A stretch of DNA of 64,000 bases from Haladaptatus sp. QDMS2 (GTDB lineage: Archaea > Halobacteriota > Halobacteria > Halobacteriales > Halococcaceae), in assembly GCF_029338295.1 (NCBI RefSeq), contig NZ_CP119791.1, positions 558,001 through 622,000 on the forward strand, read 5' to 3'. Shown here piece by piece: positions 1 through 64,000 of this stretch (the first letter of the stretch is position 1; the number at the start of each line of letters is the position of its first letter). Both the position numbers and the translations under genes were made by a program. The notes under the pieces are model-generated. The model made no database searches and was not told the origin of the DNA. It worked only from the letters and a program-made list of their open reading frames with translations.

Positions 1-260
1 TTCTCGGACACCCAGTCGTCGTCGACCGTCGCCTTGCCTTCGAGTGGCTCTGCGCGGGTGCGAATGAGCGTCTCGACGACCTCCTGGCTTGGGATGCCGT
101 GGGCAACGTAGTCGTTGACCTTGGTGACCATGCCGCGGTAGGTCTCCGTCTCGGGGACGAAGGTTGCGTGGTTGACTTTGTGGATGTTGAGCATGGAGAG
201 CGTGTCGCGGACGCTCTGTTCCATGTTCACTTCACCGCGAATCTGGACGAGTGCTCGCAT
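1..260 (-). CDS. rpl30p: Large ribosomal subunit protein uL30 (N-terminal part, cut by window edge)
   Basis: The reading frame starts at an ATG on the minus strand at 260 and runs off the window start, giving about 86 residues beginning [13 protein letters not shown]. uL30 is a small globular protein of the large subunit; archaeal forms are about 150 residues, so roughly half is present. The start overlaps the uS5 stop codon (TAATG), as expected for the spc-type order uS5-uL30. The next gene in archaeal operons is usually uL15, outside the window. Confidence 0.95.
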   Translation of the reverse strand, partial: MRALVQIRGEVNMEQSVRDTLSMLNIHKVNHATFVPETETYRGMVTKVNDYVAHGIPSQEVVETLIRTRAEPLEGKATVDDDWVSE

Positions 261-898
261 TATTCGATCACCTCACGCTGTTCGCGGGCGTGCTGGGGCA
301 CGCGTGCCTCAGCCGTGTTGCGAAGCGCGTTGAAGGTTGCTTTCGCGAAGTTGACCGTCGTGCGGGTGTTCCCCGACGAGCGGGTCCAGATGTCTTCGAT
401 ACCGGCGAGTTCGAGCACCGAACGGACGGTTTCCCCGCCCGCGAGTCCGAGCCCGCGTGGTGCGGGCTGGAGCTCGACCTCGACGCTGCCTGCCTTGCCG
501 GACGTGCGGAGTGCGACGGTGTGGGGTCGCCCACAGCCACATTCCCACGACCCGCAGCCACGCGAGACGTCGATGATGTTCAGTTTTGCGCGCTCGATTG
601 CCTTCTGGATGGAGCCACCGACCTGGTCGTCTCGTCCCTGGGCGTAGCCAACGTAACCGTCGCGGTTACCGATGGCGACGACCGAGCGGAACTTGACACG
701 TCGGCCGGAGTCGGTCATGCGCTGGACCATGTTGATGTCCAGGACGTCGTCTTCGAGCCCCGGGAGGAGCTGGTCGACGATCTGGGGTTCCTTGAGCGGA
801 AGCCCCGAGCTGAGGGCGTCTTCCATCGTGGTGATGTCGCCCTCTGCGACCTTCCGGCCGAGTCGGGTTCGTGGCTCCCAGCCGTTGTTGTTGCTCAT
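260..898 (-). CDS. rps5: Small ribosomal subunit protein uS5
   Basis: A 212-residue protein of the 30S body that helps shape the mRNA entry site and decoding fidelity. The double-stranded RNA-binding S5 fold is visible around residues 60-125, with the archaeal Cys-rich signature [13 protein letters not shown] at 114-126, and the S5 C-terminal fold follows ([14 protein letters not shown]). Length is normal for archaea. It is translationally coupled at both ends: its start overlaps the end of uL18 and its stop overlaps the uL30 start. Confidence 0.98.
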
Positions 899-1449
899 AA
901 TTCGTTCTCCATTCGTTCACGCACTTCGTCGAAGTGCTCGGGGAGTTCGGTCGCGTCGAACTCGCCGCTGTAGAGTGGTTCGTCGAGCGATGCTGCGTAC
1001 TCGGCAATGTGCTCGCCGCGGGTGCGAGACCAGTCTGCGAGGACGCTCTCGTTGTGCGGGATGTCGAGTCCCGCGTCGATTGCGCCTTCCTGAACTGCGA
1101 ACACTTTGTTGCCGGGGGTTGCCGTGTTAAGGCCGATGTCGAGCACTGCCTCTTCGAGGCCTGCCTCGAGCGCGCGCTTGCCGGCGAGGAAGCCGGTCAG
1201 GTACGCGGCGGGCAGGTTACCAGTCGGAGCTTTCCAGCCGAAATCGGCGAGGTCGGCGGACGTCGCACTCGCGAGTGTTACGTCGCCTTCGTCTCCAGCC
1301 GTGATCAGCTGCGCCCTGATGTGCTGGTTGCTCTTGCGAGCGACCAGACGAGGCTTGCCGGATTTCAACAGGCGCAACCTCTGATGGTAGTCCGTTCGGA
1401 CCTCGCGGCGGCGCCGCATCGGAACCTTGTATCGTGGTCCGTTAGCCAT
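895..1449 (-). CDS. rpl18: Large ribosomal subunit protein uL18
   Basis: A 184-residue 5S rRNA-binding protein that anchors the 5S RNP to the central protuberance. It opens with the basic stretch [18 protein letters not shown], typical of archaeal/eukaryotic L18 (L5e-like), followed by a conserved [20 protein letters not shown] segment. It lies between eL19 and uS5 with 1-4 base overlaps, so it belongs to the same transcript. Length matches archaeal L18 rather than the shorter bacterial form. Confidence 0.97.
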
Positions 1450-1898
1450 TATTCGTCACCGTACTGTTGTTCGATGTAGTTGAGCAGGTACTGGACACTG
1501 CGGAACTCGCCACCGCTTGCCTTGTTGTAGAGCGAGCGGTACTGCGTGCGGTCGAGTTCGCCCTCGTCGCGGAGTTCCTTGAGCTTCTTTCGCTGTGCGC
1601 GAATGCGGCTCGTCCAGTCCTTTTTCTTGTTCTGTCGTGCGCCAGCCTTCCCTTTGCGGGAACCGGGGCCTTTGCGGTGGCCGTAGGCGCGCTTCTCGTT
1701 GCGCTTTCGGGCACGGCCACGCGAGTTGCCTCGCTTGTCCTTCGCCTTGATAGACCCGTCCGCGACGAGTTCGCGGATGTCCTCGCGCGTGATTGCCTCT
1801 GCAATCTCGGCGGACGCTTCTGGGTCCATCCAGACTTTGTTCTTCCCGACGTCCAGGACGTCGGCAGCGAGTCGTCGCTGTGCTTTCAGGTCGCTCAT
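1449..1898 (-). CDS. rpl19e: Large ribosomal subunit protein eL19
   Basis: A 149-residue archaeal/eukaryotic-type protein of the large subunit, absent from bacteria. The N-terminal part has the family hallmark [20 protein letters not shown], followed by a very basic glycine/arginine-rich segment ([20 protein letters not shown]) and a long C-terminal helix that reaches toward the 30S subunit. The ATG at 1898 follows the eL32 stop region with a 4-base overlap. Confidence 0.97.
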
Positions 1899-2608
1899 TC
1901 GTCTGTCACCTCAACTTCGACGTAGGTTGGGTTGAGCACGCGAATGCCGCGGTCCTCCGCTTCCTCCTCGATGCGCTCGCGCTTGCGAGCACCGACCGTG
2001 GAGGCGATGCGGGCCGCCTGCGTGTCACCGTCGACGCCGTCTAAGTCGTCGACGTTGAAGACGCGGACTTCTTCGAAGCCGCTCGGGTGCCGCCCTCGAA
2101 TCGATTTCGGGGTGCGGTAGCCGGCTTCGACCATCGGGCCCTTGCCCTTGATGCCGCGTCGCTGCTTCGAGAGGCCGCCGCGTGGCTTGCGCCACGAGGT
2201 CGGCGTCCGCTTTTTCTTGTGATAGTCCTGGCGGTTGAACTGCGGTTTGTTCACGCGAGCACGCTTCTGCAGGAGGCGTGCTTCCTCGTCGTCGAGGTCG
2301 GGGGTCTTGTTGACCAGTCCGCGTGGTTGCAGTTCGGTCTCGACGTCTTCGGCGTCGGCCTCCTCGGCCTCCGCGTCTTCGTCTTCGACTTCGGCGTCCG
2401 TCTCTTCTGAGACTTCGAGCCCGCCAACGTCCGCTTTGATACGGGCGGCGAGCGCGTTGCCGATGCCGTCGACCTCGGCGAGGTCAGCCTGGGAGGCACG
2501 GGCTACGTCTTCGACCGTCTCGTAGCCTGCTTCGCGGAGTGCCTCGGCTTTTGCCTCGCCGACACCGCTAATGTCGGTCAGTTCATTTGGTGCGTCTTCG
2601 TCTGCCAT
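1895..2608 (-). CDS. rpl32e: Large ribosomal subunit protein eL32 with N-terminal helix-hairpin-helix extension
   Basis: A 237-residue protein, about 100 residues longer than minimal eL32. Residues about 8-60 carry two helix-hairpin-helix-like units ([20 protein letters not shown] and [15 protein letters not shown]). A highly acidic linker (about 68-92) and the canonical eL32 core ([20 protein letters not shown]) follow. Haloarchaeal eL32 is known to carry such an extension. The role of the HhH part, possibly an rRNA or DNA contact, is inferred. It sits between uL6 and eL19. Confidence 0.97.
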
Positions 2609-3144
2609 CAGGCGTCACCTCGCTGTGGTTTTTCGATGATGTAGACGCCGTCCTGGAACACCCGAGTGTCCTTGCCTTTGACGCGGGTGAGCTGTTCGAT
2701 GTCCGCTGCGGTCTGGCCGACGTGTTCCTTGTCGGGACCGGAGAGGGTCACCTCTTCGCCGTCAACCTGGACTTCCGTGTCGCCGTGGATGGTGGTCCGT
2801 CGCGGGGACTTCTCACCGAGGAAGTTCTGGATGACGACGTCGTCACCTTCGACGCGAACCTGCATTGGGAAGTGAGAGTAGAAGACTTCCATCTTGTACT
2901 CCCAGCCCGCGGTCACGCCGTGGAACATGTTCTCGATGTGACTCGAGAACGTCCCGATGGTGGCGTTCGTCTTGGCTTTCTCTACGTCACTCTCGACGAC
3001 GAGGACGTCGTCCTCGACCGTGATGGTGACGTTCGGGTACCAGAAGCGGCGCGTTACCGATCCTTCTGGGCCGCTAATTGTGACGTCGAAGCGATCTACT
3101 TCGGCCGTCACGTCGTCCGGAATTTCGAGTTCTACTCGTGCCAT
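2608..3144 (-). CDS. rpl6: Large ribosomal subunit protein uL6
   Basis: A 178-residue two-domain protein that binds near the factor-binding centre of the 50S subunit. Two repeated L6 folds are visible: an N-terminal half starting [19 protein letters not shown] and a C-terminal half containing the [20 protein letters not shown] region. Length is normal for archaea. Its stop shares a base with the eL32 start and it follows uS8 after three bases. Confidence 0.97.
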
Positions 3145-3147
3145 GGT

Positions 3148-3540
3148 TCAGTACACGTACGCGATGATCTGGCCACCGATGCCCTGTTCGCGGGCCTCGT
3201 AATGGCTCATGATCCCGTGGCTGGTGGTCACGACGAGGGTCCCGTAGTCACGGGCCGGGAGGAATCGCTTCTCCCATTTCTCGAAGTCGTCTGCACCCGC
3301 CGAGTAGCGGGGCTTGACCGAACCACATTCGTTTATCGCGCCTTTCAGTTCGACCTCGAATCGACCGGCTTTGCCGTCTTCGACGAACTCGAAGCCGTTG
3401 ATGTACCCGCGGTCGTAGAAGACCTCAAGCACGCTGCCGATGATGTTCGAGGCGGGCTCAACTGTCTGGGTCAGATGACCGACACTCTCTGCATTGTCGA
3501 TGCCCGAGAGTGCGCTGCTGAGTGGGTCGTTGTCCGCCAT
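3148..3540 (-). CDS. rps8: Small ribosomal subunit protein uS8
   Basis: A 130-residue 16S rRNA-binding protein of the 30S platform. The start MADNDPLSSALSGIDNAES is chosen because it matches the family N-terminus and follows uS14 after one base; an in-frame upstream ATG would overlap uS14. The C-terminal signature VVTTSHGIMSHYEAREQGIG is the rRNA-binding loop. It is part of the uS14-uS8-uL6 run. Confidence 0.97.
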   Translation of the reverse strand: MADNDPLSSALSGIDNAESVGHLTQTVEPASNIIGSVLEVFYDRGYINGFEFVEDGKAGRFEVELKGAINECGSVKPRYSAGADDFEKWEKRFLPARDYGTLVVTTSHGIMSHYEAREQGIGGQIIAYVY

Positions 3541-3541
3541 G

Positions 3542-3706
3542 TTACTTGTATTTCTTGAAGCCCATGCTTCGGGCAATCTCACGGAAGCACTGCCGGCAGA
3601 GCCAGATATCGTACTTGCTCACCAGGCCCTGCTTGCGACCGCATCGCTGGCACTGGTGGAGCTGGCCCGTTCGCTTCGTGGCGTGCTCGCCGAGTTCCTC
3701 GCTCAT
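3542..3706 (-). CDS. rps14: Small ribosomal subunit protein uS14, zinc-binding form
   Basis: A short frame of 54 residues between uL5 and uS8, starting [14 protein letters not shown] and ending FKKYK. Four cysteines (C19, C22, C37, C40, as CQRC and CRQC) form the zinc finger of the archaeal/eukaryotic S14 family. It contributes to 30S head assembly. The ATG at 3706 overlaps the uL5 stop by four bases. It is easily missed by length-limited gene calling. Confidence 0.97.
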
Positions 3707-4221
3707 TTGTTCACCTCCACATCGTACGTCGATTCGAGGTACGCGATGGCGTCCTCGGCCGTCAGTCTGTGACCTGACGGAATCTGTCGGTTCACCTTGT
3801 CGCGCTTTGCGACGCGGTAGCCGGGACGGACGAGGTTGACGGTGACGTCAAGCCCGTAAATCCCGATGTTCGGGTCGTACTCCTGGCTCGGGAACTCGGT
3901 GTGTTCCGCGACCCCGAAGCTGAAGTTCCCGTTGTCGTCGAACTGGGTTTTCTTGAGGTCGACCAGCTTGAGCGCCGTCGTGAGGAACTCCGCTGCTTCG
4001 TCGTGGCGGAGCGTCACTTTCGCCCCGATTGGGTCACCCTCGCGGATGCCGAAGTCGGGGACCGTGCGCTTTGCGAGCGTCCGAACGCTCTCTTGGCCGG
4101 TCACGCTCTCTAAGATGTCCTCCGCGTTGGCGAGCTCGCGCCCACCGCGGCCGACGCCCATGTGGACGACGACCTTCTCGACGCGAGGCTGTCGCATCTC
4201 GTGGAATTCAGCTTCGCTCAT
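3703..4221 (-). CDS. rpl5: Large ribosomal subunit protein uL5
   Basis: A 172-residue protein of the central protuberance that binds 5S rRNA and contacts the P-site tRNA. The archaeal L5 start [20 protein letters not shown] is followed by an [20 protein letters not shown] segment typical of the family. It overlaps eS4 upstream and uS14 downstream by four bases each. Length is as expected. Confidence 0.97.
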
Positions 4222-4916
4222 TCGTCATCACCCGTGAAGTTCTCGTCGATGACGACGAGGTAGTCTTCGAGCGTTTCGAACGAGCCATCTTCCTGTTCGA
4301 CGACGACGTGGTTCGGAGCCGACGACGGCGAAATCTCGATGGACGCGAGCGTCCCGATTTCGCCAGCGTGCTGGCCCTTCGTCGCGGTCACGAGCGCACC
4401 CTCTTCGTAGACGAAGTGGACGACGACTTCCCCGTCGCTGTCGACGACGAGCGAGTCCTTCGTGCTGTAGCCAGGGTCCTCGTCGAAGAGGAGCGTCTGG
4501 CCGTTGTGCAGTGCGAGCTGCGTCTTGCCGCCCTGCACGGTGCGCTTGCCGGTAATCTTCCCGAGCTTCGAGTCGGCTGCGTCCGCGGAAATCGCGGACA
4601 GTGCGAGACGGCCACCCTCGTCTGGGAAGACGCGGTAGTACTCGTCGCGCTCGGTGAACGACAGGATGTCGAACATACCGATTGGCCGGCGTTCGTCGGT
4701 TACGTGTGTTCCATTTACCAGCACCGTGCCCTGGTTGAGCGCGTAGCGTGCTTCTTTCTTCGAGTCGACGTAGCCGAGCACGTCGCGAAGGATGATGAGC
4801 AGCGGCACGCCCTCTTCGCCGTGGGGGCCTGCGCCCGCTTTCACGGTGAAGACGGCGGTCTTGCGCTCGACCGGCCAGGACTTTGGCACTGAGAGTCGCT
4901 TCTGGTGTTTACTCAT
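4218..4916 (-). CDS. rps4e: Small ribosomal subunit protein eS4
   Basis: A 232-residue protein specific to archaea and eukaryotes. The N-terminus [20 protein letters not shown] is followed by an S4-like RNA-binding segment (about 38-100, [20 protein letters not shown]) and a central eS4 domain with a KOW-like motif near [13 protein letters not shown]. It lies between uL24 and uL5 in the usual archaeal position. The eight-base overlap with uL24 suggests translational coupling. Confidence 0.97.
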
Positions 4917-5265
4917 TGTCTGCCTCCAGGCGCGTCTCGCGCACGTCGTCTTCCAGGTTCAGCTCGGTCACGCGGACGTTGCTGGTGTCGAGTGCACGGG
5001 GGACCTCTTCGCCGTCTGCCTTCTCGATGGTGACACCCTCGACGTGGATGACGACCTTCTTCAGGTCCACCTTGATGACTTCGCCTTCTTCGCCGGCGAA
5101 ATCACCGCGCATGACCTCGACGATGTCGCCCACGTTGACGCGGACGTTTCGCTTGCCGTACTCCTCGCGGAGGTCGTCCGAGAGGGTCGCACGGACCTGG
5201 CGCTGACGCTCGTGCAGCGGTGCGCGCGCGGTCTGGTTTCGCTGTTTGGTTGGTTGTCGAGTCAT
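4909..5265 (-). CDS. rpl24: Large ribosomal subunit protein uL24
   Basis: A 118-residue assembly-initiator protein that binds 23S rRNA domain I near the exit tunnel. The KOW motif is visible at about 46-70 ([20 protein letters not shown]). The N-terminus is basic ([20 protein letters not shown]) as in haloarchaeal homologues. It overlaps uL14 upstream by four bases and eS4 downstream by eight. Confidence 0.97.
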
Positions 5266-5660
5266 ACTATCATCGTAGCTGTGGAAGCGATGCTTCCGAA
5301 GCGTTCTGCGACCTCACGCCCGATTGGACCCTTGATTTCGGTCCCGCGTGGGTCTTCGTTCTCATCGACGATGACGGCGGCATTATCCTGGAACTTGACT
5401 CGCTGTCCGTCGGGACGGCGAATCGGTTTCCGCTGGCGGATAATGACGGCCTCGAGGACCTGCCGGCGCATTTCCGGGGTCCCCTTCGTCACGGAGACGG
5501 TCACCTTGTCCGCGAGCCCCGCTTTGGGGTGGCGGTTGATGGTGCCGGAGTAGCCGGCAACGCTGATGACCTTGAGTTCGCGTGCGCCCGTGTTGTCGGC
5601 ACACGTGATAATCGAACCCTTCTCGAGTCCTTGCGTGATGTCAGCTTTGAGTGCTTTCAT
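5262..5660 (-). CDS. rpl14: Large ribosomal subunit protein uL14
   Basis: A 132-residue protein forming part of an intersubunit bridge. The start at 5660 ([20 protein letters not shown]) is chosen because it fits the family N-terminus and shares a base with the uS17 stop; the longer in-frame extension lies inside uS17. The L14 signature [15 protein letters not shown] is intact. Confidence 0.97.
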
Positions 5661-5986
5661 CAGGCATCGCCTCCTGTTGTCTCGACCACGACGTGTGCTT
5701 TCGTCTTCGAAAGCGGTCGTGTCTCTGCGATACGAACCGTGTCGCCGACCTCCAGACCCAGGCACTCAGGTGCGTGGGCCGGGATGCGCGAGCGTCGCTT
5801 CATGTACCGGTCGTATTTCGGTACTTTCACGTCGTACTCGCGTTCGACGATCACGGTTTTATCCATATCCGTCGAAGCTACTTTGCCTTCGAGGAGCTGG
5901 CCGCGCACGGACAGCGTGCCGTGGAACGGACAGTTCTCGTCAGCGCAGGTAGCTTCCGGTTCTGGTACGTTCAGTCCTAACGCCAT
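5660..5986 (-). CDS. rps17: Small ribosomal subunit protein uS17
   Basis: A 108-residue OB-fold protein binding 16S rRNA. The archaeal N-terminal extension contains [10 protein letters not shown], and the OB-fold follows ([20 protein letters not shown]), with the family loop [11 protein letters not shown]. The start overlaps the last ten bases of the RNase P subunit gene, an arrangement common in archaeal S10-spc operons. Confidence 0.97.
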
Positions 5987-6318
5987 TTGGAATCTCCTGT
6001 AGTTTCTGTGCGTAGAGCAGGGTGTGAGAGCAGTCGGGCCCCATCCACCGTAACGTAAGCCGCATCCTCGCCTGCTGGTTTGGATGCGGTCCCGGCCTCC
6101 TTGCGGTCGGCCGCAGCTTCATCTATGGGTCCGAATTCGAGTATCGAGGCCTGCTTGGGCACGTGCGTAACCCGAGACCCCACCTCGATGCGGAGCATCT
6201 GGGTGGTCTCACCGACGACACGCCCCGCTATCCCGACGAGGTCGGGGTTGGCGGCGGCAGCGACCCGCACGTGCAGGCCGATGAGTTCGTGTCGTGGGAG
6301 TGTCTCGGGTGTCAGCAT
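5977..6318 (-). CDS. rnp1: Ribonuclease P protein component 1 (Rpp29/Pop4 family)
   Basis: A 113-residue Sm-like-fold protein of archaeal RNase P, which removes tRNA 5' leaders. The start MLTPETLPRHELIGLHVRVA at 6318 is chosen because the longer frame would run into uL29. The family features GIAGRVVGETTQMLRIEVG and the ASILEFGP strand are visible. It lies between uL29 and uS17, the conserved archaeal location. The last 35 or so residues are a variable tail. Confidence 0.93.
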   Translation of the reverse strand: MLTPETLPRHELIGLHVRVAAAANPDLVGIAGRVVGETTQMLRIEVGSRVTHVPKQASILEFGPIDEAAADRKEAGTASKPAGEDAAYVTVDGARLLSHPALRTETTGDSKWR

Positions 6319-6322
6319 TTCG

Positions 6323-6535
6323 TTATTCCTCGTCGAAGTCGCCTTCTTCCGCCTGAATCGTCTTGATTCGGGCGATCGTTCGGCGAAGTTCTGAAGTTCG
6401 ACCGGGGTTCTCAGGCGCGCCACCGGCGGCCTGAATCGCGCGGTCGTTCAGCAGTTCGGTTTCGAGTTCTTCGAGTTCCGCCTCGCGCTCTGCGGGCGTC
6501 ATGTCGCGAATCTCGTCTGTGTAGAGGATTGCCAT
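6323..6535 (-). CDS. rpl29: Large ribosomal subunit protein uL29
   Basis: A 70-residue two-helix protein near the polypeptide exit tunnel, where it helps form the docking site for SRP and the translocon. The sequence [20 protein letters not shown] and a C-terminal [14 protein letters not shown] helix match the family. The start shares one base with the uS3 stop, and the RNase P subunit gene follows four bases later. Confidence 0.96.
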
Positions 6536-7443
6536 TATGCTTCATCCTCCTCGTCTTCGTCGTCGGCTTCCATCTCGGAGAGCAGTTCCTCTGCTTCCTC
6601 CTCGACGGCTTCGTCGAGTTCTTCTTCGTCTTCGGCGGCTGCCTCCTCACCGTCTGGCGAGGTTGGGGCTTTGCCTTCTTCGTGCTCGACGTTCTCTTCG
6701 ACGATTTCTTCCTCGGCGACCTCTGCGGCCTCGGCAGGCGTCTCGGCTTCGTCTTCGGGTTCCGCTTCCTCATCCTCGTCGGACTCGGCGAGCAGGTCCT
6801 CGACACCCTCGTCGTCGGTTTCGACTTCCGGCGCGTCTTCGACGTCGACGTCGTCGTAGATTTCGAAGTCGTCAGGCAGCTGGGCCTCTGGCGGGATGAT
6901 TTTCACCGTCACGCCGATGGTCCCGAGCTTCATGACTGCGGTTGCCTGACCCTCGTCGACGATGGCCTCGGCGGGTTCACCGTTGTGCTTGATGTATCCA
7001 CGGTTGAACTTCTCCACGCGCGAGCGTGCGCCGGTGACCTTTCCGGACAGGACGATTTCGGCGCCGAGTGCGCCGGCGTCCATGATGCGGTCGATGGTCG
7101 TGTGACCGGCTTTCCGGAAGTACCAGCCGCGTTCGAGCGCGTTGGCGAGGCGGTCTGCGACGATCTGCGCGTTCAGGTCAGGTTCTTCGACTTCCTGGAC
7201 GTCGATCTGTGGGTCTTCTAAGTTGAAGCGGTCTTCGAGCTGGCGGGTGACCTTTCGGATGTTCTTCCCGCCTTTCCCGATGACCATCCCGGGCTTCTCG
7301 GCCTTGAGGATGATCTGGGTGCCCATTGGCGTCTTGGCGACTTCCATGCCGCCGTAGCCGGCGCGAGCGAGTTCTTCGCCGAAGAACTCGTCGATCTGGG
7401 TGCGCTGGAGACCGTCTTCGATGAACTGGTGTTCGTCTGCCAT
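6535..7443 (-). CDS. rps3: Small ribosomal subunit protein uS3 with long acidic C-terminal tail
   Basis: A 302-residue protein at the mRNA entry channel. The KH type 2 domain contains the GxxG loop in [16 protein letters not shown] (about 51-66), and the S3 C-terminal domain ends near residue 205. About 95 further residues are almost only Glu, Asp and Ala, a haloarchaeal-style acidic extension well beyond bacterial uS3. It overlaps uL22 upstream and uL29 downstream by one base each. Confidence 0.97.
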
Positions 7444-7904
7444 CAGTTCTCGACCTCCTGGACGATGATTTCGACGTCAACCTGTGGGGTGTTCCACGAG
7501 GTGGCGCGGCCCATGGCACGCGGTTTGCGGCCTGGCACTTCGCCAACCTTGTGGGCGGCGATGTGGATAATCTCCATCGTGTCGCCGTCGAAGCCCTGGT
7601 TGCTTGCGTTCGCGGAGACGTTTTCGAGCAGGTCGAGGAAAGCCTTCGAGGCCTTCTCTGGGTAGCGACCTGCGTCCCAACCGTCGATGTCCGACCGGTG
7701 GCCGACGCCCGAATTGTGGGACTTAAACGGCACCGAGCGCTTGCCTTCGACGACCTGTGAGAGGTAGTCTTTGGCTGCGCCGACGGTCATGCCCTTGATT
7801 TCGCGGGCAATCTCCTTGCTGTGCTTGTGACTCATGTGACGCTCCCGAAGCATCGCTTTCGCCGTGGTGTCCGGGTCCGCGTCCACGCTGTAGCTGATTC
7901 CCAT
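7443..7904 (-). CDS. rpl22: Large ribosomal subunit protein uL22
   Basis: A 153-residue protein whose beta-hairpin lines the nascent-peptide exit tunnel. The archaeal start [20 protein letters not shown] is present, and the tunnel hairpin lies near [20 protein letters not shown]. It follows uS19 after three bases and shares a base with the uS3 start. Confidence 0.97.
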
Positions 7905-7907
7905 GGT

Positions 7908-8330
7908 TTACTTGAGGGGCACGAACTTCGAGGAACGGGTTGCCCCGATACCAGCCTGTCCGTGGGTAACCGACTTGCGCGTGAGCTGGAACTCGCCCAG
8001 ATAGTGGCCGATCATCTCCGGCTCGATACGCACGCGCTCGAACGACTGTCCCGTGTAGACGGAGAACGTCTTGCCGACGAACGCCGGCAGGACAGGCATG
8101 TTGCGCAGGTGCGTTCGAATCGGGTTGTCGGCCGACTCTTGCGCGTCTCGGCTCGCCGCCTTCTCCATGAGCTTCTCCTGCTCGATGGACAGGCCGCGTT
8201 TGATACTTCGCCGCATCCGTGCGGGGAGCAGTTCCGCAACTTCTTCGAGCTCCATGTCCTGCAGCTCGTCGAGCGTGTGACCGCGGTAGGTGAACTCACC
8301 CTCACGGCCGGTACGGTAGTCAGAACTCAT
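7908..8330 (-). CDS. rps19: Small ribosomal subunit protein uS19
   Basis: A 140-residue 30S head protein. It has the archaeal N-terminal extension ([20 protein letters not shown]), followed by the S19 core with the [20 protein letters not shown] and [14 protein letters not shown] signatures. It overlaps the uL2 end by four bases and is followed by uL22 after three bases. Confidence 0.97.
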
Positions 8331-9052
8331 TTGGAACCTCGCTTTCTGCCAGTGCGTTTGGAGGCGATGTCACCGACCTTGCGGCCAGGTGGTGCATTCC
8401 GGGAGACGGACTTCGGTCGTCCCGGGTGCTGGCGGCCACCGCCACCGAATGGGTGGTCGACGGCGTTCATCGCAACACCACGGACGCGCGGCCACTTCGA
8501 GCCGCGTGCCTTCATCTTGTGGTACTTCTTCCCGGCTTTGACGACCGGTTTCTCGGTCCGGCCACCACCAGCGACCACGCCAATCGTGGCGCGACACTGT
8601 GGGTCCAGACGCTTGATTTCGCCACTTGGCAGTTTGACGACTGCGTTCTGGCGGTTGTGGGTGATGAGCAGCGCGCTCACGCCGGATGCGCGAGCGAACT
8701 TGCCACCGTCACCAGGCTGGCGCTCTACGTTGCACACCGGAATCCCCTCGGGGACTTCGGCGAGCGGGAGCGTGTTGCCCGGCTTGATTTCGGCACTGAT
8801 GCCGACCTGGACGGTGTCGCCCACACCGACGCCTTCGGCGACGAGGATGAGACGCTGGTCGCCGTCTTCGAATTCGACGGCGGCGACCGGTGCGCTCCGT
8901 GCTGGGTCGTGTTCGATGTCGACGACCGTGCCGGAGATGACGTCTTTGTCCTCGGTTTTGCGGTGCGAGAGTTCTGCCTTGTATCGGTGCGACGGGGCCC
9001 GGAACGTGGGCGTGCCGCGACCGCGTCGTTGACCAAGAATTCTGCGTCCCAT
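8327..9052 (-). CDS. rpl2: Large ribosomal subunit protein uL2
   Basis: A 241-residue protein essential for subunit association and the peptidyl transferase region. The N-terminal OB part and C-terminal SH3-like part are present, with the strongly conserved loop [20 protein letters not shown] holding the His near the peptidyl transferase centre. It follows uL23 after two bases and overlaps uS19 by four bases. Confidence 0.98.
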
Positions 9053-9054
9053 GG

Positions 9055-9306
9055 TTAGAACACCCCAATTCGAGAGGCGACTTCCTGGGCGTCGTCGTCC
9101 TCAGACAGCGACACCGTGGCCTTCTTCGTGCCGTCTGGGGTCACCTGCGTGTTGACGGAGGTGACGGACACGTCGAAGCGCGTTGAAATCTCCTCTTTGA
9201 TTTCGTCTTTGCTTGCGTCGAGGTCGACGATGAACTGGAGCTTGTTGTCGAAGTCCATGGCGTTCATCGCTTTCTCCGTCACGTACGGGTACTTGATGAG
9301 GCTCAT
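9055..9306 (-). CDS. rpl23: Large ribosomal subunit protein uL23
   Basis: An 83-residue protein at the tunnel exit that docks SRP and nascent-chain factors. Start MSLIKYPYVTEKAMNAMDF, with the family C-terminus near VNTQVTPDGTKKATVSL. It overlaps uL4 by four bases and is followed by uL2 after two bases. It is the compact archaeal form. Confidence 0.96.
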   Translation of the reverse strand: MSLIKYPYVTEKAMNAMDFDNKLQFIVDLDASKDEIKEEISTRFDVSVTSVNTQVTPDGTKKATVSLSEDDDAQEVASRIGVF

Positions 9307-10046
9307 CGGTTTGCGACCTCCTCGAGCGCGCTTTCGGTCCAGATGGTGAGGCGGCCGGCCTGCGTGCCGGGTGCCAGGTCCTCTGCGGACAGGTTCGCCG
9401 CGGTTGCGACGTCGACACCGGCGAGGTTGCGGGCTGCCTTCGATGGCTCACCAGCCGTGACGAAGAGGATGGACTTTGGACGGCGGTACTTGCGACCGCG
9501 CATCTTCCCTTTGCCTGCGCGCACCTTGCGGTTGTCCGCGCGTTCGATGTCGGCGTCGACACCGAGGGCTTCGAGGAGCGAAACGACTTCCTTCGTCTTC
9601 ACGAGGTCCTCGAACTCGTCGGAGACGACGAGTGGGAGCGCGACATCCTCGTCGAACTTGTGACCGCGCTCGGTCACGAGTTCTTTGTCGGTCGTCGCAG
9701 CGATGGCGCTGCGGACGGCGAGTTTGCGCTCTTTCTTGTTGATGCTCAGCGAGCGGTCCTTCTCGGGTTTCGGTGGGTGCGCTGGGCGACCACCGACGGC
9801 CTGTGGCACGCGACGCCCGACGCCGTTCTGGCGCGGAACGTGAGCCATGCCACGGCCACTCCCCATCGATTCTGCGGGCGTTCTCAGCCCGGCGTATGGG
9901 TCGGACCCGTAGTCCTGTTTCCGGTTTGCCTGGGCGGCGAGGACAGCGCGCTTGATGAGGTCGGGACGGAATTCCGTCTCGAACACCTCGGGAAGGTCAA
10001 GCGAACCGGCCTCAGAGCCGTCCAGACTGCGAATTGTTGCCTTCAT
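9303..10046 (-). CDS. rpl4: Large ribosomal subunit protein uL4 (L1e type)
   Basis: A 247-residue protein whose extended loop reaches the exit tunnel. The start MKATIRSLDGSEAGSLDLPE matches archaeal uL4. The tunnel loop region (GSGRGMAHVPRQNGVGRRVP, about 63-82) and the KGKMRGRKYRRPKSILFV segment are intact. It shares one base with the uL3 stop (TAATG). Confidence 0.97.
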   Translation of the reverse strand: MKATIRSLDGSEAGSLDLPEVFETEFRPDLIKRAVLAAQANRKQDYGSDPYAGLRTPAESMGSGRGMAHVPRQNGVGRRVPQAVGGRPAHPPKPEKDRSLSINKKERKLAVRSAIAATTDKELVTERGHKFDEDVALPLVVSDEFEDLVKTKEVVSLLEALGVDADIERADNRKVRAGKGKMRGRKYRRPKSILFVTAGEPSKAARNLAGVDVATAANLSAEDLAPGTQAGRLTIWTESALEEVANR

Positions 10047-11059
10047 TATCCTTGGTTCGATGCGGTGGAGACGTAGCGCACCTCAGGGTCGAGGCGCGGT
10101 TGGTCGTTCGGTCGGATGGCCGGTCGGAAGCGCAGGAGGCGCTTGTCCGGGCCCGGAAGCGAGCCCTTGACGAGCGCGTATGGGCCGTCGACTTCGCCGT
10201 AGCCGACGAAACCGCCGTCGACGCTGGCATCGTCGCCGTCACCGAGCGCGATGAGCCGTTTGTTCAGCTCGGTGCGCTGGTGGTACCCCATCTGGCCCTG
10301 CTGTGGAACGGTCGAGCGAACGCGGCTCGGGTTCCATGGGCCGAGGTTACCGATGCGACGCCGCCATCCCTGGCGGGCGTGCTTGCCCTTGCGTTTCTGG
10401 ACGCCCCAGCGCTTGACGGGACCCTGGGTACCCTTACCCTTGGTCACACCGCCAACGTCGAGGTACTCACCGGCGCGGAAGACGTCCGACATCTCGTGGA
10501 CGCCGCCCTCGGCGATGAGCTCGAGTCCGTACTCGACGCGCTCTTCCATGGAACCGCCGCCGATGCGGGATTCCATGACGTCGGGGCGCTTCTTCGGAAT
10601 GCTCTTGATGTCGGAGGGGACCGTGTGCGTGATGACACGCAGGTCCGCAATCGTTCCGGCCTCAAGGGCTTCCTGCAGCTCTTCTTTGGCACTTTCATCT
10701 TGCTCGCTTGGGACGTCCAGGACGCGGGAGAGTTCCGGGTGGAACTCGTCGGTCCAGACCTCCGTCAGCGGACGCTTTCCGTACGGCGTTTGTTCGTAGG
10801 CTCGGAGCGCGACGGCGCGCATTGGCGGCGTCTCCACGATGGTGACGGGGACGGTTTCCTCCATCCCGTTGCGAGGCGATTCTGCCTCGTCGTTAATCAT
10901 CACCACGTGGGTCATGCCGGCTTTGTAACCTGCGAAGCCCTGCAGTGCGGGCTGGCCGTCGTCGGATGGCCATGAGCCGAACCGCGGGACTTCACTGGCC
11001 GCGCGTTTCCGCGGCCCGTAGCCCAGCGAACCTTTGCGTGGTCTGCTTGGTTGTGGCAT
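10046..11059 (-). CDS. rpl3: Large ribosomal subunit protein uL3
   Basis: A 337-residue protein with the archaeal/eukaryotic basic start MPQPSRPRKGSLGYGPRKRA. The tip that reaches toward the peptidyl transferase centre is near KRWGVQKRKGKHARQGWRRR, and GNLGPWNPSRVRSTVPQQGQ follows. It is the first ribosomal protein of the operon and starts four bases after the upstream methyltransferase-like gene, which strongly suggests co-transcription. Confidence 0.98.
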   Translation of the reverse strand: MPQPSRPRKGSLGYGPRKRAASEVPRFGSWPSDDGQPALQGFAGYKAGMTHVVMINDEAESPRNGMEETVPVTIVETPPMRAVALRAYEQTPYGKRPLTEVWTDEFHPELSRVLDVPSEQDESAKEELQEALEAGTIADLRVITHTVPSDIKSIPKKRPDVMESRIGGGSMEERVEYGLELIAEGGVHEMSDVFRAGEYLDVGGVTKGKGTQGPVKRWGVQKRKGKHARQGWRRRIGNLGPWNPSRVRSTVPQQGQMGYHQRTELNKRLIALGDGDDASVDGGFVGYGEVDGPYALVKGSLPGPDKRLLRFRPAIRPNDQPRLDPEVRYVSTASNQG

Positions 11060-11063
11060 CGTA

Positions 11064-11948
11064 TCACTCTTTGAGTGTCAGGTAGGCAAGCACGGCGAAC
11101 AGAGCCTCTTCCGTTCGCACGGTCTTGCTACCTTGATTCGGGATCGCATTGAGCCAAAGGTCGAACCGGCTGGGGGCGCCTGGTTCGACACGCGGCGTAG
11201 CCGCGTCTGTGTCCCAGATCCCGCTCCGATGAGCGGCGATCTCAGCTTCCTCAACGCCGAGTATTTCCACAAGCCCTCTATCGGGCGACCCAAATACGAT
11301 GGTCGCGCCATCTGTTTGGATGCGTCCGGCCAGCGCCCCGAGTCGCCCCACGGAGAGTTCCTCCCCGTGGCGCGAGGTTGCAATTCGGAGCCCGGCGTCC
11401 TCACGGCCGAGAGCTTCTGGGAGGTCCATGCGTTCGACGGCAAACCCGGGTGGGGCTTGGTCGACGATTTTCGCACGGACCGGACGTCGCGAAGAGATCC
11501 TGATGGTCACGCGCTCCCCCACATCGGGCGTCTCCATCGATGGAGGCACGATGAGGGAGATCGGGTGTTGCAGGCCGCAATTGACCCGAACGCGCCCGTC
11601 AGGTCCGACCTCGGTCACGATTCCCTGTCTTATCGACTCCGAATCGTCTGATTCGGAGCCGGTCTGTGTCGCGGTGCGAAGCGGGGGGAGAATGCCCGCA
11701 TACTGCAACTCGTCTCGTTTCCCCCACGCCTCCTTGCGGAGGTAGGGGGGCGTTGCGGCGTACCGCAACACGGTCTCGACGAAGTCGCCTCCCCATCGAT
11801 TCTCCCCTGCTTCGTCGGGGAAGATGGACACACGGTCCACGTTGAATATCGTGGCCGCGCGGGCGACGTAGCCGATTTTTCGAGTTGCCTCGCGTTTGTC
11901 CTCAGCCTCTCTGACGAGAGACGAGGGGACGAGGATGCTGACAGTCAT
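11064..11948 (-). CDS. SPOUT-class RNA methyltransferase-like protein heading the ribosomal operon
   Basis: A 294-residue protein starting MTVSILVPSSLVREAEDKRE. The N-terminus, the AATIFNVDRVSIFPDE segment and the C-terminal region with GLVEILGVEE resemble the archaeal family related to human SPOUT1/C9orf114, predicted trefoil-knot methyltransferases with an inserted OB-like domain (about 95-170). Archaea often encode it directly upstream of uL3, as here, with a four-base gap. The target, probably rRNA, is inferred and was not proven from sequence. A TATA-like TTTTTAA lies about 55 bases upstream. Confidence 0.8.
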   Translation of the reverse strand: MTVSILVPSSLVREAEDKREATRKIGYVARAATIFNVDRVSIFPDEAGENRWGGDFVETVLRYAATPPYLRKEAWGKRDELQYAGILPPLRTATQTGSESDDSESIRQGIVTEVGPDGRVRVNCGLQHPISLIVPPSMETPDVGERVTIRISSRRPVRAKIVDQAPPGFAVERMDLPEALGREDAGLRIATSRHGEELSVGRLGALAGRIQTDGATIVFGSPDRGLVEILGVEEAEIAAHRSGIWDTDAATPRVEPGAPSRFDLWLNAIPNQGSKTVRTEEALFAVLAYLTLKE

Positions 11949-12003
11949 ACTGTCCGCATTCGCGCCTCGACACTAGACTGTGCCGATTGTACCGTATCCT
12001 GTG

Positions 12004-12010
12004 TTAAAAA
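12004..12010 (-). promoter_or_regulatory. Probable TATA element of the ribosomal operon
   Basis: On the minus strand this is TTTTTAA, 56-62 bases before the first start codon (11948). It is the only A/T-rich box in the otherwise GC-rich upstream stretch. The spacing predicts a leader of about 30 bases. No ribosomal protein operator was recognised. Confidence 0.45.
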
Positions 12011-12122
12011 GGCCTCGCTTCGTCTGTGGGCTTGTGAGGGCCTGACACTCACGTTTGTGAGACTTTCGAGGGGTCCGTGGTTCGCCCCGCCCTCACACGA
12101 TTTCGTACCCGATTCGCAACTC

Positions 12123-12128
12123 TTTTAT
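12123..12128 (+). promoter_or_regulatory. Probable TATA element for tRNA-Gly
   Basis: TTTTAT, about 50 bases upstream of the mature tRNA 5' end. It is a plausible archaeal promoter box for a tRNA precursor with a leader of about 25 bases. Confidence 0.4.
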
Positions 12129-12176
12129 TCCATCCTCCTCCTCTATTCGAATGCAGTTGAACGCCCCAACAGGCAC

Positions 12177-12247
12177 GCGCTGATAGTGTAGTGGTATCAC
12201 GTGACCTTGCCATGGTCACAACCTGGGTTCAAATCCCAGTCAGCGCA
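12177..12247 (+). tRNA. tRNA-Gly (anticodon GCC)
   Basis: A complete cloverleaf: acceptor GCGCTGA paired with TCAGCGC plus discriminator A, D arm GTG-TAGTGGTAT-CAC, anticodon arm TGACC-TTGCCAT-GGTCA with anticodon GCC, and T arm CTGGG-TTCAAAT-CCCAG. The 71-base length is normal. CCA is not encoded. It lies upstream of and divergent from the ribosomal operon. Its last ten bases plus five flanking bases recur at 12545-12559. Confidence 0.98.
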
Positions 12248-12267
12248 CTTCTACCGAGAACAAAACC

Positions 12268-12536
12268 GTGAGCGACGCAAGCGTCGCTCACACGTTCGTT
12301 CGAGGATGCAGGCGGTACACTGGTGATTTGAATCAGGGAGCGAGAGGTGAGCGAAGCGAACGGGAGCGACCGTGGTTCAAATCCCGAAGTGGTCTGCGAC
12401 CGCTACGATGTTCGCGAAAACTCCGTTTTCGCTCACCTCCAATGCGGAGAAGCCGCATCGAGGCTCGCAATTCCGAAGGAATTGCTCACTTCCCGGCGAA
12501 CAAGTTCGCCGACGTTCGTGAAAGCGCTGCTTTCAC
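12268..12536. repeat. Array of perfect short hairpins downstream of tRNA-Gly
   Basis: Perfect inverted repeats with 2-5 base loops lie at 12268-12291 (11 bp stem), 12414-12432 (8), 12442-12458 (6), 12467-12485 (8), 12494-12511 (8) and 12518-12536 (8). The last five start every 24-28 bases. Their spacers are similar (GCTCACCTCC, GCTCACTTCC, CACTCACTCC). Every stem is fully complementary. Codon-like reading frames across the region look like shadows. Function unknown. Confidence 0.8.
12325..12385 (+). repeat. T-arm echo module after tRNA-Gly
   Basis: The outer inverted repeat is GATTTGAA (12325-12332) and TTCAAATC (12376-12383). Inside are CAGGGAGC (12334-12341) and GCGACCGTGGTTC (12366-12378). 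The segment GGTTCAAATCCC (12374-12385) copies the T-loop and part of the T-stem of tRNA-Gly. The same module recurs after tRNA-Val and tRNA-Met, each time with the T-loop of the neighbouring tRNA. Confidence 0.7.
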
Positions 12537-12678
12537 TCACTCCTAGTCAGCGCACTTCTTCAAATTCAAATCCCTCCCAACGAACCCTCACGCGTGAGCG
12601 TATTCGCTCGCGCGAGTCAAGATAACAATAAAGAGCCACGTCAGCCGAAGAAAAGCCCCACCCCGGGAAAAAGTCGCC

Positions 12679-13563
12679 TCAGTCGTCGTCGGCTTCCAGT
12701 GCGACTTCCTGTGGAATGCCGTCCACGGTCACGCCGCCGGTGAGTTGGCGGTACGGGTACGGCATGTCGATGCCTTCCTCGTCGAACCGTTCTTTGACGG
12801 CCTGGACGTATTCGGACCGCGTTTTCACGAAGTCGGCGCGGTTCGGGTTCTTAATCCAGAATCGGGACTGGAGACCGACGGCACTGTCGCCGAGTTCCGT
12901 GACGCGGACCGTCGTGCCGGGGTCGTCGAGGATGCTTTCGATTTTCTCGGCTTCTTCGATGATGATGTCCGTCGCCTGGTTAATGTCGTCCTCGTAGCCG
13001 ATGCCGAAGACGAACTTCTGGCGGAGGGTGTCGAAGGCGACGGGGTTAATCAGTGGGTTGTTCGCGAGGTCGGCGTTCGGGACGGTGATGAGCTGGTTGT
13101 CGAACGTCTTGACGCGGGTGACGCGCAGGTCGATGTCCTGGACGCGACCGGCGTAGCCCTCCCACTCAATCCAGTCGCCGATTTCGAACGGCCGGTCTTT
13201 CAGGATGAACAGTCCGGCGACGAAGTTGCTGAGTAGGTCCTGTGCGGCGAACCCGAAGGCCAGCGCGAGCGCACCGCCGAGGGTGGCGAAGGCGGCGAGG
13301 AATGCGCCGAACCCGGCCACTGTGAACGCCACGGCGAGCGCGAAAAAGAGGGTGAGGACGCCGACCACCTTTTCCGCGAGGTTCGCGATGGTGTCGTCGA
13401 AGCCGCGTCTGTCCATCGCCCGGTTGGCGAGTGGCGCGAGGATGAATCTGCCGATGAGGTAGACGACGACGAACGCGAGGATGAACGCCGCTACTTTCCC
13501 GAACAGTTCGGTATATTCGGCGAATAATTCTCCTACTGTCGGAAACCCTGCTTGCAGTAGCAT
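12679..13563 (-). CDS. MscS-family mechanosensitive ion channel
   Basis: A 294-residue membrane channel that opens on hypo-osmotic stress. Start MLLQAGFPTVGELFAEYTEL at 13563 is preferred over an upstream in-frame ATG that adds an unlikely leader. Three membrane helices (about 20-42, 60-85, 90-120) precede the MscS beta domain with the signature FILKDRPFEIGDWIEWEGYA and the PNADLANNPLINP motif. A cytoplasmic alpha/beta cap follows. It may form an operon-like pair with the following minus-strand membrane gene upstream at 13626. Confidence 0.92.
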   Translation of the reverse strand: MLLQAGFPTVGELFAEYTELFGKVAAFILAFVVVYLIGRFILAPLANRAMDRRGFDDTIANLAEKVVGVLTLFFALAVAFTVAGFGAFLAAFATLGGALALAFGFAAQDLLSNFVAGLFILKDRPFEIGDWIEWEGYAGRVQDIDLRVTRVKTFDNQLITVPNADLANNPLINPVAFDTLRQKFVFGIGYEDDINQATDIIIEEAEKIESILDDPGTTVRVTELGDSAVGLQSRFWIKNPNRADFVKTRSEYVQAVKERFDEEGIDMPYPYRQLTGGVTVDGIPQEVALEADDD

Positions 13564-13625
13564 GAACGTGTATCCGTCGGCAAGGACGGAGACGGTAAAG
13601 TAGTTCCGGCCAGTTGTCACGTGGC

Positions 13626-14681
13626 TCAATCTTCGCGCGGCGACCACCATACTTCGACGCCGACGGTTCCGTCGCCGAGGTGGAGCGGCGAGCGTTCGGT
13701 GTCGGTCGTCACCGTGAGCGGCCGCGGGAAGGTGATTTGCTCGCCATCGACGGTGACGGTAATCTCCTCTACGTCCTCGCGTTCGAGGAGTTCCTCCAGT
13801 TCGGAGAGGCGTTCGGTGAGGGTCGAACGTTCGATATCCGACTGTTTTGCGAGTGGTTCAATGCCCCCGATGACGGGCTGGATGTTCACGTCTTTGCTCC
13901 GATTCGAGAGGACGGCGTTGATTGCCGCCCCGACGAGGATGACGAGACCGCTGAAGTAGAGCCACGTCAGGAGGATGATGATGCCCGCGACGACGCCGCC
14001 TTCGCCGTCGGTTCGGAACTCGGTGTAGAAGCGAAACAGCGTCTCGAACAGCGCGAGGCCGACGGCGGCAAAGGTGACGCCGGGCAAGACTTCTCGCACG
14101 GAGACGTCCGTGTCGGGGAAGATGTAGAACATGGGGAAGAAGGCGAGCGAGAGGCCGACGACGAGGATTCCTCGCTGGACGACCCACCGAACTGCGGGTG
14201 ACCCAAACTCTGGCAGACTCGTCTCGACCCACCCGCCGACGAGCAGGGCGACGGCCACCGCTGCGAGGACGATGAGACCGTCGCTGAGCGAGTCAAAGAA
14301 GGTGTTCTCGGCCTCCGTCTCGTAGATGTCCGAAAAGGCGGTGTCGAGGCCGCGGAAGATGCGCAAGGTCCCCCAGATGAGCACGACGAGACCGAGGATG
14401 GAAACGCTCGTCGAAGCGCCTCCGGTCTGGAGTTCCTCGACGAGAATGTTTCCCGCGTTTTCGGTCAACACGGCTTGCATCAACCGCAGGAATCCGTCCT
14501 GAAGCGTCTGGTTACCGACCGTCGAGATGACGGCGGTGACGAGCAAGAGGAGCGGGAGCAGGGAGACGAAGGCGTGGTAGGCGATAGAGCCCGCCATAAA
14601 CGTAATATTCTCCGTCCGAATCTCGTGGACGACGGCGCGGGCCACGGTGACCGGCCGGTCGAGGCGCGCGTTCATATCCAC
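13626..14681 (-). CDS. YihY/BrkB-family integral membrane protein
   Basis: A 351-residue protein. The N-terminus has the family pattern ENITFMAGSIAYHAFVSLLP, followed by five or six hydrophobic helices up to about residue 265. The last 80 or so residues are soluble and acidic, ending in a short beta-rich segment. The family was once called ribonuclease BN by error; its function remains unclear, with envelope or transport roles suggested. A second ATG two codons in (14675) is an alternative start. Confidence 0.85.
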   Translation of the reverse strand: MDMNARLDRPVTVARAVVHEIRTENITFMAGSIAYHAFVSLLPLLLLVTAVISTVGNQTLQDGFLRLMQAVLTENAGNILVEELQTGGASTSVSILGLVVLIWGTLRIFRGLDTAFSDIYETEAENTFFDSLSDGLIVLAAVAVALLVGGWVETSLPEFGSPAVRWVVQRGILVVGLSLAFFPMFYIFPDTDVSVREVLPGVTFAAVGLALFETLFRFYTEFRTDGEGGVVAGIIILLTWLYFSGLVILVGAAINAVLSNRSKDVNIQPVIGGIEPLAKQSDIERSTLTERLSELEELLEREDVEEITVTVDGEQITFPRPLTVTTDTERSPLHLGDGTVGVEVWWSPRED

Positions 14682-14753
14682 TACACGTCACCATCCCGGA
14701 AAAACACGACGGCGAGGACAACGACTTTGCCGCCTGCCCGAGGGGTTGTCACT

Positions 14754-15065
14754 ATGACCGTCGTTGCACTTCTCAGCGTCGCACCCGTCAAAGAAGGAAG
14801 TATGGCGAGCGAAGTCGCCAAAGCCGTCGCCGCCCTCGACGACTTCGACGTCGAATACGAGACGAATCCGATGGGGACCGTCATCGAAACCGAGGACGTA
14901 GACGAACTGTTCGCTGCCGTCAAGGCGGCCCACAAGGCGGTTTCGGGCGACCGCGTGAGCACGTTCCTGAAGATAGACGACAAGCGGACGAAGACCCAGT
15001 CCGCCCGCGACAAAGTCGCTGCCGTAGAGCGTGAACTCGGCCACGACGCCCGCAGCGACCGGTAG
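14754..15065 (+). CDS. MTH1187-family (DUF77) thiamine-binding-like protein
   Basis: A 103-residue protein starting MTVVALLSVAPVKEGSMASE. It has the ferredoxin-like fold pattern of the MTH1187/YkoF family, with FDVEYETNPMGTVIETEDVD in the core. Family members bind thiamine or hydroxymethylpyrimidine-like ligands; binding here is inferred. It lies between the divergent YihY gene and mch, same strand as mch, with 66 bases between. The upstream in-frame extension overlaps the divergent gene and is rejected. Confidence 0.85.
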   Translation: MTVVALLSVAPVKEGSMASEVAKAVAALDDFDVEYETNPMGTVIETEDVDELFAAVKAAHKAVSGDRVSTFLKIDDKRTKTQSARDKVAAVERELGHDARSDR

Positions 15066-15094
15066 CCGCGGGCCGCTCGCCGCAGTCTCGAACT

Positions 15095-15109
15095 GATAAA
15101 CGGTTTATC
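15095..15109. promoter_or_regulatory. Perfect palindrome over the mch promoter
   Basis: GATAAAC-G-GTTTATC is a 15-base perfect palindrome. Its right half supplies the TTTATC box at the correct distance (about 22-28 bases) before the mch ATG at 15132 for a leaderless transcript. A regulator bound here would block TBP. A chance overlap of a TATA box with a palindrome cannot be excluded. Confidence 0.5.
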
Positions 15110-15131
15110 CGGCCAGTCGTAACCTGTCTGC

Positions 15132-16064
15132 ATGGAGAGTCTCAATCGGATGACCTTAGAGCTCGTAGACGAGGCGCTCGACTTCGCCGACGAACTGGCG
15201 ATCGAGGCGTTCGAACTCGACAACGAGGCGACGGTCATCGACTTCGGCGTCGAGGCGCTCGGCGGCATCGAAGCCGGCCTGTTGCTCACGGAGATACAGA
15301 CCGCGGGCCTCGCGACCGTCCAGACCCGGATGGACGAGGTCGCCGGCGCACCGATGCCCCACGTCGAACTGTCTACCGACCACCCGGCGTTCGCCCTGCT
15401 CTGCTCGCAAAAGGCAGGCTGGGAACTCGCCGTCGACGACTTCGAGGGCCTCGGCAGCGGCCCCGCCCGTGCGCTCGTCGCAGAGGAAGACGAGTTTAGC
15501 CGGATTGGCTACCGCGACGACTTCGACTTCGCGACCCTCGCCGTCGAATCCAATACGCTCCCGACTGAGGCCGTCGCAGAACAGGTCGCGGAGATGGCCG
15601 ACGTCCCGACCAACGCCGTCTTCCTGCCGGCTTTCTCGACAGCGAGCATCACCGGCAGCGTCAGTATCGCCGCCCGTGCCGCGGAACTCGCCGCGTTCCG
15701 GCTGTCTGAACTCGGCTACGATCCGCTCTCTATCCTCTCGGTGAGCGCGAGCGCGCCGGTCGCGCCCGTCGCCGGGTCCGAGGAGGGGGCCATCGCCCGC
15801 ACGAACGACGCGCTGGCCTACGGCGGCCGGGTCCACCTCGTCGTCGAAGACGAGTTCGACCGCTTCGACGAGATTGTCTCGACCGCGACCGACGAGTTCG
15901 GGACGCCTTTCGCGGAAATCTTCGAATCGGTGGACTGGGACTTCTACAAGGTTCCAGAGTCGCTGTTCGCCCCGGCACAGGTCACGGTTGACGTAGTCGG
16001 CGGGCCGACCCACGTCTTCGGGGACACTCACGACGACCTGCTCGCGGAGAGTTTCGAACTGTGA
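15132..16064 (+). CDS. mch: Methenyltetrahydromethanopterin cyclohydrolase
   Basis: A 310-residue enzyme that interconverts methenyl- and formyl-H4MPT (or folate-type) C1 carriers. Start MESLNRMTLELVDEALDFAD, with family blocks VIDFGVEALGGIEAGLLLTE, PHVELSTDHPAFALLCSQKAG (as a 21-residue block near 75-95) and ASAPVAPVAGSEEGAIARTN. Length matches Mch. Haloarchaea do not make methane, so a role in C1 transfer or an inherited pathway is inferred. The next gene overlaps by four bases. Confidence 0.95.
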   Translation: MESLNRMTLELVDEALDFADELAIEAFELDNEATVIDFGVEALGGIEAGLLLTEIQTAGLATVQTRMDEVAGAPMPHVELSTDHPAFALLCSQKAGWELAVDDFEGLGSGPARALVAEEDEFSRIGYRDDFDFATLAVESNTLPTEAVAEQVAEMADVPTNAVFLPAFSTASITGSVSIAARAAELAAFRLSELGYDPLSILSVSASAPVAPVAGSEEGAIARTNDALAYGGRVHLVVEDEFDRFDEIVSTATDEFGTPFAEIFESVDWDFYKVPESLFAPAQVTVDVVGGPTHVFGDTHDDLLAESFEL

Positions 16065-16546
16065 AGTTCAAGGTCGTCCCCGTGCCCCCGGAGTCGCTTG
16101 ACTTCGTCGAGACCGCTCACCGCGCCGTACCGCTCGTCGCCGGGTCGGTGGACGACTGCTGTGCGCGGATGATGGCGAAGGCGAACGTCCCGGCACGCGA
16201 CCAGGCCCGCGAGTGGCTCACCTTCCTGCAGGCACTCGGCCTTGCCAAGGAGGGTGACTCCGGCTTCTCCCGCGTCCGCAAGGACTACGACACGGAGACG
16301 CTCGCCGCCGCCTTCCGCGAGCGCGTCTTCGGCGCGGACGAACTGATCACCCTCCTCGAAGACGCAGACGGCGTGCTCACCCCACTCGAGGCGTTCGACC
16401 GCTTCGAGGACACCGTCCCGAACTGGGAGCGTCACCGCCACCCGGAAACCTGGGAAGACATCTGGACGGAACGCGTCCGCCGACTGCTCGAATGGGCCGT
16501 CCTCCTCGACCTCGCCTCCCGGGCGGACGGTGGCTACCGAGCCTGA
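16061..16546 (+). CDS. Conserved haloarchaeal protein coupled to mch
   Basis: A 161-residue soluble protein, predicted mostly helical, starting MKFKVVPVPPESLDFVETAH. No catalytic motif was recognised; CCARMMAKANVPARDQAREW and the C-terminal WTERVRRLLEWAVLLDLASR segment are the most distinctive parts. The ATG overlaps the mch stop (ATGA-like), which indicates translational coupling and suggests a linked role. I do not recognise a function. Confidence 0.8.
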   Translation: MKFKVVPVPPESLDFVETAHRAVPLVAGSVDDCCARMMAKANVPARDQAREWLTFLQALGLAKEGDSGFSRVRKDYDTETLAAAFRERVFGADELITLLEDADGVLTPLEAFDRFEDTVPNWERHRHPETWEDIWTERVRRLLEWAVLLDLASRADGGYRA

Positions 16547-16576
16547 GCCTTTTACCTGTTGAGCGCGTTCGACAGA

Positions 16577-17254
16577 ATGATGACTGCAGTCGACACGATT
16601 CTCTTCGATATCGACGACACCCTCTGTACCTATCGACGGTCTGCGGCCGAGATTCTCGACCACTCCTTCGACTCGACCGGCATCGACCCGTTCTTCACGG
16701 TCCAGGACTACTTCGCTCGCTTCCACGAGTTCACGGAAGCCGACACCATCGACGAACTGCGCGCGAACTGCTTCGCCGCCATCGCGACCGACGGTGGCTA
16801 CGACGCCGACGTTGGTCGAAACGTCGCGGAGGCCTTTGCCGCCGAGCGCGACCACGGCGACGTGGTGTTTCTGCCGGGCGCACAGGAAGCCCTGGAGGCG
16901 CTGGCAGACCACCGCCTCGGCATCGTGACCAACGGGAGTCCGGACATGCAGACGCCGAAAATCGAGAGCCTCGGCATCGGCGACCACTTCGACGTGGTCG
17001 TCCACGCCGGGTACGACGGCCCTGCGAAACCGTCGCCCGACCCCTTTTATACGGCCTTAGACGCGCTCGATTCCGCTCCGGAACGGGCCGTCCACGTCGG
17101 CAACTCGCTCGAAGCGGACATTCCCGGCGCGCAGGCGGCGGGCGTCGGCGCAATCTGGGTGCCAGACCACACCGACGCGACGCCGACCGACTACCAGCCG
17201 GATTACACGGTCGAGACGCTCCACGACCTTATCGACAGGCCATGGTCTGCCTGA
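16577..17254 (+). CDS. HAD-superfamily hydrolase
   Basis: A 225-residue phosphatase-like protein. Motif I is LFDIDDTLC (D nucleophile and D+2), motif II TNGS, the motif III lysine is in KPSPDPF, and motif IV is HVGNSLEADIPGA. The cap region (about 20-105) is helical. The substrate is unknown; the family includes haloacid dehalogenase and sugar-phosphate phosphatases. An alternative ATG lies one codon downstream. The next gene starts two bases after its stop. Confidence 0.9.
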   Translation: MMTAVDTILFDIDDTLCTYRRSAAEILDHSFDSTGIDPFFTVQDYFARFHEFTEADTIDELRANCFAAIATDGGYDADVGRNVAEAFAAERDHGDVVFLPGAQEALEALADHRLGIVTNGSPDMQTPKIESLGIGDHFDVVVHAGYDGPAKPSPDPFYTALDALDSAPERAVHVGNSLEADIPGAQAAGVGAIWVPDHTDATPTDYQPDYTVETLHDLIDRPWSA

Positions 17255-17255
17255 G

Positions 17256-17669
17256 ATGGCAGCACCCGTCTCCATCTGCGAACGTCTCCCCTCGGTAGAC
17301 GAATTTCTCGCGCTCCGCGAAGCCGCGGACATGGCTCCGCGCTCTCGGGAAGCGGTCGAACGAGGCCTCTCCAACTCGGTGTTCGGCGTCGTCGCCGTCC
17401 ACGACGAGACTGATGAAGTGGTCGGCATGGGACGCATCGTCGGCGACGACGGGTCGGTCTACCACATCTGCGATATGGCCGTCCAACCGGAGTTACAGGA
17501 GCAGGGCATCGGGTCGCGAATCATGGACGCGCTGATGGCATACATCGAAGAAACCGCCCCACCGAAGGCATACGTCAACCTCATGGCCGACGTGGACGGC
17601 TTCTACGAACGCTGGGGGTTCGAACGCACGGCCCCCGCCTCGAAGGGGATGTATCGGCGAACCGAATAG
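17256..17669 (+). CDS. GNAT-family N-acetyltransferase
   Basis: A 137-residue acetyltransferase. The acetyl-CoA pyrophosphate loop is visible in VQPELQEQGIGSRIMDAL (Q/R-x-x-G-I-G), preceded by the beta strands VVGMGRIVGDDGSVYHICDM and followed by the YERWGFERT segment typical of the C-terminal GNAT motif. The substrate is unknown. It follows the HAD gene closely, so the two are probably co-transcribed. Confidence 0.9.
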   Translation: MAAPVSICERLPSVDEFLALREAADMAPRSREAVERGLSNSVFGVVAVHDETDEVVGMGRIVGDDGSVYHICDMAVQPELQEQGIGSRIMDALMAYIEETAPPKAYVNLMADVDGFYERWGFERTAPASKGMYRRTE

Positions 17670-17708
17670 ACGCGAGCTTTTTGGGACTCCTCGGTGAATG
17701 CTCAGGTC

Positions 17709-18140
17709 ATGGCTCCCGCGGGAACTCTCTCCGATACGTACCTCGCCGCCATCCAGCACGACCTCGCGGAGCTTCCGCCCGAGTCCACGCTGGTCGGCGT
17801 CGTCAGAAAGCCGACGCGCTGGTTTTCCGGCGCGGTCGATGAGAACATCCCCGAACTCGGCCCGCCCGACGCACTGCTTTCGGAAACCAAAATCCGACAG
17901 GAGGACATGAAGATGCAGGGCTTCTGTGACGAGGAGGCGCACAACGCGGCGTGGGAGGACTGTGATTTCGAGGCGAACTACCGCGAACACCTCCAGTCGG
18001 GGGAGGCACAGGAGGCGATGGCTCGGCTGCGTGAACGTCTCGACGCGGGGGAAAACCTCGCGCTCGTCTGTTTCGAGAATACCCAAAAGAAGCGGTGTCA
18101 CCGGACGATTCTCCGCGAAGAACTCGACGCGAATCGGTGA
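17709..18140 (+). CDS. DUF488-family protein
   Basis: A 143-residue protein if started at the ATG (17709); a GTG at 17694 would add five residues. The C-terminal signature LALVCFENTQKKRCHRTILR with the Cys-His-Arg triad is typical of DUF488, whose biochemical role is not established. TLVGVVRKPTRWFSG near the N-terminus fits the family's first strand. It ends one base before the convergent GTPase gene ends. Confidence 0.8.
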   Translation: MAPAGTLSDTYLAAIQHDLAELPPESTLVGVVRKPTRWFSGAVDENIPELGPPDALLSETKIRQEDMKMQGFCDEEAHNAAWEDCDFEANYREHLQSGEAQEAMARLRERLDAGENLALVCFENTQKKRCHRTILREELDANR

Positions 18141-19736
18141 TTACTCGACGACCTTCGTGACCGTCCCGACGCCCTTGCTCCGGCCCTCACGGAAGACGAA
18201 TCGCTGGCCGACTTCGACGTGATACGGACGGAACTTGAAGCGGACGCGAGTCTTCCCGGTGTCGCCGGGGAGCAACTGCCCCTCGTTTGGCGTGAACGTC
18301 ACCGTCTCGCTGATGGTCTCTAGGTGGATGACTGGTTCGTAGCCGTCGCCGATCCGCGTCGGGTGATTGAGCACCATCACCTCGGCTTCGAACTCGCGGA
18401 CGGCGGTCGGGGCGGCGTCCCGTCGGACGAGCACCATCCCGCGCTGGATGTCTCCTTCTTTGACCCCCTTGAGCGCGATGCCGACGATTCGCCCGGCCTT
18501 CGCGTGGTCGACGCGATGGTAGTGCATCTCGATAGAGCGCACCTCCACCTCTCGATACGTTCCGTCTGCCATCGGCCCGAGCAGCAACTCGTCGCCCGCA
18601 TCGACCGTCCCCGACCGGATGGTTCCCGAGGCGACGGGGCCGACGCCGACGACGTTGTACGAGCGGTCTACGTACATCGAGAAGTCACCCTCGCCGAAGG
18701 CTGTCTTCGGCAACTGTTCGAACATCCGGTCTAACAGGTCGAGGCCGGCCATCGTCACGGAACTCGTCCGCAGAATTGGGATGACCTGCGGGTTTATCTC
18801 CTCGATTGCGGCCTCGACGCCGTGGCGCGACACCGAGAGCGGCGTCTTTCCGGCCATGCGGAGCATTCGCTCGATTTCGTGTTCGACCTCGACGACGCGC
18901 TCGTCGCTCACGGCGTCGGCTTTCGTGATGGCGACGATGGTCGGGAGGTCCATCGCGAGCAGGACGCCGAGGTGTTCTTTCGTCGTCTTCGTGGGGCCGT
19001 CGTCCGCGGCGACGACGAGCAGGCCGTAGTCGAGTTTCTGCCCGACGAGGCCACGAATCGTCGTCCGGAGCCACGGTTCGTGCCCGACCGTGTCCACGAA
19101 GGAGACGAGGCGGTCTGCTCGCTCGACGATTTGGGCGCGTTCCTCCTTTCTGAACGGGTTGTGCATTCGGAGCGGCCCCTCGTCGGTGAAGCCGTAGACA
19201 CCGTAGGAGAGGTCAGCAGAGAGGCCGCGTTCGACTTCGTGTGGCTGGACGTCCAGATAGGCACGCGTGCCACCCTCGCCGTCGTCCGACTGGCCGGTGA
19301 CGAGCGACCCGACGAGCGTGCTCTTGCCGTGGTCTACGTGGCCTGCCGTGCCGACAACGATGTGTTCGTCGTCGGTTTCGAGAACTGCGCCTTCGAGGAT
19401 TGTGGCGACGCCGACGATGCCGCCGTTTATTCCCCAGGTCTGTACCGTCTCGATGTGCGCGCCTGCCTCTTCTGCCAGAAACGAGAGGACGTCCATCGAC
19501 TCCGCGAATGCGTCGGGTTCTAAGCCCGCCAGCCCGCCGTCGTCGGTGACGCCAACGACGTACAGCGCCTCGCCGTCCCCCGAGAGGACGCGGTGGCGCA
19601 GTTGCGCCGCGAGGCTTTCGAGCCGGCCACCTGCCAGATGCAGGTCCTTGCTGAGCCGTTCTTTGAACTCGACGTTCCCATCCTCCTGTTCACCGCGTTT
19701 GAGTGCGCTTTCGAGGATGGCCCGGTCGGGGCTCAT
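18141..19736 (-). CDS. GTPBP1-like translational GTPase
   Basis: A 531-residue EF-Tu-superfamily GTPase. An N-terminal domain of about 120 residues precedes the G domain with P-loop GTAGHVDHGKSTLVGS, G3 FVDTVGHE and G4 ITKAD, followed by domains 2 and 3 (VGVGPVASGTIRSGTVDAG and the C-terminal KFRPYHVEVGQRFVFREGRS). Start MSPDRAILESALKRGEQEDG at 19736 is preferred to an upstream ATG. Mammalian relatives act in mRNA decay and ribosome rescue; the archaeal role is unproven. Confidence 0.88.
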   Translation of the reverse strand: MSPDRAILESALKRGEQEDGNVEFKERLSKDLHLAGGRLESLAAQLRHRVLSGDGEALYVVGVTDDGGLAGLEPDAFAESMDVLSFLAEEAGAHIETVQTWGINGGIVGVATILEGAVLETDDEHIVVGTAGHVDHGKSTLVGSLVTGQSDDGEGGTRAYLDVQPHEVERGLSADLSYGVYGFTDEGPLRMHNPFRKEERAQIVERADRLVSFVDTVGHEPWLRTTIRGLVGQKLDYGLLVVAADDGPTKTTKEHLGVLLAMDLPTIVAITKADAVSDERVVEVEHEIERMLRMAGKTPLSVSRHGVEAAIEEINPQVIPILRTSSVTMAGLDLLDRMFEQLPKTAFGEGDFSMYVDRSYNVVGVGPVASGTIRSGTVDAGDELLLGPMADGTYREVEVRSIEMHYHRVDHAKAGRIVGIALKGVKEGDIQRGMVLVRRDAAPTAVREFEAEVMVLNHPTRIGDGYEPVIHLETISETVTFTPNEGQLLPGDTGKTRVRFKFRPYHVEVGQRFVFREGRSKGVGTVTKVVE

Positions 19737-19829
19737 GCCCTCAGTTAGTTCACCGTCGAAGAAAAGTGTTGTCAGGTGTGTTAACAATAGTCATTCAAAC
19801 CGATACCCGAGACACTGGCTTACACCCAG

Positions 19830-20498
19830 TTACGCGAGAATCTGGTCGATGGCTTCGAGAAAACCGTCGCCGTAGGCCCCGTCGGTGACCGAATCGGCCG
19901 CAGCCTTCGCCTGCTCGTCAGCGTTAGCCATGGCGAACGACCGGCCCACGACCTCGAAGGTGGACACGTCGTTCTCAGAATCGCCGATTGCGACGAAGTC
20001 CTCGGGGTCGAGGCCGAGGTGGGCCGCCGCGACGGTGAGCGCCTTCCCCTTGCTCATCTCGGTGTCCTTTACGTGGTAGGCAAAGCCCGTATCGACCACT
20101 TCGAGGCCGTGTCGTTCGGCGATTTCGTAGAGTGGTTCTTTCGGCGAGTCGAGTGAGACGGCGACTTCCGTCTCCCGCCAGCGGTTGACGAAGTCCGGCT
20201 TCCCCCAGCCGAGGTCGTAGCCGGCTTCGACGTACTCGTCTGCGACGGCCTGTGCGCCCTCGCGGTTGCCGAGGTGTTCGAGCAAGCTTTCTGCGGCAAC
20301 CACACCGCCGTTTTCGGCGATGACGCGAATCGGAATCCCGATGAAATCACAGAGGCCGACAGGGTACGGCAGGGCCTTCCCGGTCGCGATGACGACGGGG
20401 GCGTCCCACCCGCGAATGACGGGAAACACCCGTTCGTCGAGAGACCGGTCTGCACGACTCAGCGTACCGTCGATGTCGAGGACGAGCGGCGGAACCAT
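19830..20498 (-). CDS. Archaeal-type phosphoglycolate phosphatase (HAD)
   Basis: A 222-residue HAD phosphatase of the archaeal PGPase/sucrose-phosphatase-like class. Motif I is VLDIDGTLS, motif II VIATGKA, and motif III/IV residues lie in KGKALTVAAAHLGL and IGDSENDVSTFEV. The C2-type cap spans about 80-150. It likely dephosphorylates 2-phosphoglycolate; other small phosphosugars are possible. It is monocistronic by context. Confidence 0.87.
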   Translation of the reverse strand: MVPPLVLDIDGTLSRADRSLDERVFPVIRGWDAPVVIATGKALPYPVGLCDFIGIPIRVIAENGGVVAAESLLEHLGNREGAQAVADEYVEAGYDLGWGKPDFVNRWRETEVAVSLDSPKEPLYEIAERHGLEVVDTGFAYHVKDTEMSKGKALTVAAAHLGLDPEDFVAIGDSENDVSTFEVVGRSFAMANADEQAKAAADSVTDGAYGDGFLEAIDQILA

Positions 20499-20559
20499 AC
20501 CGCAAACTGTGTGCCCAGCGGCTTACAGGTTTCCGCTTTCGCCGAAAAAGAAGCGGTGC

Positions 20560-21933
20560 TCAGTTCGCGCGGAAGGTACCGAGCGTCTCGAAGCTCGAGC
20601 CCTGTGGGCCGGTCCAGAGGACGGTGAGTTCCGTCCCTGCGTTCACAGCGTACTTCGTGGTGTGGGAGTCGCCCGCCTTGATGGCGCTACCCGAGGGCAT
20701 CCAAAACTCGAACTGGTCGTAGCCCTCGTCGTCTACGTACTCGAGATAGAGCACGTCGGTCACGTGGTCGCCACCCTGGTGGGTGACGGTGACCGTCCCG
20801 TCGGTGTTCTGTTCGAAACTGAACGAGACGGCGGGGACTTCCACGTCGCTTCCACTGGAGCCGTCGACGTAGCTGCCGCCGGAGCCGCCCATGAAGCCGC
20901 CGTCGGTCTCCTCTAAGTCTTCCCAGAGCGATTTGGTGTCCACGTCCGTGGTCACGACGACTGCCCGTCCGTCCTTGCTCACGGTGATTTCCGCGGTGTT
21001 CTCCTCGAACTCCTCGGATTCCTCTTTCATGCGCTCGATGAGGGCTTCGACGTTTTCGGCGCTCGCAGCCTCTTCTTCGTCGTAGACGAGGACGATTTTG
21101 TTCTCGGTCGTCTCGCCGTTGATGGTCGCACCCCAGCCCATCGCCTCTAAGTCGTCGAGAACAGCCTTGATTTCCTTTTCCTCGTCTGGGACCCAGTCCT
21201 TGAGGAGGCTGACTTCGAGGTTGAGGCCAATGGCCATCGTCGCGTCGCCGAGTTCCATCATCAGCGTCCTCGCGTTGTCGTTCGCGTCGTAGTACCGCTC
21301 TACGTCGCCCGCGTCGGACTGGACCATCTGTTTGATGGTCGTCTCTGCGCGCACGTCAGCGTCGAGGAGCATGCCGAGCAACAGGTTCTCGTCGCCGACG
21401 GCGAGGGTGCCGGACATGACTGCCTCAGACTCGCCGGACATCCCGTAGCCGTAGGGCGTCTCGTAGCTGTAGAGCGTGTACCCCTCGTAGGTGGACTTTG
21501 AGAGTTCCTCACCCGAGTTCTCCATCTCGGCTTCGATTTCGTCGACGATGGCCTTGCCGTTGAACTTACCCGAGACGACCATCGACATGCCTCCGCGGCT
21601 GAAGTCGGTCTCCGCGTAGCCGATTGCGGTGACGTGCTTCATCGCCTTGACGTCGACCGAGTCGATCTCATTGTCGAGTTCTTCGAGCCCCTCGAACAGT
21701 TCTGGTGGGAGCTGTTCTTCGTTCTCGTAGAAGCTCTGGACGTTGAGTGAGGCGAACAGGTGGTTATCGACGTTGAGGACTGCCTCTGGATCGTATAACC
21801 ACGTCGAATAGGATGGCGGACCTCCCGCATTCCCCCCAATGTCTTCGAGTTGCGTGCAACCTGCTAGAGAACCAATGGACGCGAGTGCGAATGTAGCTCC
21901 CCCGGCTTTCAAAAAGTTTCGTCGCGATGCCAT
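20560..21933 (-). CDS. Tat-exported lipoprotein with pilin-like C-terminal domain
   Basis: A 457-residue secreted protein. The Tat motif SRRNFLKAGG is followed by a hydrophobic stretch and lipobox LAGC, with C26 the lipidated residue. The central part (about 40-340) is acidic and has no recognised enzyme motif. The last 95 or so residues (TVTVTHQGGDHVTDVLYLEY ... TELTVLWTGPQGSSF) resemble the beta domain of archaeal type IV pilins. Start MASRR is chosen for the signal peptide; an ATG three codons earlier exists. Confidence 0.75.
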   Translation of the reverse strand: MASRRNFLKAGGATFALASIGSLAGCTQLEDIGGNAGGPPSYSTWLYDPEAVLNVDNHLFASLNVQSFYENEEQLPPELFEGLEELDNEIDSVDVKAMKHVTAIGYAETDFSRGGMSMVVSGKFNGKAIVDEIEAEMENSGEELSKSTYEGYTLYSYETPYGYGMSGESEAVMSGTLAVGDENLLLGMLLDADVRAETTIKQMVQSDAGDVERYYDANDNARTLMMELGDATMAIGLNLEVSLLKDWVPDEEKEIKAVLDDLEAMGWGATINGETTENKIVLVYDEEEAASAENVEALIERMKEESEEFEENTAEITVSKDGRAVVVTTDVDTKSLWEDLEETDGGFMGGSGGSYVDGSSGSDVEVPAVSFSFEQNTDGTVTVTHQGGDHVTDVLYLEYVDDEGYDQFEFWMPSGSAIKAGDSHTTKYAVNAGTELTVLWTGPQGSSFETLGTFRAN

Positions 21934-21940
21934 ACATGTC

Positions 21941-22019
21941 ATTCAACTTCAGTTATTATATATTTATTCATTCTCCAAAAATTATATATATGGAATAGTA
22001 ATGTGCGAGACTATTTAGC
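21941..22019. promoter_or_regulatory. AT-rich promoter region of the lipoprotein gene
   Basis: An unusually A/T-rich stretch for this genome, with TATATATTTATT and ATTATATATATGG runs. It lies upstream of the minus-strand lipoprotein gene and just past the stop of the upstream J-domain gene. It is likely to hold the lipoprotein promoter. The several TATA-like boxes prevent naming one. Confidence 0.5.
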
Positions 22020-22520
22020 TTAATTTTTAGAGAGGCGTTCGTACGCGGCGGTCACCCGTTTGAACGCCTCTTCGCTGCCGCGCTCGGTGTCGGGATGGGT
22101 CTCCTTTACGCGTTTTCGGTAGGCCTGTTTCACGCTTGCTTCGTCTGCACCGGGTTCGAGGCCGAGCACACGGTAGGCGTCTGCGAGCGACTGTTGGTTG
22201 CGCGACGGCGGCCGTCCCACGCGCCCGCGGGTTTGCGCCCCCTGTCTTCTACCCTGTCTCGGTCCCTGCCACTGCTGGCGCGGGCCGGCACCGAAGCCAC
22301 CGCGCTCCTGGCGCGGGGGGCGTCGCGCCGCGTTGGCCTGTCGGTGGACCTGCTCCTGGAGTTTCCCGGACGCGTGGAACCAGAGCAGATACGTCGTCGC
22401 ACCGAACAGCGCCGCCGCCACGAGCATCGCGGGCGAGAAGACGAAACTGAGCACCAGAAACAGCACCGTCATGCCCGCGAAGACGGAGACGAGTCCGATG
22501 AGGAGCCGCGACTGTGTCAC
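22020..22520 (-). CDS. Membrane-anchored J-domain protein
   Basis: A 166-residue protein. Two membrane helices occupy about 6-48, a basic Gln/Arg/Gly-rich linker about 60-108, and a C-terminal J domain about 110-166 carries the HPD triad in KRVKETHPDTERG. J domains stimulate the ATPase of Hsp70/DnaK; the anchor suggests action at the membrane. It lacks the zinc and peptide-binding domains of DnaJ proper, so it is a J-domain-only co-chaperone. Confidence 0.87.
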   Translation of the reverse strand: MTQSRLLIGLVSVFAGMTVLFLVLSFVFSPAMLVAAALFGATTYLLWFHASGKLQEQVHRQANAARRPPRQERGGFGAGPRQQWQGPRQGRRQGAQTRGRVGRPPSRNQQSLADAYRVLGLEPGADEASVKQAYRKRVKETHPDTERGSEEAFKRVTAAYERLSKN

Positions 22521-22596
22521 GCCTATGCATTCGGCCTACACGACCCTAAAGTTCTCGCCCATCACAGTCAAGTGGCGGGCTGTGGTAGGTTTACAC

Positions 22597-22818
22597 ATGT
22601 CCGTCTCCGGTACCTGCCAGATCTGTGGGGAGCGCGAAATCACGGACGACTGTGGCCGTTGTGGTCGACTCGTCTGTGACGTCCACTTCGACGAGTCGCT
22701 CGGGTACTGCACCGAGTGCGCCACGGAGGTTCGCGGCGCGAAAGAACCGACGCCACAGCGCCAGCCTGACGACGACGACGATATCTTCCCGGACGAAGTC
22801 GAGAGACACCAGAGTTAG
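22597..22818 (+). CDS. Small zinc-ribbon/B-box-like protein
   Basis: A 73-residue protein starting MSVSGTCQICGEREITDDCG. Four CxxC-type pairs (CQIC, CGRC, C27 with His, CTEC) give eight potential zinc ligands, resembling the AN1/B-box-like arrangement of haloarchaeal small zinc-finger proteins. The C-terminus is acidic. Longer upstream in-frame extensions overlap the divergent J-domain gene and are rejected. Its stop overlaps the convergent pyrF stop by four bases. Function unknown. Confidence 0.85.
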   Translation: MSVSGTCQICGEREITDDCGRCGRLVCDVHFDESLGYCTECATEVRGAKEPTPQRQPDDDDDIFPDEVERHQS

Positions 22819-23615
22819 GGACGATATCGGTTCAACCGCTTTTTCAGCCGCTTTGCCGCCTCACCGGCGGCTTTGTCGAACGTTTCGCCCTCGCCAGCGA
22901 AGATAATACCCCGCGAGGAGTTTACGAGGCCGACGCCGTCTGCGAGGCCGAACTCGACCGCCGCCTCGGCGTCACCACCCTGTGCGCCCACGCCGGGGAC
23001 GAGAAACGGAATGTCCGGAACCTGCTCGCGGACGGTTTCGAGGTCCTCCTGCGTCGTCGCCCCCACCACGAGGCCGACGTTTCCATTGGCGTTCCAGAGG
23101 TCGGCGAGGGCGGCCACGCGCTCGTAGAGTTTCTCGCCAGAGTCGAGCGTGAGGTTCTGTAAATCTGCTCCGCCGGGGTTCGAGGTGCGACAGAGGACGA
23201 ACACGCCCTTTTCTGCCTGCGAGAGGAACGGTTCGAGCGTGTCGCGGCCCATGTAGGGGTTTACCGTGATGGCGTCTGCGTCGTCTAAGAGCTTCGCGTA
23301 CTTTCGGGCAGTGTTCCCGATGTCGCCGCGTTTCGCGTCCAAGAGGACGGGGACGTCCTTCCCGTGTGCGTACGCGATGGTCTCTTTGAGTGCCAACCAC
23401 CCGTCGCGGTCCTCGTAGAACGCCGCGTTCGGCTTGTACGCGACGGCGTGTTCGTGCGTCGCGTCGATGATGCGCCGGTTGAACGCCCACCGGGGCAGGT
23501 CGTACTCCTGAAGGTGGTCGGGGATGCGGTCTGCGTCCGCGTCGAGTCCCACGCACACGACGCTGTCCTTGGATTCGATACCCCGGGCAACCCAGTCGAA
23601 GAAGGCCTCGGTCAT
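22815..23615 (-). CDS. pyrF: Orotidine 5'-phosphate decarboxylase (type 2)
   Basis: A 266-residue enzyme that makes UMP from OMP in pyrimidine synthesis. Start MTEAFFDWVARGIESKDSVV at 23615 is preferred over an upstream ATG. Substrate and catalytic motifs are VCVGLDADADRIP, the Lys/Asp block DAKRGDIGNTARKY, and the phosphate-binding PGVGAQGGD. The sequence belongs to the longer, bacterial-like type 2 group used by haloarchaea. It is convergent with the zinc-ribbon gene. Confidence 0.95.
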   Translation of the reverse strand: MTEAFFDWVARGIESKDSVVCVGLDADADRIPDHLQEYDLPRWAFNRRIIDATHEHAVAYKPNAAFYEDRDGWLALKETIAYAHGKDVPVLLDAKRGDIGNTARKYAKLLDDADAITVNPYMGRDTLEPFLSQAEKGVFVLCRTSNPGGADLQNLTLDSGEKLYERVAALADLWNANGNVGLVVGATTQEDLETVREQVPDIPFLVPGVGAQGGDAEAAVEFGLADGVGLVNSSRGIIFAGEGETFDKAAGEAAKRLKKRLNRYRP

Positions 23616-23694
23616 AGAATAGGGTCGTTCGGGGGGCTTTACCAGTGTATCCCTTCGCGGCAGATTCAACTGTGTGGCCCGCTTTCACTCGTAT

Positions 23695-24348
23695 ATGATA
23701 CGCGCGGTCGGGTTCGACCTCGACTATACCCTCGCCGTTCCGGAACGCGACCGACAGACGCTGCTTCACGAGGCCGCAGCGGCCGTCGATGCTCCCCAAC
23801 TCTCTCGGCAGGCCTATCTGGACGCCCACCGACGCAACCTCTCGAACGAGACGCGCGAACCCATCTTCGCAGACCTCCTCGCCGACCACGAAACGCAGGT
23901 TTCGCCCGCCGACCTCTCTGCGGCCTACCGGAACGCAATCAATAACGCGCTCGTCCCGGTGTCGGGTGCGAAGCGGCTGGTCGATACCCTCCGGAAATCC
24001 TACCGCGTCGGTCTCCTCACCGACGGCCCCATCGTCGCCCAGCAGGCGAAACTGGAACGGCTCGGCTGGCAGAACCTCTTCGACGCGACGCTCATCAGCG
24101 GGGCGCTTCCCGCTGGCAAACCCGACGGGCGCGCCTTCCGCGCGCTGCTCGCTGAACTCGACGCGGAACCGGCGGAGACCGTCTACATCGGTGACCATCC
24201 CGACCTCGACGTGCAGGGCGCGAAGGAAATGGCAATGTACGCGGTCCACGTCGTCGGCCCCGACGAGGAGCCATCTCCCGTCGCAGACGCGGTCATCGAC
24301 CGCGCCGACCTGGTCGAGACGCTGCCGAAAGTGCTGAAATCGTTCTAA
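23695..24348 (+). CDS. HAD-superfamily hydrolase
   Basis: A 217-residue protein. Motif I is GFDLDYTLA, motif II TDGP, the motif III lysine lies in KPDGRAF, and motif IV is YIGDHPDLDVQGAKEM. The cap between about 18 and 90 is helical. Start MIRAVGFDLDYTL is chosen because it places motif I next to the N-terminus as in relatives. The substrate is unknown. It is divergent from pyrF. Confidence 0.88.
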   Translation: MIRAVGFDLDYTLAVPERDRQTLLHEAAAAVDAPQLSRQAYLDAHRRNLSNETREPIFADLLADHETQVSPADLSAAYRNAINNALVPVSGAKRLVDTLRKSYRVGLLTDGPIVAQQAKLERLGWQNLFDATLISGALPAGKPDGRAFRALLAELDAEPAETVYIGDHPDLDVQGAKEMAMYAVHVVGPDEEPSPVADAVIDRADLVETLPKVLKSF

Positions 24349-24729
24349 TCAGGCCTCGACGGCCGCGGCGAACACGTCGAGAATCCATTTGACTTGCGCC
24401 CCGTCCTCGATGAAAACCAGTGCTTTCGGCGGTTCGGTCGCCTTCGGGCGCACGCGAAGGTTCGCTTCGTCCGCACTCGCCACAACCGCGTCCAGTCCAA
24501 CCTCGAATTCGACGTGTGCCCGGTCGGGGTGGACGAACACCCGGGCGATGTGCTCGCCGTCGCGTTCGACGTCGTACGCCCGGGCGAGGTCCGAGAGCGG
24601 TCGCAGGTCGGCTGCGGCTACTGCGTTCGTCACCACGAGCGGGCCGAGGGGGCCCTGTTCGTGCCCCTCCAGTTCCGAGGCGAGCAACTGCGCGAGGCGG
24701 ATGCCGTCTGTCTCGCGTTCTTTGACCAT
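24349..24729 (-). CDS. Conserved haloarchaeal hypothetical protein
   Basis: A 126-residue soluble acidic protein, MVKERETDGIRLAQLLASEL. The N-terminal helical part and the beta-rich remainder (DGEHIARVFVHPDRAHVEFE) contain no motif I recognise. It ends directly after the convergent HAD gene stop and starts 32 bases after the end of the DUF2240 gene, so it may be co-transcribed with it. Confidence 0.72.
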   Translation of the reverse strand: MVKERETDGIRLAQLLASELEGHEQGPLGPLVVTNAVAAADLRPLSDLARAYDVERDGEHIARVFVHPDRAHVEFEVGLDAVVASADEANLRVRPKATEPPKALVFIEDGAQVKWILDVFAAAVEA

Positions 24730-24761
24730 GGTTCGTCCACGTCGCGGGGCGGTTTATGCCT

Positions 24762-25202
24762 TCAGAGTTCTCCCAGCGCCGCCTTCGCTTCCGCGTCCAC
24801 GGCGACGCCTCGGCGGTGGGCGAAGAGGACGGCCGCCGTCTCGATTGTCACGCCCAGCTCCCGCTGGAGTTCGTTGACCGCGGCGACGGCTTCCTGTTTA
24901 CTGTGACCGTCCGCGATGAGGTGGTCTAATATCTTCTCGAAGGTAGACCGCTCTTGAAGGAGACTCGCGTCGGGGGCGAAGTTATCGGGAATCGTCACGT
25001 CGTCCGGGTCGAACTCACAGATGAGCGTGCCGTCGTCACGGCTGAGCAGGCCCTGGCTCACGGCGATGTCCACGAGCCGTTTCGCCTGGTCAGGAGAGAA
25101 CCAGTCGCGGTCGAGCGAGAGGGCGACGACGAACTCGCTCTCTGCGAGTTTGCGCTTTCCTTTCGTGCGAAACGGTGCGGCGGCGGCTACCCGGAGACTC
25201 AT
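24762..25202 (-). CDS. DUF2240-family protein
   Basis: A 146-residue archaeal protein with the DUF2240 start MSLRVAAAAPFRTKGKRKLA. A winged-helix-like N-terminal segment (FVVALSLDRDWFSPDQAKRL) is followed by a helical C-terminus (HLIADGHSKQEAVAAVNELQ). The role is unestablished; the fold suggests nucleic acid or protein binding, by inference only. It is divergent from eS8. Confidence 0.82.
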   Translation of the reverse strand: MSLRVAAAAPFRTKGKRKLAESEFVVALSLDRDWFSPDQAKRLVDIAVSQGLLSRDDGTLICEFDPDDVTIPDNFAPDASLLQERSTFEKILDHLIADGHSKQEAVAAVNELQRELGVTIETAAVLFAHRRGVAVDAEAKAALGEL

Positions 25203-25333
25203 CGTTTGTGACGACTTTCACGCGCCGGCGTAAGTTTGCCGGTGTCCACCGGTCGCGCGGGCCAAACGCGGGCCAGGCGAGCGTAGCGGTGCGAGTCGTG
25301 CGATTCAAGTACTCCGTTTGCCATTGATGGGAT

Positions 25334-25708
25334 ATGAAAGACCAGGGACGCTCCATGCGCAAACGCACGGGTGGGCGACGTCGCCCGTTCCGTAACAAGA
25401 AAAAGCACGAACTCGGCCGCCAGCCGACCGAGACGCACGTCGGCGAGCCGAAGTTCCGCGTGGTCGAAGGCCGCGGGAACACCGAAAAGCTTCGCGCCAT
25501 CGCGACGAACGCCGTCACCATCGCGAAGGGCGACGGCTCCTCCGTCTCCGCGACCATCCAGAACGTCAAAGAAAACAACTCCGACCCGAACTACGCCCGT
25601 CGTAACATCATCACGAAGGGCGCAATCCTCGTCACGAACGAGGGCGAAGTCCGCGTCACCTCCCGTCCCGGTCAGGACGGACAGGTAAACGGCGTCATCG
25701 TCGAATAA
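25334..25708 (+). CDS. rps8e: Small ribosomal subunit protein eS8
   Basis: A 124-residue archaeal/eukaryotic 30S protein. The basic start MKDQGRSMRKRTGGRRRPFR and the C-terminal KGAILVTNEGEVRVTSRPGQ segment match the family. It stands alone rather than in a ribosomal operon, as is usual in haloarchaea. Length is normal. Confidence 0.96.
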   Translation: MKDQGRSMRKRTGGRRRPFRNKKKHELGRQPTETHVGEPKFRVVEGRGNTEKLRAIATNAVTIAKGDGSSVSATIQNVKENNSDPNYARRNIITKGAILVTNEGEVRVTSRPGQDGQVNGVIVE

Positions 25709-25754
25709 CCGCTCGAATTTCTCTTCACTTTCCGTTCGTCGAGCGACAGCCCTC

Positions 25755-26750
25755 TTACGGGCGCGGGGCCGCCTTCTGCAACGCCGTCTCCGCGATATTG
25801 CCGCCGTAGTCGGCACTCCGCGAAAGTGAGTCGACGATGAGGCCGAGCAACTGGGCGCGTTGTGGGTTCAGGTCGCGGATGAGGTTGTCCACGTTTCGGG
25901 TCTGCTCGTCGATGTCGCCGATTTGCTCGCTCGCGTCGTTCGCGAGGCGGGTGGCGCGTTCTGGGTCCTCTTCGAGGAGTGCGTCCATCGCCATCTCGAC
26001 GATGGTCGCCGCGTCCTCGTAGAGCGTCTGAATCGCGCTCGCGGACTCCTCGGGAATCTCACCGAGTTCGAGCGTGATGTTCGCGATTTTCGAGGCGTGG
26101 TCCGCGATGCGTTCGAGCTGTCGGGCGCTCGAATGGTAATCGAACGTCGTCTCCCGGGGGAGGCCGATTTCCGTGGCGGCCGTCGGATTTCGCAGTGCAG
26201 AGCGGAAGACGCGAGAAATCATGAACCAGAGGCGGTCGACGTCGTCGTCACGCTCCATCACGTCGCGGGCGAGGTCGTCGTCGTTTTCGACGAGGGCGAC
26301 GACGGCGTCTTTGAGCATCGTGAGGGCCACGAGCCGCATACGCGTGATGGCGTTTAGCACCGAGAGCTCGGCAGAGTCGAGGAGGTCCTGGAGAACCACG
26401 CGGTCTGCTGTCTCCTCTATCACTTCGAGGCCGACGAGTCCCTGCGTGGCCTGCCGGATGGCCCGGCGCTGTTCTGCCGTGACCCGAGAGGTTTCGAGCG
26501 TGATGATGTCGAACCCGCTTACGTACATCGTGACGATGGCGCGCATGAGTTCGTCGCCTTTGAGTCCGACGATGTCGAGGGTTCCCTCGATGTGGGTCGA
26601 GTCGTCGTTCGGCGTGAGAACCAGCGAATCGTCTTCTTTGAAGAACGCAACTTCGCTGCCGGCTTTGATTCCATTGTCCGTCGCCCACGACTTGGGAAGC
26701 GAGACGGTGAATGTCGAGCCTCCTGTGATTTGCACCTTCCGCGTTTCCAT
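25755..26750 (-). CDS. AbrB-PhoU fusion, probable phosphate-module regulator
   Basis: A 331-residue protein. Residues about 3-45 form a SpoVT/AbrB swapped-hairpin DNA-binding domain (VQITGGSTFTVSLPKSWA). Two PhoU-like three-helix repeats follow from about 110. It is divergent from pstS, and PhoU domains sense Pst transporter state, so control of the pst promoter is a reasonable inference. Start METRKVQ is preferred to an ATG ten codons earlier. A TATA-like box GATTTATTG (26778-26786, minus strand) fits a leaderless start. Confidence 0.88.
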   Translation of the reverse strand: METRKVQITGGSTFTVSLPKSWATDNGIKAGSEVAFFKEDDSLVLTPNDDSTHIEGTLDIVGLKGDELMRAIVTMYVSGFDIITLETSRVTAEQRRAIRQATQGLVGLEVIEETADRVVLQDLLDSAELSVLNAITRMRLVALTMLKDAVVALVENDDDLARDVMERDDDVDRLWFMISRVFRSALRNPTAATEIGLPRETTFDYHSSARQLERIADHASKIANITLELGEIPEESASAIQTLYEDAATIVEMAMDALLEEDPERATRLANDASEQIGDIDEQTRNVDNLIRDLNPQRAQLLGLIVDSLSRSADYGGNIAETALQKAAPRP

Positions 26751-26936
26751 ATACACCCTCTTATCCATCCCGGTGCACAATAAATCGTCCTATATCTACA
26801 TATCTCAACGAATTTCTCCTTTCATCTCTCCGATACTCGAATACTGGCAGATAATTCAATCCGTGTAATAGTTGTAATTTGATTCTACGGAGAGTTTTCG
26901 GTCAGAACCTGAGGCTTGGCGATATTTGTAACCCAC

Positions 26937-27023
26937 CCACGGTGACCGTAAACATTCTAAAACCCGTGAGTACCACGGTGACTGTATTCTTTGTTGAATT
27001 GTCTCATAATGAGTACTATATAG
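26937..27023 (+). promoter_or_regulatory. pst promoter with tandem 14-base repeat
   Basis: CCACGGTGACCGTA (26937-26950) recurs as CCACGGTGACTGTA (26973-26986), 36 bases apart, with one mismatch. The first copy contains the perfect palindrome ACGGT-G-ACCGT. A TATA box in ACTATATAG (27015-27023) follows, and pstS starts at 27069. The arrangement suggests operators upstream of a core promoter, possibly for phosphate control. The rest of the 318-base interval is AT-rich and holds no gene. Confidence 0.55.
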
Positions 27024-27068
27024 AAATCATAGGAGGGTATTTATTCCTCTCTCTGGTTTTCACAGGTG

Positions 27069-28100
27069 ATGGCAGACAAACCTGACTTCGTTTCGCGTCG
27101 CAAATTTATCACCGCTACAGCAGGCGTCGGCGCACTGAGCATCGCAGGGTGTGTCAGTGAAGGTGGTTCCGGCGACGGGCAGAACAACAACGGCGACAAC
27201 AACACGAGCGAAGGCGGCAATGGCGGCAACGGGGAACTCTCGGGTACGGTCGAAATTGCGGGTTCCTCCACTGTCTTCCCGCTCGCAGAGGCAGTCTCCG
27301 TCGAGTTCCGCAAAGAGCACCCGAACGTCGAGTTCAACATCCGCTCGACCGGGTCCGGTGGCGGCTTCAGCGACTTCTTCTGTCAGGACAAGACGCACTT
27401 CAACAACGCGTCCCGTCCGATGAAAGACAGCGAGAAGCAGCTCTGTGAAGACGCCGGTGTCGAGTGGCTCGAGTTGAACGTCGCGACTGACGCCCTCACC
27501 GTCGTCGTCCACAACGATGCCGACTGGGTCGACTGCGTGACCATCGAGGAACTCAAACAGATTTGGGAGCCAAACGGCGCGACCAAGTGGAGCGACATCC
27601 GCTCTGAGTGGCCAGACAAGGAGTTCGAACTCTACGGCGCAGCATCCACCTCCGGTACGTTCGACTACTTCACCGAGGCCGTCATCGGCGAAGAAGGCTC
27701 CCACCGTCAGGACTACACCGCGACCGAGAAAGACCGCTCCATCGTCCAGGGTGTCTCCGGCAGCCAGTACGCGATGGGTTACTTCGGCTTCTCGTACTAC
27801 TACAACAACCCAGACACGGTGAAGGCGCTCAAAATCGACAACGGCGACGGCTGCATCGAGCCATCGCTCGAAACGGCCAAGGGTGGCGAATACACGCCGC
27901 TCGCCCGTCCGCTGTTCACCTACCCGAAAAAGAGCGCGCTCAAAGAGCCACACGTCGCCGAGTTCGCGAAGTTCTTCGTCGAGCAGAGCGCGAACCAGGA
28001 AATCGTCGCGAACCAGGTCGGCTACGTCCCGAACACCGAAGAGGACATGCAGAAACAACTCGACAAGCTGACCGCCGCAATCGAAGAAGTCCAGGGCTAA
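27069..28100 (+). CDS. pstS: Phosphate-binding lipoprotein of the Pst ABC transporter
   Basis: A 343-residue secreted binding protein. The Tat motif SRRKFITATAG is followed by lipobox SIAGC (C28), and then a Gly/Asn/Ser-rich spacer. Phosphate-contact loops are recognisable in AGSSTVFPLAEAV, RSTGSGGGFSDF and TSGTFDYFTEA. It delivers phosphate to PstCA at the cell surface. A GTG one codon earlier is an alternative start. A short stem and a seven-T run follow the stop. Confidence 0.96.
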   Translation: MADKPDFVSRRKFITATAGVGALSIAGCVSEGGSGDGQNNNGDNNTSEGGNGGNGELSGTVEIAGSSTVFPLAEAVSVEFRKEHPNVEFNIRSTGSGGGFSDFFCQDKTHFNNASRPMKDSEKQLCEDAGVEWLELNVATDALTVVVHNDADWVDCVTIEELKQIWEPNGATKWSDIRSEWPDKEFELYGAASTSGTFDYFTEAVIGEEGSHRQDYTATEKDRSIVQGVSGSQYAMGYFGFSYYYNNPDTVKALKIDNGDGCIEPSLETAKGGEYTPLARPLFTYPKKSALKEPHVAEFAKFFVEQSANQEIVANQVGYVPNTEEDMQKQLDKLTAAIEEVQG

Positions 28101-28107
28101 GCGCACC

Positions 28108-28131
28108 CGTTCGAAACGAAGCGCTTTTTTT
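28108..28131 (+). terminator. Possible attenuating terminator between pstS and pstC
   Basis: CGTT-CGA-AACG (28108-28118) is followed by AAGCGC and seven T residues (28125-28131), within the 58-base pstS-pstC gap. Archaeal transcription terminates at T-runs, so partial termination would raise pstS mRNA over the transporter genes, as expected for a binding protein needed in excess. This is inferred. Confidence 0.4.
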
Positions 28132-28158
28132 GAAACCCCAAAAATTACCTCCACGTAA

Positions 28159-29133
28159 ATGAGCACTGATTATCAAGCATCCGATATGACCACGCGTGTC
28201 GCGAATTCGCCGAGAGAGCGGCTAATTCGGTGGTTTTTCTTCGCGTGTGCGGCCGTATCGGTGTTGACCACGCTCGGAATCATCCTCGCGCTCGTGGGCG
28301 ACGCGGCGAGGTTCTTCCGGGTTACGGGCACGACGCTGATGGGCATCGCACCGGAACAGACCGTTACGTTCACGCAGTTCTTCCTCGGTGAAACGTGGGC
28401 ACCGGCGATTAGGCCGGTTCAGTTCGGTGTGCTTCCGCTCATCGCCGGCACACTCACCGTGATGGTTGGGTCCGCACTCGTCGCCCTTCCGCTCGGACTC
28501 GCCACGGCAATTTACCTGAGCGAGTACGCGAGCTCGTCCGTTCGCTCGGTGCTCAAACCGCTCCTCGAAGTGCTTGCCGGGGTCCCAACCGTCGTCTACG
28601 GGATTTTTGCACTCATCTACATCACCCCCGCGCTCAAGACGTTCATCCCGCAACTCGGCACGTTCAACGCGCTCTCTGCGTCGCTCATGGTCGGTATCAT
28701 GATTATCCCGATGGTCTCTTCTATCAGCGAAGACGCGATGAGCGCGGTGCCAGACTCGCTCCGACAGGCCGGATACGGCCTCGGAGCCACCAAGTTCGAC
28801 GTCTCGACTGGCATCGTCATCCCGGCGGCAATTTCGGGTATCGCCTCCTCGTTCATTCTCGCTCTGTCTCGCGCAATCGGGGAGACGATGATTGTGGTCG
28901 TCGCCGCGGGTGCGACGCCAAAACTCGTGAATCCGCTCCTGCCGAACGCCTACCTCGAATCGATTCAGACGATGACTGCAGCCATGATTCAACTCGGCGT
29001 CGGCGACATCGCGGCCCAGGGACCGGCCTACCGCAGCCTGTTCGCGATTGGGCTCACCCTGTTCGTCATCACGCTCGCTATGAACTTCGTCAGTAACCTC
29101 ATCGCACAACACTACCGGGAGAGCTACGAATAA
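28159..29133 (+). CDS. pstC: Phosphate ABC transporter permease PstC
   Basis: A 324-residue permease with six membrane helices. The coupling loop is recognisable as [20 protein letters not shown] with the downstream GATKFDVSTGIVIPAAISG. It pairs with PstA to form the phosphate channel. Start ATG at 28159; its stop shares a base with the pstA start. Length is normal for the family. Confidence 0.95.
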   Translation: MSTDYQASDMTTRVANSPRERLIRWFFFACAAVSVLTTLGIILALVGDAARFFRVTGTTLMGIAPEQTVTFTQFFLGETWAPAIRPVQFGVLPLIAGTLTVMVGSALVALPLGLATAIYLSEYASSSVRSVLKPLLEVLAGVPTVVYGIFALIYITPALKTFIPQLGTFNALSASLMVGIMIIPMVSSISEDAMSAVPDSLRQAGYGLGATKFDVSTGIVIPAAISGIASSFILALSRAIGETMIVVVAAGATPKLVNPLLPNAYLESIQTMTAAMIQLGVGDIAAQGPAYRSLFAIGLTLFVITLAMNFVSNLIAQHYRESYE

Positions 29134-30764
29134 TGGCGACACAGACTGGCACCCAGCAACAGACGGACTTCGGGCAAGTGAGCCGCACGAAGGGCATCAT
29201 CTTCAAAAACGCGCTGCTCGCTTCGGCCCTCATCGGTATCGTCTCGCTCGCCACGCTGCTCGTGTACGTCACCTTAGACGCGGTTCGACCGGAAACCGCG
29301 AGTACGGGTTGGTCTATCACCTACCTCGCGTACGTCCTCGTCGCGCTCGGGACGGTTGGCTACTTCTCGCTTCGAAACAGAGAGGGGCTTCAGGTCGGAT
29401 TTTCCACCACCGGCCTCCCAATCGCCGGCGTCATGCTCGGCGCGGCGATTCTCGTCATCTTCGTGGACGTGTTGGACGACGACGTGTGGTTCTACCACAT
29501 GGTCGGCTTCGCTCTCGCTGGCGCACTCGTCTACGCTCACCGAAAGCTTCGCTCGTCGTCGAGCGCTTACGAGCGCCTGCTCGTTGGCCTCGTCGTGTTC
29601 GGCTATGTGATGCTCGGCATTCCGGGATACTTCTACAGCGTTCCAGAAATTCTGCTCATCTTCGTACCATTCGAACCCGTCCGATGGTTCTCCCTACTCT
29701 CGACGTTCAGCGTCGCGGCGGCGATTCTCACGGGCCGATACATGGCTGGGAAGTACGACAGCCAACGAACGGGACTCATCGCCGGCGCGCTCGTGTTCGG
29801 GGCCTCGCTCGTGAGCACCTTCGCGTTCATGTTCGCCGGTCTCGACCCGAGCATCGGGACGATTTTCGCACTCACCGTCGGCGTGCCGACGGCGCTCTAC
29901 GTCGAACACCTGTACAGCGATCCTGAATCCGTCGGGTCGCGGTCTGGACTGCTCATCCCCGTCGTCGTCCTCGCCGGTCTGCTCGTGGTCGAAACCCTCG
30001 TCGGCGTGCTCGGCTTCGCCGGTCCGGAGGCGTGGATCGACTGGCAGTTCCTCACGAGCCTGCCCCATCCCGAAGCCGAGCAGGCAGGGATTTACCCAGC
30101 GCTCGTCGGCTCCGTGATGCTAATGGCCGTCGTCGTCGTGCTCGCGTTCCCAATCGGCGTCGGCGCGGCAGTGTACTTAGAAGAGTACGCCCCGGACAAC
30201 CGCTACACGCGGTTCATCCAGCTCAACATCGCGAACCTCGCCGGCGTTCCGTCGGTCGTGTACGGCCTGCTCGGACTCGGCCTGTTCATCAACTTCCTGA
30301 ACATGGGTATCGGGTCCGTGCTCGTCGGCGGGATTACGCTGTCACTGCTCATCCTGCCAATCGTCATCATCTCCTCGCAGGAAGCGATTCGCGCCGTGCC
30401 AGACTCGCTTCGGCAGGCGTCCTACGGGATGGGCGCGACGAAGTGGCAGACCATCCGCGAGGTCGTCCTCCCCCGGTCGATTCCGGGCATCCTCACCGGG
30501 ACGATTCTCGCCATCGGTCGCGCACTCGGCGAAACCGCGCCGCTCATCATGATTGCCGCTCCGACGGTCACCTACTCGGTTCCGGCGAAGCTCTCTGACG
30601 CGGCCAGCGCGATGCCGCTCATGATCTTCAACTGGGCGGACCGGCCACAGGACGACTTCCAGTATGGTGTGCTCGCGGCGGGCGTCGTGACGGTGCTCGT
30701 CGTCCTCCTGACGATGAACTCCATCGCGATTGTGCTCCGCAACAGGTATCAGAGCGAGAACTAA
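29133..30764 (+). CDS. pstA: Phosphate ABC transporter permease PstA with long membrane insert
   Basis: A 543-residue permease, against about 300 in bacteria. The canonical core begins near residue 320 ([20 protein letters not shown]) and contains the coupling loop [20 protein letters not shown]. Between the first helix (27-48) and the core lie roughly eight extra hydrophobic segments. Similar long PstA proteins are known in haloarchaea; the function of the insert is unknown. It is followed by pstB after two bases. Confidence 0.93.
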
Positions 30765-30766
30765 CC

Positions 30767-31642
30767 ATGTCACAAGAGAATATGACTTCGAACGAAGAGG
30801 TAGAGACAGACGACCCAACCAACGACGGGATGTTGCTCGAAACAGACGTCACTGCCGGTCTCTCGGGCGACGCCTCCTCGTTGAGTACGGGTCGCGCAGT
30901 CGTCGAAGCACGCGACATCAACGTGTTTTACCACGACGACCAGGCACTACAGAACATCGACCTCGCCATCCCCGAAAAGCAGGTCACGGCGCTCATCGGC
31001 CCCTCGGGCTGTGGGAAGTCCACCTTCCTGCGCTGTATCAACCGCATGAACGACCTCATCGACGCCGCGCGCGTCGAGGGCGAACTCCTGCTCGAGGGCA
31101 AGAACGTCTACGACGACGACGTGGACCCCGTGGCGCTCCGTCGCCGCGTCGGCATGGTGTTCCAGCACCCGAACCCGTTCCCGAAGAGCATCTACGACAA
31201 CGTCGCCTACGGGCTGAAGATTCAGGGCAAGACCGACAACATGGACGAGAAGGTCGAAAACGCCCTCAAAGCCGCGGCCCTCTGGGACGAGGTCAAAGAC
31301 CGCCTCGACGAATCCGGGCTCGAACTCTCGGGTGGCCAACAACAGCGCCTCTGTATCGCCCGCGCTATCGCCGTGGACCCGGAAGTCATCCTGATGGACG
31401 AACCGGCGAGTGCGCTCGACCCCGTCGCAACCTCGCAAATCGAGGACCTCATCGAGGAACTCTCCGAGCAGTACACCGTCATCATCGTCACCCACAACAT
31501 GCAGCAGGCAGCGCGCATCTCTGACAAGACGGCGGTGTTCCTGACCGGCGGGGAACTCGTCGAGTTCGACGACACGAACAAAATCTTCGAGAACCCCGAG
31601 AGCCAGCGGGTCGAAGATTACATTACTGGCAAGTTCGGATAA
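30767..31642 (+). CDS. pstB: Phosphate ABC transporter ATPase PstB
   Basis: A 291-residue ATPase. The first 45 or so residues are an acidic, low-complexity haloarchaeal extension. Walker A is GPSGCGKST, the signature LSGGQQQRL, Walker [13 protein letters not shown], and the switch histidine lies in IIVTHNMQQ. It energises PstCA and ends five bases before phoU. An internal ATG at 30782 is an alternative start. Confidence 0.96.
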
Positions 31643-31647
31643 AAACC

Positions 31648-32328
31648 ATGGCACGACAAACGTTCCAAGAGCAGATGGGGACGCTCCGAGAGGACGTTCT
31701 CTACATGAGCGAGGTCGTCCTCGAACGGCTCCGCATGGGCTTAGACGCCTTAGAACAGAAAGACCGCGAACTCGCCCAGGAAGTCATCGACGGCGACGAC
31801 GAGGTCAACCAGCTCTATCTTGACTTAGAACAGGACTGCATCGACCTCATCGCCCTCCAGCAGCCAGTCGCCTCCGACCTGCGCTTTATCGCCTCTTCGT
31901 TCAAAATCATCACCGACTTAGAGCGCATCGCGGACCTCGCGACCAACCTCGGCCAGTATACCCTCTCTGCTTCCCGGGACATGTTCCCCGAAGTCGACAT
32001 CCAGGAAATCGGCTCCTTCACCATGGAAATGGTCGAAGACGCCATGGACGCCTACGCCGACAACGACGCCGACGCAACCTTCGAAATCTCCGAACGCGAC
32101 GACGAACTCGACGCACTCTGTGAGCGCGCCTCCAGCCTCGTCGTCCGCGACCTCATCGAGACCGAAGTCGACGACGCAACCAGCGAGAAAGAAGTCGAGA
32201 AACTCATGCAGGACGTTTCCCGACTCCTCCTCACCATCCGCGACTTAGAACGCGTCGGCGACCACGCAGTCAACATCTCGGCCCGGACGCTCTACATGGT
32301 CGAGAACGACGACACCCTGATCTACTGA
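31648..32328 (+). CDS. phoU: Phosphate signalling protein PhoU
   Basis: A 226-residue protein of two three-helix repeats. Each repeat carries the metal-binding E/DxxxD pattern, seen in IITDLERIADLATNLGQY and RDLERVGDHAVNISAR. PhoU connects Pst transport state to regulation and restrains uptake when phosphate is replete. It closes the pst operon, while the divergent AbrB-PhoU protein carries a DNA-binding domain. Confidence 0.95.
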   Translation: MARQTFQEQMGTLREDVLYMSEVVLERLRMGLDALEQKDRELAQEVIDGDDEVNQLYLDLEQDCIDLIALQQPVASDLRFIASSFKIITDLERIADLATNLGQYTLSASRDMFPEVDIQEIGSFTMEMVEDAMDAYADNDADATFEISERDDELDALCERASSLVVRDLIETEVDDATSEKEVEKLMQDVSRLLLTIRDLERVGDHAVNISARTLYMVENDDTLIY

Positions 32329-32348
32329 CCGCATCTTTTTCCGCTTAG

Positions 32349-32421
32349 GGTTCGCTGCGCGAACCGCTCAGCGCAAAAACACGCCTGAAAAAGGCCGGTC
32401 ACTCGCTTCGCTCGTGACCGG
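32349..32421. repeat. Two perfect hairpins downstream of phoU
   Basis: GGTTCG-ctgcg-CGAACC (32349-32365) and CCGGTCAC-11-GTGACCGG (32395-32421), whose loop TCGCTTCGCTC is the haloarchaeal GC-rich simple motif. They could terminate or stabilise the pst transcript, or belong to the same hairpin-repeat class as the arrays near tRNAs. The stems are seen directly; function is inferred. Confidence 0.6.
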
Positions 32422-32481
32422 TAGACTAACTGGACCGCGACCGCAGAACCGCATTTTCGAATAAAACTGAGACGTGGTCAG

Positions 32482-32874
32482 TCACGCTGCCGGTTGCGTC
32501 GCTCCGGGTCGGAGGTATCCACCCGCGAAGTCCGGAATGTGGGTAAGCGTAGTCCCAGGCGTCCCTTCTAATACGGCGAGTGCCTCCTCGTTTGGTTCAC
32601 CGAATACTTCGTACAGCTTGAATTCGAGGAGTTCTGCGGCCTTCTTTACGCGGTCATCGACGCCGCCCATGTGGGCGTCCATCGCGGCCGCGTCCGGGAA
32701 CACGTGAATCGTGGTCACCTCCGTCTCGTCTTCGTTGAAGTACGAGAGGTGCACGACGGTCCCGGGCTTGTCCTGTTCTAACTGCTTCGTCACCGACTGA
32801 ATGAGTTCCTTGTACTCGGCGGCTTTGCCGTCCTTGATGCGATGCGTGCTTCTAAATACGATTGGGTTTGCCAT
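32482..32874 (-). CDS. Antibiotic-biosynthesis-monooxygenase-fold (dimeric alpha/beta barrel) protein
   Basis: A 130-residue protein starting MANPIVFRSTHRIKDGKAAE. The ferredoxin-like pattern with VTTIHVFPDAAAMDAHMGG is typical of small quinol-monooxygenase/ABM-like proteins. No cofactor is needed in many relatives. The substrate is unknown and the enzyme assignment is by fold resemblance only. It is convergent with phoU. Confidence 0.72.
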   Translation of the reverse strand: MANPIVFRSTHRIKDGKAAEYKELIQSVTKQLEQDKPGTVVHLSYFNEDETEVTTIHVFPDAAAMDAHMGGVDDRVKKAAELLEFKLYEVFGEPNEEALAVLEGTPGTTLTHIPDFAGGYLRPGATQPAA

Positions 32875-33051
32875 CTCTATCCCCTCGCGTTCTCCTGAAC
32901 GCCACGTAGGACTACGCCTTCGAGACGCTTAACCGCGCATTCAACTTGTGTTCGTGGCGGATTGTCGTCTCATCTCTCAACATAGAGTCCGAACAAAATC
33001 ACTGGCAAGCAGTTCTACCGCGAGCGAAGCGAGCGGCCTTTTTCATGGCGG

Positions 33052-33134
33052 GCGAGACGCGCACCGTCTCGCTGCTTCCGCGAATCTCCGATTCGCAGAA
33101 CAAGTTTTTCGAGGAGCGGGTCGCGAAGCGACCC
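33052..33134. repeat. Hairpin array downstream of cdc48
   Basis: Perfect stems lie at 33052-33072 (GCGAGACG/CGTCTCGC), 33080-33096 (GCGAATC-TCC-GATTCGC) and 33118-33134 (GGGTCGC-GAA-GCGACCC). A GCGAGCGAAGCGAGC simple repeat lies just before them (33020-33034). They fill most of the 277-base gap between a monooxygenase-like gene and the cdc48 stop. The TCC and GAA loops also occur in the tRNA-Gly array. Confidence 0.7.
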
Positions 33135-33151
33135 CGACGAAGAAAAAGTTG

Positions 33152-35374
33152 CTATTGGAAGCCGATTCTGGAGTGCCGACCCGCAGTCGGCTCCGTCGCA
33201 CCGCCCTTGAACTCGTCTTTCATGCGCTCGAAGTACTCCATCATGTCGTCGTTGATGGTCGGGCGGACGTTCTCCATGGCCTTGCGGAAGTGGCGCATCT
33301 CCACGACGTCCGCGTCGTCGTCCTCGCGCAGCGCCTGGATGGCGGCTTCACGCGCGATGGATTCGAGGTCGGAGCCGACGTAGCCCTCGGTAATCTCGGC
33401 GATTTCTTTGAGGCTCACGTCCGCGGCGAGCGGCATGTTCTTCGTGTGGATTTCTAAGATTTCCTCGCGGCCTTCTTCGCTTGGCTCGCCGATGAGGACG
33501 AGGCGGTCGAAGCGACCCGAGCGGATGAGCGCGGGGTCGATCATGTCCGGGCGATTGGTCGCGGCGATGACCATGACGTTGCCACGGTCTTCGAGGCCGT
33601 CCAGTTCCGTCAGGAGCTGGTTGACGACGCGCTCTGAGACGTTCGAGCCCACGTCGCGGCCACGGCTTGGCGCGAGGCTGTCGAGTTCGTCGAAGAAGAT
33701 GACCGTCGGGGCGACCTGCCGCGCCTTGCGGAAGGTCTGACGGATGGCCTTCTCAGATTCGCCGACCCACTTAGAGAGCAGCTGCGGGCCGCGCACCGAG
33801 ATGAAGTTCGCGTTCGTCTCGTTTGCGACGGCTTTCGCGATGAGCGTCTTGCCCGTGCCGGGTGGGCCGTAGAGCAGCACACCGGCTGGTGGGTCGATGC
33901 CCATGCGGGTGAACTTCTCGGGTGAGTTCATCGGCCACTCGACGGACTCCTTGACGTTCTGCTTGGCCTCTGCGAGGCCGCCGACGTCGTCCCAGGTAAT
34001 CTTCGGGAGTTCGACGAGCACCTCGCGCATCGCCGAGGGGTCCACTTCCGTGAGCGCGCCCCGGAAGTCGGACCACTTGATAATCATGCGGTCGATGAGC
34101 GACGGCGGAATGTCCTCTTCGTCTAAGTCGATTTCAGGCAGGTACCGCCGGAGGGCCTTCATCGCGGCTTCCTTCGTGAGCGACTCGATGTCGGCACCGA
34201 CGAAGCCGTGGGTCTCCTCTGCGAGTCCGTCGAGACTCACGTCGTCTGCGAGGGGCATCCCGCGAGTGTGGACCTGTAGGATTTCCTTGCGGCCTTCCTC
34301 GTCGGGAACGCCGATTTCGATTTCGCGGTCGAAGCGGCCTGGTCTGCGGAGGGCGGGGTCCACGGAATCGACGCGGTTGGTCGCCGCGATGACGATGACG
34401 TTGCCCCGGGCTTCTAAGCCGTCCATCATCGTGAGCAACTGGGCGACGACGCGGCGTTCGACTTCCCCGGTCACGTCCTCGCGCTTTGGCGCGATGGAGT
34501 CGAGTTCGTCGATGAAGATGATAGATGGCGACTCCTCTGCGGCGTCTTCGAAGATTTCGCGCAGTTGCTGTTCGGATTCGCCGTAGTACTTGGAGATAAT
34601 CTCAGGACCAGCGATGGAGAAGAAACTCGCGCTGGTTTCGTTGGCGACGGCTTTGGCGAGCAGCGTCTTGCCCGTCCCCGGCGGGCCGTGCAGGAGCACA
34701 CCTTGCGGTGGCTCGATGCCCAGTTTCTTGAATATCTGGGGATGCTTCATCGGCAGTTCGACCATCTCGCGGACGCGCTGAATCTCTTGTTGGAGGCCAC
34801 CGATGTCCTCGTAGGTGATGCCACCGCCGGTCTTCTCGAAGCCGCTGATTGGCTCCTCGCGGAGTTCGACCTCCGTGTCCTCGGTGATGAGGACGACGCC
34901 TTCTGGGTCCGTCTCGACGGCGATGAGCGGGATGGCCTGGCCGGGAGAGCGCATGAACGGGTGGTTCGTGCTCGACATTACGGGGACGATGTCGCGCTCG
35001 ACCACCGGGCGCTTCAGAATCTGGCGCTTGACCATGCCGGCCGCGTCGGAGCCGAACTGGACGCTCGCATCCTCTGGTGGGGCGAGGACCAGTTTCTCTG
35101 CCTTCTTCGCCTCGGCTTTGCGGATGGTGACCCGCTCGCCGATGCCGACGTCTGCGTTCTGTCGGGTGAACCCGTCGATACGGACCGTATCAGTGTTCCA
35201 GTCCTGCCGGTCCGCCCGCCACACCTTCGCCGCCGTCACATCGCCGCCCTCGATTTGGATGATATCGCCCGGGCTGAGCTTCAAATGTAACAGCGTATCC
35301 GGGTCGAGGCGGGCGATGCCCCGGCCCGAGTCATTTGGGTACGCTTTCGCGACCTCTAGTTGAACTTCATTCAT
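33152..35374 (-). CDS. cdc48: CDC48/p97/VAT AAA+ ATPase
   Basis: A 740-residue double-ring unfoldase that prepares proteins for the proteasome. The N domain (about 1-185, starting [19 protein letters not shown]) is followed by D1 with Walker [13 protein letters not shown] and Walker B IIFIDELD, and D2 with [12 protein letters not shown] and VIFFDELD; each domain has its arginine-finger region ([19 protein letters not shown]). The short C-tail ends GRHSRIGFQ and lacks an HbYX-type ending. Start 35374 is chosen over a longer frame with an atypical leader. Confidence 0.97.
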
Positions 35375-35557
35375 GCTAGTTTCACGTTCGGGGAGATGAG
35401 TATACTCTGTCTTCGACGGCGATATGCTTTTTGCTCCCAGCACTCACGGGGTATCACGTTTTCGCCTGCCTGCGCAGGGTCCCTGCCAGCGGCTGACACG
35501 CGTCTGACGCCACGTCGATACCGGGTGCTTTTCTCACCGGGCCGCGTCCCCTCGCGT

Positions 35558-36961
35558 ATGCGAACAGTTGCGTTCGACGGCCGAATGGGAGCGAGCGGGG
35601 ACATGCTCCTCGGCGCGCTGCTGGCGGCGGGTGCGTCTCCCGACGCCCTTGCGCCGGTCGAAGCCGCGCTCGACATCCGCTACGACGTTCGAACCGTGGA
35701 CAAAAACGGCATCTCGGCGACGAAGGTGGACGTCCTCCTCACCGACCAGCCGGAGGCTGCCCGCCGCACCCACGAGGATGCGGAGGGCTACGACTACGAC
35801 GAGGACGACGAGACGGAGCACGAGCATAGCCACGAGGACGGACACGACCATTCCCACGAGCATGGCCACGCACACGACCACGAACATGACCACGGCCACG
35901 AACACGGTCATACCCATTCACATGACCACGCTCACGACCACAGCCACGGGCACACACACGCCGAAGGTGCCGGCCCCCACCGCACCTACGCCGAAGTAAT
36001 CGAAATCGTCGAGCGGATGGAACTCCCGACGGCCGTCGAGCAGGACGCGAAAGCGGTCTTCAAAATCCTCGGTGAGGCCGAGGCGACGGTCCACGACACC
36101 GACTTGGACGATACGCATTTCCATGAGGTCGGTGCCGACGACGCCATCGCTGACGTGGTGGGCGCGTGTCTCCTCTTCGCCGACATCGCCCCCGAGCAAG
36201 TCGTGACGACGCCGCTTTCGGTCGGCGGCGGCGAGGCGGACATGGCCCACGGGCGGTATCCGATTCCGACCCCTGCGGTCGTCGAAATTGCGGCGCAGGC
36301 CGACTGGGAACTGCAGGGCGGTCCTGTCGAGGCCGAACTGCTCACGCCTACGGGCGCGGCGATTCTCGCCCACTTCGCGACGGGTGTCGACTCCCTGCCC
36401 GCGCTGAAACTCGAACAGTCCGGCTACGGCGCTGGCGGCTGGTCGTTCCCAGACCGTCCGAACGTCCTGCGGGCGATGGTCGGCGCGGCCCGCGGCGGCC
36501 TCGTCCAGGAGTCCATCACCGTTCTCGAAACGAACGTGGACGACGTTTCTCCCGAGATTCTCGGCGGCCTCCAGGACGCACTCTCCGAACGCGGCGCGCT
36601 CGACGTGAGCATCATCCCGATGACGATGAAGAAAGCACGCCCCGGCCACCTCGTGAAGGTCGTCGTCCGCGCGGAGGACGCAGACCGCGTCGCGAGGAAA
36701 CTCGCAGAAGAGACGGGCACGCTCGGCGTTCGCGAGATGGTCGTTCGCCATCGCTGGACGGCCAAGCGACACTTCGAGACGGTCACCCTCGACATCGATG
36801 GCGAAACGTACGACGTATCGGTCAAGCTGGCGACCGACACCGACGACGTCCGCTATGACGTGAGCGCGGAGTACGAGGACGCTGCGGCGGTGGCGGAGGC
36901 GACGGGCCTGCCAATCCGCGAAATCATGCGCCGGGCGGAGAACGCCGTCGACGACGCCTAA
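35558..36961 (+). CDS. larC: LarC-type nickel insertion protein with 47-residue His-rich insert
   Basis: A 467-residue protein of the LarC/DUF111 family. LarC is the CTP-dependent cyclometallase that inserts nickel into the pincer cofactor of lactate racemase-type enzymes. The N-terminal signature AFDGRMGASGDMLLGALLAA and the C-terminal ETNVDDVSPEILGG region are intact. Residues 88-134 contain 23 His alternating mainly with Asp, Glu and Gly, a likely metal-storage segment. No larA, larB or larE is in the window. It overlaps the convergent gene by four bases. Confidence 0.9.
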   Translation: MRTVAFDGRMGASGDMLLGALLAAGASPDALAPVEAALDIRYDVRTVDKNGISATKVDVLLTDQPEAARRTHEDAEGYDYDEDDETEHEHSHEDGHDHSHEHGHAHDHEHDHGHEHGHTHSHDHAHDHSHGHTHAEGAGPHRTYAEVIEIVERMELPTAVEQDAKAVFKILGEAEATVHDTDLDDTHFHEVGADDAIADVVGACLLFADIAPEQVVTTPLSVGGGEADMAHGRYPIPTPAVVEIAAQADWELQGGPVEAELLTPTGAAILAHFATGVDSLPALKLEQSGYGAGGWSFPDRPNVLRAMVGAARGGLVQESITVLETNVDDVSPEILGGLQDALSERGALDVSIIPMTMKKARPGHLVKVVVRAEDADRVARKLAEETGTLGVREMVVRHRWTAKRHFETVTLDIDGETYDVSVKLATDTDDVRYDVSAEYEDAAAVAEATGLPIREIMRRAENAVDDA

Positions 36962-37701
36962 TTCTCGCGTCGGTCGATTTCTGCTTTGTGTTCGACGAGT
37001 GCCTCTTCGAGCGTGAGTTCGCCCGTCGCGACTCGGCGGGCGAGTGCTTCCCCGATGGTTCGGTTCTCATCGGATTGCTCGCGCGAGCGGTTTTTGATGA
37101 CCTGTAACTCCCCGGCGGTCGGTTCGATGGTGCGCTCGGTCACGCGTTCGCCCGAGAGGTGGGCGATGTTGATGGCGGCGATGACGTCGCCCATCCCTCG
37201 CGCACCCGTCCCGAGGTAGGGAGTCGTACCAGTCTCGTCTACGAGTTCGATGGGAATGCCGTCCAGGTCGTCGATGAGTTTTGCCCCCTGTAATCGCGCG
37301 CCATCGCCGATTCTGACGAGCGGGTCGACCGCACCCTCGATTTCTTTCAGGATGATTGCTGCGGCCTGCGCCAGTGGGACGTGGAACGTGGCGATGATCA
37401 TCTCACCGTTCAACACCGCGATGCCGGGGCGTTCGCCGGGGTCGATGCCGACGATGGTGCGGCCGCCGCCGCTTCGCATGAGTGCAAGCGCCTCCTCGAC
37501 GGCCTGTCGGCACTCGTCTCCCGTCGTTCTGACGACGCTCACGTCGGTCGCCACCTCGTCGTTTTCGCCTGTGATGACGACCTTCGTCCCTGCTGGCAGG
37601 TCGTCGTCGGGTTCGATGGTGGTGAACTGCACCCCGCGCTCGCGCAGTTCCGCAACCGCCTCGTGATACACTTCGAAATCCGCAGTAGCGACGACTATCA
37701 C
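36958..37701 (-). CDS. RuvC/RNase H-fold-like archaeal protein
   Basis: A 247-residue protein. The first 75 residues are an alpha/beta domain, and residues about 84-100 read TIVGIDPGERPGIAVL, resembling the first catalytic strand of RuvC/RNase H-fold nucleases (D in GIDPG). Later acidic residues include VRIGDGARLQGAKLIDDLDG and GMGDVIAAINIA. Whether it is a nuclease is inference. It is divergent from radB, a recombination protein, which makes a DNA role attractive. Confidence 0.72.
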   Translation of the reverse strand: MIVVATADFEVYHEAVAELRERGVQFTTIEPDDDLPAGTKVVITGENDEVATDVSVVRTTGDECRQAVEEALALMRSGGGRTIVGIDPGERPGIAVLNGEMIIATFHVPLAQAAAIILKEIEGAVDPLVRIGDGARLQGAKLIDDLDGIPIELVDETGTTPYLGTGARGMGDVIAAINIAHLSGERVTERTIEPTAGELQVIKNRSREQSDENRTIGEALARRVATGELTLEEALVEHKAEIDRREN

Positions 37702-37750
37702 TCCCCTACTATCTGCGCCCCAGGTGACTAAATCCTTCGGCAGACCGGAC

Positions 37751-37775
37751 CCTTTTTGCTGAAGACGGCAAAAGG
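37751..37775. promoter_or_regulatory. Near-palindrome at the radB promoter
   Basis: CCTTTTTGC (37751-37759) and GCAAAAGG (37768-37775) form an inverted repeat with one bulged T, 7-31 bases before the radB GTG. The T-rich half sits where a leaderless TATA-type box is expected. It may be an operator or chance. Confidence 0.35.
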
Positions 37776-37781
37776 AAACCT

Positions 37782-38471
37782 GTGTCTAACGAGCCCGTTC
37801 CGACTGGTTGTGCTCCACTCGATTCGTTGCTCGGCGGCGGCTTCGAGCGCGGCACCGTGACCCAGATTTACGGCCCGCCAGCGTCCGGAAAGACCAATCT
37901 GGCGCTCGCCGCGGCCGTCGAAACCGCTGCCGCCGGTCGGACCGTCCTCTACATCGATACGGAAGGGCTCTCCATCGACCGATTTCAGCAACTCGCGGAG
38001 GGCCGGGGTGAAGATGTCTCCGAACTCGCCGCCAACATCGTCATCTCCGAGGCCCACGACTTCGCAGAACAGGAGGCTGCGGTCCGGGATGCGACTGAGC
38101 TCGCCGCCCGCGCGGACCTCATCGTCCTCGACAGCGCGACCGGTTTCTACCGCCTCGAACGGACGACCGAGGAGGAAGGCGAGGCCCTCAGGAAGGTCGC
38201 CAGACAGATGACGCACTTGCTGTCACTGGCCCGGAAACACGACCTCGCCGTGGTCATCACCAATCAGGTATTCACCGACCCTGAGGGAGATTCAGCGCGA
38301 CCCCTCGGCGGACACACCCTCGCCCACTGGACGGGGACGGTCCTCCGCCTCGACCGGTTCCGCGGCGGCAATCGCCGGGCGACCATCGAGAAACACCGGG
38401 CGAAAGCGACCGGTGAGTCGGCGCGATTCCAGATTACACAGCAGGGGCTCGTCGGCGTGGACGACATCTAA
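37782..38471 (+). CDS. radB: DNA repair and recombination protein RadB
   Basis: A 229-residue RecA-family protein, a RadA paralogue and mediator. GTG start at 37782. Walker A is YGPPASGKTN, Walker B LIVLDSATG, and the C-terminal region GHTLAHWTGTVLRLDRF is typical. RadB lacks the N-terminal HhH domain of RadA, as here. It is thought to assist RadA loading in homologous recombination. Confidence 0.95.
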   Translation: MSNEPVPTGCAPLDSLLGGGFERGTVTQIYGPPASGKTNLALAAAVETAAAGRTVLYIDTEGLSIDRFQQLAEGRGEDVSELAANIVISEAHDFAEQEAAVRDATELAARADLIVLDSATGFYRLERTTEEEGEALRKVARQMTHLLSLARKHDLAVVITNQVFTDPEGDSARPLGGHTLAHWTGTVLRLDRFRGGNRRATIEKHRAKATGESARFQITQQGLVGVDDI

Positions 38472-38494
38472 AAAACGAGACTGCGGGGTGTTCT

Positions 38495-39640
38495 CTATAA
38501 TTCGCCGAGTTTACGAAGCAACTGCCCCTTGTAAATCTCGTCTGAACGCATGTCTTTCATCTCGATGACGTTGCGTTCGAGTTTATCGAGTGCGACGTAG
38601 AAGGCGTTCTCTGCGCCGTAGCCTTCGCCGGAGCCGGCTACCTGGCCGCGGTCAGACCGAATGCGAATCTGACACTGGATGAGCGGGGTGCCGCGGAGTT
38701 TCTCCTTGTGTTCGTGGAACCGAACGTGGGCGTGCTGGACCGTCATCCGCTGGTACTTGTCCACGACGGCTTCGATGCTCTCGCGAATCTCGTCGCGGCT
38801 GAGCGTTTCGAGCAGGTTGACGTTGGTAATCTGGACGTCGAGGTGTTCTTCCTCCGTGTAACTCAGTGCACGCAGGACGTCGGTCTTGGTCAGCACGCCG
38901 GCGATGAGATTGTCGTTCTCCTCGGGCGTGACGACGAGGCCTGCGTAGTCGTTTTCGAGCATCCCGGAGACGGCGTCACGCACAGACGCGCCGAGCGTAA
39001 TCGTGCGCACGGGACTGCTCATGATGTCGTAAACGGGCAGGTCGAGCATTCGCTCGATGTCGCCGGAGCGCTCGCCCGTCGTCGCTTTGTTCATGTCGCG
39101 AACGACGAAATCGACGATGTCGTGGGTCGTGACCATCCCGGTCAAGTGGCCGTCGTCGTTGACCACGGGGAGGCGGGAGACGCCGTGTTCGCGCAGGAGG
39201 TTGATGGCCTGCCCGACCCGGTCTGTCTCGTGGACGGAGACGACGTTATCGGTATAGATCTGGTCGACGGTGAGGACGTCTAAGTTCTCCAGGACGGCTT
39301 CCAGAATGGCGTCTGCGGTGACGATTCCCCAGAGCGCATCGGCTTCGAAGACGGGGGCGACTTTCGTCCCGCCTTCGACCAGCATCCGGGCGACTTCGCG
39401 GATGTTGGTGGTTCGTTCGACCTTCGGGGCGGACTTCATCAACGCGGCCACTTTCGTCGAGTCTTCGACGTGTGACTGGAGCAGTTCGCGCTGGGTCACG
39501 AGGCCGGCGTACTCGCCGTCGTTCGTGACGATGATACCCTTCGGGTTCTCCCGTTCGAAAATTGACCGCACTTTACCCAGTCGCTGGTCGACATCGACTT
39601 CGACAAAATCGTTAGTGGCAATATCAGCAATGTCCATCAA
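38495..39640 (-). CDS. Four-CBS-domain protein with HPF/RaiA-like C-terminal domain
   Basis: A 381-residue cytosolic protein. Four CBS repeats occupy about 5-57, 66-119, 127-183 and 205-262; CBS pairs bind adenine nucleotides. Residues about 267-365 (DVQITNVNLLETLSRDEIRE ... ENAFYVALDKLERNVIEMK) follow the strand-helix-strand pattern and the A-x-D-K-L-E-R ending of the hibernation-promoting factor/RaiA fold. An energy-sensing ribosome hibernation role is inferred. ATG at 39637 is an alternative start. Confidence 0.82.
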   Translation of the reverse strand: MMDIADIATNDFVEVDVDQRLGKVRSIFERENPKGIIVTNDGEYAGLVTQRELLQSHVEDSTKVAALMKSAPKVERTTNIREVARMLVEGGTKVAPVFEADALWGIVTADAILEAVLENLDVLTVDQIYTDNVVSVHETDRVGQAINLLREHGVSRLPVVNDDGHLTGMVTTHDIVDFVVRDMNKATTGERSGDIERMLDLPVYDIMSSPVRTITLGASVRDAVSGMLENDYAGLVVTPEENDNLIAGVLTKTDVLRALSYTEEEHLDVQITNVNLLETLSRDEIRESIEAVVDKYQRMTVQHAHVRFHEHKEKLRGTPLIQCQIRIRSDRGQVAGSGEGYGAENAFYVALDKLERNVIEMKDMRSDEIYKGQLLRKLGEL

Positions 39641-39734
39641 TTCATCCCCAGATTGTCAAAGGTGCGCAGGCCTAATGAAATCTAGGGCCAACCCGGCGAC
39701 AAGACCTATATCGTGCGAGTCCCTATCACACCGA

Positions 39735-40049
39735 GTGATACCGGACATTGGGGTGTTCGGCCCGTACACGTATCTCGTCACAGAACTCCTCTGGGGGTCG
39801 GTGGCGCTTGTTCTTCTCTGGTACTCGAACGCCTGGCGAGCGGCGGCCAGAACCGTCGCGGTTCTCTACCCCTTCGCGTACGTCTGGGACTGGTATACGC
39901 TCACCGTCGGCGTCTTCGCGATTCCGCTCCGAACGGGGGTCGATTTGCTAGGAATTCCCATCGAGGAACACATCTTCATGCTCGTCGTGCCAGCGATGGT
40001 CATCGGCACGCACGAGTCACTGAAAAAGCGGCTCGACGACTCAGAGTAG
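39735..40049 (+). CDS. Lycopene cyclase-domain protein, single domain
   Basis: A 104-residue membrane protein from a GTG at 39735 (MIPDIGVFGPYTYLVTELLW). Three helices are visible, with the motif GIPIEEHIFMLVVPAM, including the conserved PxEE of heterodimeric or fused archaeal/fungal-type lycopene beta-cyclases. The full archaeal cyclase has two such units. This single unit would need a partner or homodimer, or do another isoprenoid reaction. It overlaps the convergent crcB end by nine bases. Confidence 0.75.
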   Translation: MIPDIGVFGPYTYLVTELLWGSVALVLLWYSNAWRAAARTVAVLYPFAYVWDWYTLTVGVFAIPLRTGVDLLGIPIEEHIFMLVVPAMVIGTHESLKKRLDDSE

Positions 40050-40391
40050 GGCGGCGACGAGCCAGCCCGTACCGACCGCCAGCAAGCAGGCCGCGAGATT
40101 CCCCGCCGCGTTCAGGGCCGTGAGTCCGTGTTCGCCACGCTCCCAGAGCAGACTCGTCTCGACCGAGAACGACGAGAACGTCGTGAACGCGCCACAGGCC
40201 CCTGTCCCGACGAGGAGCATGACGTCGTCGCCCACACCGACGAAGGTGAGCGTCCCGAGGACGAAACTCCCGACGACGTTGACGGTGAGGTTGCCATAGG
40301 GCAGTCGTCCCTCGGGGACTCGTCCCGCGACGAGGTAGCGGGCCATCGCGCCGAGTGCTCCGCCGAGACCGACGAGGTACGCGGGATTCAC
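40041..40391 (-). CDS. crcB: CrcB/Fluc fluoride channel subunit A
   Basis: A 116-residue four-helix protein. The Fluc signatures are GNLTVNVVGSFVLG (pore Asn) and GAFTTFSSFSVET (Phe-box and central sodium region). Fluc channels export fluoride as dual-topology dimers; here two adjacent genes probably form a heterodimer. Its start overlaps the preceding crcB stop by four bases. Confidence 0.93.
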   Translation of the reverse strand: MNPAYLVGLGGALGAMARYLVAGRVPEGRLPYGNLTVNVVGSFVLGTLTFVGVGDDVMLLVGTGACGAFTTFSSFSVETSLLWERGEHGLTALNAAGNLAACLLAVGTGWLVAALL

Positions 40392-40792
40392 GACTCCACC
40401 TCTCGATTCCCCGGGGTGGCACCGGGGAGGGATTGTGCGAGGAACCGTCCGACGAACACGGCGGCGAAGCCGAGTGCGTAGTTCGCGACGACGTTCACCA
40501 GCGCGAGTTCCGGCGAGAGCGCCGTCTCGACGGCGAACGTGGAGTAGGTCGTGAGCGAGGAGAGAAATCCGGTCGTCATGGCGAGGCGAAGTGGTCGGGA
40601 GACGACGCCGAGAAATCGCTGTTCGTAGACGAAAAAGCCGAGCAGCAGACTGCCGACGACGTTCACGACCAGCGTGCCCGGAATCCCCGGGAGCACCGTA
40701 CTCGTGGCGTAGCGAAGGTTCGCACCCGCAAAGCCCCCCACCGCGATGAGCGTGAGTGCTTCTGCGGTCGCGAGGGGGTGGTCTCTACTCAT
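40388..40792 (-). CDS. crcB: CrcB/Fluc fluoride channel subunit B
   Basis: A 134-residue partner of the neighbouring CrcB. It shows GTLVVNVVGSLLLG and SLTTYSTFAVETAL, four hydrophobic helices and a short N-terminal acidic/His stretch (MSRDHPLATAEALTLI). It is the first gene of the pair. No fluoride riboswitch consensus was found in its upstream region. Confidence 0.92.
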   Translation of the reverse strand: MSRDHPLATAEALTLIAVGGFAGANLRYATSTVLPGIPGTLVVNVVGSLLLGFFVYEQRFLGVVSRPLRLAMTTGFLSSLTTYSTFAVETALSPELALVNVVANYALGFAAVFVGRFLAQSLPGATPGNREVES

Positions 40793-40899
40793 GCGACTAT
40801 TCGAGGGTGGGTGAGGCCAGTATAAGATTGTGGTGAAGTCACGGGCGAGACCAATACTGTCAAATAGCTAACCACAAGTTGGTAGTTTGCACTGAAACG

Positions 40900-41661
40900 A
40901 TGTCCTCCACCATCGATGCAGCTGCCCTCACGAAGCGATACGGGCAGACAACGGCCGTCGACGCCCTCTCCCTCTCGATTCCCGCCGGCACCGTGTACGG
41001 CTTTCTCGGCCCGAACGGCGCAGGAAAAACGACCACAATGCGGATGCTCACGGGCCTCACGCGCCCGACGAGCGGCACGGTCCGCATCAACGGCATCGAG
41101 GCGAACAACCGCACTGCGATTCGGTCGCAGTTCGGCTACCTCCCCGAAGAACCGCCCCTTTACGACGAGTTGACCGGATTCGAGCAACTCGACTACATCG
41201 CCGGTCTCAGGGATTTAGACCCGGAAACGGCGCGAGCACGCGCCGACGACCTCCTCTCACGACTCGACCTCGCTGCCGACGCCGGAGAACCCATCGGCGA
41301 GTACTCGAAAGGGATGCGCCAGAAACTCGCCTTCGTTCAGGCCGTCCTCCACGACCCGCCCGTCCTCCTGCTCGACGAACCGACGAGTGGCCTCGACCCC
41401 CGCGCGGCGCGGACGCTGCGCGAGCTAATCACCGCGTACGCAGACGAAGGGACGACCATCTTCCTCTCTACGCACATTCTCCCCGTCGTCGAGGAACTCG
41501 CGGATACCATCGGCGTCCTCGCCGACGGGAAACTCGTCGCTGAGGGGGCACCCGAGACGCTCACGCGCCGGGCCGAAACCGGCGAGGAGCGCACCCTCGA
41601 GGAGGCGTTCCTCGAAGTGACGGACGAACTGCGGCCCGAAGACGGAGCGACCGATGCCTGA
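40900..41661 (+). CDS. ABC transporter ATPase, ABC-2 exporter type
   Basis: A 253-residue ATPase starting MSSTIDAAALTKRYGQTTAV. Walker A is GPNGAGKTT, the signature YSKGMRQKL, and Walker B VLLLDEPTSGLD, followed by switch His in LSTHILPVVEEL. It pairs with the following permease, whose start overlaps by eight bases. The cargo is unknown; bacitracin/Nat-type exporters are the nearest class. Confidence 0.92.
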   Translation: MSSTIDAAALTKRYGQTTAVDALSLSIPAGTVYGFLGPNGAGKTTTMRMLTGLTRPTSGTVRINGIEANNRTAIRSQFGYLPEEPPLYDELTGFEQLDYIAGLRDLDPETARARADDLLSRLDLAADAGEPIGEYSKGMRQKLAFVQAVLHDPPVLLLDEPTSGLDPRAARTLRELITAYADEGTTIFLSTHILPVVEELADTIGVLADGKLVAEGAPETLTRRAETGEERTLEEAFLEVTDELRPEDGATDA

Positions 41662-43408
41662 GGCGGACTGGCTCAGGCAGGGCGGCTCCATCGGACGCAC
41701 CGAATTTCGCCGGACCGTCCGGGCGCTTCGCGCAGACCGGGCGCGCTTCGCGCTCATCGGCTTCGGACTGGTCGCGATGACCCTGTTCATGTCCGCAGGT
41801 GCGTTCTTCTTCGCGGTCGTCCTTCGGGACGTTTCGACGCCCATCGAACTCCCCGCGACAGTCTACGGGACGCTGTCGCTGTTCTGGTTCTTCGCCGTGT
41901 TCTTGTTCACCCAGCGAATCAGCTCTCAGCGCCCGCGCATCGACGCAGACGAACTCATGCGTGCGACCGTCTCGACTCGCGCGATCGCCACCGGCCTCGT
42001 CATCGCCGAGTTCTTCCGGGCGGCCACCTACCTCACGCTCCCGTCGCTGCTCCTCTCCGGGGCGGTCGTCTACGGGCTTCGTGCCCCCCTGCTCCTCGTC
42101 TCACTCCCCGTCGCGGTGCTGGTCTGGGTGCTCACCGCCGTCATCGTCGGGGCCGTCCTCGGATTCGGCGGCGCGTTGCTCGTCGCCAAATCCCGCTTCG
42201 TCGCCCGCCACAAGACCGTCCTCGGGTCGGTCGCGGCCCTCCTCGCCATGGGTGGCTATTTCGTCTTTCAGATTCCACAGGGTCCGTCGGTAGCACTCCT
42301 CGCGTGGACGCCCTTCGGCTGGTTCATCGACGTCGTGACGCTCGGCTCGCCCATCGCGAGTTCACCCCTCCGAGTAGTCGGTGGCCTGCTCACCGTCGGT
42401 TGTCTCGTCGTCGGCGGTGGCTGGCTAGTCGAACGCATCACCGCAGAACTGTGGTTCACCGACCCGGTAGACCCGGACGAAACGCCTGCTGAACCCGCTC
42501 GCGCGACGGCTCCGACCGCCGATTCGCTCGCCGAAGCGACCCACCCGCTCTCGATACCGGCTGGTATCCTGAGCCAGCCGACCCGCCGCGTGGCCCAGCT
42601 CGCGCTCGTTCGAACCCGCAGAGACCCTCATCGGCTCTTGTTCCTGTTTTTCCCACTGATTTTCCTCACGAGTTTCCTCGGCCCGGTGGTCAGGAACCCG
42701 GAACTGCTCCGCTTGGTCGCGCCGCCGGCACTCGCGCTCCTCCTTCCATGGCTCGCAGGCGGCCTGTTCGCGCTGAACCCACTCGGCGATGAAGGCGCCC
42801 TGCTGCCGGGAACGCTGACCGCCATCCCCTCTGGCAGTCACTACGTCCGCGGCCTCGCCTCCCCTGGACTCCTGCTCTGTTTGCCACTCGCGCTCGCCCT
42901 GCCTGCGGTGTCGGGGCTGGTCAGCCCCTACTCACTGAGACAAATCGGCGCACTCACCGCGTTGAGTGCGCTCCTCACGCTCTGTGCGGTCGCGCTCGCA
43001 CCCGCTATCGGCATGCGGTTTCCTCGGTTCAGCGCGATAACGACCCGCCGCAGCCGCGACATCGTTCCCCCGAGCCTGTCGGCTGTGGCGCTCTACTCGC
43101 TGTCTACGGCCGGTCTCGGCGCGGTGGCCGCGGCGTCGCTACTCGTTCCCGCGACGGCGCGAATGCTCGCCAGAGTCGTCTTCTCGCTCATCCCCGGGGC
43201 GATTCTCTCCATCCTGGCGAACCAGGGACTTTCCGTGCTCTCTGGTCCGGCATATTGGTTCGCGGGCGTTGGCCCCCACATCACCGACCTCTCGCTCTCC
43301 GCGGTTCGGTGGGGCGGGTACGCCGTCCCAATGGCGCTCGCCTGCTTGCTCGCACTCGTCGGGTACCGCAACGCGGTTACCCGTTTCAACCGATACACCA
43401 TCGCGTAG
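41654..43408 (+). CDS. ABC-2-type exporter permease
   Basis: A 584-residue membrane protein with about twelve hydrophobic segments in two sets. The middle (about 275-310) is a hydrophilic linker, and RTRRDPHRLLFLFFPLIFL opens the second half. The doubled arrangement suggests a fused pair of permease units. It is co-transcribed with the ATPase by an eight-base overlap. Cargo unknown. Confidence 0.82.
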   Translation: MPEADWLRQGGSIGRTEFRRTVRALRADRARFALIGFGLVAMTLFMSAGAFFFAVVLRDVSTPIELPATVYGTLSLFWFFAVFLFTQRISSQRPRIDADELMRATVSTRAIATGLVIAEFFRAATYLTLPSLLLSGAVVYGLRAPLLLVSLPVAVLVWVLTAVIVGAVLGFGGALLVAKSRFVARHKTVLGSVAALLAMGGYFVFQIPQGPSVALLAWTPFGWFIDVVTLGSPIASSPLRVVGGLLTVGCLVVGGGWLVERITAELWFTDPVDPDETPAEPARATAPTADSLAEATHPLSIPAGILSQPTRRVAQLALVRTRRDPHRLLFLFFPLIFLTSFLGPVVRNPELLRLVAPPALALLLPWLAGGLFALNPLGDEGALLPGTLTAIPSGSHYVRGLASPGLLLCLPLALALPAVSGLVSPYSLRQIGALTALSALLTLCAVALAPAIGMRFPRFSAITTRRSRDIVPPSLSAVALYSLSTAGLGAVAAASLLVPATARMLARVVFSLIPGAILSILANQGLSVLSGPAYWFAGVGPHITDLSLSAVRWGGYAVPMALACLLALVGYRNAVTRFNRYTIA

Positions 43409-43492
43409 CCACTGTGGCGGCCTACATGACGTACAACTTATCAAAACCCAGTAACACATTTTATTGCTCGGTCGGTCGAACTAGCAGGGGCA

Positions 43493-43702
43493 ATGACCGC
43501 TGTAAAAATCATCAAAGTGCTCGGCACGTCGTCTGAATCCTGGGAAGCCGCCGCGAAGGAGGCCGTCAAAGTAGCCGCCAAGTCGGTCGAAGACATCCAC
43601 GGCGTCGAAGTCGAAGATTGGACGGCAGACGTAGAAAACGGGGAAATCGTGATGTACAAGGCGACGGTGGAAATCGCCTTCCCAGTCCACGAGGAAATGT
43701 AA
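43493..43702 (+). CDS. Dodecin, flavin-storage protein
   Basis: A 69-residue protein, MTAVKIIKVLGTSSESWEAA, with the dodecin pattern VVEIDWTADVENG-like segment around VEDWTADVENGEIVMYKATV. Dodecins assemble as dodecamers and bind riboflavin and related flavins; the haloarchaeal form stores riboflavin. The Trp in VEDWTAD matches the flavin-stacking residue. A TATA-like CATTTTATTG lies about 35 bases upstream. Confidence 0.95.
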   Translation: MTAVKIIKVLGTSSESWEAAAKEAVKVAAKSVEDIHGVEVEDWTADVENGEIVMYKATVEIAFPVHEEM

Positions 43703-43757
43703 CCGCGAAAAAATACGTCCGAAGGGGAGTTGGCAATGGGGGTACGGGCTCCAGTTT

Positions 43758-44192
43758 TTACATCCCGTAGTCGGGATTCGACTCGACGAGGAACAGGGTG
43801 TTCCCCTCCACGTCTCTTGCGATGGCCTCGGTGCCGTAGTCTTGCGTTTTTGGCTCGCTAACGAACTCGACGCCCCGAGCGCGCAGGTCCTCGTAGGCGG
43901 CTTGACAGTCCTCCACCGCGTAGACGAGCATCGGGTTGTTTCCCACGAGGGGACGCAGTTGTTCCTCGTCTCGTCCGCCGTACCACGAGATGTCGTGTAG
44001 TGCGATTTCAACGCCCTCCTGTCCCGGTACGGCGATGGTCACCCACCGGTCGCCCTCCTCCTCCATTGGGATGTCAGCCTTCAGTTCGAAGCCGAGTTTC
44101 TCCGTGTAGAACGCGAGAACGGCATCCTGGTCTTCGACGATTAACGACGCGTGGGTCAGGCCCGAAATCGGGCTCATCTGGGTCTTGCTCAT
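43758..44192 (-). CDS. VOC-family (glyoxalase/bleomycin resistance fold) protein
   Basis: A 144-residue protein with two beta-alpha-beta-beta-beta units. The first contains LTHASLIVEDQDAVLAFYTE and the second DCQAAYEDLRARGVEFVSEP and GNTLFLVES. His/Glu residues at the expected metal positions suggest a metal-dependent enzyme. The substrate is unknown. Confidence 0.87.
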   Translation of the reverse strand: MSKTQMSPISGLTHASLIVEDQDAVLAFYTEKLGFELKADIPMEEEGDRWVTIAVPGQEGVEIALHDISWYGGRDEEQLRPLVGNNPMLVYAVEDCQAAYEDLRARGVEFVSEPKTQDYGTEAIARDVEGNTLFLVESNPDYGM

Positions 44193-44335
44193 GGTGACTT
44201 CCTCCGCAAATTGAGTACGACGGAAGTGGGGTTATTCGTGCGCCAAGTGCGGAGTGAAAGTGATTTTCAGAGGTGGTGATTTTGCCCGTCTGAGCCACCC
44301 GAAAGCACTTGTTCTCTCCTGTCAACCCCTCAAGT

Positions 44336-44569
44336 ATGCTGTACGATGTCCCCTCCCCTACCCACGGCTACATGCCCGTCGTCCTCGTATTCTGGCTGTA
44401 CGTCGGGGTGACGCTCGCCATCACGCTTGCCATCACCTTCGCGCTGGGGGCCGTTGGCGTTCCCTTCAACATGGGAGTCCTGGTGTTCGTCGGGGTCGGC
44501 ATCCTTCTGCTCCCGGTGTTCCTCCCCAAGTTCCGACAACGATTGCCGGGACGAGTCGAGGCGGAGTGA
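44336..44569 (+). CDS. Small two-helix membrane protein
   Basis: A 77-residue protein starting MLYDVPSPTHGYMPVVLVFW. Two hydrophobic helices (about 14-40 and 46-62) are followed by a basic C-terminus (FRQRLPGRVEAE). No family motif was recognised. The start is chosen because it directly precedes the first helix; an upstream in-frame ATG adds nine residues. Confidence 0.65.
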   Translation: MLYDVPSPTHGYMPVVLVFWLYVGVTLAITLAITFALGAVGVPFNMGVLVFVGVGILLLPVFLPKFRQRLPGRVEAE

Positions 44570-44661
44570 AGACGGCTGGAACTTCGATTGTTTCTTGGTA
44601 GATTTGAACCTCGGTCGCTAGTGCTCCCAAATTCAATCTGAGTTGAGTGCCATCAGAAAGT

Positions 44662-44719
44662 AGTAGGTTCGAGCAGATGTTGAACCACGGTCGCTCGCTC
44701 TGCTCGCTCCCTGGTTCAA
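44662..44719 (-). repeat. Degraded tRNA-Val 3'-end echo and module
   Basis: Read on the minus strand, GCTCCCTG (44706-44713, i.e. CAGGGAGC) and 44682-44694 (GCGACCGTGGTTC) form the shared module, flanked by the inverted repeat TTGAACCA/TGGTTCAA (44680-44687, 44712-44719). The segment 44662-44685 matches the tRNA-Val 3' end plus flank (44793-44815) at all but two positions and one inserted base. Confidence 0.75.
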
Positions 44720-44742
44720 ACTGCCCTCACGTCAAAACGTCA

Positions 44743-44785
44743 CTCAGCGCAGCCGACTCGCTGTGCTCGTCGGATTTGCGCTGAG
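44743..44785. repeat. Nested hairpin directly downstream of tRNA-Val
   Basis: Outer arms CTCAGCGCA (44743-44751) and TGCGCTGAG (44777-44785) enclose inner arms CCGAC (44753-44757) and GTCGG (44769-44773). CACTCA/TGAGTG lie further outside (44741-44746, 44791-44796), reaching the tRNA 3' end. It may affect 3' processing or termination of the tRNA transcript. Confidence 0.65.
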
Positions 44786-44794
44786 ATAAGTGAG

Positions 44795-44869
44795 TGGGTT
44801 CGGGCAGATTTGAACTGCCGATCTCCTCCATGTCAAGGAGGTGTCATAACCAGCCTAGACCACGAACCC
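44795..44869 (-). tRNA. tRNA-Val (anticodon GAC)
   Basis: A 75-base cloverleaf on the minus strand: acceptor GGGTTCG/CGAACCC with discriminator A, D arm GTC-TAGGCTGGTTAT-GAC, anticodon arm CCTCC-TTGACAT-GGAGG with anticodon GAC, and T arm GGCAG-TTCAAAT-CTGCC. No intron and no encoded CCA. It lies in the 566-base gap between the small membrane gene and trpD. Confidence 0.97.
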
Positions 44870-45087
44870 TTGCTGGTGTGCTTCCAACTGCATTCCTTCG
44901 TAACCCGCCGGGGTAATTGAAGGTTTCGAATCGGGAGCGAATACACCGCCGCCGGAGTGCGTTTTTCTCCTACCATTCCTCGAACCACGACGAATCACGA
45001 TTCTCCCGCCTCGAAGACACAATTCTCGCCAGCGATGCGCACACGCCTCACCAGTGCCATCGACGACACGGCGACACGCTTAAGTTG

Positions 45088-45127
45088 ATGTACGAATTTG
45101 TACATTGTAAGACAAAGAAGTACATTG
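45088..45127 (+). promoter_or_regulatory. TRP-box-like operator before trpD
   Basis: ATGTAC-GAATTT-GTACAT (45088-45105) is an inverted repeat containing TGTACA (45099-45104). GTACATTG occurs at 45100-45107 and again at 45120-45127, exactly 20 bases apart. TGTACA is the known TRP box of the archaeal repressor TrpY. The elements sit 9-48 bases before the trpD ATG, just after a TTAAG box (45080-45084), where a repressor would block initiation. Confidence 0.6.
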
Positions 45128-45135
45128 GTGATACA

Positions 45136-46146
45136 ATGAGGGAATTTATCGAGCGTGTGACGGAGGGCGAGGACTTGACCATCGAACAGGCCAGAGAAGC
45201 GGCGACGCGCATCTTCGACGGCGCGACGGAGGCGCAGATGGGGGCGCTGCTCACCGCGCTCCGGGCCAAGGGCGAGACGGAGGACGAGATCGCGGGCTTC
45301 GCACAGGGCATGCGAGAGGCCGCACTCACCATCGAACCGGCACGAAACGGCAAGCCGCTCGTGGACACCTGTGGGACCGGCGGCGACGACTACGACACCA
45401 TCAACGTCTCCACGACGAGTGCCGTCGTGGCCTCGGGCGCGGGCGTCGCCATCGCGAAACACGGCAACTACTCCGTCTCCTCGTCGTCGGGGAGTGCGGA
45501 CGTGCTCGAAACGCTCGGCGTGAACGTGAAGGCAGACCCCGCGGACGTGGAGGCGGCCATCGAACGCGACGGCATCGGCTTCATGCTCGCGCAGGTGTTC
45601 CACCCGGCGATGAAGGCCGTCATCGGCCCACGCCGCGAACTCGGCATCCGGACCATCTTCAACGTCCTCGGACCGCTCACCAACCCTGCCGGGGCCGACG
45701 CACAGGTCATCGGCGTCTACGACCCCGACCTCGTACCCGTCATCGCCCGCGCTCTCTCGCACATGGACGTCGAACGCGCACTCGTCGTCCACGGCGCTGG
45801 TCTCGACGAAATCGCCATCCACGACGAGACAGTCGTCGCGGAGGTCACGGGCGAGGACATCGAGGAGTACACCATCACGCCCGCCGACCTCGGCCTCGAG
45901 GCACACCCAATCGAAGCCGTCGCCGGGAGCACGCCCGAAGCCAACGCCCGCGACCTCGAGGGCATCGTCGCAGGCGAGGTTACGGGCGCGAAACGTGACA
46001 TCATCCTCGCGAACGCTGGCGCGGCAATCTACATCTCCGGGGAGGCCACGTCGCTCGAAGCCGGCGTCGACCGCGCACGCGAGGCCATCGACTCCGGTGC
46101 CGCGCTGGAAAAACTGAACAAACTCCGCCAGACTGTGGTGGCATGA
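45136..46146 (+). CDS. trpD: Anthranilate phosphoribosyltransferase
   Basis: A 336-residue enzyme joining anthranilate and PRPP in tryptophan synthesis. Start MREFIERVTEGEDLTIEQAR at 45136. The PRPP loop DTCGTGGDDYDTINVS and the KHGNYSVSSSSGSADVLE region are intact. It is the first gene of trpDFEG and overlaps trpF by four bases. The longer upstream frame would include the operator-like repeats and is rejected. Confidence 0.96.
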   Translation: MREFIERVTEGEDLTIEQAREAATRIFDGATEAQMGALLTALRAKGETEDEIAGFAQGMREAALTIEPARNGKPLVDTCGTGGDDYDTINVSTTSAVVASGAGVAIAKHGNYSVSSSSGSADVLETLGVNVKADPADVEAAIERDGIGFMLAQVFHPAMKAVIGPRRELGIRTIFNVLGPLTNPAGADAQVIGVYDPDLVPVIARALSHMDVERALVVHGAGLDEIAIHDETVVAEVTGEDIEEYTITPADLGLEAHPIEAVAGSTPEANARDLEGIVAGEVTGAKRDIILANAGAAIYISGEATSLEAGVDRAREAIDSGAALEKLNKLRQTVVA

Positions 46147-46784
46147 CGCGGGTGAAAATCTGCGGACTCACGACAGAAGACGACCTGCAGGCCGCAGTTA
46201 CGGCGGGTGCGGACGCCGTCGGCTTCATCTGTGACGTCCCAGTCGAGACACCTCGCGAAGTCGACCCGCACGAAGCAGCAACGCTCGCCCAGGCGACGCC
46301 GCCGTTCGTCACCAGCGTGCTCGTCACCATGCCGGAATCCGTCGACCGGGTTTGTTCCCTCGTCGCCCGGGTCGAACCGGACGCGGTCCAACTCCACACG
46401 ACACTCACTCCCGACGAAGTGGGCGAAATCAGTCGCCGGACGAACGTCACCGTCGTCCAGCGCGTAGAGGCGGACGACGCCCGCGTACCGAAGTACGCTG
46501 CCGTCGCGGACGCGCTCCTCGTCGATTCCGTCGACGAGCAGGGCGCGGGCGGTACGGGAACCACCGCAGACTGGTCACAGACCGCTGGCCTCGTCGCGTC
46601 TATCGACGCACCGGTCGTCCTCGCAGGTGGCCTCACGCCCGAGAACGTCGCGACGGCCATTGACCAGGTCAGCCCGTTCGCCGTCGATGTCGCGAGCGGC
46701 GTCGAGACGAGACCGGGCCACAAGGACCACGAGAAATTACACGCCTTTGTCCGCGCCACCCACCGGCAGGTGATGGTTCGGTGA
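46143..46784 (+). CDS. trpF: Phosphoribosylanthranilate isomerase
   Basis: A 213-residue TIM-barrel enzyme for the third step of tryptophan synthesis. The start MTRVKICGLTTEDDLQAAV carries the catalytic Cys in KICGLT; the phosphate-binding end is VVLAGGLTPENVATAI and FAVDVASGVETRPGHKD, with the general acid Asp in DVASGVE. Overlaps of four bases at both ends mark tight coupling. Confidence 0.95.
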   Translation: MTRVKICGLTTEDDLQAAVTAGADAVGFICDVPVETPREVDPHEAATLAQATPPFVTSVLVTMPESVDRVCSLVARVEPDAVQLHTTLTPDEVGEISRRTNVTVVQRVEADDARVPKYAAVADALLVDSVDEQGAGGTGTTADWSQTAGLVASIDAPVVLAGGLTPENVATAIDQVSPFAVDVASGVETRPGHKDHEKLHAFVRATHRQVMVR

Positions 46785-48334
46785 CGACCCGTTCGCTCAC
46801 GCGCGATGCATTCGTCGCGCTCGCAGCAGAGGAGCGCCCTGCGGTTGTGCGACTCGCCGTCGAACTGGACGCGAACATCGACCCGCTCGCTGCGCACGCG
46901 GAACTCGCAGAGGGCGACTACTCGTTCCTCCTCGAAAGCGCAGAGAAGGTCGCCTCGAGCGACCCAGCCGGCGCGTTTTCCCCAGACACCGACGACCGCC
47001 ACGCCCGCTACTCCTTCGTGGGCTACGACCCAGACGGTGTCGTGACGATTTCGCCAAACGAAGCTACGACAGAAGGGTTCGACGGCGCACTTGCCTCGCT
47101 CTCGCCGCCGGGTGAGGGAGACGTCCTCGACACACTATGTGAAACGCTCCCTGACCTCCCGCTTCGCGGCTTCGAGGCCGCTGGCCGCCAGCACCTTCAG
47201 GGCGGGTTGGTCGGGTTCATCTCGTACGATGCGGTGTACGACCTCTGGCTGGACGAAGTGGGCGTCGAACGACCCGCGTGCCCACTGCCGGACGCACAGT
47301 TCGTTCTCTCTACGAAGACGGTCGTCTTCGACCACGCAGAGGAGTCGATTTCGCTGGTGTTCACGCCGGTCGTCACTCCGGACACCGACGCTGGAGACCT
47401 CTACGACGACCTCGTCGCGGAGGCGGCCCGCGTCGAATCCCGCCTGCAAGCGGCGGACGCCGTCTCCCTTGGTCGGTTCACCCGCGAAGACGAACACGCA
47501 GACCCACGCGACGAGTACGAGGCGGCCGTCGACCGGGCGAAAGAACACGTCCTCGACGGCGACATCTATCAGGGCGTCATCTCCCGAAAGCGCGAACTCA
47601 CGGGCGACGTGGACCCGAAGGCGCTCTACGCCGCGCTTCGAGAGGTCAACCCTTCGCCCTACATGTACCTCCTGCGTGCGGGCGACCTGAGCGTCGTCGG
47701 CGCGAGTCCGGAGACGCTCGTCTCTGTCAGCGGCGATACCGTCGTGAGCAACCCCATCGCGGGGACGTGCGGGCGCGGTGGGAGTCCCGGCGAGGACCGC
47801 CGACTAGCCGGCGAGATGCTCGCGGACGACAAGGAACGGGCGGAGCACACGATGCTCGTGGACCTCGCGCGAAACGACGTCCGCCGGGTGGCAGAACCCG
47901 GGTCCGTCCGGGTCGAGGAGTTCATGAACGTCCTCAAATATTCCCACGTCCAGCACATCGAGAGCACCGTCACGGGACGGTTGGCTCCCGAGTACGACGC
48001 CTTCGACGCGACGCGGGCGTCCTTCCCGGCGGGAACGCTCTCCGGTGCGCCCAAAGTCCGGGCGATGGAACTCATCCACGACCTCGAAGCCGGGCCGCGC
48101 GGCCTCTACGGCGGCGGCGTCGGCTACTACTCGTGGACGGGAGACGCGGACTTCGCCATCGTCATTCGGACGGCGACCATCGACCACGGGGAGACAGACC
48201 GGGTGACGATTCAGGCTGGCGCTGGCATCGTCGCCGACTCGGACCCGGCGAGCGAGTACGAGGAGACAGAAAAGAAGATGGGCGGCGTCCTCGCCGCCAT
48301 CGAGCGGCTCGAACTGCCTGAGGTGACGCCATGA
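46781..48334 (+). CDS. trpE: Anthranilate synthase component I
   Basis: A 517-residue chorismate-using enzyme; GTG start overlapping trpF. The feedback-site region LLESAEK occurs near residue 47. The chorismate-binding core includes YQGVISRKRELTGDVD, NPIAGTCGRGGSPGEDRRL and the FPAGTLSGAPKVRAMELIHD block. It uses ammonia delivered by TrpG. Some relatives make aminodeoxychorismate, but operon context supports TrpE. Confidence 0.95.
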   Translation: MTTRSLTRDAFVALAAEERPAVVRLAVELDANIDPLAAHAELAEGDYSFLLESAEKVASSDPAGAFSPDTDDRHARYSFVGYDPDGVVTISPNEATTEGFDGALASLSPPGEGDVLDTLCETLPDLPLRGFEAAGRQHLQGGLVGFISYDAVYDLWLDEVGVERPACPLPDAQFVLSTKTVVFDHAEESISLVFTPVVTPDTDAGDLYDDLVAEAARVESRLQAADAVSLGRFTREDEHADPRDEYEAAVDRAKEHVLDGDIYQGVISRKRELTGDVDPKALYAALREVNPSPYMYLLRAGDLSVVGASPETLVSVSGDTVVSNPIAGTCGRGGSPGEDRRLAGEMLADDKERAEHTMLVDLARNDVRRVAEPGSVRVEEFMNVLKYSHVQHIESTVTGRLAPEYDAFDATRASFPAGTLSGAPKVRAMELIHDLEAGPRGLYGGGVGYYSWTGDADFAIVIRTATIDHGETDRVTIQAGAGIVADSDPASEYEETEKKMGGVLAAIERLELPEVTP

Positions 48335-48900
48335 CCGAGGTGCTGTTCGTCGATAACTTCGACTCGTTCACCTACAACCTCGTCGAGTACGTGAGCACGC
48401 ACGCGGAGACGACGGTCGTGAAGAATACAGTCTCTCTCGACGAAATTCGGGCCGCAGACCCGGACGCCCTGATTCTCAGTCCGGGGCCGGGGCACCCGAA
48501 AAACGAGCGTGACGTGGGGGTCACGCGAGCGGTGCTTCGGGAACTGAGCCCCGAGATTCCGACGCTCGGCGTCTGTCTGGGGCTCGAAGCCGCCGTCTAC
48601 GAGTACGGCGGGGAGATCGGTCGTGCGCCATTTCCCGTCCACGGGAAAGCCTCGGCCATCTCGCACGACGGGGCGGGGGTCTTTTCGGGGCTACCGCAGG
48701 GCTTTCGCGCCGGGCGCTATCACTCGCTCGTCGCGACTGCGGTGCCAGACTGTTTTACCGTGGCTGCGCGGTCGGACGACGACCTCGTGATGGGCGTCAG
48801 GCACACCGAGTATCCACTCGAGTGTGTGCAGTTTCATCCGGAAAGCGTGCTCACCGAACGGGGTCACGACGTCATCGAGAACTTTCTCGCGGGCGTTTAG
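48331..48900 (+). CDS. trpG: Anthranilate synthase component II (glutamine amidotransferase)
   Basis: A 189-residue class I amidotransferase that releases ammonia from glutamine for TrpE. Start MTEVLFVDNFDSFTYNLVEY, oxyanion loop LILSPGPGHP, nucleophile Cys in GVCLGLEA, and catalytic His/Glu in VQFHPESVLTERG. It ends the trpDFEG operon and overlaps a convergent small membrane gene by four bases. Confidence 0.95.
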   Translation: MTEVLFVDNFDSFTYNLVEYVSTHAETTVVKNTVSLDEIRAADPDALILSPGPGHPKNERDVGVTRAVLRELSPEIPTLGVCLGLEAAVYEYGGEIGRAPFPVHGKASAISHDGAGVFSGLPQGFRAGRYHSLVATAVPDCFTVAARSDDDLVMGVRHTEYPLECVQFHPESVLTERGHDVIENFLAGV

Positions 48901-49070
48901 AGGAAGACGCCGAGCACCCAGAGTATCGCCACCGCGCCGATGGCGAGCAGGAGAAGTTTCCAGGCGATGTGAAGGAGCACCCGACCCACGAGTACCATCG
49001 CTGCCAGTAACACGAGCGTCATGAGCAGCGCCGGCGGCGACGTGAGGCCTTCGAGCGCGAGTGGAATCAT
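48897..49070 (-). CDS. Small hydrophobic membrane protein
   Basis: A 57-residue protein starting MIPLALEGLTSPPALLMTLV with two adjacent hydrophobic helices and no loop motif. The start is chosen as the first ATG before the helix; an upstream extension gives an unlikely hydrophilic leader. Function unknown. It is convergent with trpG. Confidence 0.6.
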   Translation of the reverse strand: MIPLALEGLTSPPALLMTLVLLAAMVLVGRVLLHIAWKLLLLAIGAVAILWVLGVFL

Positions 49071-49401
49071 GATACGACCGGTATGAGATGGCGACGGATA
49101 ATCGTATGGGCTGAAAACCCCCCATCGTTTCTGCTGAACCATCCCCTCACTCTGCCGATTATTCGCGAAATGATTCACTTTCACCCCGGTCTGGTGAGGG
49201 TTATTAGTGTCACACGCGTACCTACAAGTGGAGCCAAAATCAGCAACATCTCCCGCAATGGAGGTGTGAAATAAACAGCTGAGTTACAACTTCCCAATTG
49301 CCCTGAAAATCGCGAATGCCAAAGGGTTATTTGGGTGGACTCAGTACAAAATCGCCGTTACAAATGTCGCGTATGATGCCACACTTTGAAAGTCGTATCG
49401 C
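49071..49401. other. Intergenic region between small membrane gene and nrdJ
   Basis: About 330 bases with mixed A/T-rich tracts (GAATGCCAAAGGGTTATTTGG near 49313-49333, given here as a landmark of two adjoining pieces). I see no gene, tRNA or long repeat. Promoters for both flanking genes must lie here. Confidence 0.5.
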
Positions 49402-49422
49402 CCGACAGAGTGCCTCTGTCGG
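49402..49422. promoter_or_regulatory. Perfect 21-base palindrome in the nrdJ leader
   Basis: CCGACAGAG-TGC-CTCTGTCGG lies 15 bases before the nrdJ ATG and overlaps an alternative TTG. The nine-base arms are perfect. It may be an operator or an RNA hairpin that governs translation. It does not resemble the AT-rich bacterial NrdR box. Confidence 0.55.
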
Positions 49423-49437
49423 TTGTCGAGGGGAGTT

Positions 49438-52400
49438 ATGAGCCGCGCAAACCTCTCCGCCGACGAGATTACCCTGCCACGAAAACGAACCGATGGTGAG
49501 ACGCTCGCAGACCGGATGACCGCGAATGCGTACAACAACATCTTGCCTGCTCGATACCTTCGCAAGGACGCAAACGGGGACCTCATTGAGACCCAGGAGG
49601 ACCTGTTCGTCCGCGTCGCGAAGAACATCGCACTCGCAGAAGCCGTCTACGAGGCCGAAAACCGCGGAATCGAACTCACCGCCCGCCCCGAGCAGCTGAA
49701 GCCCCGCCACCCCCGCCGCGACGAGCTCGCCGCGGAAGTGTTCGGTGACGGGACAAAAGCCACGGACGACGTAACGGTCGTCCTCACCGAGCGCAACGTC
49801 AACAAGTTCGACTACGATACCATCGTCCCGGAACTCCCTGCAGAAATCAAGGAGACGGTCGAATCCGTCCGCACCGAGTTCCAGGACCTGATGGAGGGGC
49901 TCAATTTCATCCCGAACTCGCCGACACTGATGAACGCGGGCGACGAACTCCAGCAACTCTCTGCCTGTTTCGTCGATTCGCCCGCAGACGACCTCACGGA
50001 CATCCACAAGACGGCCATGGAGGCCGCAGAAGTGTTCCAGTCTGGCGGCGGCATGGGGTACGCCTTCTGGCAACTCCGCCCGTACGGTGACGCAGTCGGT
50101 TCGACCGGCGGCATCGCCTCCGGTCCGATCACGTTCATGCGGACGTTCGACCAGATGTGCGAGACCATCGCGCAGGGTGGGACGCGCCGTGGCGCACAGA
50201 TGGGCGTCATGCGCGTCAGTCACCCGGACGTCATCGAATTTCTCCACGCGAAGAACAAGGACGTCTCGCTCGCGGTCACGCTCCGTCTCAACGACCCAGA
50301 CGACTACACGTACACGAGCTTCAACGAGGCGCTCGAAGAAGCTCGCACCCTCATCGACGAGGAAGGGCGGGTGCCAAAGCACCTGCGCAACGCCGTCGAG
50401 GGCCATCTTTCTAATTTCAACATCTCGGTGGGCATCACCGACGACTTCATGGACGCACTCTACAACGAGGAGGAGTTCGTCTTCACCAACCCACGCACCG
50501 AACAGCCACACATCGCCACGAAAGAGACCAAGGAGATGTACGACCGCTACGGTCTCGGTCACTACGTCACCCCTGGCGAGGAACTCAAGATTCCGGCCGT
50601 CGAAATCTGGGACCACATCATCGACGGGTCGTGGGAGAACGGCGAACCCGGCGTCATCTACTTAGAGCGCGTCAACAAGGAGCACTCCTTCGACGTCGAG
50701 AAACACCCAGACCACCGCATCCTCGCGACGAATCCATGCGGCGAACAGCCGCTCGAAGAATACGAGGCGTGTAACCTCGGCCACATCAATCTCTCTACCA
50801 TCGCCGACCTCGACGCGCCCGACTGGCGCGTCTGGTACGACGAGCACGGCGAGAACTACGGCTCGACCGAGGAGGCCATGCAGGCGTTCCTCGCCGACGC
50901 CATCGACTGGGACGAGTTCGACCACCGCATCGAGTGGGGGACGCGCTTCCTCGAAAACGTCGTCACCATGTCCGACTTCCCGGTGCCGAAAATCGAAGAG
51001 AAGGTCCGCAACATGCGGAAAATCGGCCTCGGCGTCATGGGTCTCGCCCAACTCTACATCCAGCTTGGCATCCGCTACGGCTCTGAGGAGGGCAACGAAC
51101 TCGTCCGCCAGCTCATGATGCACATCAACCACGGCTCGAAGTGGGCCTCCCACGAACTCGCGGAAGACCGCGGGTCGTTCAACGACTGGGGAGATTCGAA
51201 GTACGCGAACCCGACCGAGTACCGCGACTGGTTCGAACACCACACCGGCCTCTCGGCCGACGAGTGGGCAGACGGCTTCTCAATTCGCAACCACAACACG
51301 ACGACAGTCGCCCCGACCGGGACGACATCCATGGTCGGCAACACGACCGGAGGCATCGAGCCAATCTACAACGTCGCCTACTTCAAGAACGTCTCCGACG
51401 ACGTGCAGGGCGACGAGATGCTCGTCGAGTTCGACGACTACTTCCTGCGCGTTTTGGAGGCAAACGACATCGACGCCGAGGCCGTACAGGAGGAAGCAGT
51501 CGAGCAGATGCAAAGCAACACCTTCGAGGGCGTCACGTCGCTCTCGACGGTCCCTGACGCGATTGGCGAACTGTTCGTCGTCACCGCAGACCTCACCGGC
51601 CTCGAACACGCAGGCGTCCAGTGTGCCGCACAGGCTGGCGTGGACTCGGCGATTTCGAAGACCTGCAACTTCCCGAACTCCGCGAGCAAGGAAGACATGG
51701 ACGAGGTGTACCGCTACATCTACGACAACGGCGGGAAGGGCGTCACCGTCTACCGCGACGGCACCCGCAGCAAGCAGGTGCTCACGACGCGGGCGAAGAA
51801 CGCAGACTTCGCCGACGACGACGAGGCCGCAGAAGCCATCGTCGAGCAGATTACGGAGGTCTTCGGGTCGATGGAGGAGTTCTTAGACCACGAGGAGGTC
51901 AAAGCCGCACTCGACGCGCAACTCGACTCCGTCGCCGCCTCGGCCGCGAAGGGCAATCTCTACGCCGAGAAGCGCCCGCGCCCGGACGTCCTCTACGGCG
52001 TCACCCAGCGCATTTCGACCGGCTACGGCAAACTGTACGTCAACATCAACGAGGACGAACAGGGCCGACCGTTCGAACTGTTCGCGAACATCGGCAACTC
52101 TGGCGGGTTCACCGCGAGCTTCACCGAGTCGCTCGCGAAGACCGTCTCCACCGCCCTGCGTTCGGGCGTCGACCCAGAAGAGATTGCTGGCGAACTGAAA
52201 GGCATCCGCTCGCCGAAAATCGCCTGGGACAAGGGCGAACAGATTCAGTCCATCCCGGACGCCATCGGCACCGCGATGCGCCGGTATCTGGACGGCGAAA
52301 TCGACAAGACCTACCCACAGCAGCGCAACCTCGCCGAGATTGCAAAAGAGAGCGCGCCACAAGCCGACGACACGGAGACCGACGGTGGCGCAGCCGCGAA

Positions 52401-52539
52401 GCCAGCCGACGACGACGCGACGCAGTCGCTCATCGACGCCGGCGAGAGTCCGGAGTGTCCCGACTGTGGCTCGATGACGCTCTACTTCTCTGAAGGCTGC
52501 AAGACCTGCGAATCCTGTGGCTGGTCCGAGTGCAGTTAA
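49438..52539 (+). CDS. nrdJ: Adenosylcobalamin-dependent ribonucleotide reductase (class II)
   Basis: A 1033-residue enzyme making deoxyribonucleotides. The catalytic barrel is recognised from SACFVDSPAD, the NPCGEQPLEEYEACNLGHIN block and the substrate-phosphate loop APTGTTSMVGNTTGG. A TSCPD-type region follows (about 820-930), and the C-terminus bears CPDCGSM and CKTCESCGW pairs, the redox/zinc tail. Classed as B12-dependent because no small subunit gene adjoins it and the length fits. A TTG at 49423 is an alternative start. Confidence 0.94.
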   Translation: MSRANLSADEITLPRKRTDGETLADRMTANAYNNILPARYLRKDANGDLIETQEDLFVRVAKNIALAEAVYEAENRGIELTARPEQLKPRHPRRDELAAEVFGDGTKATDDVTVVLTERNVNKFDYDTIVPELPAEIKETVESVRTEFQDLMEGLNFIPNSPTLMNAGDELQQLSACFVDSPADDLTDIHKTAMEAAEVFQSGGGMGYAFWQLRPYGDAVGSTGGIASGPITFMRTFDQMCETIAQGGTRRGAQMGVMRVSHPDVIEFLHAKNKDVSLAVTLRLNDPDDYTYTSFNEALEEARTLIDEEGRVPKHLRNAVEGHLSNFNISVGITDDFMDALYNEEEFVFTNPRTEQPHIATKETKEMYDRYGLGHYVTPGEELKIPAVEIWDHIIDGSWENGEPGVIYLERVNKEHSFDVEKHPDHRILATNPCGEQPLEEYEACNLGHINLSTIADLDAPDWRVWYDEHGENYGSTEEAMQAFLADAIDWDEFDHRIEWGTRFLENVVTMSDFPVPKIEEKVRNMRKIGLGVMGLAQLYIQLGIRYGSEEGNELVRQLMMHINHGSKWASHELAEDRGSFNDWGDSKYANPTEYRDWFEHHTGLSADEWADGFSIRNHNTTTVAPTGTTSMVGNTTGGIEPIYNVAYFKNVSDDVQGDEMLVEFDDYFLRVLEANDIDAEAVQEEAVEQMQSNTFEGVTSLSTVPDAIGELFVVTADLTGLEHAGVQCAAQAGVDSAISKTCNFPNSASKEDMDEVYRYIYDNGGKGVTVYRDGTRSKQVLTTRAKNADFADDDEAAEAIVEQITEVFGSMEEFLDHEEVKAALDAQLDSVAASAAKGNLYAEKRPRPDVLYGVTQRISTGYGKLYVNINEDEQGRPFELFANIGNSGGFTASFTESLAKTVSTALRSGVDPEEIAGELKGIRSPKIAWDKGEQIQSIPDAIGTAMRRYLDGEIDKTYPQQRNLAEIAKESAPQADDTETDGGAAAKPADDDATQSLIDAGESPECPDCGSMTLYFSEGCKTCESCGWSECS

Positions 52540-52832
52540 GCGAACCATAGCGGAACGCGACTTCTCCGATTTTTCTCACGCCGTGACTGGCAAGGCGTGG
52601 CCTGCTATCGTTAAGCGGCAACCAGAATGACGGTCGGAAACGCGGATTCTCGATTGTTTACAACCGCTCTACCGACGAAATTTGAATGTTGTCAATAGGT
52701 CTAACAGAGTCCATGTGCGTCACTCCAGAGCGGTCTGATTCGAAACGGTGGGCGAGATTAGTTGTTCTGCCGAAATTTAGTGTTGCTGTGACCGACTAAC
52801 TGACTGGCCGGTCCGGTCAAACCCGCCGAGTG
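52540..52832. other. Intergenic region downstream of nrdJ
   Basis: About 290 bases without a convincing gene. It is less GC-rich than the genes on either side. I see no tRNA, hairpin array or insertion sequence in it. A T-rich stretch (GATTTTTCTC) just after nrdJ may terminate its transcript. Confidence 0.5.
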
Positions 52833-52851
52833 ATAGTGTTTCCGACACTAT
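52833..52851. promoter_or_regulatory. Palindrome before the deacetylase lipoprotein gene
   Basis: ATAGTGT-TTCCG-ACACTAT has seven-base perfect arms and lies about 50 bases before the ATG at 52901, just upstream of an A/T-rich TATTAGTTAGTAA stretch. It fits an operator next to a core promoter. Confidence 0.4.
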
Positions 52852-52900
52852 TAGTTAGTAATCCAACAAGTTTTTACAGTTGGCTCTTTGACATCGGTTC

Positions 52901-54271
52901 ATGCCCTCCCCCCGCAGTTCGTCTCCCTCCAATAGCACCCGCCGCAGGCTCCTTTCGCTCACGGGGTCTGCGATTCTCGGGTCGCTCGCTGGCTGTGTTG
53001 ACCGCGTTCCCTTGTTTTCGGACAGGGACACGGAATCTAAGCCGACGACTGGCAACCCCCAGACAGACCTCGAACCACGACCGGAGACGGAAACGGGGAC
53101 GCCCGAGCCCGAACTCGCGCTCCACACCGAATACAATTCCCGAGAGCGGTTTGGGTCGCCCGGCGACTCGTTCGACGACTTCGAAGACCTCTCGTCGTGG
53201 CAGGCGGTCGAAGGCAAACTCTCGGTGGACACAGAAACGTACGTCACCGGGTCCCAGAGCATGCGAGTGACTGGTCCGGCGGACGAGAAAGCGGTTTTCG
53301 ACCGCCACCTCGAAACGCCGCTGAACCTGGCCGAAAACGACCTGTCGTTCGAGTTTCGCTCGGAGAACCCGGGGAAAGTGGCCGTGCTCGTCTACGCCTA
53401 CGACGCCGACGACAACTGGGCGGTGCTCGAACTCCGGAGCGTCACCTACCGGCCACCGGACGTCGGCTGGTTCCGGACGTGTCCAGGCGTGTTCAAGACG
53501 AGCGAGACGGACCCCGACCTCTCGCAGGTCGAACGCCTCCACGTCGAGGTCATCAACACCGCAGACACGGACACGAACTCGTGGCTGGACGACATGCGCG
53601 TCGTCCCGAAGGCGGACACCGGCTACGTCGTACTGAGTTGGGACGACGGCTTCACCAACTTCTACGAGCAGGGTGCGCCGCTGCACGACGAATACGACGT
53701 GCCTGCGGTTCACGCCTATCCACCCTACGCAGAGGAGTCGCCCGGCGTCTCGTTCATGACCGAAGCACAGATTCGCGAACGACAGGAGGCAGGCGACGAA
53801 ATCGTCTCCCACGCGACCATCCAGAAGCGATTCTCCGAGATTTCGCCCGACCGCCTCGCGGAGAAACTCGAACGCAACAAGCAGTGGCTCGTCGACCGCG
53901 AGTTCGAGGGAGCGGACTTCATCGTCTACCCGGCAAACGACTTCGACCGGGCCGCCCTCGACACCATCTCCGAGTACCACTATATGGGTGGAATGAATCA
54001 GTCGGGAAGTACCAACACGACGAGCGTCTACGGCTTCGACCCGCTCGTCCTCCCGCGAACCATCGGCCACGACCTCGACATCTCGAAGCGGGCAGTCGAT
54101 ATGGCCGCCGCGCACAACCAGTGTGCAATCCTCAACTTCCATCACTTCAAGAAACGGCACACGATGCCGGTTGCGGACTACGAAAAACTCCTCCAGCACA
54201 TCACGGAGAAGCAGGGCATCGAGGTGATTACCTTCTCCGACCTGTGGGAGTTGCGAAAAACTGGCCCCTGA
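52901..54271 (+). CDS. Polysaccharide deacetylase-family lipoprotein
   Basis: A 456-residue exported protein. The Tat signal STRRRLLSLTG is followed by lipobox LAGC (C32). A beta-sandwich-like domain (about 80-225, with FDRHLETPLNLAENDLSFEF) precedes a NodB-type domain with motif 1 VLSWDDGF and motif 2 IVSHAT, and C-terminal NFHHFKKRH. The second His of the usual HxxxH metal site (SH-x-x-x-H) is not clear. It may modify surface glycans. Confidence 0.85.
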   Translation: MPSPRSSSPSNSTRRRLLSLTGSAILGSLAGCVDRVPLFSDRDTESKPTTGNPQTDLEPRPETETGTPEPELALHTEYNSRERFGSPGDSFDDFEDLSSWQAVEGKLSVDTETYVTGSQSMRVTGPADEKAVFDRHLETPLNLAENDLSFEFRSENPGKVAVLVYAYDADDNWAVLELRSVTYRPPDVGWFRTCPGVFKTSETDPDLSQVERLHVEVINTADTDTNSWLDDMRVVPKADTGYVVLSWDDGFTNFYEQGAPLHDEYDVPAVHAYPPYAEESPGVSFMTEAQIRERQEAGDEIVSHATIQKRFSEISPDRLAEKLERNKQWLVDREFEGADFIVYPANDFDRAALDTISEYHYMGGMNQSGSTNTTSVYGFDPLVLPRTIGHDLDISKRAVDMAAAHNQCAILNFHHFKKRHTMPVADYEKLLQHITEKQGIEVITFSDLWELRKTGP

Positions 54272-54277
54272 CTGCGC

Positions 54278-54574
54278 TCACTTGACCGTGACCCACGTCA
54301 GGAAGACGAGCGCGACGAACTGCAGCGCACGCAGGACGGCGACCGCCCCTTGAACCGTCGGGTCGGAGCCGTAGAACATCTGCATGGTGAAGAAGAAATA
54401 CAGCGCCATGGCGTTCTCTACGAGCATCACCGCGCCGAAGGCGATGAGGCCGAGGATGGTGTTCGTCCGGAACGTCCGATAGTTGCGCGCCCACACGAAG
54501 GTGAGCGCCGCGAGCAGGAGAATGTTGAGTCCTGCGAGCGTGCTTGCGATCAGTAGTTCAGTTCCCATTGCCAT
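54278..54574 (-). CDS. Three-helix membrane protein paired with winged-helix regulator
   Basis: A 98-residue protein, MAMGTELLIASTLAGLNILL, with three hydrophobic helices (about 6-28, 38-62, 75-97). No enzyme motif. It begins six bases after the winged-helix gene ends, a pairing of a regulator with a membrane partner that recurs in haloarchaea. An alternative ATG lies two codons downstream. Confidence 0.72.
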   Translation of the reverse strand: MAMGTELLIASTLAGLNILLLAALTFVWARNYRTFRTNTILGLIAFGAVMLVENAMALYFFFTMQMFYGSDPTVQGAVAVLRALQFVALVFLTWVTVK

Positions 54575-54580
54575 CGTGAG

Positions 54581-54856
54581 TCACTCCATTTGGTCGGTGA
54601 TTCGTTCGAATGTGTCCCGGTGGTGCTCGAACTGGTCCGTGAGGAAGTAGAGCGCACCGTAGCCGTCCCCGCCCGGTTCGACGACGCCGTGTTCGACCAG
54701 CATGTCGAGGTGGTGGCGTATCGTGTTGTAGTCCACGTCGAGTTCCGTCGAGAGTTGGTTCGCGTTGTGGGGGCGTTCTGAGAGGGTTCTGATGATGCGG
54801 ACGCGGTTTGCGCCCCCTCGCATGCCCACGAGCAGGTACCACAGCACCTTTTCCAT
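54581..54856 (-). CDS. Winged-helix (ArsR-like) transcription regulator
   Basis: A 91-residue DNA-binding protein. The recognition helix region NQLSTELDVDYNTIRHHLDM and wing VVEPGGDGYGALYFL are typical of ArsR/MarR-like archaeal regulators. No metal-binding cysteines are present, so the signal is unknown. It is co-directional with the small membrane protein, which may be its sensor partner. Confidence 0.87.
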   Translation of the reverse strand: MEKVLWYLLVGMRGGANRVRIIRTLSERPHNANQLSTELDVDYNTIRHHLDMLVEHGVVEPGGDGYGALYFLTDQFEHHRDTFERITDQME

Positions 54857-54903
54857 CGGTCGTCTACAGGGTGTTCAGTTGGTGGCAACGACAAAAGTCT
54901 CTC

Positions 54904-56385
54904 TCATCTGACTGTCTGGGAGACCCAGCCGCTTGGCCCACTCGGGAAGGCGGGAAGTTCTTCGCGCGACTGGACCGTCCCGTCCCCGGCCACCGCTCGC
55001 GCAGTGACCCGGTGTTGGGAACCGGGGTGGTCGTAGGTGTAGGTCCACTGTCGCCAGACGTCCTCGCCGGGGAGCGGTTCGGAAAGCGTCGCCTGCTCCC
55101 AATTTCCGCCACCCGTGGTGACCTCGACAGCTGAAATGTCCCTGAGGCCGGCGTAGGCGTGGCCGCCGACGGTCACGGTCCCGTCGCCGTTGTCGTTCAC
55201 GAGCCAGAGTTTCGCCACGAGGTTCACCGGCCCGGTGCCGTGCCAGCCGCGTTCTTCCCAGTAGCCGTCTACCTGTTTGTCGAGGAATTCGATTTCTGTG
55301 AGCCACTTGACGTTGACTTCGCCCCAGTGGCCCGGAATGAGCACCCTGACGGGCGCACCGTGACTCCGCGGCAGTGGATTGCCGTTCATCCCGTACGTGA
55401 GGAACCCAGTGCGCAGGGCGGCAATCGGGAACTCGACGTAGTAGCCGTCTCCGGCGTGGAGCATCGCGCACTCACACCCCGACGCGGGCGTCACGCGGTC
55501 GAGGATGGGCGCGAGCGGTGTCCCGGTCCAGAGGGCGGTGTCCATCTTCTGTCCGTTGAGCGAGTCACCGACACACCGGAGGGTGACGAACCGTTGTTCG
55601 ACGGGGAGTGCCCGCAAGTCGTCGTACGTGATGGTCAGGTCCTCGTCGACTGCGCCGGTGAGGGTGAGCGTCCACTCTTCTGCGGCCAGCCGAGGATTCA
55701 CCGCGGCGATGTCCACCTCGTAGAACGACGTACTCACGAGAGGTTCGAGTCCGGCCACGGCGAGCGATTTCACTTCAGCCTCGGCGAGAAGCGTTTGAAT
55801 CTCCTGGGTCTGGTCCGGGGTGAGACCAAGTGGTTGGTCCGCCGTCTCGTCTGCGTCACGCGACCCGAGGACGTACGAGAGGAGTGAGAAGCCAGCCACG
55901 CCGGCGATGGCAGTGAGCACACGTCTGCGAGCCCGTGAGTCTGCCCCACTGGTCGAGACGCCCGATTCGGTGAGTGCGAGGACGGCGGCTGCCGGAATCG
56001 CCGCGGCGAGGGCGAGAACCGGTTCGGCGGTGAGCAGCGTGACGGCCGCCCACGTCAGGCCGAGGGCCGTGGTCACGGAAACGAACCTGCTTCGCTGACG
56101 CCACCCGGTCGCCAGCGCGGCGGCCGAGAGACACGCAATGAGGAGGACTGCGAGGGTTATGGCGGCAAAGAGGTTCAGTTTCTGGCCGAGGTCCCCGAGG
56201 ACGACGATGGCGAACGTGACGAGCGATGCCGGCGCGACCCGCGAAAGTGTCGCTTCGAGTGGTGCGCCCACGAACCCGGGGGTAAAGCCAGCGGCTGCGT
56301 ACGACCCCGCCACGGCCGCGACGCCCGCGAGCAGGACGCGGGCGATACCGATGCGAACCAGTCGACTTCGTGGGAGCAAGTTCAT
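54904..56385 (-). CDS. Membrane-fused sulfite-oxidase-like molybdopterin enzyme
   Basis: A 493-residue protein. About five membrane helices occupy 12-173. A sulfite oxidase/YedY-type domain follows, with the molybdenum Cys at 271 in VTLRCVGDSLNG and the RSHGAPVRVLIPGHWGEVNV loop. The Mo-cofactor dimerisation domain lies at about 400-493 (immunoglobulin-like). The substrate is not evident; sulfite or methionine sulfoxide-type chemistry is possible. It may pass electrons through the membrane part. Confidence 0.87.
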   Translation of the reverse strand: MNLLPRSRLVRIGIARVLLAGVAAVAGSYAAAGFTPGFVGAPLEATLSRVAPASLVTFAIVVLGDLGQKLNLFAAITLAVLLIACLSAAALATGWRQRSRFVSVTTALGLTWAAVTLLTAEPVLALAAAIPAAAVLALTESGVSTSGADSRARRRVLTAIAGVAGFSLLSYVLGSRDADETADQPLGLTPDQTQEIQTLLAEAEVKSLAVAGLEPLVSTSFYEVDIAAVNPRLAAEEWTLTLTGAVDEDLTITYDDLRALPVEQRFVTLRCVGDSLNGQKMDTALWTGTPLAPILDRVTPASGCECAMLHAGDGYYVEFPIAALRTGFLTYGMNGNPLPRSHGAPVRVLIPGHWGEVNVKWLTEIEFLDKQVDGYWEERGWHGTGPVNLVAKLWLVNDNGDGTVTVGGHAYAGLRDISAVEVTTGGGNWEQATLSEPLPGEDVWRQWTYTYDHPGSQHRVTARAVAGDGTVQSREELPAFPSGPSGWVSQTVR

Positions 56386-56391
56386 CGGCGA

Positions 56392-56793
56392 TTAGCTCCG
56401 GATGCGGGCGACGACCAGCGCGACGCCAATGAGGGCTACGAGGGCGACGCCGATGGCTGCGGTCGGACTGAGCAGTCCGCCGGCCGACTCGTCCATGTTG
56501 TCACCGGACATGTCGTCGCCAGCCATCTCGTCTTCGGTCATGTCCTCAGCCATGTCTCCGTCGGTCATAGCGTCGTCGGACATGGTCTCATCTGACATAC
56601 TGTCGTCCGTCATCGAGTCGTCAGACATATTGTCACCAGTCATCTCGTCGTCGCCCATCCCGTCGTCGGTCATATTGTCGTCAGTCATGTTGTCTTCCTG
56701 GGCGAAGCTAGCCTCTGTCGCCGCGCCGACACCGCCGACGGTGAGGGCGATTGCGACGAGGAGAATTCCTACCGCTGTCACGAGTTTCTGCAT
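56392..56793 (-). CDS. Secreted Met/Asp pentapeptide-repeat protein with C-terminal anchor
   Basis: A 133-residue protein. A signal peptide spans about 1-26, then 36-100 holds 14 Met at five-residue spacing (36, 41, 46 ... 81, one slip at 85, then 90, 95, 100) within [DE]-x-M-x-D units such as DNMTDDNMTDDGMGDD. A C-terminal helix (110-130) ends in VARIRS. Met-rich acidic tracts can bind Cu(I) or other metals; that is inference. It is immediately upstream of the molybdopterin enzyme gene, six bases away. Confidence 0.8.
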   Translation of the reverse strand: MQKLVTAVGILLVAIALTVGGVGAATEASFAQEDNMTDDNMTDDGMGDDEMTGDNMSDDSMTDDSMSDETMSDDAMTDGDMAEDMTEDEMAGDDMSGDNMDESAGGLLSPTAAIGVALVALIGVALVVARIRS

Positions 56794-56915
56794 GGTCAGG
56801 TGAACAGAGTCTTCGGGGGTGTATACGGATTTTTCAACATCTGGACAAACTTATTCTAGAATTTCTTCCGATTCCACGACACAACGCTCAAGCGTCTCGC
56901 GCGGGGAGTGGATGT

Positions 56916-57038
56916 ATGGCGCAGGAAGTCGGCGGCCGCCCGTGTCCGCTCTGTGAAGAGCCAATGTACCACCGCCACTGCAAATACGTCTGTCCGAATC
57001 ACGGCGTCATCTACGACTGTGCGGACACCTTCTGGTAG
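56916..57038 (+). CDS. Very small zinc-finger protein (40 residues)
   Basis: MAQEVGGRPCPLCEEPMYHR and the following CKYVCPNHGVIYDCADTFW residues give CPLC and C-x3-C pairs plus His, able to hold one zinc (possibly two). It belongs to the group of haloarchaeal small zinc-finger proteins. It is too short for many gene finders. It ends one base before the convergent DedA-like gene ends. Confidence 0.82.
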   Translation: MAQEVGGRPCPLCEEPMYHRHCKYVCPNHGVIYDCADTFW

Positions 57039-57686
57039 CTACTCGGCTGCATGCAGGCGTCTCAAGAGCGGCCCGGCGACGAGCAGGAAGGCGAGGGCCG
57101 CCGCGCCAAGCACAACCGGAAGCCCGACTCCCGAGACGCCTTCTGTCGTGAGTGTCTCCATCGAACTCCCAGCGAGGACGCCCGCAATCGCCCACGGAGC
57201 CTCACCGACGAGCGTTCCGACGACGAACGGCCACGTTCTGACTCCGGCGAGGCCCGCACTGTAGGAGATGATGTCCGTCGGGATGGGGATGAGTCGCGAG
57301 GCGATGACCCCGCGTGTCTCGCCCGTCGCGGAGAAGAACTGCGACCCCACGTCGCGGGCCTTCCCGATGATGCCATTCTCTGGGAAGTACCGTACGAGGA
57401 AGAACGGCGGGACGGCGGTCACTACGATTCCGACCAGCGCGATGGGGATGCCCACCGTGACACCGTAGACGTAGCCGACGACGATGGAGAGCGGTGTGAC
57501 CGGCCAGGCGACGAGCGGTCGAAGGAGATAGGCAAGCGCGAGTACGACGGCGAAGCGCACCGGGTCGTCTGTGAGTCGGGCGAACGCAGTGAACAACTCG
57601 CGCGGGGAGAAGGCGAGCGAGGCGACGAGGATGGCGCTCCCCACGAGCGCGATGCCCACGAGTTGCCGCCGCGTCGCCCGGTCCAT
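57039..57686 (-). CDS. TVP38/TMEM64-DedA (VTT-domain) membrane protein
   Basis: A 215-residue protein with five or six hydrophobic segments. The VTT core is seen in AYLLRPLVAWPVTPLSIVVG, the ASRLIPIPTDIISYSAGLAG loop and GTLVGEAPWAIAGVLAG. Family members act in membrane lipid movement or transport, but substrates are often unknown. ATG 57686 is chosen; an earlier ATG (57728) would add 14 residues. Confidence 0.87.
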   Translation of the reverse strand: MDRATRRQLVGIALVGSAILVASLAFSPRELFTAFARLTDDPVRFAVVLALAYLLRPLVAWPVTPLSIVVGYVYGVTVGIPIALVGIVVTAVPPFFLVRYFPENGIIGKARDVGSQFFSATGETRGVIASRLIPIPTDIISYSAGLAGVRTWPFVVGTLVGEAPWAIAGVLAGSSMETLTTEGVSGVGLPVVLGAAALAFLLVAGPLLRRLHAAE

Positions 57687-57764
57687 GTCGGTTCTCTGCC
57701 GGAACGGGGTAAACCAGTTTTGGCTCACCGGTTTGCTTTTTACCGTTTCGCGTGAACGACGAGT

Positions 57765-58124
57765 GTGCCCACACGCGATACGGTCGAACTCGGGGTGGAA
57801 CTCCTCTCGAAGCTCGAACTGGAGGAACTCACGCTCGCCGAGGCGATAGACCGCATCGAAACCATCACGACGAACCCGGCGACGACGCGCGAGATTCTGG
57901 ACGTCGCGGAGATGCGCGGCGTCATCGAGCGCGACGGGACGCTTCTCAGACCGCAGAGTGGCAACTACGTCAAATTCGAGAGTGAGGTCGTCACAAAGGA
58001 GGGGGAATTCACCTGCCGACGGTGCAACGCGGCTATCACGACGGGTTACTTTATCAAGATGCAGGCGGGAGAACTCGGGCCGTTTGGGTCCTCGTGTATC
58101 CGGAAGGTCACCGGCCGCGACTGA
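57765..58124 (+). CDS. DUF5830-family haloarchaeal protein with zinc-ribbon-like pair
   Basis: A 119-residue protein from a GTG at 57765. The helical N-terminus LELEELTLAEAIDRIETITT precedes a C-terminal ribbon with CRRC and a further Cys (GSSCIRKV). It is short of a full four-Cys site. The C-terminus overlaps the convergent gene by 17 bases. Function unknown. Confidence 0.78.
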   Translation: MPTRDTVELGVELLSKLELEELTLAEAIDRIETITTNPATTREILDVAEMRGVIERDGTLLRPQSGNYVKFESEVVTKEGEFTCRRCNAAITTGYFIKMQAGELGPFGSSCIRKVTGRD

Positions 58125-59070
58125 GTTCGTCGATGAGCTGTTCTATGAGTGCCTGCTGTTGTTCTAAGAGCGCGCTCTGCTGTTCTACGGCCGCTGTCAG
58201 TGCTTCGAGTTGTGCCTGAACGTCGTCTGCGTCAGCTGCGGGCGCTGCAACCTCGGTCGGTGGGGATTCGTCGGATTCCGCCTCGTGGTCACCGAACATC
58301 GCCGTGACCTGTCGTTGGTCGTCCGGTGATTCGCTCTCGGTTTCAGCCGCCTCAGCGCGGCCACTGCCGAGGGGTTTCAGCCCACTCTCTTCGAAGTCGT
58401 CTTCGATGGACTCGTGGGTCGGTTCCTGTTCATCAGGCGCGACCTGCGCGTTGAACGCTTCGAGCGTGGGCACGTCGTAGTAGTCGAACAGCTCCGATTC
58501 GAGCGTCTGACGAACGAGCCGGGCCTTCTCGTTCGGGCACTTGATGCGCTCGGGTCTGCCCGCACGCGAGAGGACGATTGCCGTGGCGACGCTCCCGTCT
58601 TCGAACGAGAGGCCAGTCAACTCGTCGAAGGGATAGTCATCGAACTCTGCGTCCCAGACGGCCTGCCCGACGTGCTTGACCAGGCGCTTGCTCGTGATGG
58701 CGAGCGTGAGTTCGCTAAACCGGTAGGCCGCGGCGAGCGTCTCGTCTGCGTCCATCACGCCGGCGGCAGCGAGGATGCCCGCGAGCAGCGGCTGGAGGAT
58801 GTCGTCGGTTCGCTTTCCCGGCACGGTGAACGACTCCGTCCGGTCTACGTACTCCAGTTCGAAGGTGTCCTTTCGCCGCCCGCTCGCGACGGCGAGGCGG
58901 TCTACGTCGTGGCCGAACTCCGTGACGGATTCGTCGCTGAGGAGGCCCTCCGCGCGGTAGACGAGCGTGCGCGTCGGGGTGACGTAGACCCGGTCGTCAC
59001 CCCCGAGGTGGACGTTGGCCGTGACCTGCTCGTCCCCAAGATGTTGGTGGACGAGGTCTGGCAGATTCAT
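58108..59070 (-). CDS. Haloarchaeal PH-like/coiled-coil protein
   Basis: A 320-residue protein. Residues about 1-190 form beta-rich segments, including VYVTPTRTLVYRAEGLL and LTLAITSKRLVKHVGQAVWD, reminiscent of PH-like folds. An acidic linker (210-275) is followed by a coiled coil (LEALTAAVEQQSALLEQQQA). No catalytic motif. It may be a scaffold. It is divergent from the tRNA-Met. Confidence 0.72.
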   Translation of the reverse strand: MNLPDLVHQHLGDEQVTANVHLGGDDRVYVTPTRTLVYRAEGLLSDESVTEFGHDVDRLAVASGRRKDTFELEYVDRTESFTVPGKRTDDILQPLLAGILAAAGVMDADETLAAAYRFSELTLAITSKRLVKHVGQAVWDAEFDDYPFDELTGLSFEDGSVATAIVLSRAGRPERIKCPNEKARLVRQTLESELFDYYDVPTLEAFNAQVAPDEQEPTHESIEDDFEESGLKPLGSGRAEAAETESESPDDQRQVTAMFGDHEAESDESPPTEVAAPAADADDVQAQLEALTAAVEQQSALLEQQQALIEQLIDELSRGR

Positions 59071-59163
59071 GGTAATTCATGTGATGGAATAGGTATAAAA
59101 CCGCATGATGACTCGGGTGAAGATGAGAAGCTTAAAGAAGTCCCTCCTGCTACGGAAAAATGA

Positions 59164-59315
59164 GCCCGGGTGGCTTAGCTGGACATAGCGCCGCACTCAT
59201 AGGGTTACGAGATTCGGTGCGGAGCCTTGGAAGCTCCCGACATGTTCCCGGAGGCTTTGCCGAGCCTCTAACCTGGGACATGCGGAGATCGAGGGTTCGG
59301 AGCCCTCCCCGGGCA
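59164..59315 (+). tRNA. Elongator tRNA-Met (CAT) with 78-base intron
   Basis: Exons 59164-59201 and 59280-59315 form a 74-base tRNA: acceptor GCCCGGG/CCCGGGC plus A, D arm GCT...AGC, anticodon arm CCGCA-CTCATAA-TGCGG, and T arm GAGGG-TTCGGAG-CCCTC. The intron (59202-59279) lies at position 37/38 and has stems GGTTA/TAACC, GGAGC/GCTCC and GAGGCT/AGCCTC. Haloarchaeal elongator tRNA-Met is known to carry an intron. A box C/D signature is not evident. Confidence 0.93.
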
Positions 59316-59317
59316 TT

Positions 59318-59365
59318 AATTCTGCAATCGTCGCTCACTCTGTGAGCGACACGGCTGGCAGAATT
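59318..59365. repeat. Nested hairpin directly downstream of tRNA-Met
   Basis: AATTCTGC (59318-59325) and GCAGAATT (59358-59365) enclose GTCGCTCAC-TCT-GTGAGCGAC (59330-59350), a nine-base perfect stem. The inner GTGAGCGAC sequence also occurs in the hairpin after tRNA-Gly (12268-12276). It may serve 3' processing or termination of the tRNA precursor. Confidence 0.65.
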
Positions 59366-59396
59366 CTGGGTCGGAAATGCGACGAACCCGTAGGTG

Positions 59397-59460
59397 TGAC
59401 GCGAACAGCGTGAGCGTCATGCAGGGAGCACCGTAGGTGCGACCGTGGTTCGGAGCCCCC
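59397..59460 (+). repeat. T-arm echo module after tRNA-Met
   Basis: TGACGC/GCGTCA (59397-59419) and GCACC-GTA-GGTGC (59428-59440) are perfect hairpins. CAGGGAGC (59422-59429) and GCGACCGTGGTTC (59439-59451) are the shared module, and GGTTCGGAGCCC (59447-59458) copies the T-loop region of tRNA-Met. The T-loop variant (TTCGGAG rather than TTCAAAT) matches this particular tRNA. Confidence 0.75.
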
Positions 59461-59463
59461 TTC

Positions 59464-59763
59464 TCACCCGAACGAGGGGCCGTCGTTGACCAACGGCCCG
59501 AATTCGTCGATTGGAACGCCTTCCATCGTCTGGAGGCTGAGGCCGTGACGCCGGACAATCATCGCCAGGTCGAACGCCGAGGCGCGGTCGGGGGCCTCGT
59601 AGATGCAGAGGAAGTCGTAGTCGCCGAGCAGGGCGAGGGTCGTCTCGATTTCGATGGGCAAGGTTTCGGTCTCGCGGTAAATCTCACCCCACGACGACGC
59701 GAGTTCCTGCATGTTCTGGTAGTCTTTGTCGATGACGTCGACGAGCGAAACCCAGGTGGGCAT
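59464..59763 (-). CDS. GYD-domain protein
   Basis: A 99-residue alpha/beta protein, MPTWVSLVDVIDKDYQNMQE. The GYD motif appears as LLGDYDFLCIYEAPD, followed by the helix AFDLAMIVRRHG. GYD proteins form small dimeric barrels with poorly known roles. It ends just past the tRNA-Met echo module, so the repeat module abuts its 3' end. Confidence 0.85.
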   Translation of the reverse strand: MPTWVSLVDVIDKDYQNMQELASSWGEIYRETETLPIEIETTLALLGDYDFLCIYEAPDRASAFDLAMIVRRHGLSLQTMEGVPIDEFGPLVNDGPSFG

Positions 59764-59839
59764 GTGTTAGTCTCACACTAACAGACGTAAAAATAATTTG
59801 GGCGGCTTGGAGAACAATCTTCGGTGACGACCGGTCGGC

Positions 59840-60124
59840 TCACCCGACCAGTCTAAGTTGCTGTGGTGTTGTTCCGGTTACGCGTTCGATGACGTCCTCG
59901 TTTTCGAGGTCCAGTTTCACCCTCGTCACGAACCAGAGGACAGAGCCGTCGAACGCCTCGCCGATGTGGGCGTCCACGTCGTCGACGAGTTCGGCGAAGG
60001 TCAAGGCTCCGTGTTCGCCGAGGCAGGCTTTGATCGCGTCGCGCACTGCCCCGTATTTCTCGTCGTCGATACTTGCGTCGTCACGGTCGAAGTCGGGATA
60101 CTGCGTGGAGATTGGTTGGTGCAT
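59840..60124 (-). CDS. Small conserved protein of a winged-helix-like family
   Basis: A 94-residue protein starting MHQPISTQYPDFDRDDASID. The segment GSVLWFVTRVKLDLENEDVI with IERVTGTTPQQLRL resembles a family of small bacterial and haloarchaeal proteins with a winged-helix-like core. DNA binding is inferred only. The longer upstream frame is rejected because its N-terminus has no family likeness. Confidence 0.68.
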   Translation of the reverse strand: MHQPISTQYPDFDRDDASIDDEKYGAVRDAIKACLGEHGALTFAELVDDVDAHIGEAFDGSVLWFVTRVKLDLENEDVIERVTGTTPQQLRLVG

Positions 60125-60252
60125 GCTAGCACAGATGCTGGCCGAGATAATAGACGTGACTGCTGTAGTGGCACCGTCGTTGTCACAATAGCACTCGATG
60201 GGCATATATTCGAAAATAAAGAATCAAAAATAAATTCATTATTTTAACGAAA

Positions 60253-60258
60253 TTTAAG
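60253..60258 (+). promoter_or_regulatory. TATA-like box for the amidase gene
   Basis: TTTAAG, 24-29 bases before the ATG at 60282, preceded by CGAAA (BRE-like purines). The spacing fits a leaderless archaeal transcript. The preceding 50 bases are strongly A/T-rich. Confidence 0.5.
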
Positions 60259-60281
60259 ACGGGACGCTGTGAGCGCTCCGT

Positions 60282-61337
60282 ATGGACGTTTCCAGGCGGT
60301 CGTGGTTGAAACGCATCGGTGCGGTCGGAACTGGCGCGGTGCTCAGTAGTTCGCTCGCTTCGGCGGCGACGAAGCCGTCTGTCGATTGGCGACCTGCGGA
60401 TTCCTCGAACTACACGAACACGTCTCGGACGGCGGCGGACATCGACTGGGTGGTCGTCCACACCATCGAGGGTAGCGACGAGACTGGCATCTCTGTTTTC
60501 CAGGACCCGGATTCGAACGTGAGCGCCCACTACGTCGTCGACGACGATGGCTATCAGGCTCAGTGTGTCTACGACGAGGACGAGGCGTGGCACGCGGGCA
60601 ACAGCGATTACAACGCCCAGTCAATCGGCATTGAGCACGGCGGTAATGCCAGCCAGTCGAGTTTCCCGGACGTGCAGTATCAGGCGTCGGCTGAAATCTG
60701 CGCGTACGTCTGTGATGCCTACGACATCCCGAAAGAACACGTCGCCGGCATCCCCGACTGCAACGCCGCGGGCGGCGGCATCATTGGCCACGACCAGGTC
60801 CCGGACCCGTACAACTGCTCGCAGGGTGGCGGCGCGAGCAACCACACGGACCCCGGTGACAATTGGGACTGGGATTACTACATGGAACTCGTCGGCGGGA
60901 CGAACAACGGCGGTGGCGGGTCGTACAGTTGGCCAACGTACTCCTACGGTGACCAGGCGGAGGCCGTCTACTCGATTCAGTATCTCCTCGAAGACCACGG
61001 CTACGCGCTTCAGTATCACGATGGCATCTACGGCTCCGAAGTCGAGAGCACCGTCGAACAGTTCCAGGCCGACACCGGCCTCGCGGTCGATGGAATCTGC
61101 GGACCGAACACGTGGGAACATCTCTACGTGGTCGTCTCCGGGCCGAACGACGACCCGTACTGGGCGACCTACGGCGCACAGCACCACCTCAAGCACGGCG
61201 AGGGCTATTCCATCGCCGTCGACGGCTACTACGGCGCAGAGACAGAGGGCGCAATCGAGGACTTCCAGTCGAGCGCTGGACTGACCGTAGACGGCGTCGT
61301 CGGCCACGACACCTGGCAGGCGCTCGTCGACATCTAA
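60282..61337 (+). CDS. Tat-exported N-acetylmuramoyl-L-alanine amidase with two peptidoglycan-binding domains
   Basis: A 351-residue secreted protein. The Tat signal SRRSWLKRIG has no lipobox Cys, so the product is released. An amidase_2 domain (about 35-205) has predicted zinc/catalytic residues H60 (WVVVHTIEG), E118 (GIEHGG), H170 (IIGHDQVPDP) and D190 (HTDPGDNWDW). Two PG_binding_1 repeats follow (about 218-275 and 285-351, DGIYGSEVESTVEQFQ and DGYYGAETEGAIEDFQ). Haloarchaea lack peptidoglycan, so the likely target is bacterial cell wall; regulation is unknown. Confidence 0.93.
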   Translation: MDVSRRSWLKRIGAVGTGAVLSSSLASAATKPSVDWRPADSSNYTNTSRTAADIDWVVVHTIEGSDETGISVFQDPDSNVSAHYVVDDDGYQAQCVYDEDEAWHAGNSDYNAQSIGIEHGGNASQSSFPDVQYQASAEICAYVCDAYDIPKEHVAGIPDCNAAGGGIIGHDQVPDPYNCSQGGGASNHTDPGDNWDWDYYMELVGGTNNGGGGSYSWPTYSYGDQAEAVYSIQYLLEDHGYALQYHDGIYGSEVESTVEQFQADTGLAVDGICGPNTWEHLYVVVSGPNDDPYWATYGAQHHLKHGEGYSIAVDGYYGAETEGAIEDFQSSAGLTVDGVVGHDTWQALVDI

Positions 61338-61375
61338 GCAGGCGATTTTTCTCCCACTGGCGCGTGGCACCGACC

Positions 61376-61954
61376 ATGCACATCCGCCTCGCCACGCCGG
61401 CCGACGCACCGGAAGTGGCCGCCATCTACGCGCCGATGGTCCGCGAGACCACGGTCTCCTTCGAAACCGACCCACCCACGGAAACCGAGATGCGCGTTCG
61501 CATCGAGAAAACGCTCCCGGGCCACCCGTGGCTCGTGTGCGAAGGTGACGGCGGGACGATTCTCGGCTACGCCTACGCGGGCACTCACAACTCGCGTGAA
61601 GCCTATCAGTGGACAGTCAACGTCTCCGTGTACATCCACGAGGACGCCCGTGGGCAAGGACTGGGCCGGCGCCTCTACGAGACGCTGTTCGAAATTCTCC
61701 GTCTCCAGGGGTTCTACACGGCGTTCGCCATCATCACTGTCCCGAACGATGCGAGCGTCGCGCTCCACGAGTCGCTGGGCTTCGAATCGGTCGGTGTCAT
61801 CGAATCGGCCGGCTACAAACACGGCGGCTGGCACGATGTCTCCTATTGGCGGCGCACGCTCACCGTCCCACTCGACGACCCGACGCCACCGCGCTCGCTC
61901 GACCAGCTTGATTCCGCCGTACTCGACGGGATCCTCGACACGCCAACGTCCTGA
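61376..61954 (+). CDS. Phosphinothricin-acetyltransferase-like GNAT enzyme
   Basis: A 192-residue acetyltransferase of the PAT/Bar/MddA class. Start MHIRLATPADAPEVAAIYAP; the family hallmark SFETDPPTETEM and VNVSVYIHEDARGQGLGRRL (acetyl-CoA loop RGQGLG) are present, and the C-terminus has the conserved GYKHGGWHDVSYW. Relatives acetylate methionine sulfoximine-type or amino acid analogues. It is 38 bases after the amidase gene. Confidence 0.88.
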   Translation: MHIRLATPADAPEVAAIYAPMVRETTVSFETDPPTETEMRVRIEKTLPGHPWLVCEGDGGTILGYAYAGTHNSREAYQWTVNVSVYIHEDARGQGLGRRLYETLFEILRLQGFYTAFAIITVPNDASVALHESLGFESVGVIESAGYKHGGWHDVSYWRRTLTVPLDDPTPPRSLDQLDSAVLDGILDTPTS

Positions 61955-62223
61955 GTCCGGCAGGGTATGTTGTGCTGATCGCTGTGCGGCACTGTCGCAC
62001 ACTTTCTCTATATTTCTGTCGTTTCGAGGTCCGAACGTGCGTATCTGGCGAAGACCGCCTTTTTGTGGCCTTCAGACGACACATTGGCGCGTCTGAGCTT
62101 ATGAACTTATTTAAACAATTCTGGCTACGTTTAATACCTCGTGAAGAGATTAGACAGTTGGCGCGGGAGTCCGATTGTTATACTTCCCCCCTAACATCCT
62201 TCCCCCCCGACTCCCCGCGTCCA
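61955..62223. other. Intergenic region with A/T-rich promoter-like boxes
   Basis: About 270 bases. AACTTATTTAAACAATT (62105-62121) and GTTTAATACC (62130-62139) resemble promoter elements, but no convincing gene begins nearby on the plus strand. A weak GTGCG-GCACTGT-CGCAC hairpin lies near the start. A short non-coding or leader RNA is possible; nothing supports one directly. Confidence 0.4.
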
Positions 62224-62451
62224 CTATTGTACGTCGAAGCGTGCCTTCCAGTCGGCGACGAGGTCGTTTGCGGCCGTTTCTGTCGCGACCATCTCGTGTC
62301 TGTAGTGTTCGCCCTCCGGTGCCTGAATCAGGCGGTCGAACGAGACGGCCCAGTCGCCCGCTCTCGTTTGTCTGAGACTGATGGTGGCGTAGCCGTCGTC
62401 ACGCCGCCACTCGCGTTTGCTCCCGATAGGGTCACGTTCGGTCCAGCTCAT
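62224..62451 (-). CDS. Small conserved haloarchaeal protein
   Basis: A 75-residue protein, MSWTERDPIGSKREWRRDDG, with alternating beta strands (GYATISLRQTRAGDWAVSFD) and a C-terminal helix. No functional motif recognised. Composition and start resemble small soluble haloarchaeal proteins of unknown role. Confidence 0.72.
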   Translation of the reverse strand: MSWTERDPIGSKREWRRDDGYATISLRQTRAGDWAVSFDRLIQAPEGEHYRHEMVATETAANDLVADWKARFDVQ

Positions 62452-62528
62452 ACCTATTCCTATGCAGTCACTAAGGTAAGCCCCGCGAACCGAATACGCT
62501 CTTTAGGCTCCGCCGCCTACCTCGACCG

Positions 62529-62990
62529 ATGCCCTCCCACCCGTCGGACTACCGAGTCATTCGGTCTCTCGCGGTCACGGCCAACGATGTCGTGATGGCC
62601 TATGAGACCAACCGGTCCCGTCGTGACCAGCAGGCGGTCATCAGAGTCACGCCGCCGTTTAACGGTCGGATGCGTGCGCGACTCCATCTCGTCCGGCACG
62701 GAGACACCTACGATTCAGCCAGTGTCGAACCGCTCCACATCGACCCCGCCGCGCTCGTCACCAACCCGCCCGCTTACCCGCATGCGACGGACACAGAAGC
62801 CGAACTCAGAGCCGACCCATCGACGCCGTACTCGGTCGACGCCCACTACGAGTACCACCGAAACGCCATTTCAGCGTGGCGCAGTGCCGTTTCCAGTCGG
62901 ATTGGGGAAACAGTCACGCATTCTGGTAGGCACGGCCCACACACCGTTCTCGTGAAGGTTCTTGGAAAGGAATCCGGCAATGTAGAATAA
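62529..62990 (+). CDS. Conserved haloarchaeal hypothetical protein
   Basis: A 153-residue protein, MPSHPSDYRVIRSLAVTAND. The RARLHLVRHGDTYDSASVEP segment superficially resembles the RHG of histidine phosphatases, but the rest of that fold is absent. The C-terminus is His-rich (THSGRHGPHTVLVKV). Function unknown. It is divergent from the small gene upstream. Confidence 0.7.
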   Translation: MPSHPSDYRVIRSLAVTANDVVMAYETNRSRRDQQAVIRVTPPFNGRMRARLHLVRHGDTYDSASVEPLHIDPAALVTNPPAYPHATDTEAELRADPSTPYSVDAHYEYHRNAISAWRSAVSSRIGETVTHSGRHGPHTVLVKVLGKESGNVE

Positions 62991-63098
62991 TTGGTTCTCC
63001 ACGGGCTTTGAAGGTTTTAGTCCATTTTTAGGGAGTCATGAAACGTTTTCAGACTGTTTTCTTAGCGTGAAATGGGCGAAAACTGTCCAAACGCTCCA

Positions 63099-63105
63099 CC
63101 CATTA
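63099..63105 (+). promoter_or_regulatory. TATA-like box before the 63128 gene
   Basis: CATTATATGC contains TTATATG about 23-29 bases before the ATG at 63128, a spacing that would give a leaderless transcript. It supports that start over the ATG at 63107. Confidence 0.4.
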
Positions 63106-63127
63106 TATGCTACCTCCTATCGTAGAC

Positions 63128-63451
63128 ATGTGTGAGGTAATTGGGGTGTCCTCCATGAACGAATCCGCCATGAATGATAACAGGTCCTCACTCGCCGCCC
63201 GCCCCGACGCGGGCGACTCCGGAGACCCGACTGCATCGCTCGCAACCGTATCCGCGAAGTACAGAGACGAACTCGTCCGCTCGTTCGAGGCTGTGGCCTT
63301 CTGGTCAGCAATCGCACTTCCCTTCCTCCACGTGCCATTGCTCGTTGACGGACTCGACACGCCTCCAAAGCAGGTCGCGTTCGCCGCCCTCCTCGTCCTC
63401 AACGTCGTGATGCTCGTCGTGGGCCATTCCCACCACGACCGCGAACGCTGA
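63128..63451 (+). CDS. Small membrane protein of unknown function
   Basis: A 107-residue protein if started at 63128 (MCEVIGVSSMNESAMND). The N-terminal part is hydrophilic; two hydrophobic helices (roughly 62-80 and 85-99) precede a HSHHDRER tail. ATGs at 63107 and 63155 are alternatives. No family motif was found. It lies 33 bases upstream of an aldo/keto reductase gene, and the two may be co-transcribed. Confidence 0.6.
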   Translation: MCEVIGVSSMNESAMNDNRSSLAARPDAGDSGDPTASLATVSAKYRDELVRSFEAVAFWSAIALPFLHVPLLVDGLDTPPKQVAFAALLVLNVVMLVVGHSHHDRER

Positions 63452-63484
63452 GGATTTATTCCCGTTCGGGAGCAATTTCCGAGC

Positions 63485-64000
63485 ATGGATCTCGACGTCG
63501 TCCCGCTCGGCCGTACCGGTTTACACGTTTCAGAAGTCGCCTTCGGGACGTGGCGCTTCGGTCGTGAGAACGACCGCGGCGACATCGAAGTGGGCGAAGA
63601 CCGCGCCCACGAACTGTTAGACGCCTACGCAGAGCACGGCGGCCGCTTTATCGATACTGCAGACATCTACGGTGATGGCCGGGCAGAGGAGTACATCGGC
63701 GACTGGCTCGCGGGCCGCGACCGCGAAGAGTTCACTATCGCCTCGAAGATTTACTGGCCGACCCGGCAGGACCCGAACGGCCGCGGGCTGAACCGAAAGC
63801 ACATCCGAAAGGAGATAGACCGGATTTTAGAGCGTCTCGGAACGAGTTTCGTGGACATCCTCTACATCCACCGCTGGGACGACGACACTCCGCCCGAGCA
63901 GTTCATGCGAACCCTGAACGGCCTCGTCGAAGACGGGAAGGTAAACCACCTCGGCACCTCCACGTTCGAACCGAACGCCTGGAAGGTCACCCGCGCGAAC
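63485..64000 (+). CDS. Aldo/keto reductase (5' part, cut by window end)
   Basis: 172 residues are present, starting MDLDVVPLGRTGLHVSEVAF. The family active site is visible as FIDTADIYGDGRAEEYIG (Asp and Tyr of the tetrad), then SKIYWPTR with the catalytic Lys and YIHRWDDDTPPEQ with the His. The family reduces carbonyls with NADPH and is usually about 320 residues, so roughly half is missing. The substrate is unknown. Confidence 0.93.
   Translation, partial: MDLDVVPLGRTGLHVSEVAFGTWRFGRENDRGDIEVGEDRAHELLDAYAEHGGRFIDTADIYGDGRAEEYIGDWLAGRDREEFTIASKIYWPTRQDPNGRGLNRKHIRKEIDRILERLGTSFVDILYIHRWDDDTPPEQFMRTLNGLVEDGKVNHLGTSTFEPNAWKVTRAN

Follow-up and report, generated by a model that had tools for sequence, protein, structure and literature searches.

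Introduction

Integrative elements accompanied by tRNA remnants are well known, and elements that integrate into tRNA genes classically have, as their attB/attP block, a direct repeat that extends from the T-loop exactly to the 3' end of a tRNA. The sites used by archaeal integrases are the anticodon loop, the T-loop or the tRNA 3' end (PMC8371274). In Haloferax gibbonsii, 11 partial tRNAs were reported, several of them directly adjacent to the full copy, as well as integrative elements bounded by tRNA remnants; the available part of that account makes no mention of a module, a hairpin, the structure of an array or a family spread over the class (PMC7921747).

We analyzed here a stretch of 64,000 nucleotides of Haladaptatus sp. 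QDMS2 (hereafter the window), in which each of three tRNA genes is followed by a short module ending in a copy of part of that tRNA. In the reading that we favor, and which in our estimate has about an even chance of being right, miniature non-coding integrative cassettes are located at tRNA genes and moved by a tyrosine recombinase, and such modules form their outer ends with the attachment site. No description of the hairpin module, of its arrays or of its class-wide spread was found in the literature searched, which mostly did not include subscription journals and thus provides weak evidence of absence.

Modules of the window

A preliminary description of the window reported a shared module, CAGGGAGC...GCGACCGTGGTTC, behind the three tRNA genes (Gly, Val, and Met), with the bases that follow GGTTC being those of the neighboring tRNA. 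Inspection of the sequence agrees with this description (Table 1): the tails are copies of the local T-arm, namely GTTCAAATCCC for Gly, GTTCAA(C)ATCTGC for Val, where an extra degenerate tail CTCGAACC is present, and GTTCGGAGCCC for Met, which diverges after only about 11 bases. The left arm of the Met module is unrecognisable and looks degenerate; the tRNA-Met itself is genuine and was missed by the default run of ARAGORN because of its intron. The preliminary description had overlooked a second Val module (unit 2) as well as the remaining part of the Gly tail, which follows about 160 bases after the first part and forms a single unbroken tail in the congeneric genome G248. The sequence that splits the Gly tail (window 12386-12544) consists of about 160 bases of a second kind of hairpin, TTCGC-stem-GCTCAC then TCC, which reads GTGAGC...GCGAAC on the opposite strand. 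Behind Arg-cct, Arg-tct, and Ala-cgc, hairpins of a similar kind are found ahead of shorter tail copies whose start lies in the T-stem.

Two other structures lie upstream of tRNA-Gly. A long imperfect palindrome, GTGAGGGC...GCCCTCAC with CCGTGGTTCGCCCC (window 12020-12110), is located just upstream of the gene; it has no Rfam match and may be either a remnant or some unrelated structured RNA. The minus strand at 11500-11602 matches RF03135, the L4-Archaeoglobi ribosomal protein leader (74.1 bits for a cut-off of 34.5).

Table 1. Position of tRNA genes, modules and tail copies in the window
Feature	Position	Strand	Basis
tRNA-Gly(GCC); 3' block 53-73 at 12227-12247	12177..12248	+	ARAGORN, sequence
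Hairpin A of the Gly unit, starting ~10 nt past the tRNA end	12258..12301	+	Inverted repeat I1, 81% complementary
Gly left arm, inverted T-loop/T-stem copy CTGGTGATTTGAATCA	12320..12335	+	Sequence
Gly module proper: GGGAGC, variable hairpin, GCGACC-GTG-GTTC	12336..12378	+	Sequence; DNA fold pairs both arms
Gly tail copy GTTCAAATCCC of tRNA-Gly 53-63	12375..12385	+	Sequence, repeat analysis
Remaining Gly tail AGTCAGCGCACTTCT	12545..12559	+	Direct repeat D2, 95%
tRNA-Val(GAC); 3' block 53-73 at 44795-44815	44794..44869	-	ARAGORN, sequence
Val unit 1: left arm 44712-44726, stem/hairpin 44689-44711, tail copy 44666-44685	44666..44726	-	Sequence; DNA fold z -2.58
Val unit 2: CTCAGATTGAATTTGGGAGC-ACTA-GCGACCGAG-GTTCAAATCTACC	44597..44643	-	Sequence, pattern search
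tRNA-Met(CAT), 78-nt intron; 3' block 59295-59315	59164..59315	+	ARAGORN with introns, Rfam RF00005
Met module CAGGGAGC-ACCGTAGGT-GCGACCGTG with tail copy GTTCGGAGCCC	59422..59458	+	Sequence, repeat analysis

Anatomy of the module and its tail

The extent of the copied block was examined position by position in 104 modules that had been found without using the tail, each being compared to its own tRNA and to other tRNAs. From position 57 to position 73, the tail tracks the tRNA to which it belongs (z mostly between 6 and 10, weaker at the near-invariant positions 58-61), and agreement remained at control level at positions 43-52 and from +1 to +20. Since tracking is limited to 57-73 and positions 53-56 are invariant, hence uninformative for the border, the copied block is tRNA 53(-57) to exactly 73, i.e., from the T-loop to the mature 3' end, with a left border between 52 and 57. 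The preliminary description had left room for a tail that would not follow its neighbor beyond GGTTC; the position-wise controls rule out this generic motif as the sole cause of the agreement.

The module itself is composed, in this order, of an inverted T-arm, GG-GA-GC, a variable hairpin, GC-GA-CC, an unpaired G, and the tRNA tail. The left arm is an inverted copy of positions 57-65 only of the own tRNA (z up to 7.7 in 85 modules, and 4.6-6.9 over the T-stem positions 62-65), and the acceptor stem gives no comparable tracking signal in this arm. Among 97 distinct modules, the two arms pair beyond shuffles at positions 57-63 (z 2.9-9.2) except at position 60 (z -0.5), and the first inner pair is G-C in 78 and A-T in 14, with five exceptions. 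Non-standard pairs of the outer stem comprise 70 G.T vs. 35 A.C, which favors folding of the tRNA-sense strand, either as RNA or as single-stranded DNA. The structural case rests on this covariation and not on folding energy, which is weakly unusual for single modules (z -0.6 to -2.6). None of the modules in the five loci searched matched an Rfam family.

A second hairpin (hairpin A) is present between the tRNA and the module, whose own hairpin is called B; in many cases both are built alike, with a stem, GA/GA, two pairs, and a loop. In both, two Watson-Crick pairs alternate with tandem GA/GA, and the ends are GAA, GNNA, or T-rich three-base loops. Tandem GA/GA stems with such short loops are typical of very stable DNA mini-hairpins. 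At L308-L313, several families exhibit a variant, GGAACGAGGGAGC...GCGACCGAAGTTCAGGTGGTTCAAATC, in which a second GTTC hairpin lies just before the real tail copy; it occurs behind Thr, Ser, Leu, and Lys tRNAs.

Distribution in the genome, the genus and the phylum

The exact 13-mer GCGACCGTGGTTC is found three times in the 3,881,291 bases of the source genome (archaeal, 3.88 Mb in three contigs), always within the window and downstream of a same-strand tRNA. When two mismatches are allowed, its count in the window is 6 vs. 5.8 by chance, so that only the exact, structured form of the module is informative. The pattern CAGGGAGC-N(0-30)-GCGACCG-N-GGTTC has seven copies in this genome, every one behind a tRNA, and none in the control read backwards; a chance origin of the module is thus rejected by both the exact 13-mers, all located by tRNAs, and the empty backwards-read controls. 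A very loose pattern, GGGAGCN2-30GCGACC, showed no enrichment (74 vs. 86 in the control) and served for leads only. Over the 450 bases downstream of 46 tRNAs of the source genome, the own-tail match reached a mean of 11.17 vs. 7.19 when permuted (sd 0.21, maximum 8.13, 2000 permutations); the upstream side of the same tRNAs scored 7.26, i.e., gave no signal.

One genome per species was then scanned with GGGAGC-N(2-25)-GCGACCG-N-GGTTC, and the loci were read with ARAGORN. Among the matches listed, 39 loci named as haloarchaeal harbor 40 modules, 38 of which are located at most 600 nt downstream of a same-strand tRNA (our own count), and one of the 41 loci named as other than haloarchaea has a same-strand tRNA within 600 bases upstream. 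The preliminary description had considered that the modules might prove to lie mostly away from tRNA genes; in the haloarchaeal genomes, this search encountered them almost only beside such genes. When 247 genomes were drawn from the phylum, 16 of the 43 that belong to the host's order contained the exact pattern and none of the ~204 others did, and a relaxed form was present in 44/146 genomes of this order with a control of zero. Three congeneric genomes contain 37 relaxed modules, 34 of which adjoin a tRNA; two of the three other entries (24450 and 2945785 in G000) are a single locus counted twice, as the contig ends overlap. The last 9 kb of contig C1 of G000 are equal to its bases 21.7-30.8 kb, which implies a terminal overlap of ~31 kb on a circular chromosome, in which any doubled annotation represents one locus.

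Carriage by viruses was also considered and rejected, as none of the 13 IMG/VR matches lies near a tRNA and they resemble chance hits in coding sequence. Among the matches listed and tallied, a phage search with the Val tRNA retrieved only bacterial phages.

Arrays and their change between congeners

Modules and tails can be repeated behind a single tRNA. Behind tRNA-Val(TAC) of Haloferax profundi stand three tail copies, set apart by unrelated units of ~80-100 bases each. The number of copies varies between congeners: at Leu-caa, G247 is devoid of exactly one unit and one tail relative to two other species of the genus, and its tRNA directly abuts the sequence that elsewhere comes after the first tail copy. 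The same kind of tRNA-proximal shift is seen at Asn, Tyr, Leu-taa, Cys, and Val-tac, and other loci differ at the far end. Pairwise comparisons of loci among three species of the genus gave 8 proximal and 14 distal differences in copy number, 58 cases with unrelated first trailers, and 44 unchanged cases, the latter counting against frequent movement because many units are found unchanged in place. Loss by recombination between the 21-bp repeats could explain part of the differences in copy number.

Integrase-bearing elements at the same sites

Two congeneric loci without an adjoining tRNA carry the tail of a distant one, a tRNA-Lys 3.9 kb upstream in G248 and a tRNA-His 21 kb upstream in the source genome. 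In G248, tRNA-Lys and its tail copies enclose a 3.7-kb element with a gene for a tyrosine integrase (PF02899, 1.8e-9; PF00589, 2.6e-6). This gene begins ~30 bases from the first tail copy, and mini-units are found further behind, so that a full-size element and mini-units occur in one array. A search with this integrase retrieved relatives in 169/195 genomes of the host's order, and a nearby tail copy begins at position 53 in 7 of the 30 integrase loci examined. One of these seven is in the source genome, where a related integrase (42% identity) is encoded beside an Arg-ccg tail, 9.2 kb from tRNA-Arg(CCG). The integrases found here were typed at the level of PF02899/PF00589.

The end hairpin of the integrase elements differs from the conserved GGGAGC/GCGACC one, which speaks against the reading of the modules as ends of miniature cassettes; their left arm resembles that of the module at two loci (L336 and L352), and not clearly in the other elements. 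The known att sites examined, the attP of halovirus HF1 and that of the Haloferax plasmid pHGLR3, also weigh against this reading: their block is longer, starting in the anticodon arm, and has no module, and both were rejected as elements of the same type.

Origin of the units

A unit (typically ~75-130 bp) starts at the tRNA 3' end, continues with hairpin A, a spacer, the inverted T-arm copy, and hairpin B, and ends at the T-loop GTTC; a 21-bp direct repeat corresponding to tRNA 53-73 flanks it at either end. The left repeat is the 3' end of the working tRNA, and the right one would be a displaced copy (attR). If the modules are indeed the ends of cassettes, a tyrosine recombinase of haloarchaea, provided in trans, would exchange strands at the T-loop, thereby inserting the unit and restoring the tRNA, from which it would follow that the tail always matches its neighbor; repeated insertions would build the tandem arrays. 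The architecture, the exact borders of the repeats, the covariation, the linkage to tRNAs across the class, the changes between congeners, and the integrase elements that share these borders are observed; that the units themselves move, and by which recombinase, is our inference. Covariation in the arms and in the inner stem suggests that a folded strand is recognised, which may be single-stranded DNA.

The preliminary description had proposed a family of tail-copying elements. A family it is, found almost only by tRNA genes and with a tail that follows its neighbor, but no special copying activity is needed, because the classical attB/attP identity block is just such a repeat from the T-loop to the 3' end, and a tail that is a copy of the attachment site would track its tRNA without such activity. 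New beyond that description are the inverted T-arm copy, the hairpin with its covariation, the arrangement in tandem arrays, and the integrase elements with the same block.

Closest to its idea of an element that regenerates the local tail is a duplication of the target. A tail-less element, from hairpin A to hairpin B, would be joined at the tRNA 3' end, and staggered cuts at 53/73 would duplicate the 21-bp tail, as happens when CRISPR arrays acquire spacers or casposons insert. The repeat borders are sharp at both ends, and related hairpin A sequences recur behind different tRNAs (Leu-tag/Leu-taa, Lys-ctt/Val-cac, and Val-gac/Val-cac), each time with the local tail. This recurrence is the main support for target duplication and the point least well explained by a simple circle model, since a circle carrying its tail and landing at another tRNA would swap the tail of that tRNA. 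Target duplication nevertheless leaves unexplained that the left arm tracks the T-stem (62-65) of the same tRNA, and we consider it quite unlikely.

The hairpins and the tail copy could also constitute a functional RNA that is co-transcribed with the tRNA and involved in termination, processing, or regulation, for instance through an inverted arm competing for the T-arm. Covariation of the outer and inner stems and the excess of G.T over A.C pairs are consistent with this, as is the likeness of some first trailers in distant genera (Val-tac). However, copy number ranges from 0 to 3, orthologous tRNAs of congeners often have unrelated trailers (the 58 comparisons above), a T-rich run is often present directly behind the tRNA, Rfam provided no family for the modules of the five loci searched, and the displaced tails of the integrase elements would have no explanation, which together render a functional RNA improbable.

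Non-autonomous elements of the IS200/IS605 type (HUH Y1 transposase) would have end hairpins and a right-end guide pairing, and would insert in single-stranded form after GGTTC. The units do possess two subterminal hairpins, and the GAA(T) that immediately precedes hairpin B pairs with the GTTCAA that immediately follows this hairpin; a guide 5' of the right-end hairpin that pairs with the cleavage site 3' of the hairpin is the geometry of IS608. Elements of this sort, the PATEs, are moreover common in Haloquadratum (PMC3119063). Yet arm pairing reaches position 65, beyond the need of a guide, no left-end guide for GTTC was recognised, and the autonomous elements found in association carry tyrosine integrases, so that this origin appears decidedly improbable. 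Tandem duplication that requires no enzyme of its own, arising when replication slips or recombination occurs around tRNA hairpins, accounts for plain recent duplications at some loci (Gly-gcc and Met-cat in G248, Leu-caa at L186, and Asn in the source genome) but is very unlikely as a general origin, given that adjacent units are mostly unrelated outside the 21-bp tail and that a conserved module occupies the junction throughout the class.

Should the cassette reading hold, tiny mobile elements that have largely escaped notice would be present at a large share of the tRNA genes in a whole class of archaea, and would have exact borders and a hairpin attachment site common to many tRNA types. 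They would represent a natural system for studying the use of folded DNA by a recombinase, the tolerance of tRNA genes to repeated insertion, and the occurrence of tRNA-adjacent "partial tRNAs" in haloarchaeal annotations, and would provide a practical rule for annotating such remnants.

Comparison with known systems

CRISPR arrays and casposon insertions similarly present identical direct repeats, differing inserts and a fixed leader-like sequence, whereas the repeat is here a tRNA tail and the inserts are structured hairpins. The PATEs and SMRs of Haloquadratum are likewise short, transposase-free, palindrome-bearing, and haloarchaeal, but they are not described as tied to tRNAs and cause no duplications (PMC3119063). 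The intact units described here are bounded by 21-bp tails and thus depart from the absence of border direct repeats in PATEs, except if one regards the tail as belonging to the element.

Like the units, integron attC cassettes are arrayed and end in an imperfect hairpin whose arms are conserved and which has an extrahelical base and a variable terminal loop, and their border is at G|TT; the layout of the module, together with its covariation, is analogous to the paired R and L boxes of such a folded site. In contrast to integrons, the target is the T-arm of many tRNAs, no cassette ORFs were seen, and the arm reads GTTCRAA rather than GTTRRRY, GTTC being followed by A or G and a C occupying the first required purine of the R box. 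The fold may by analogy be said to recall both attC and IS200/IS605 ends, and we claim membership in neither, because GTTRRRY is not respected and the borders carry 21-bp repeats. That haloarchaea possess an integron-like system, in which tRNA T-arms would be general landing sites and a recombinase would join cassettes to the T-loop through a folded single-stranded attachment site, leaving non-coding arrays behind many tRNAs, is an idea we regard as unlikely.

The units further resemble the tRNA-targeted elements of archaeal tyrosine recombinases (SNJ2/pNOB8/XerC-type), which have the same repeat of the tRNA 3' block ending at the 3' end, the same border in the T-loop and an intact tRNA, and integrase elements of that kind are found within the same arrays as the mini-units. 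Unlike them, the mini-units measure ~75-130 bp, are non-coding and arranged in tandem, occupy a large share of the tRNAs of a genome, and have a conserved covarying hairpin end; they are too short to encode the integrase that a tRNA-integrating element would carry, and no recombinase was linked to them. The partial tRNAs of H. gibbonsii are probably instances of the same cassettes. Bounded by tRNA-block repeats that stop at the 3' end and bordered in the T-loop, as tRNA-integrating elements are, the mini-units are at most non-autonomous relatives of the tyrosine-recombinase elements that integrate into tRNA genes.
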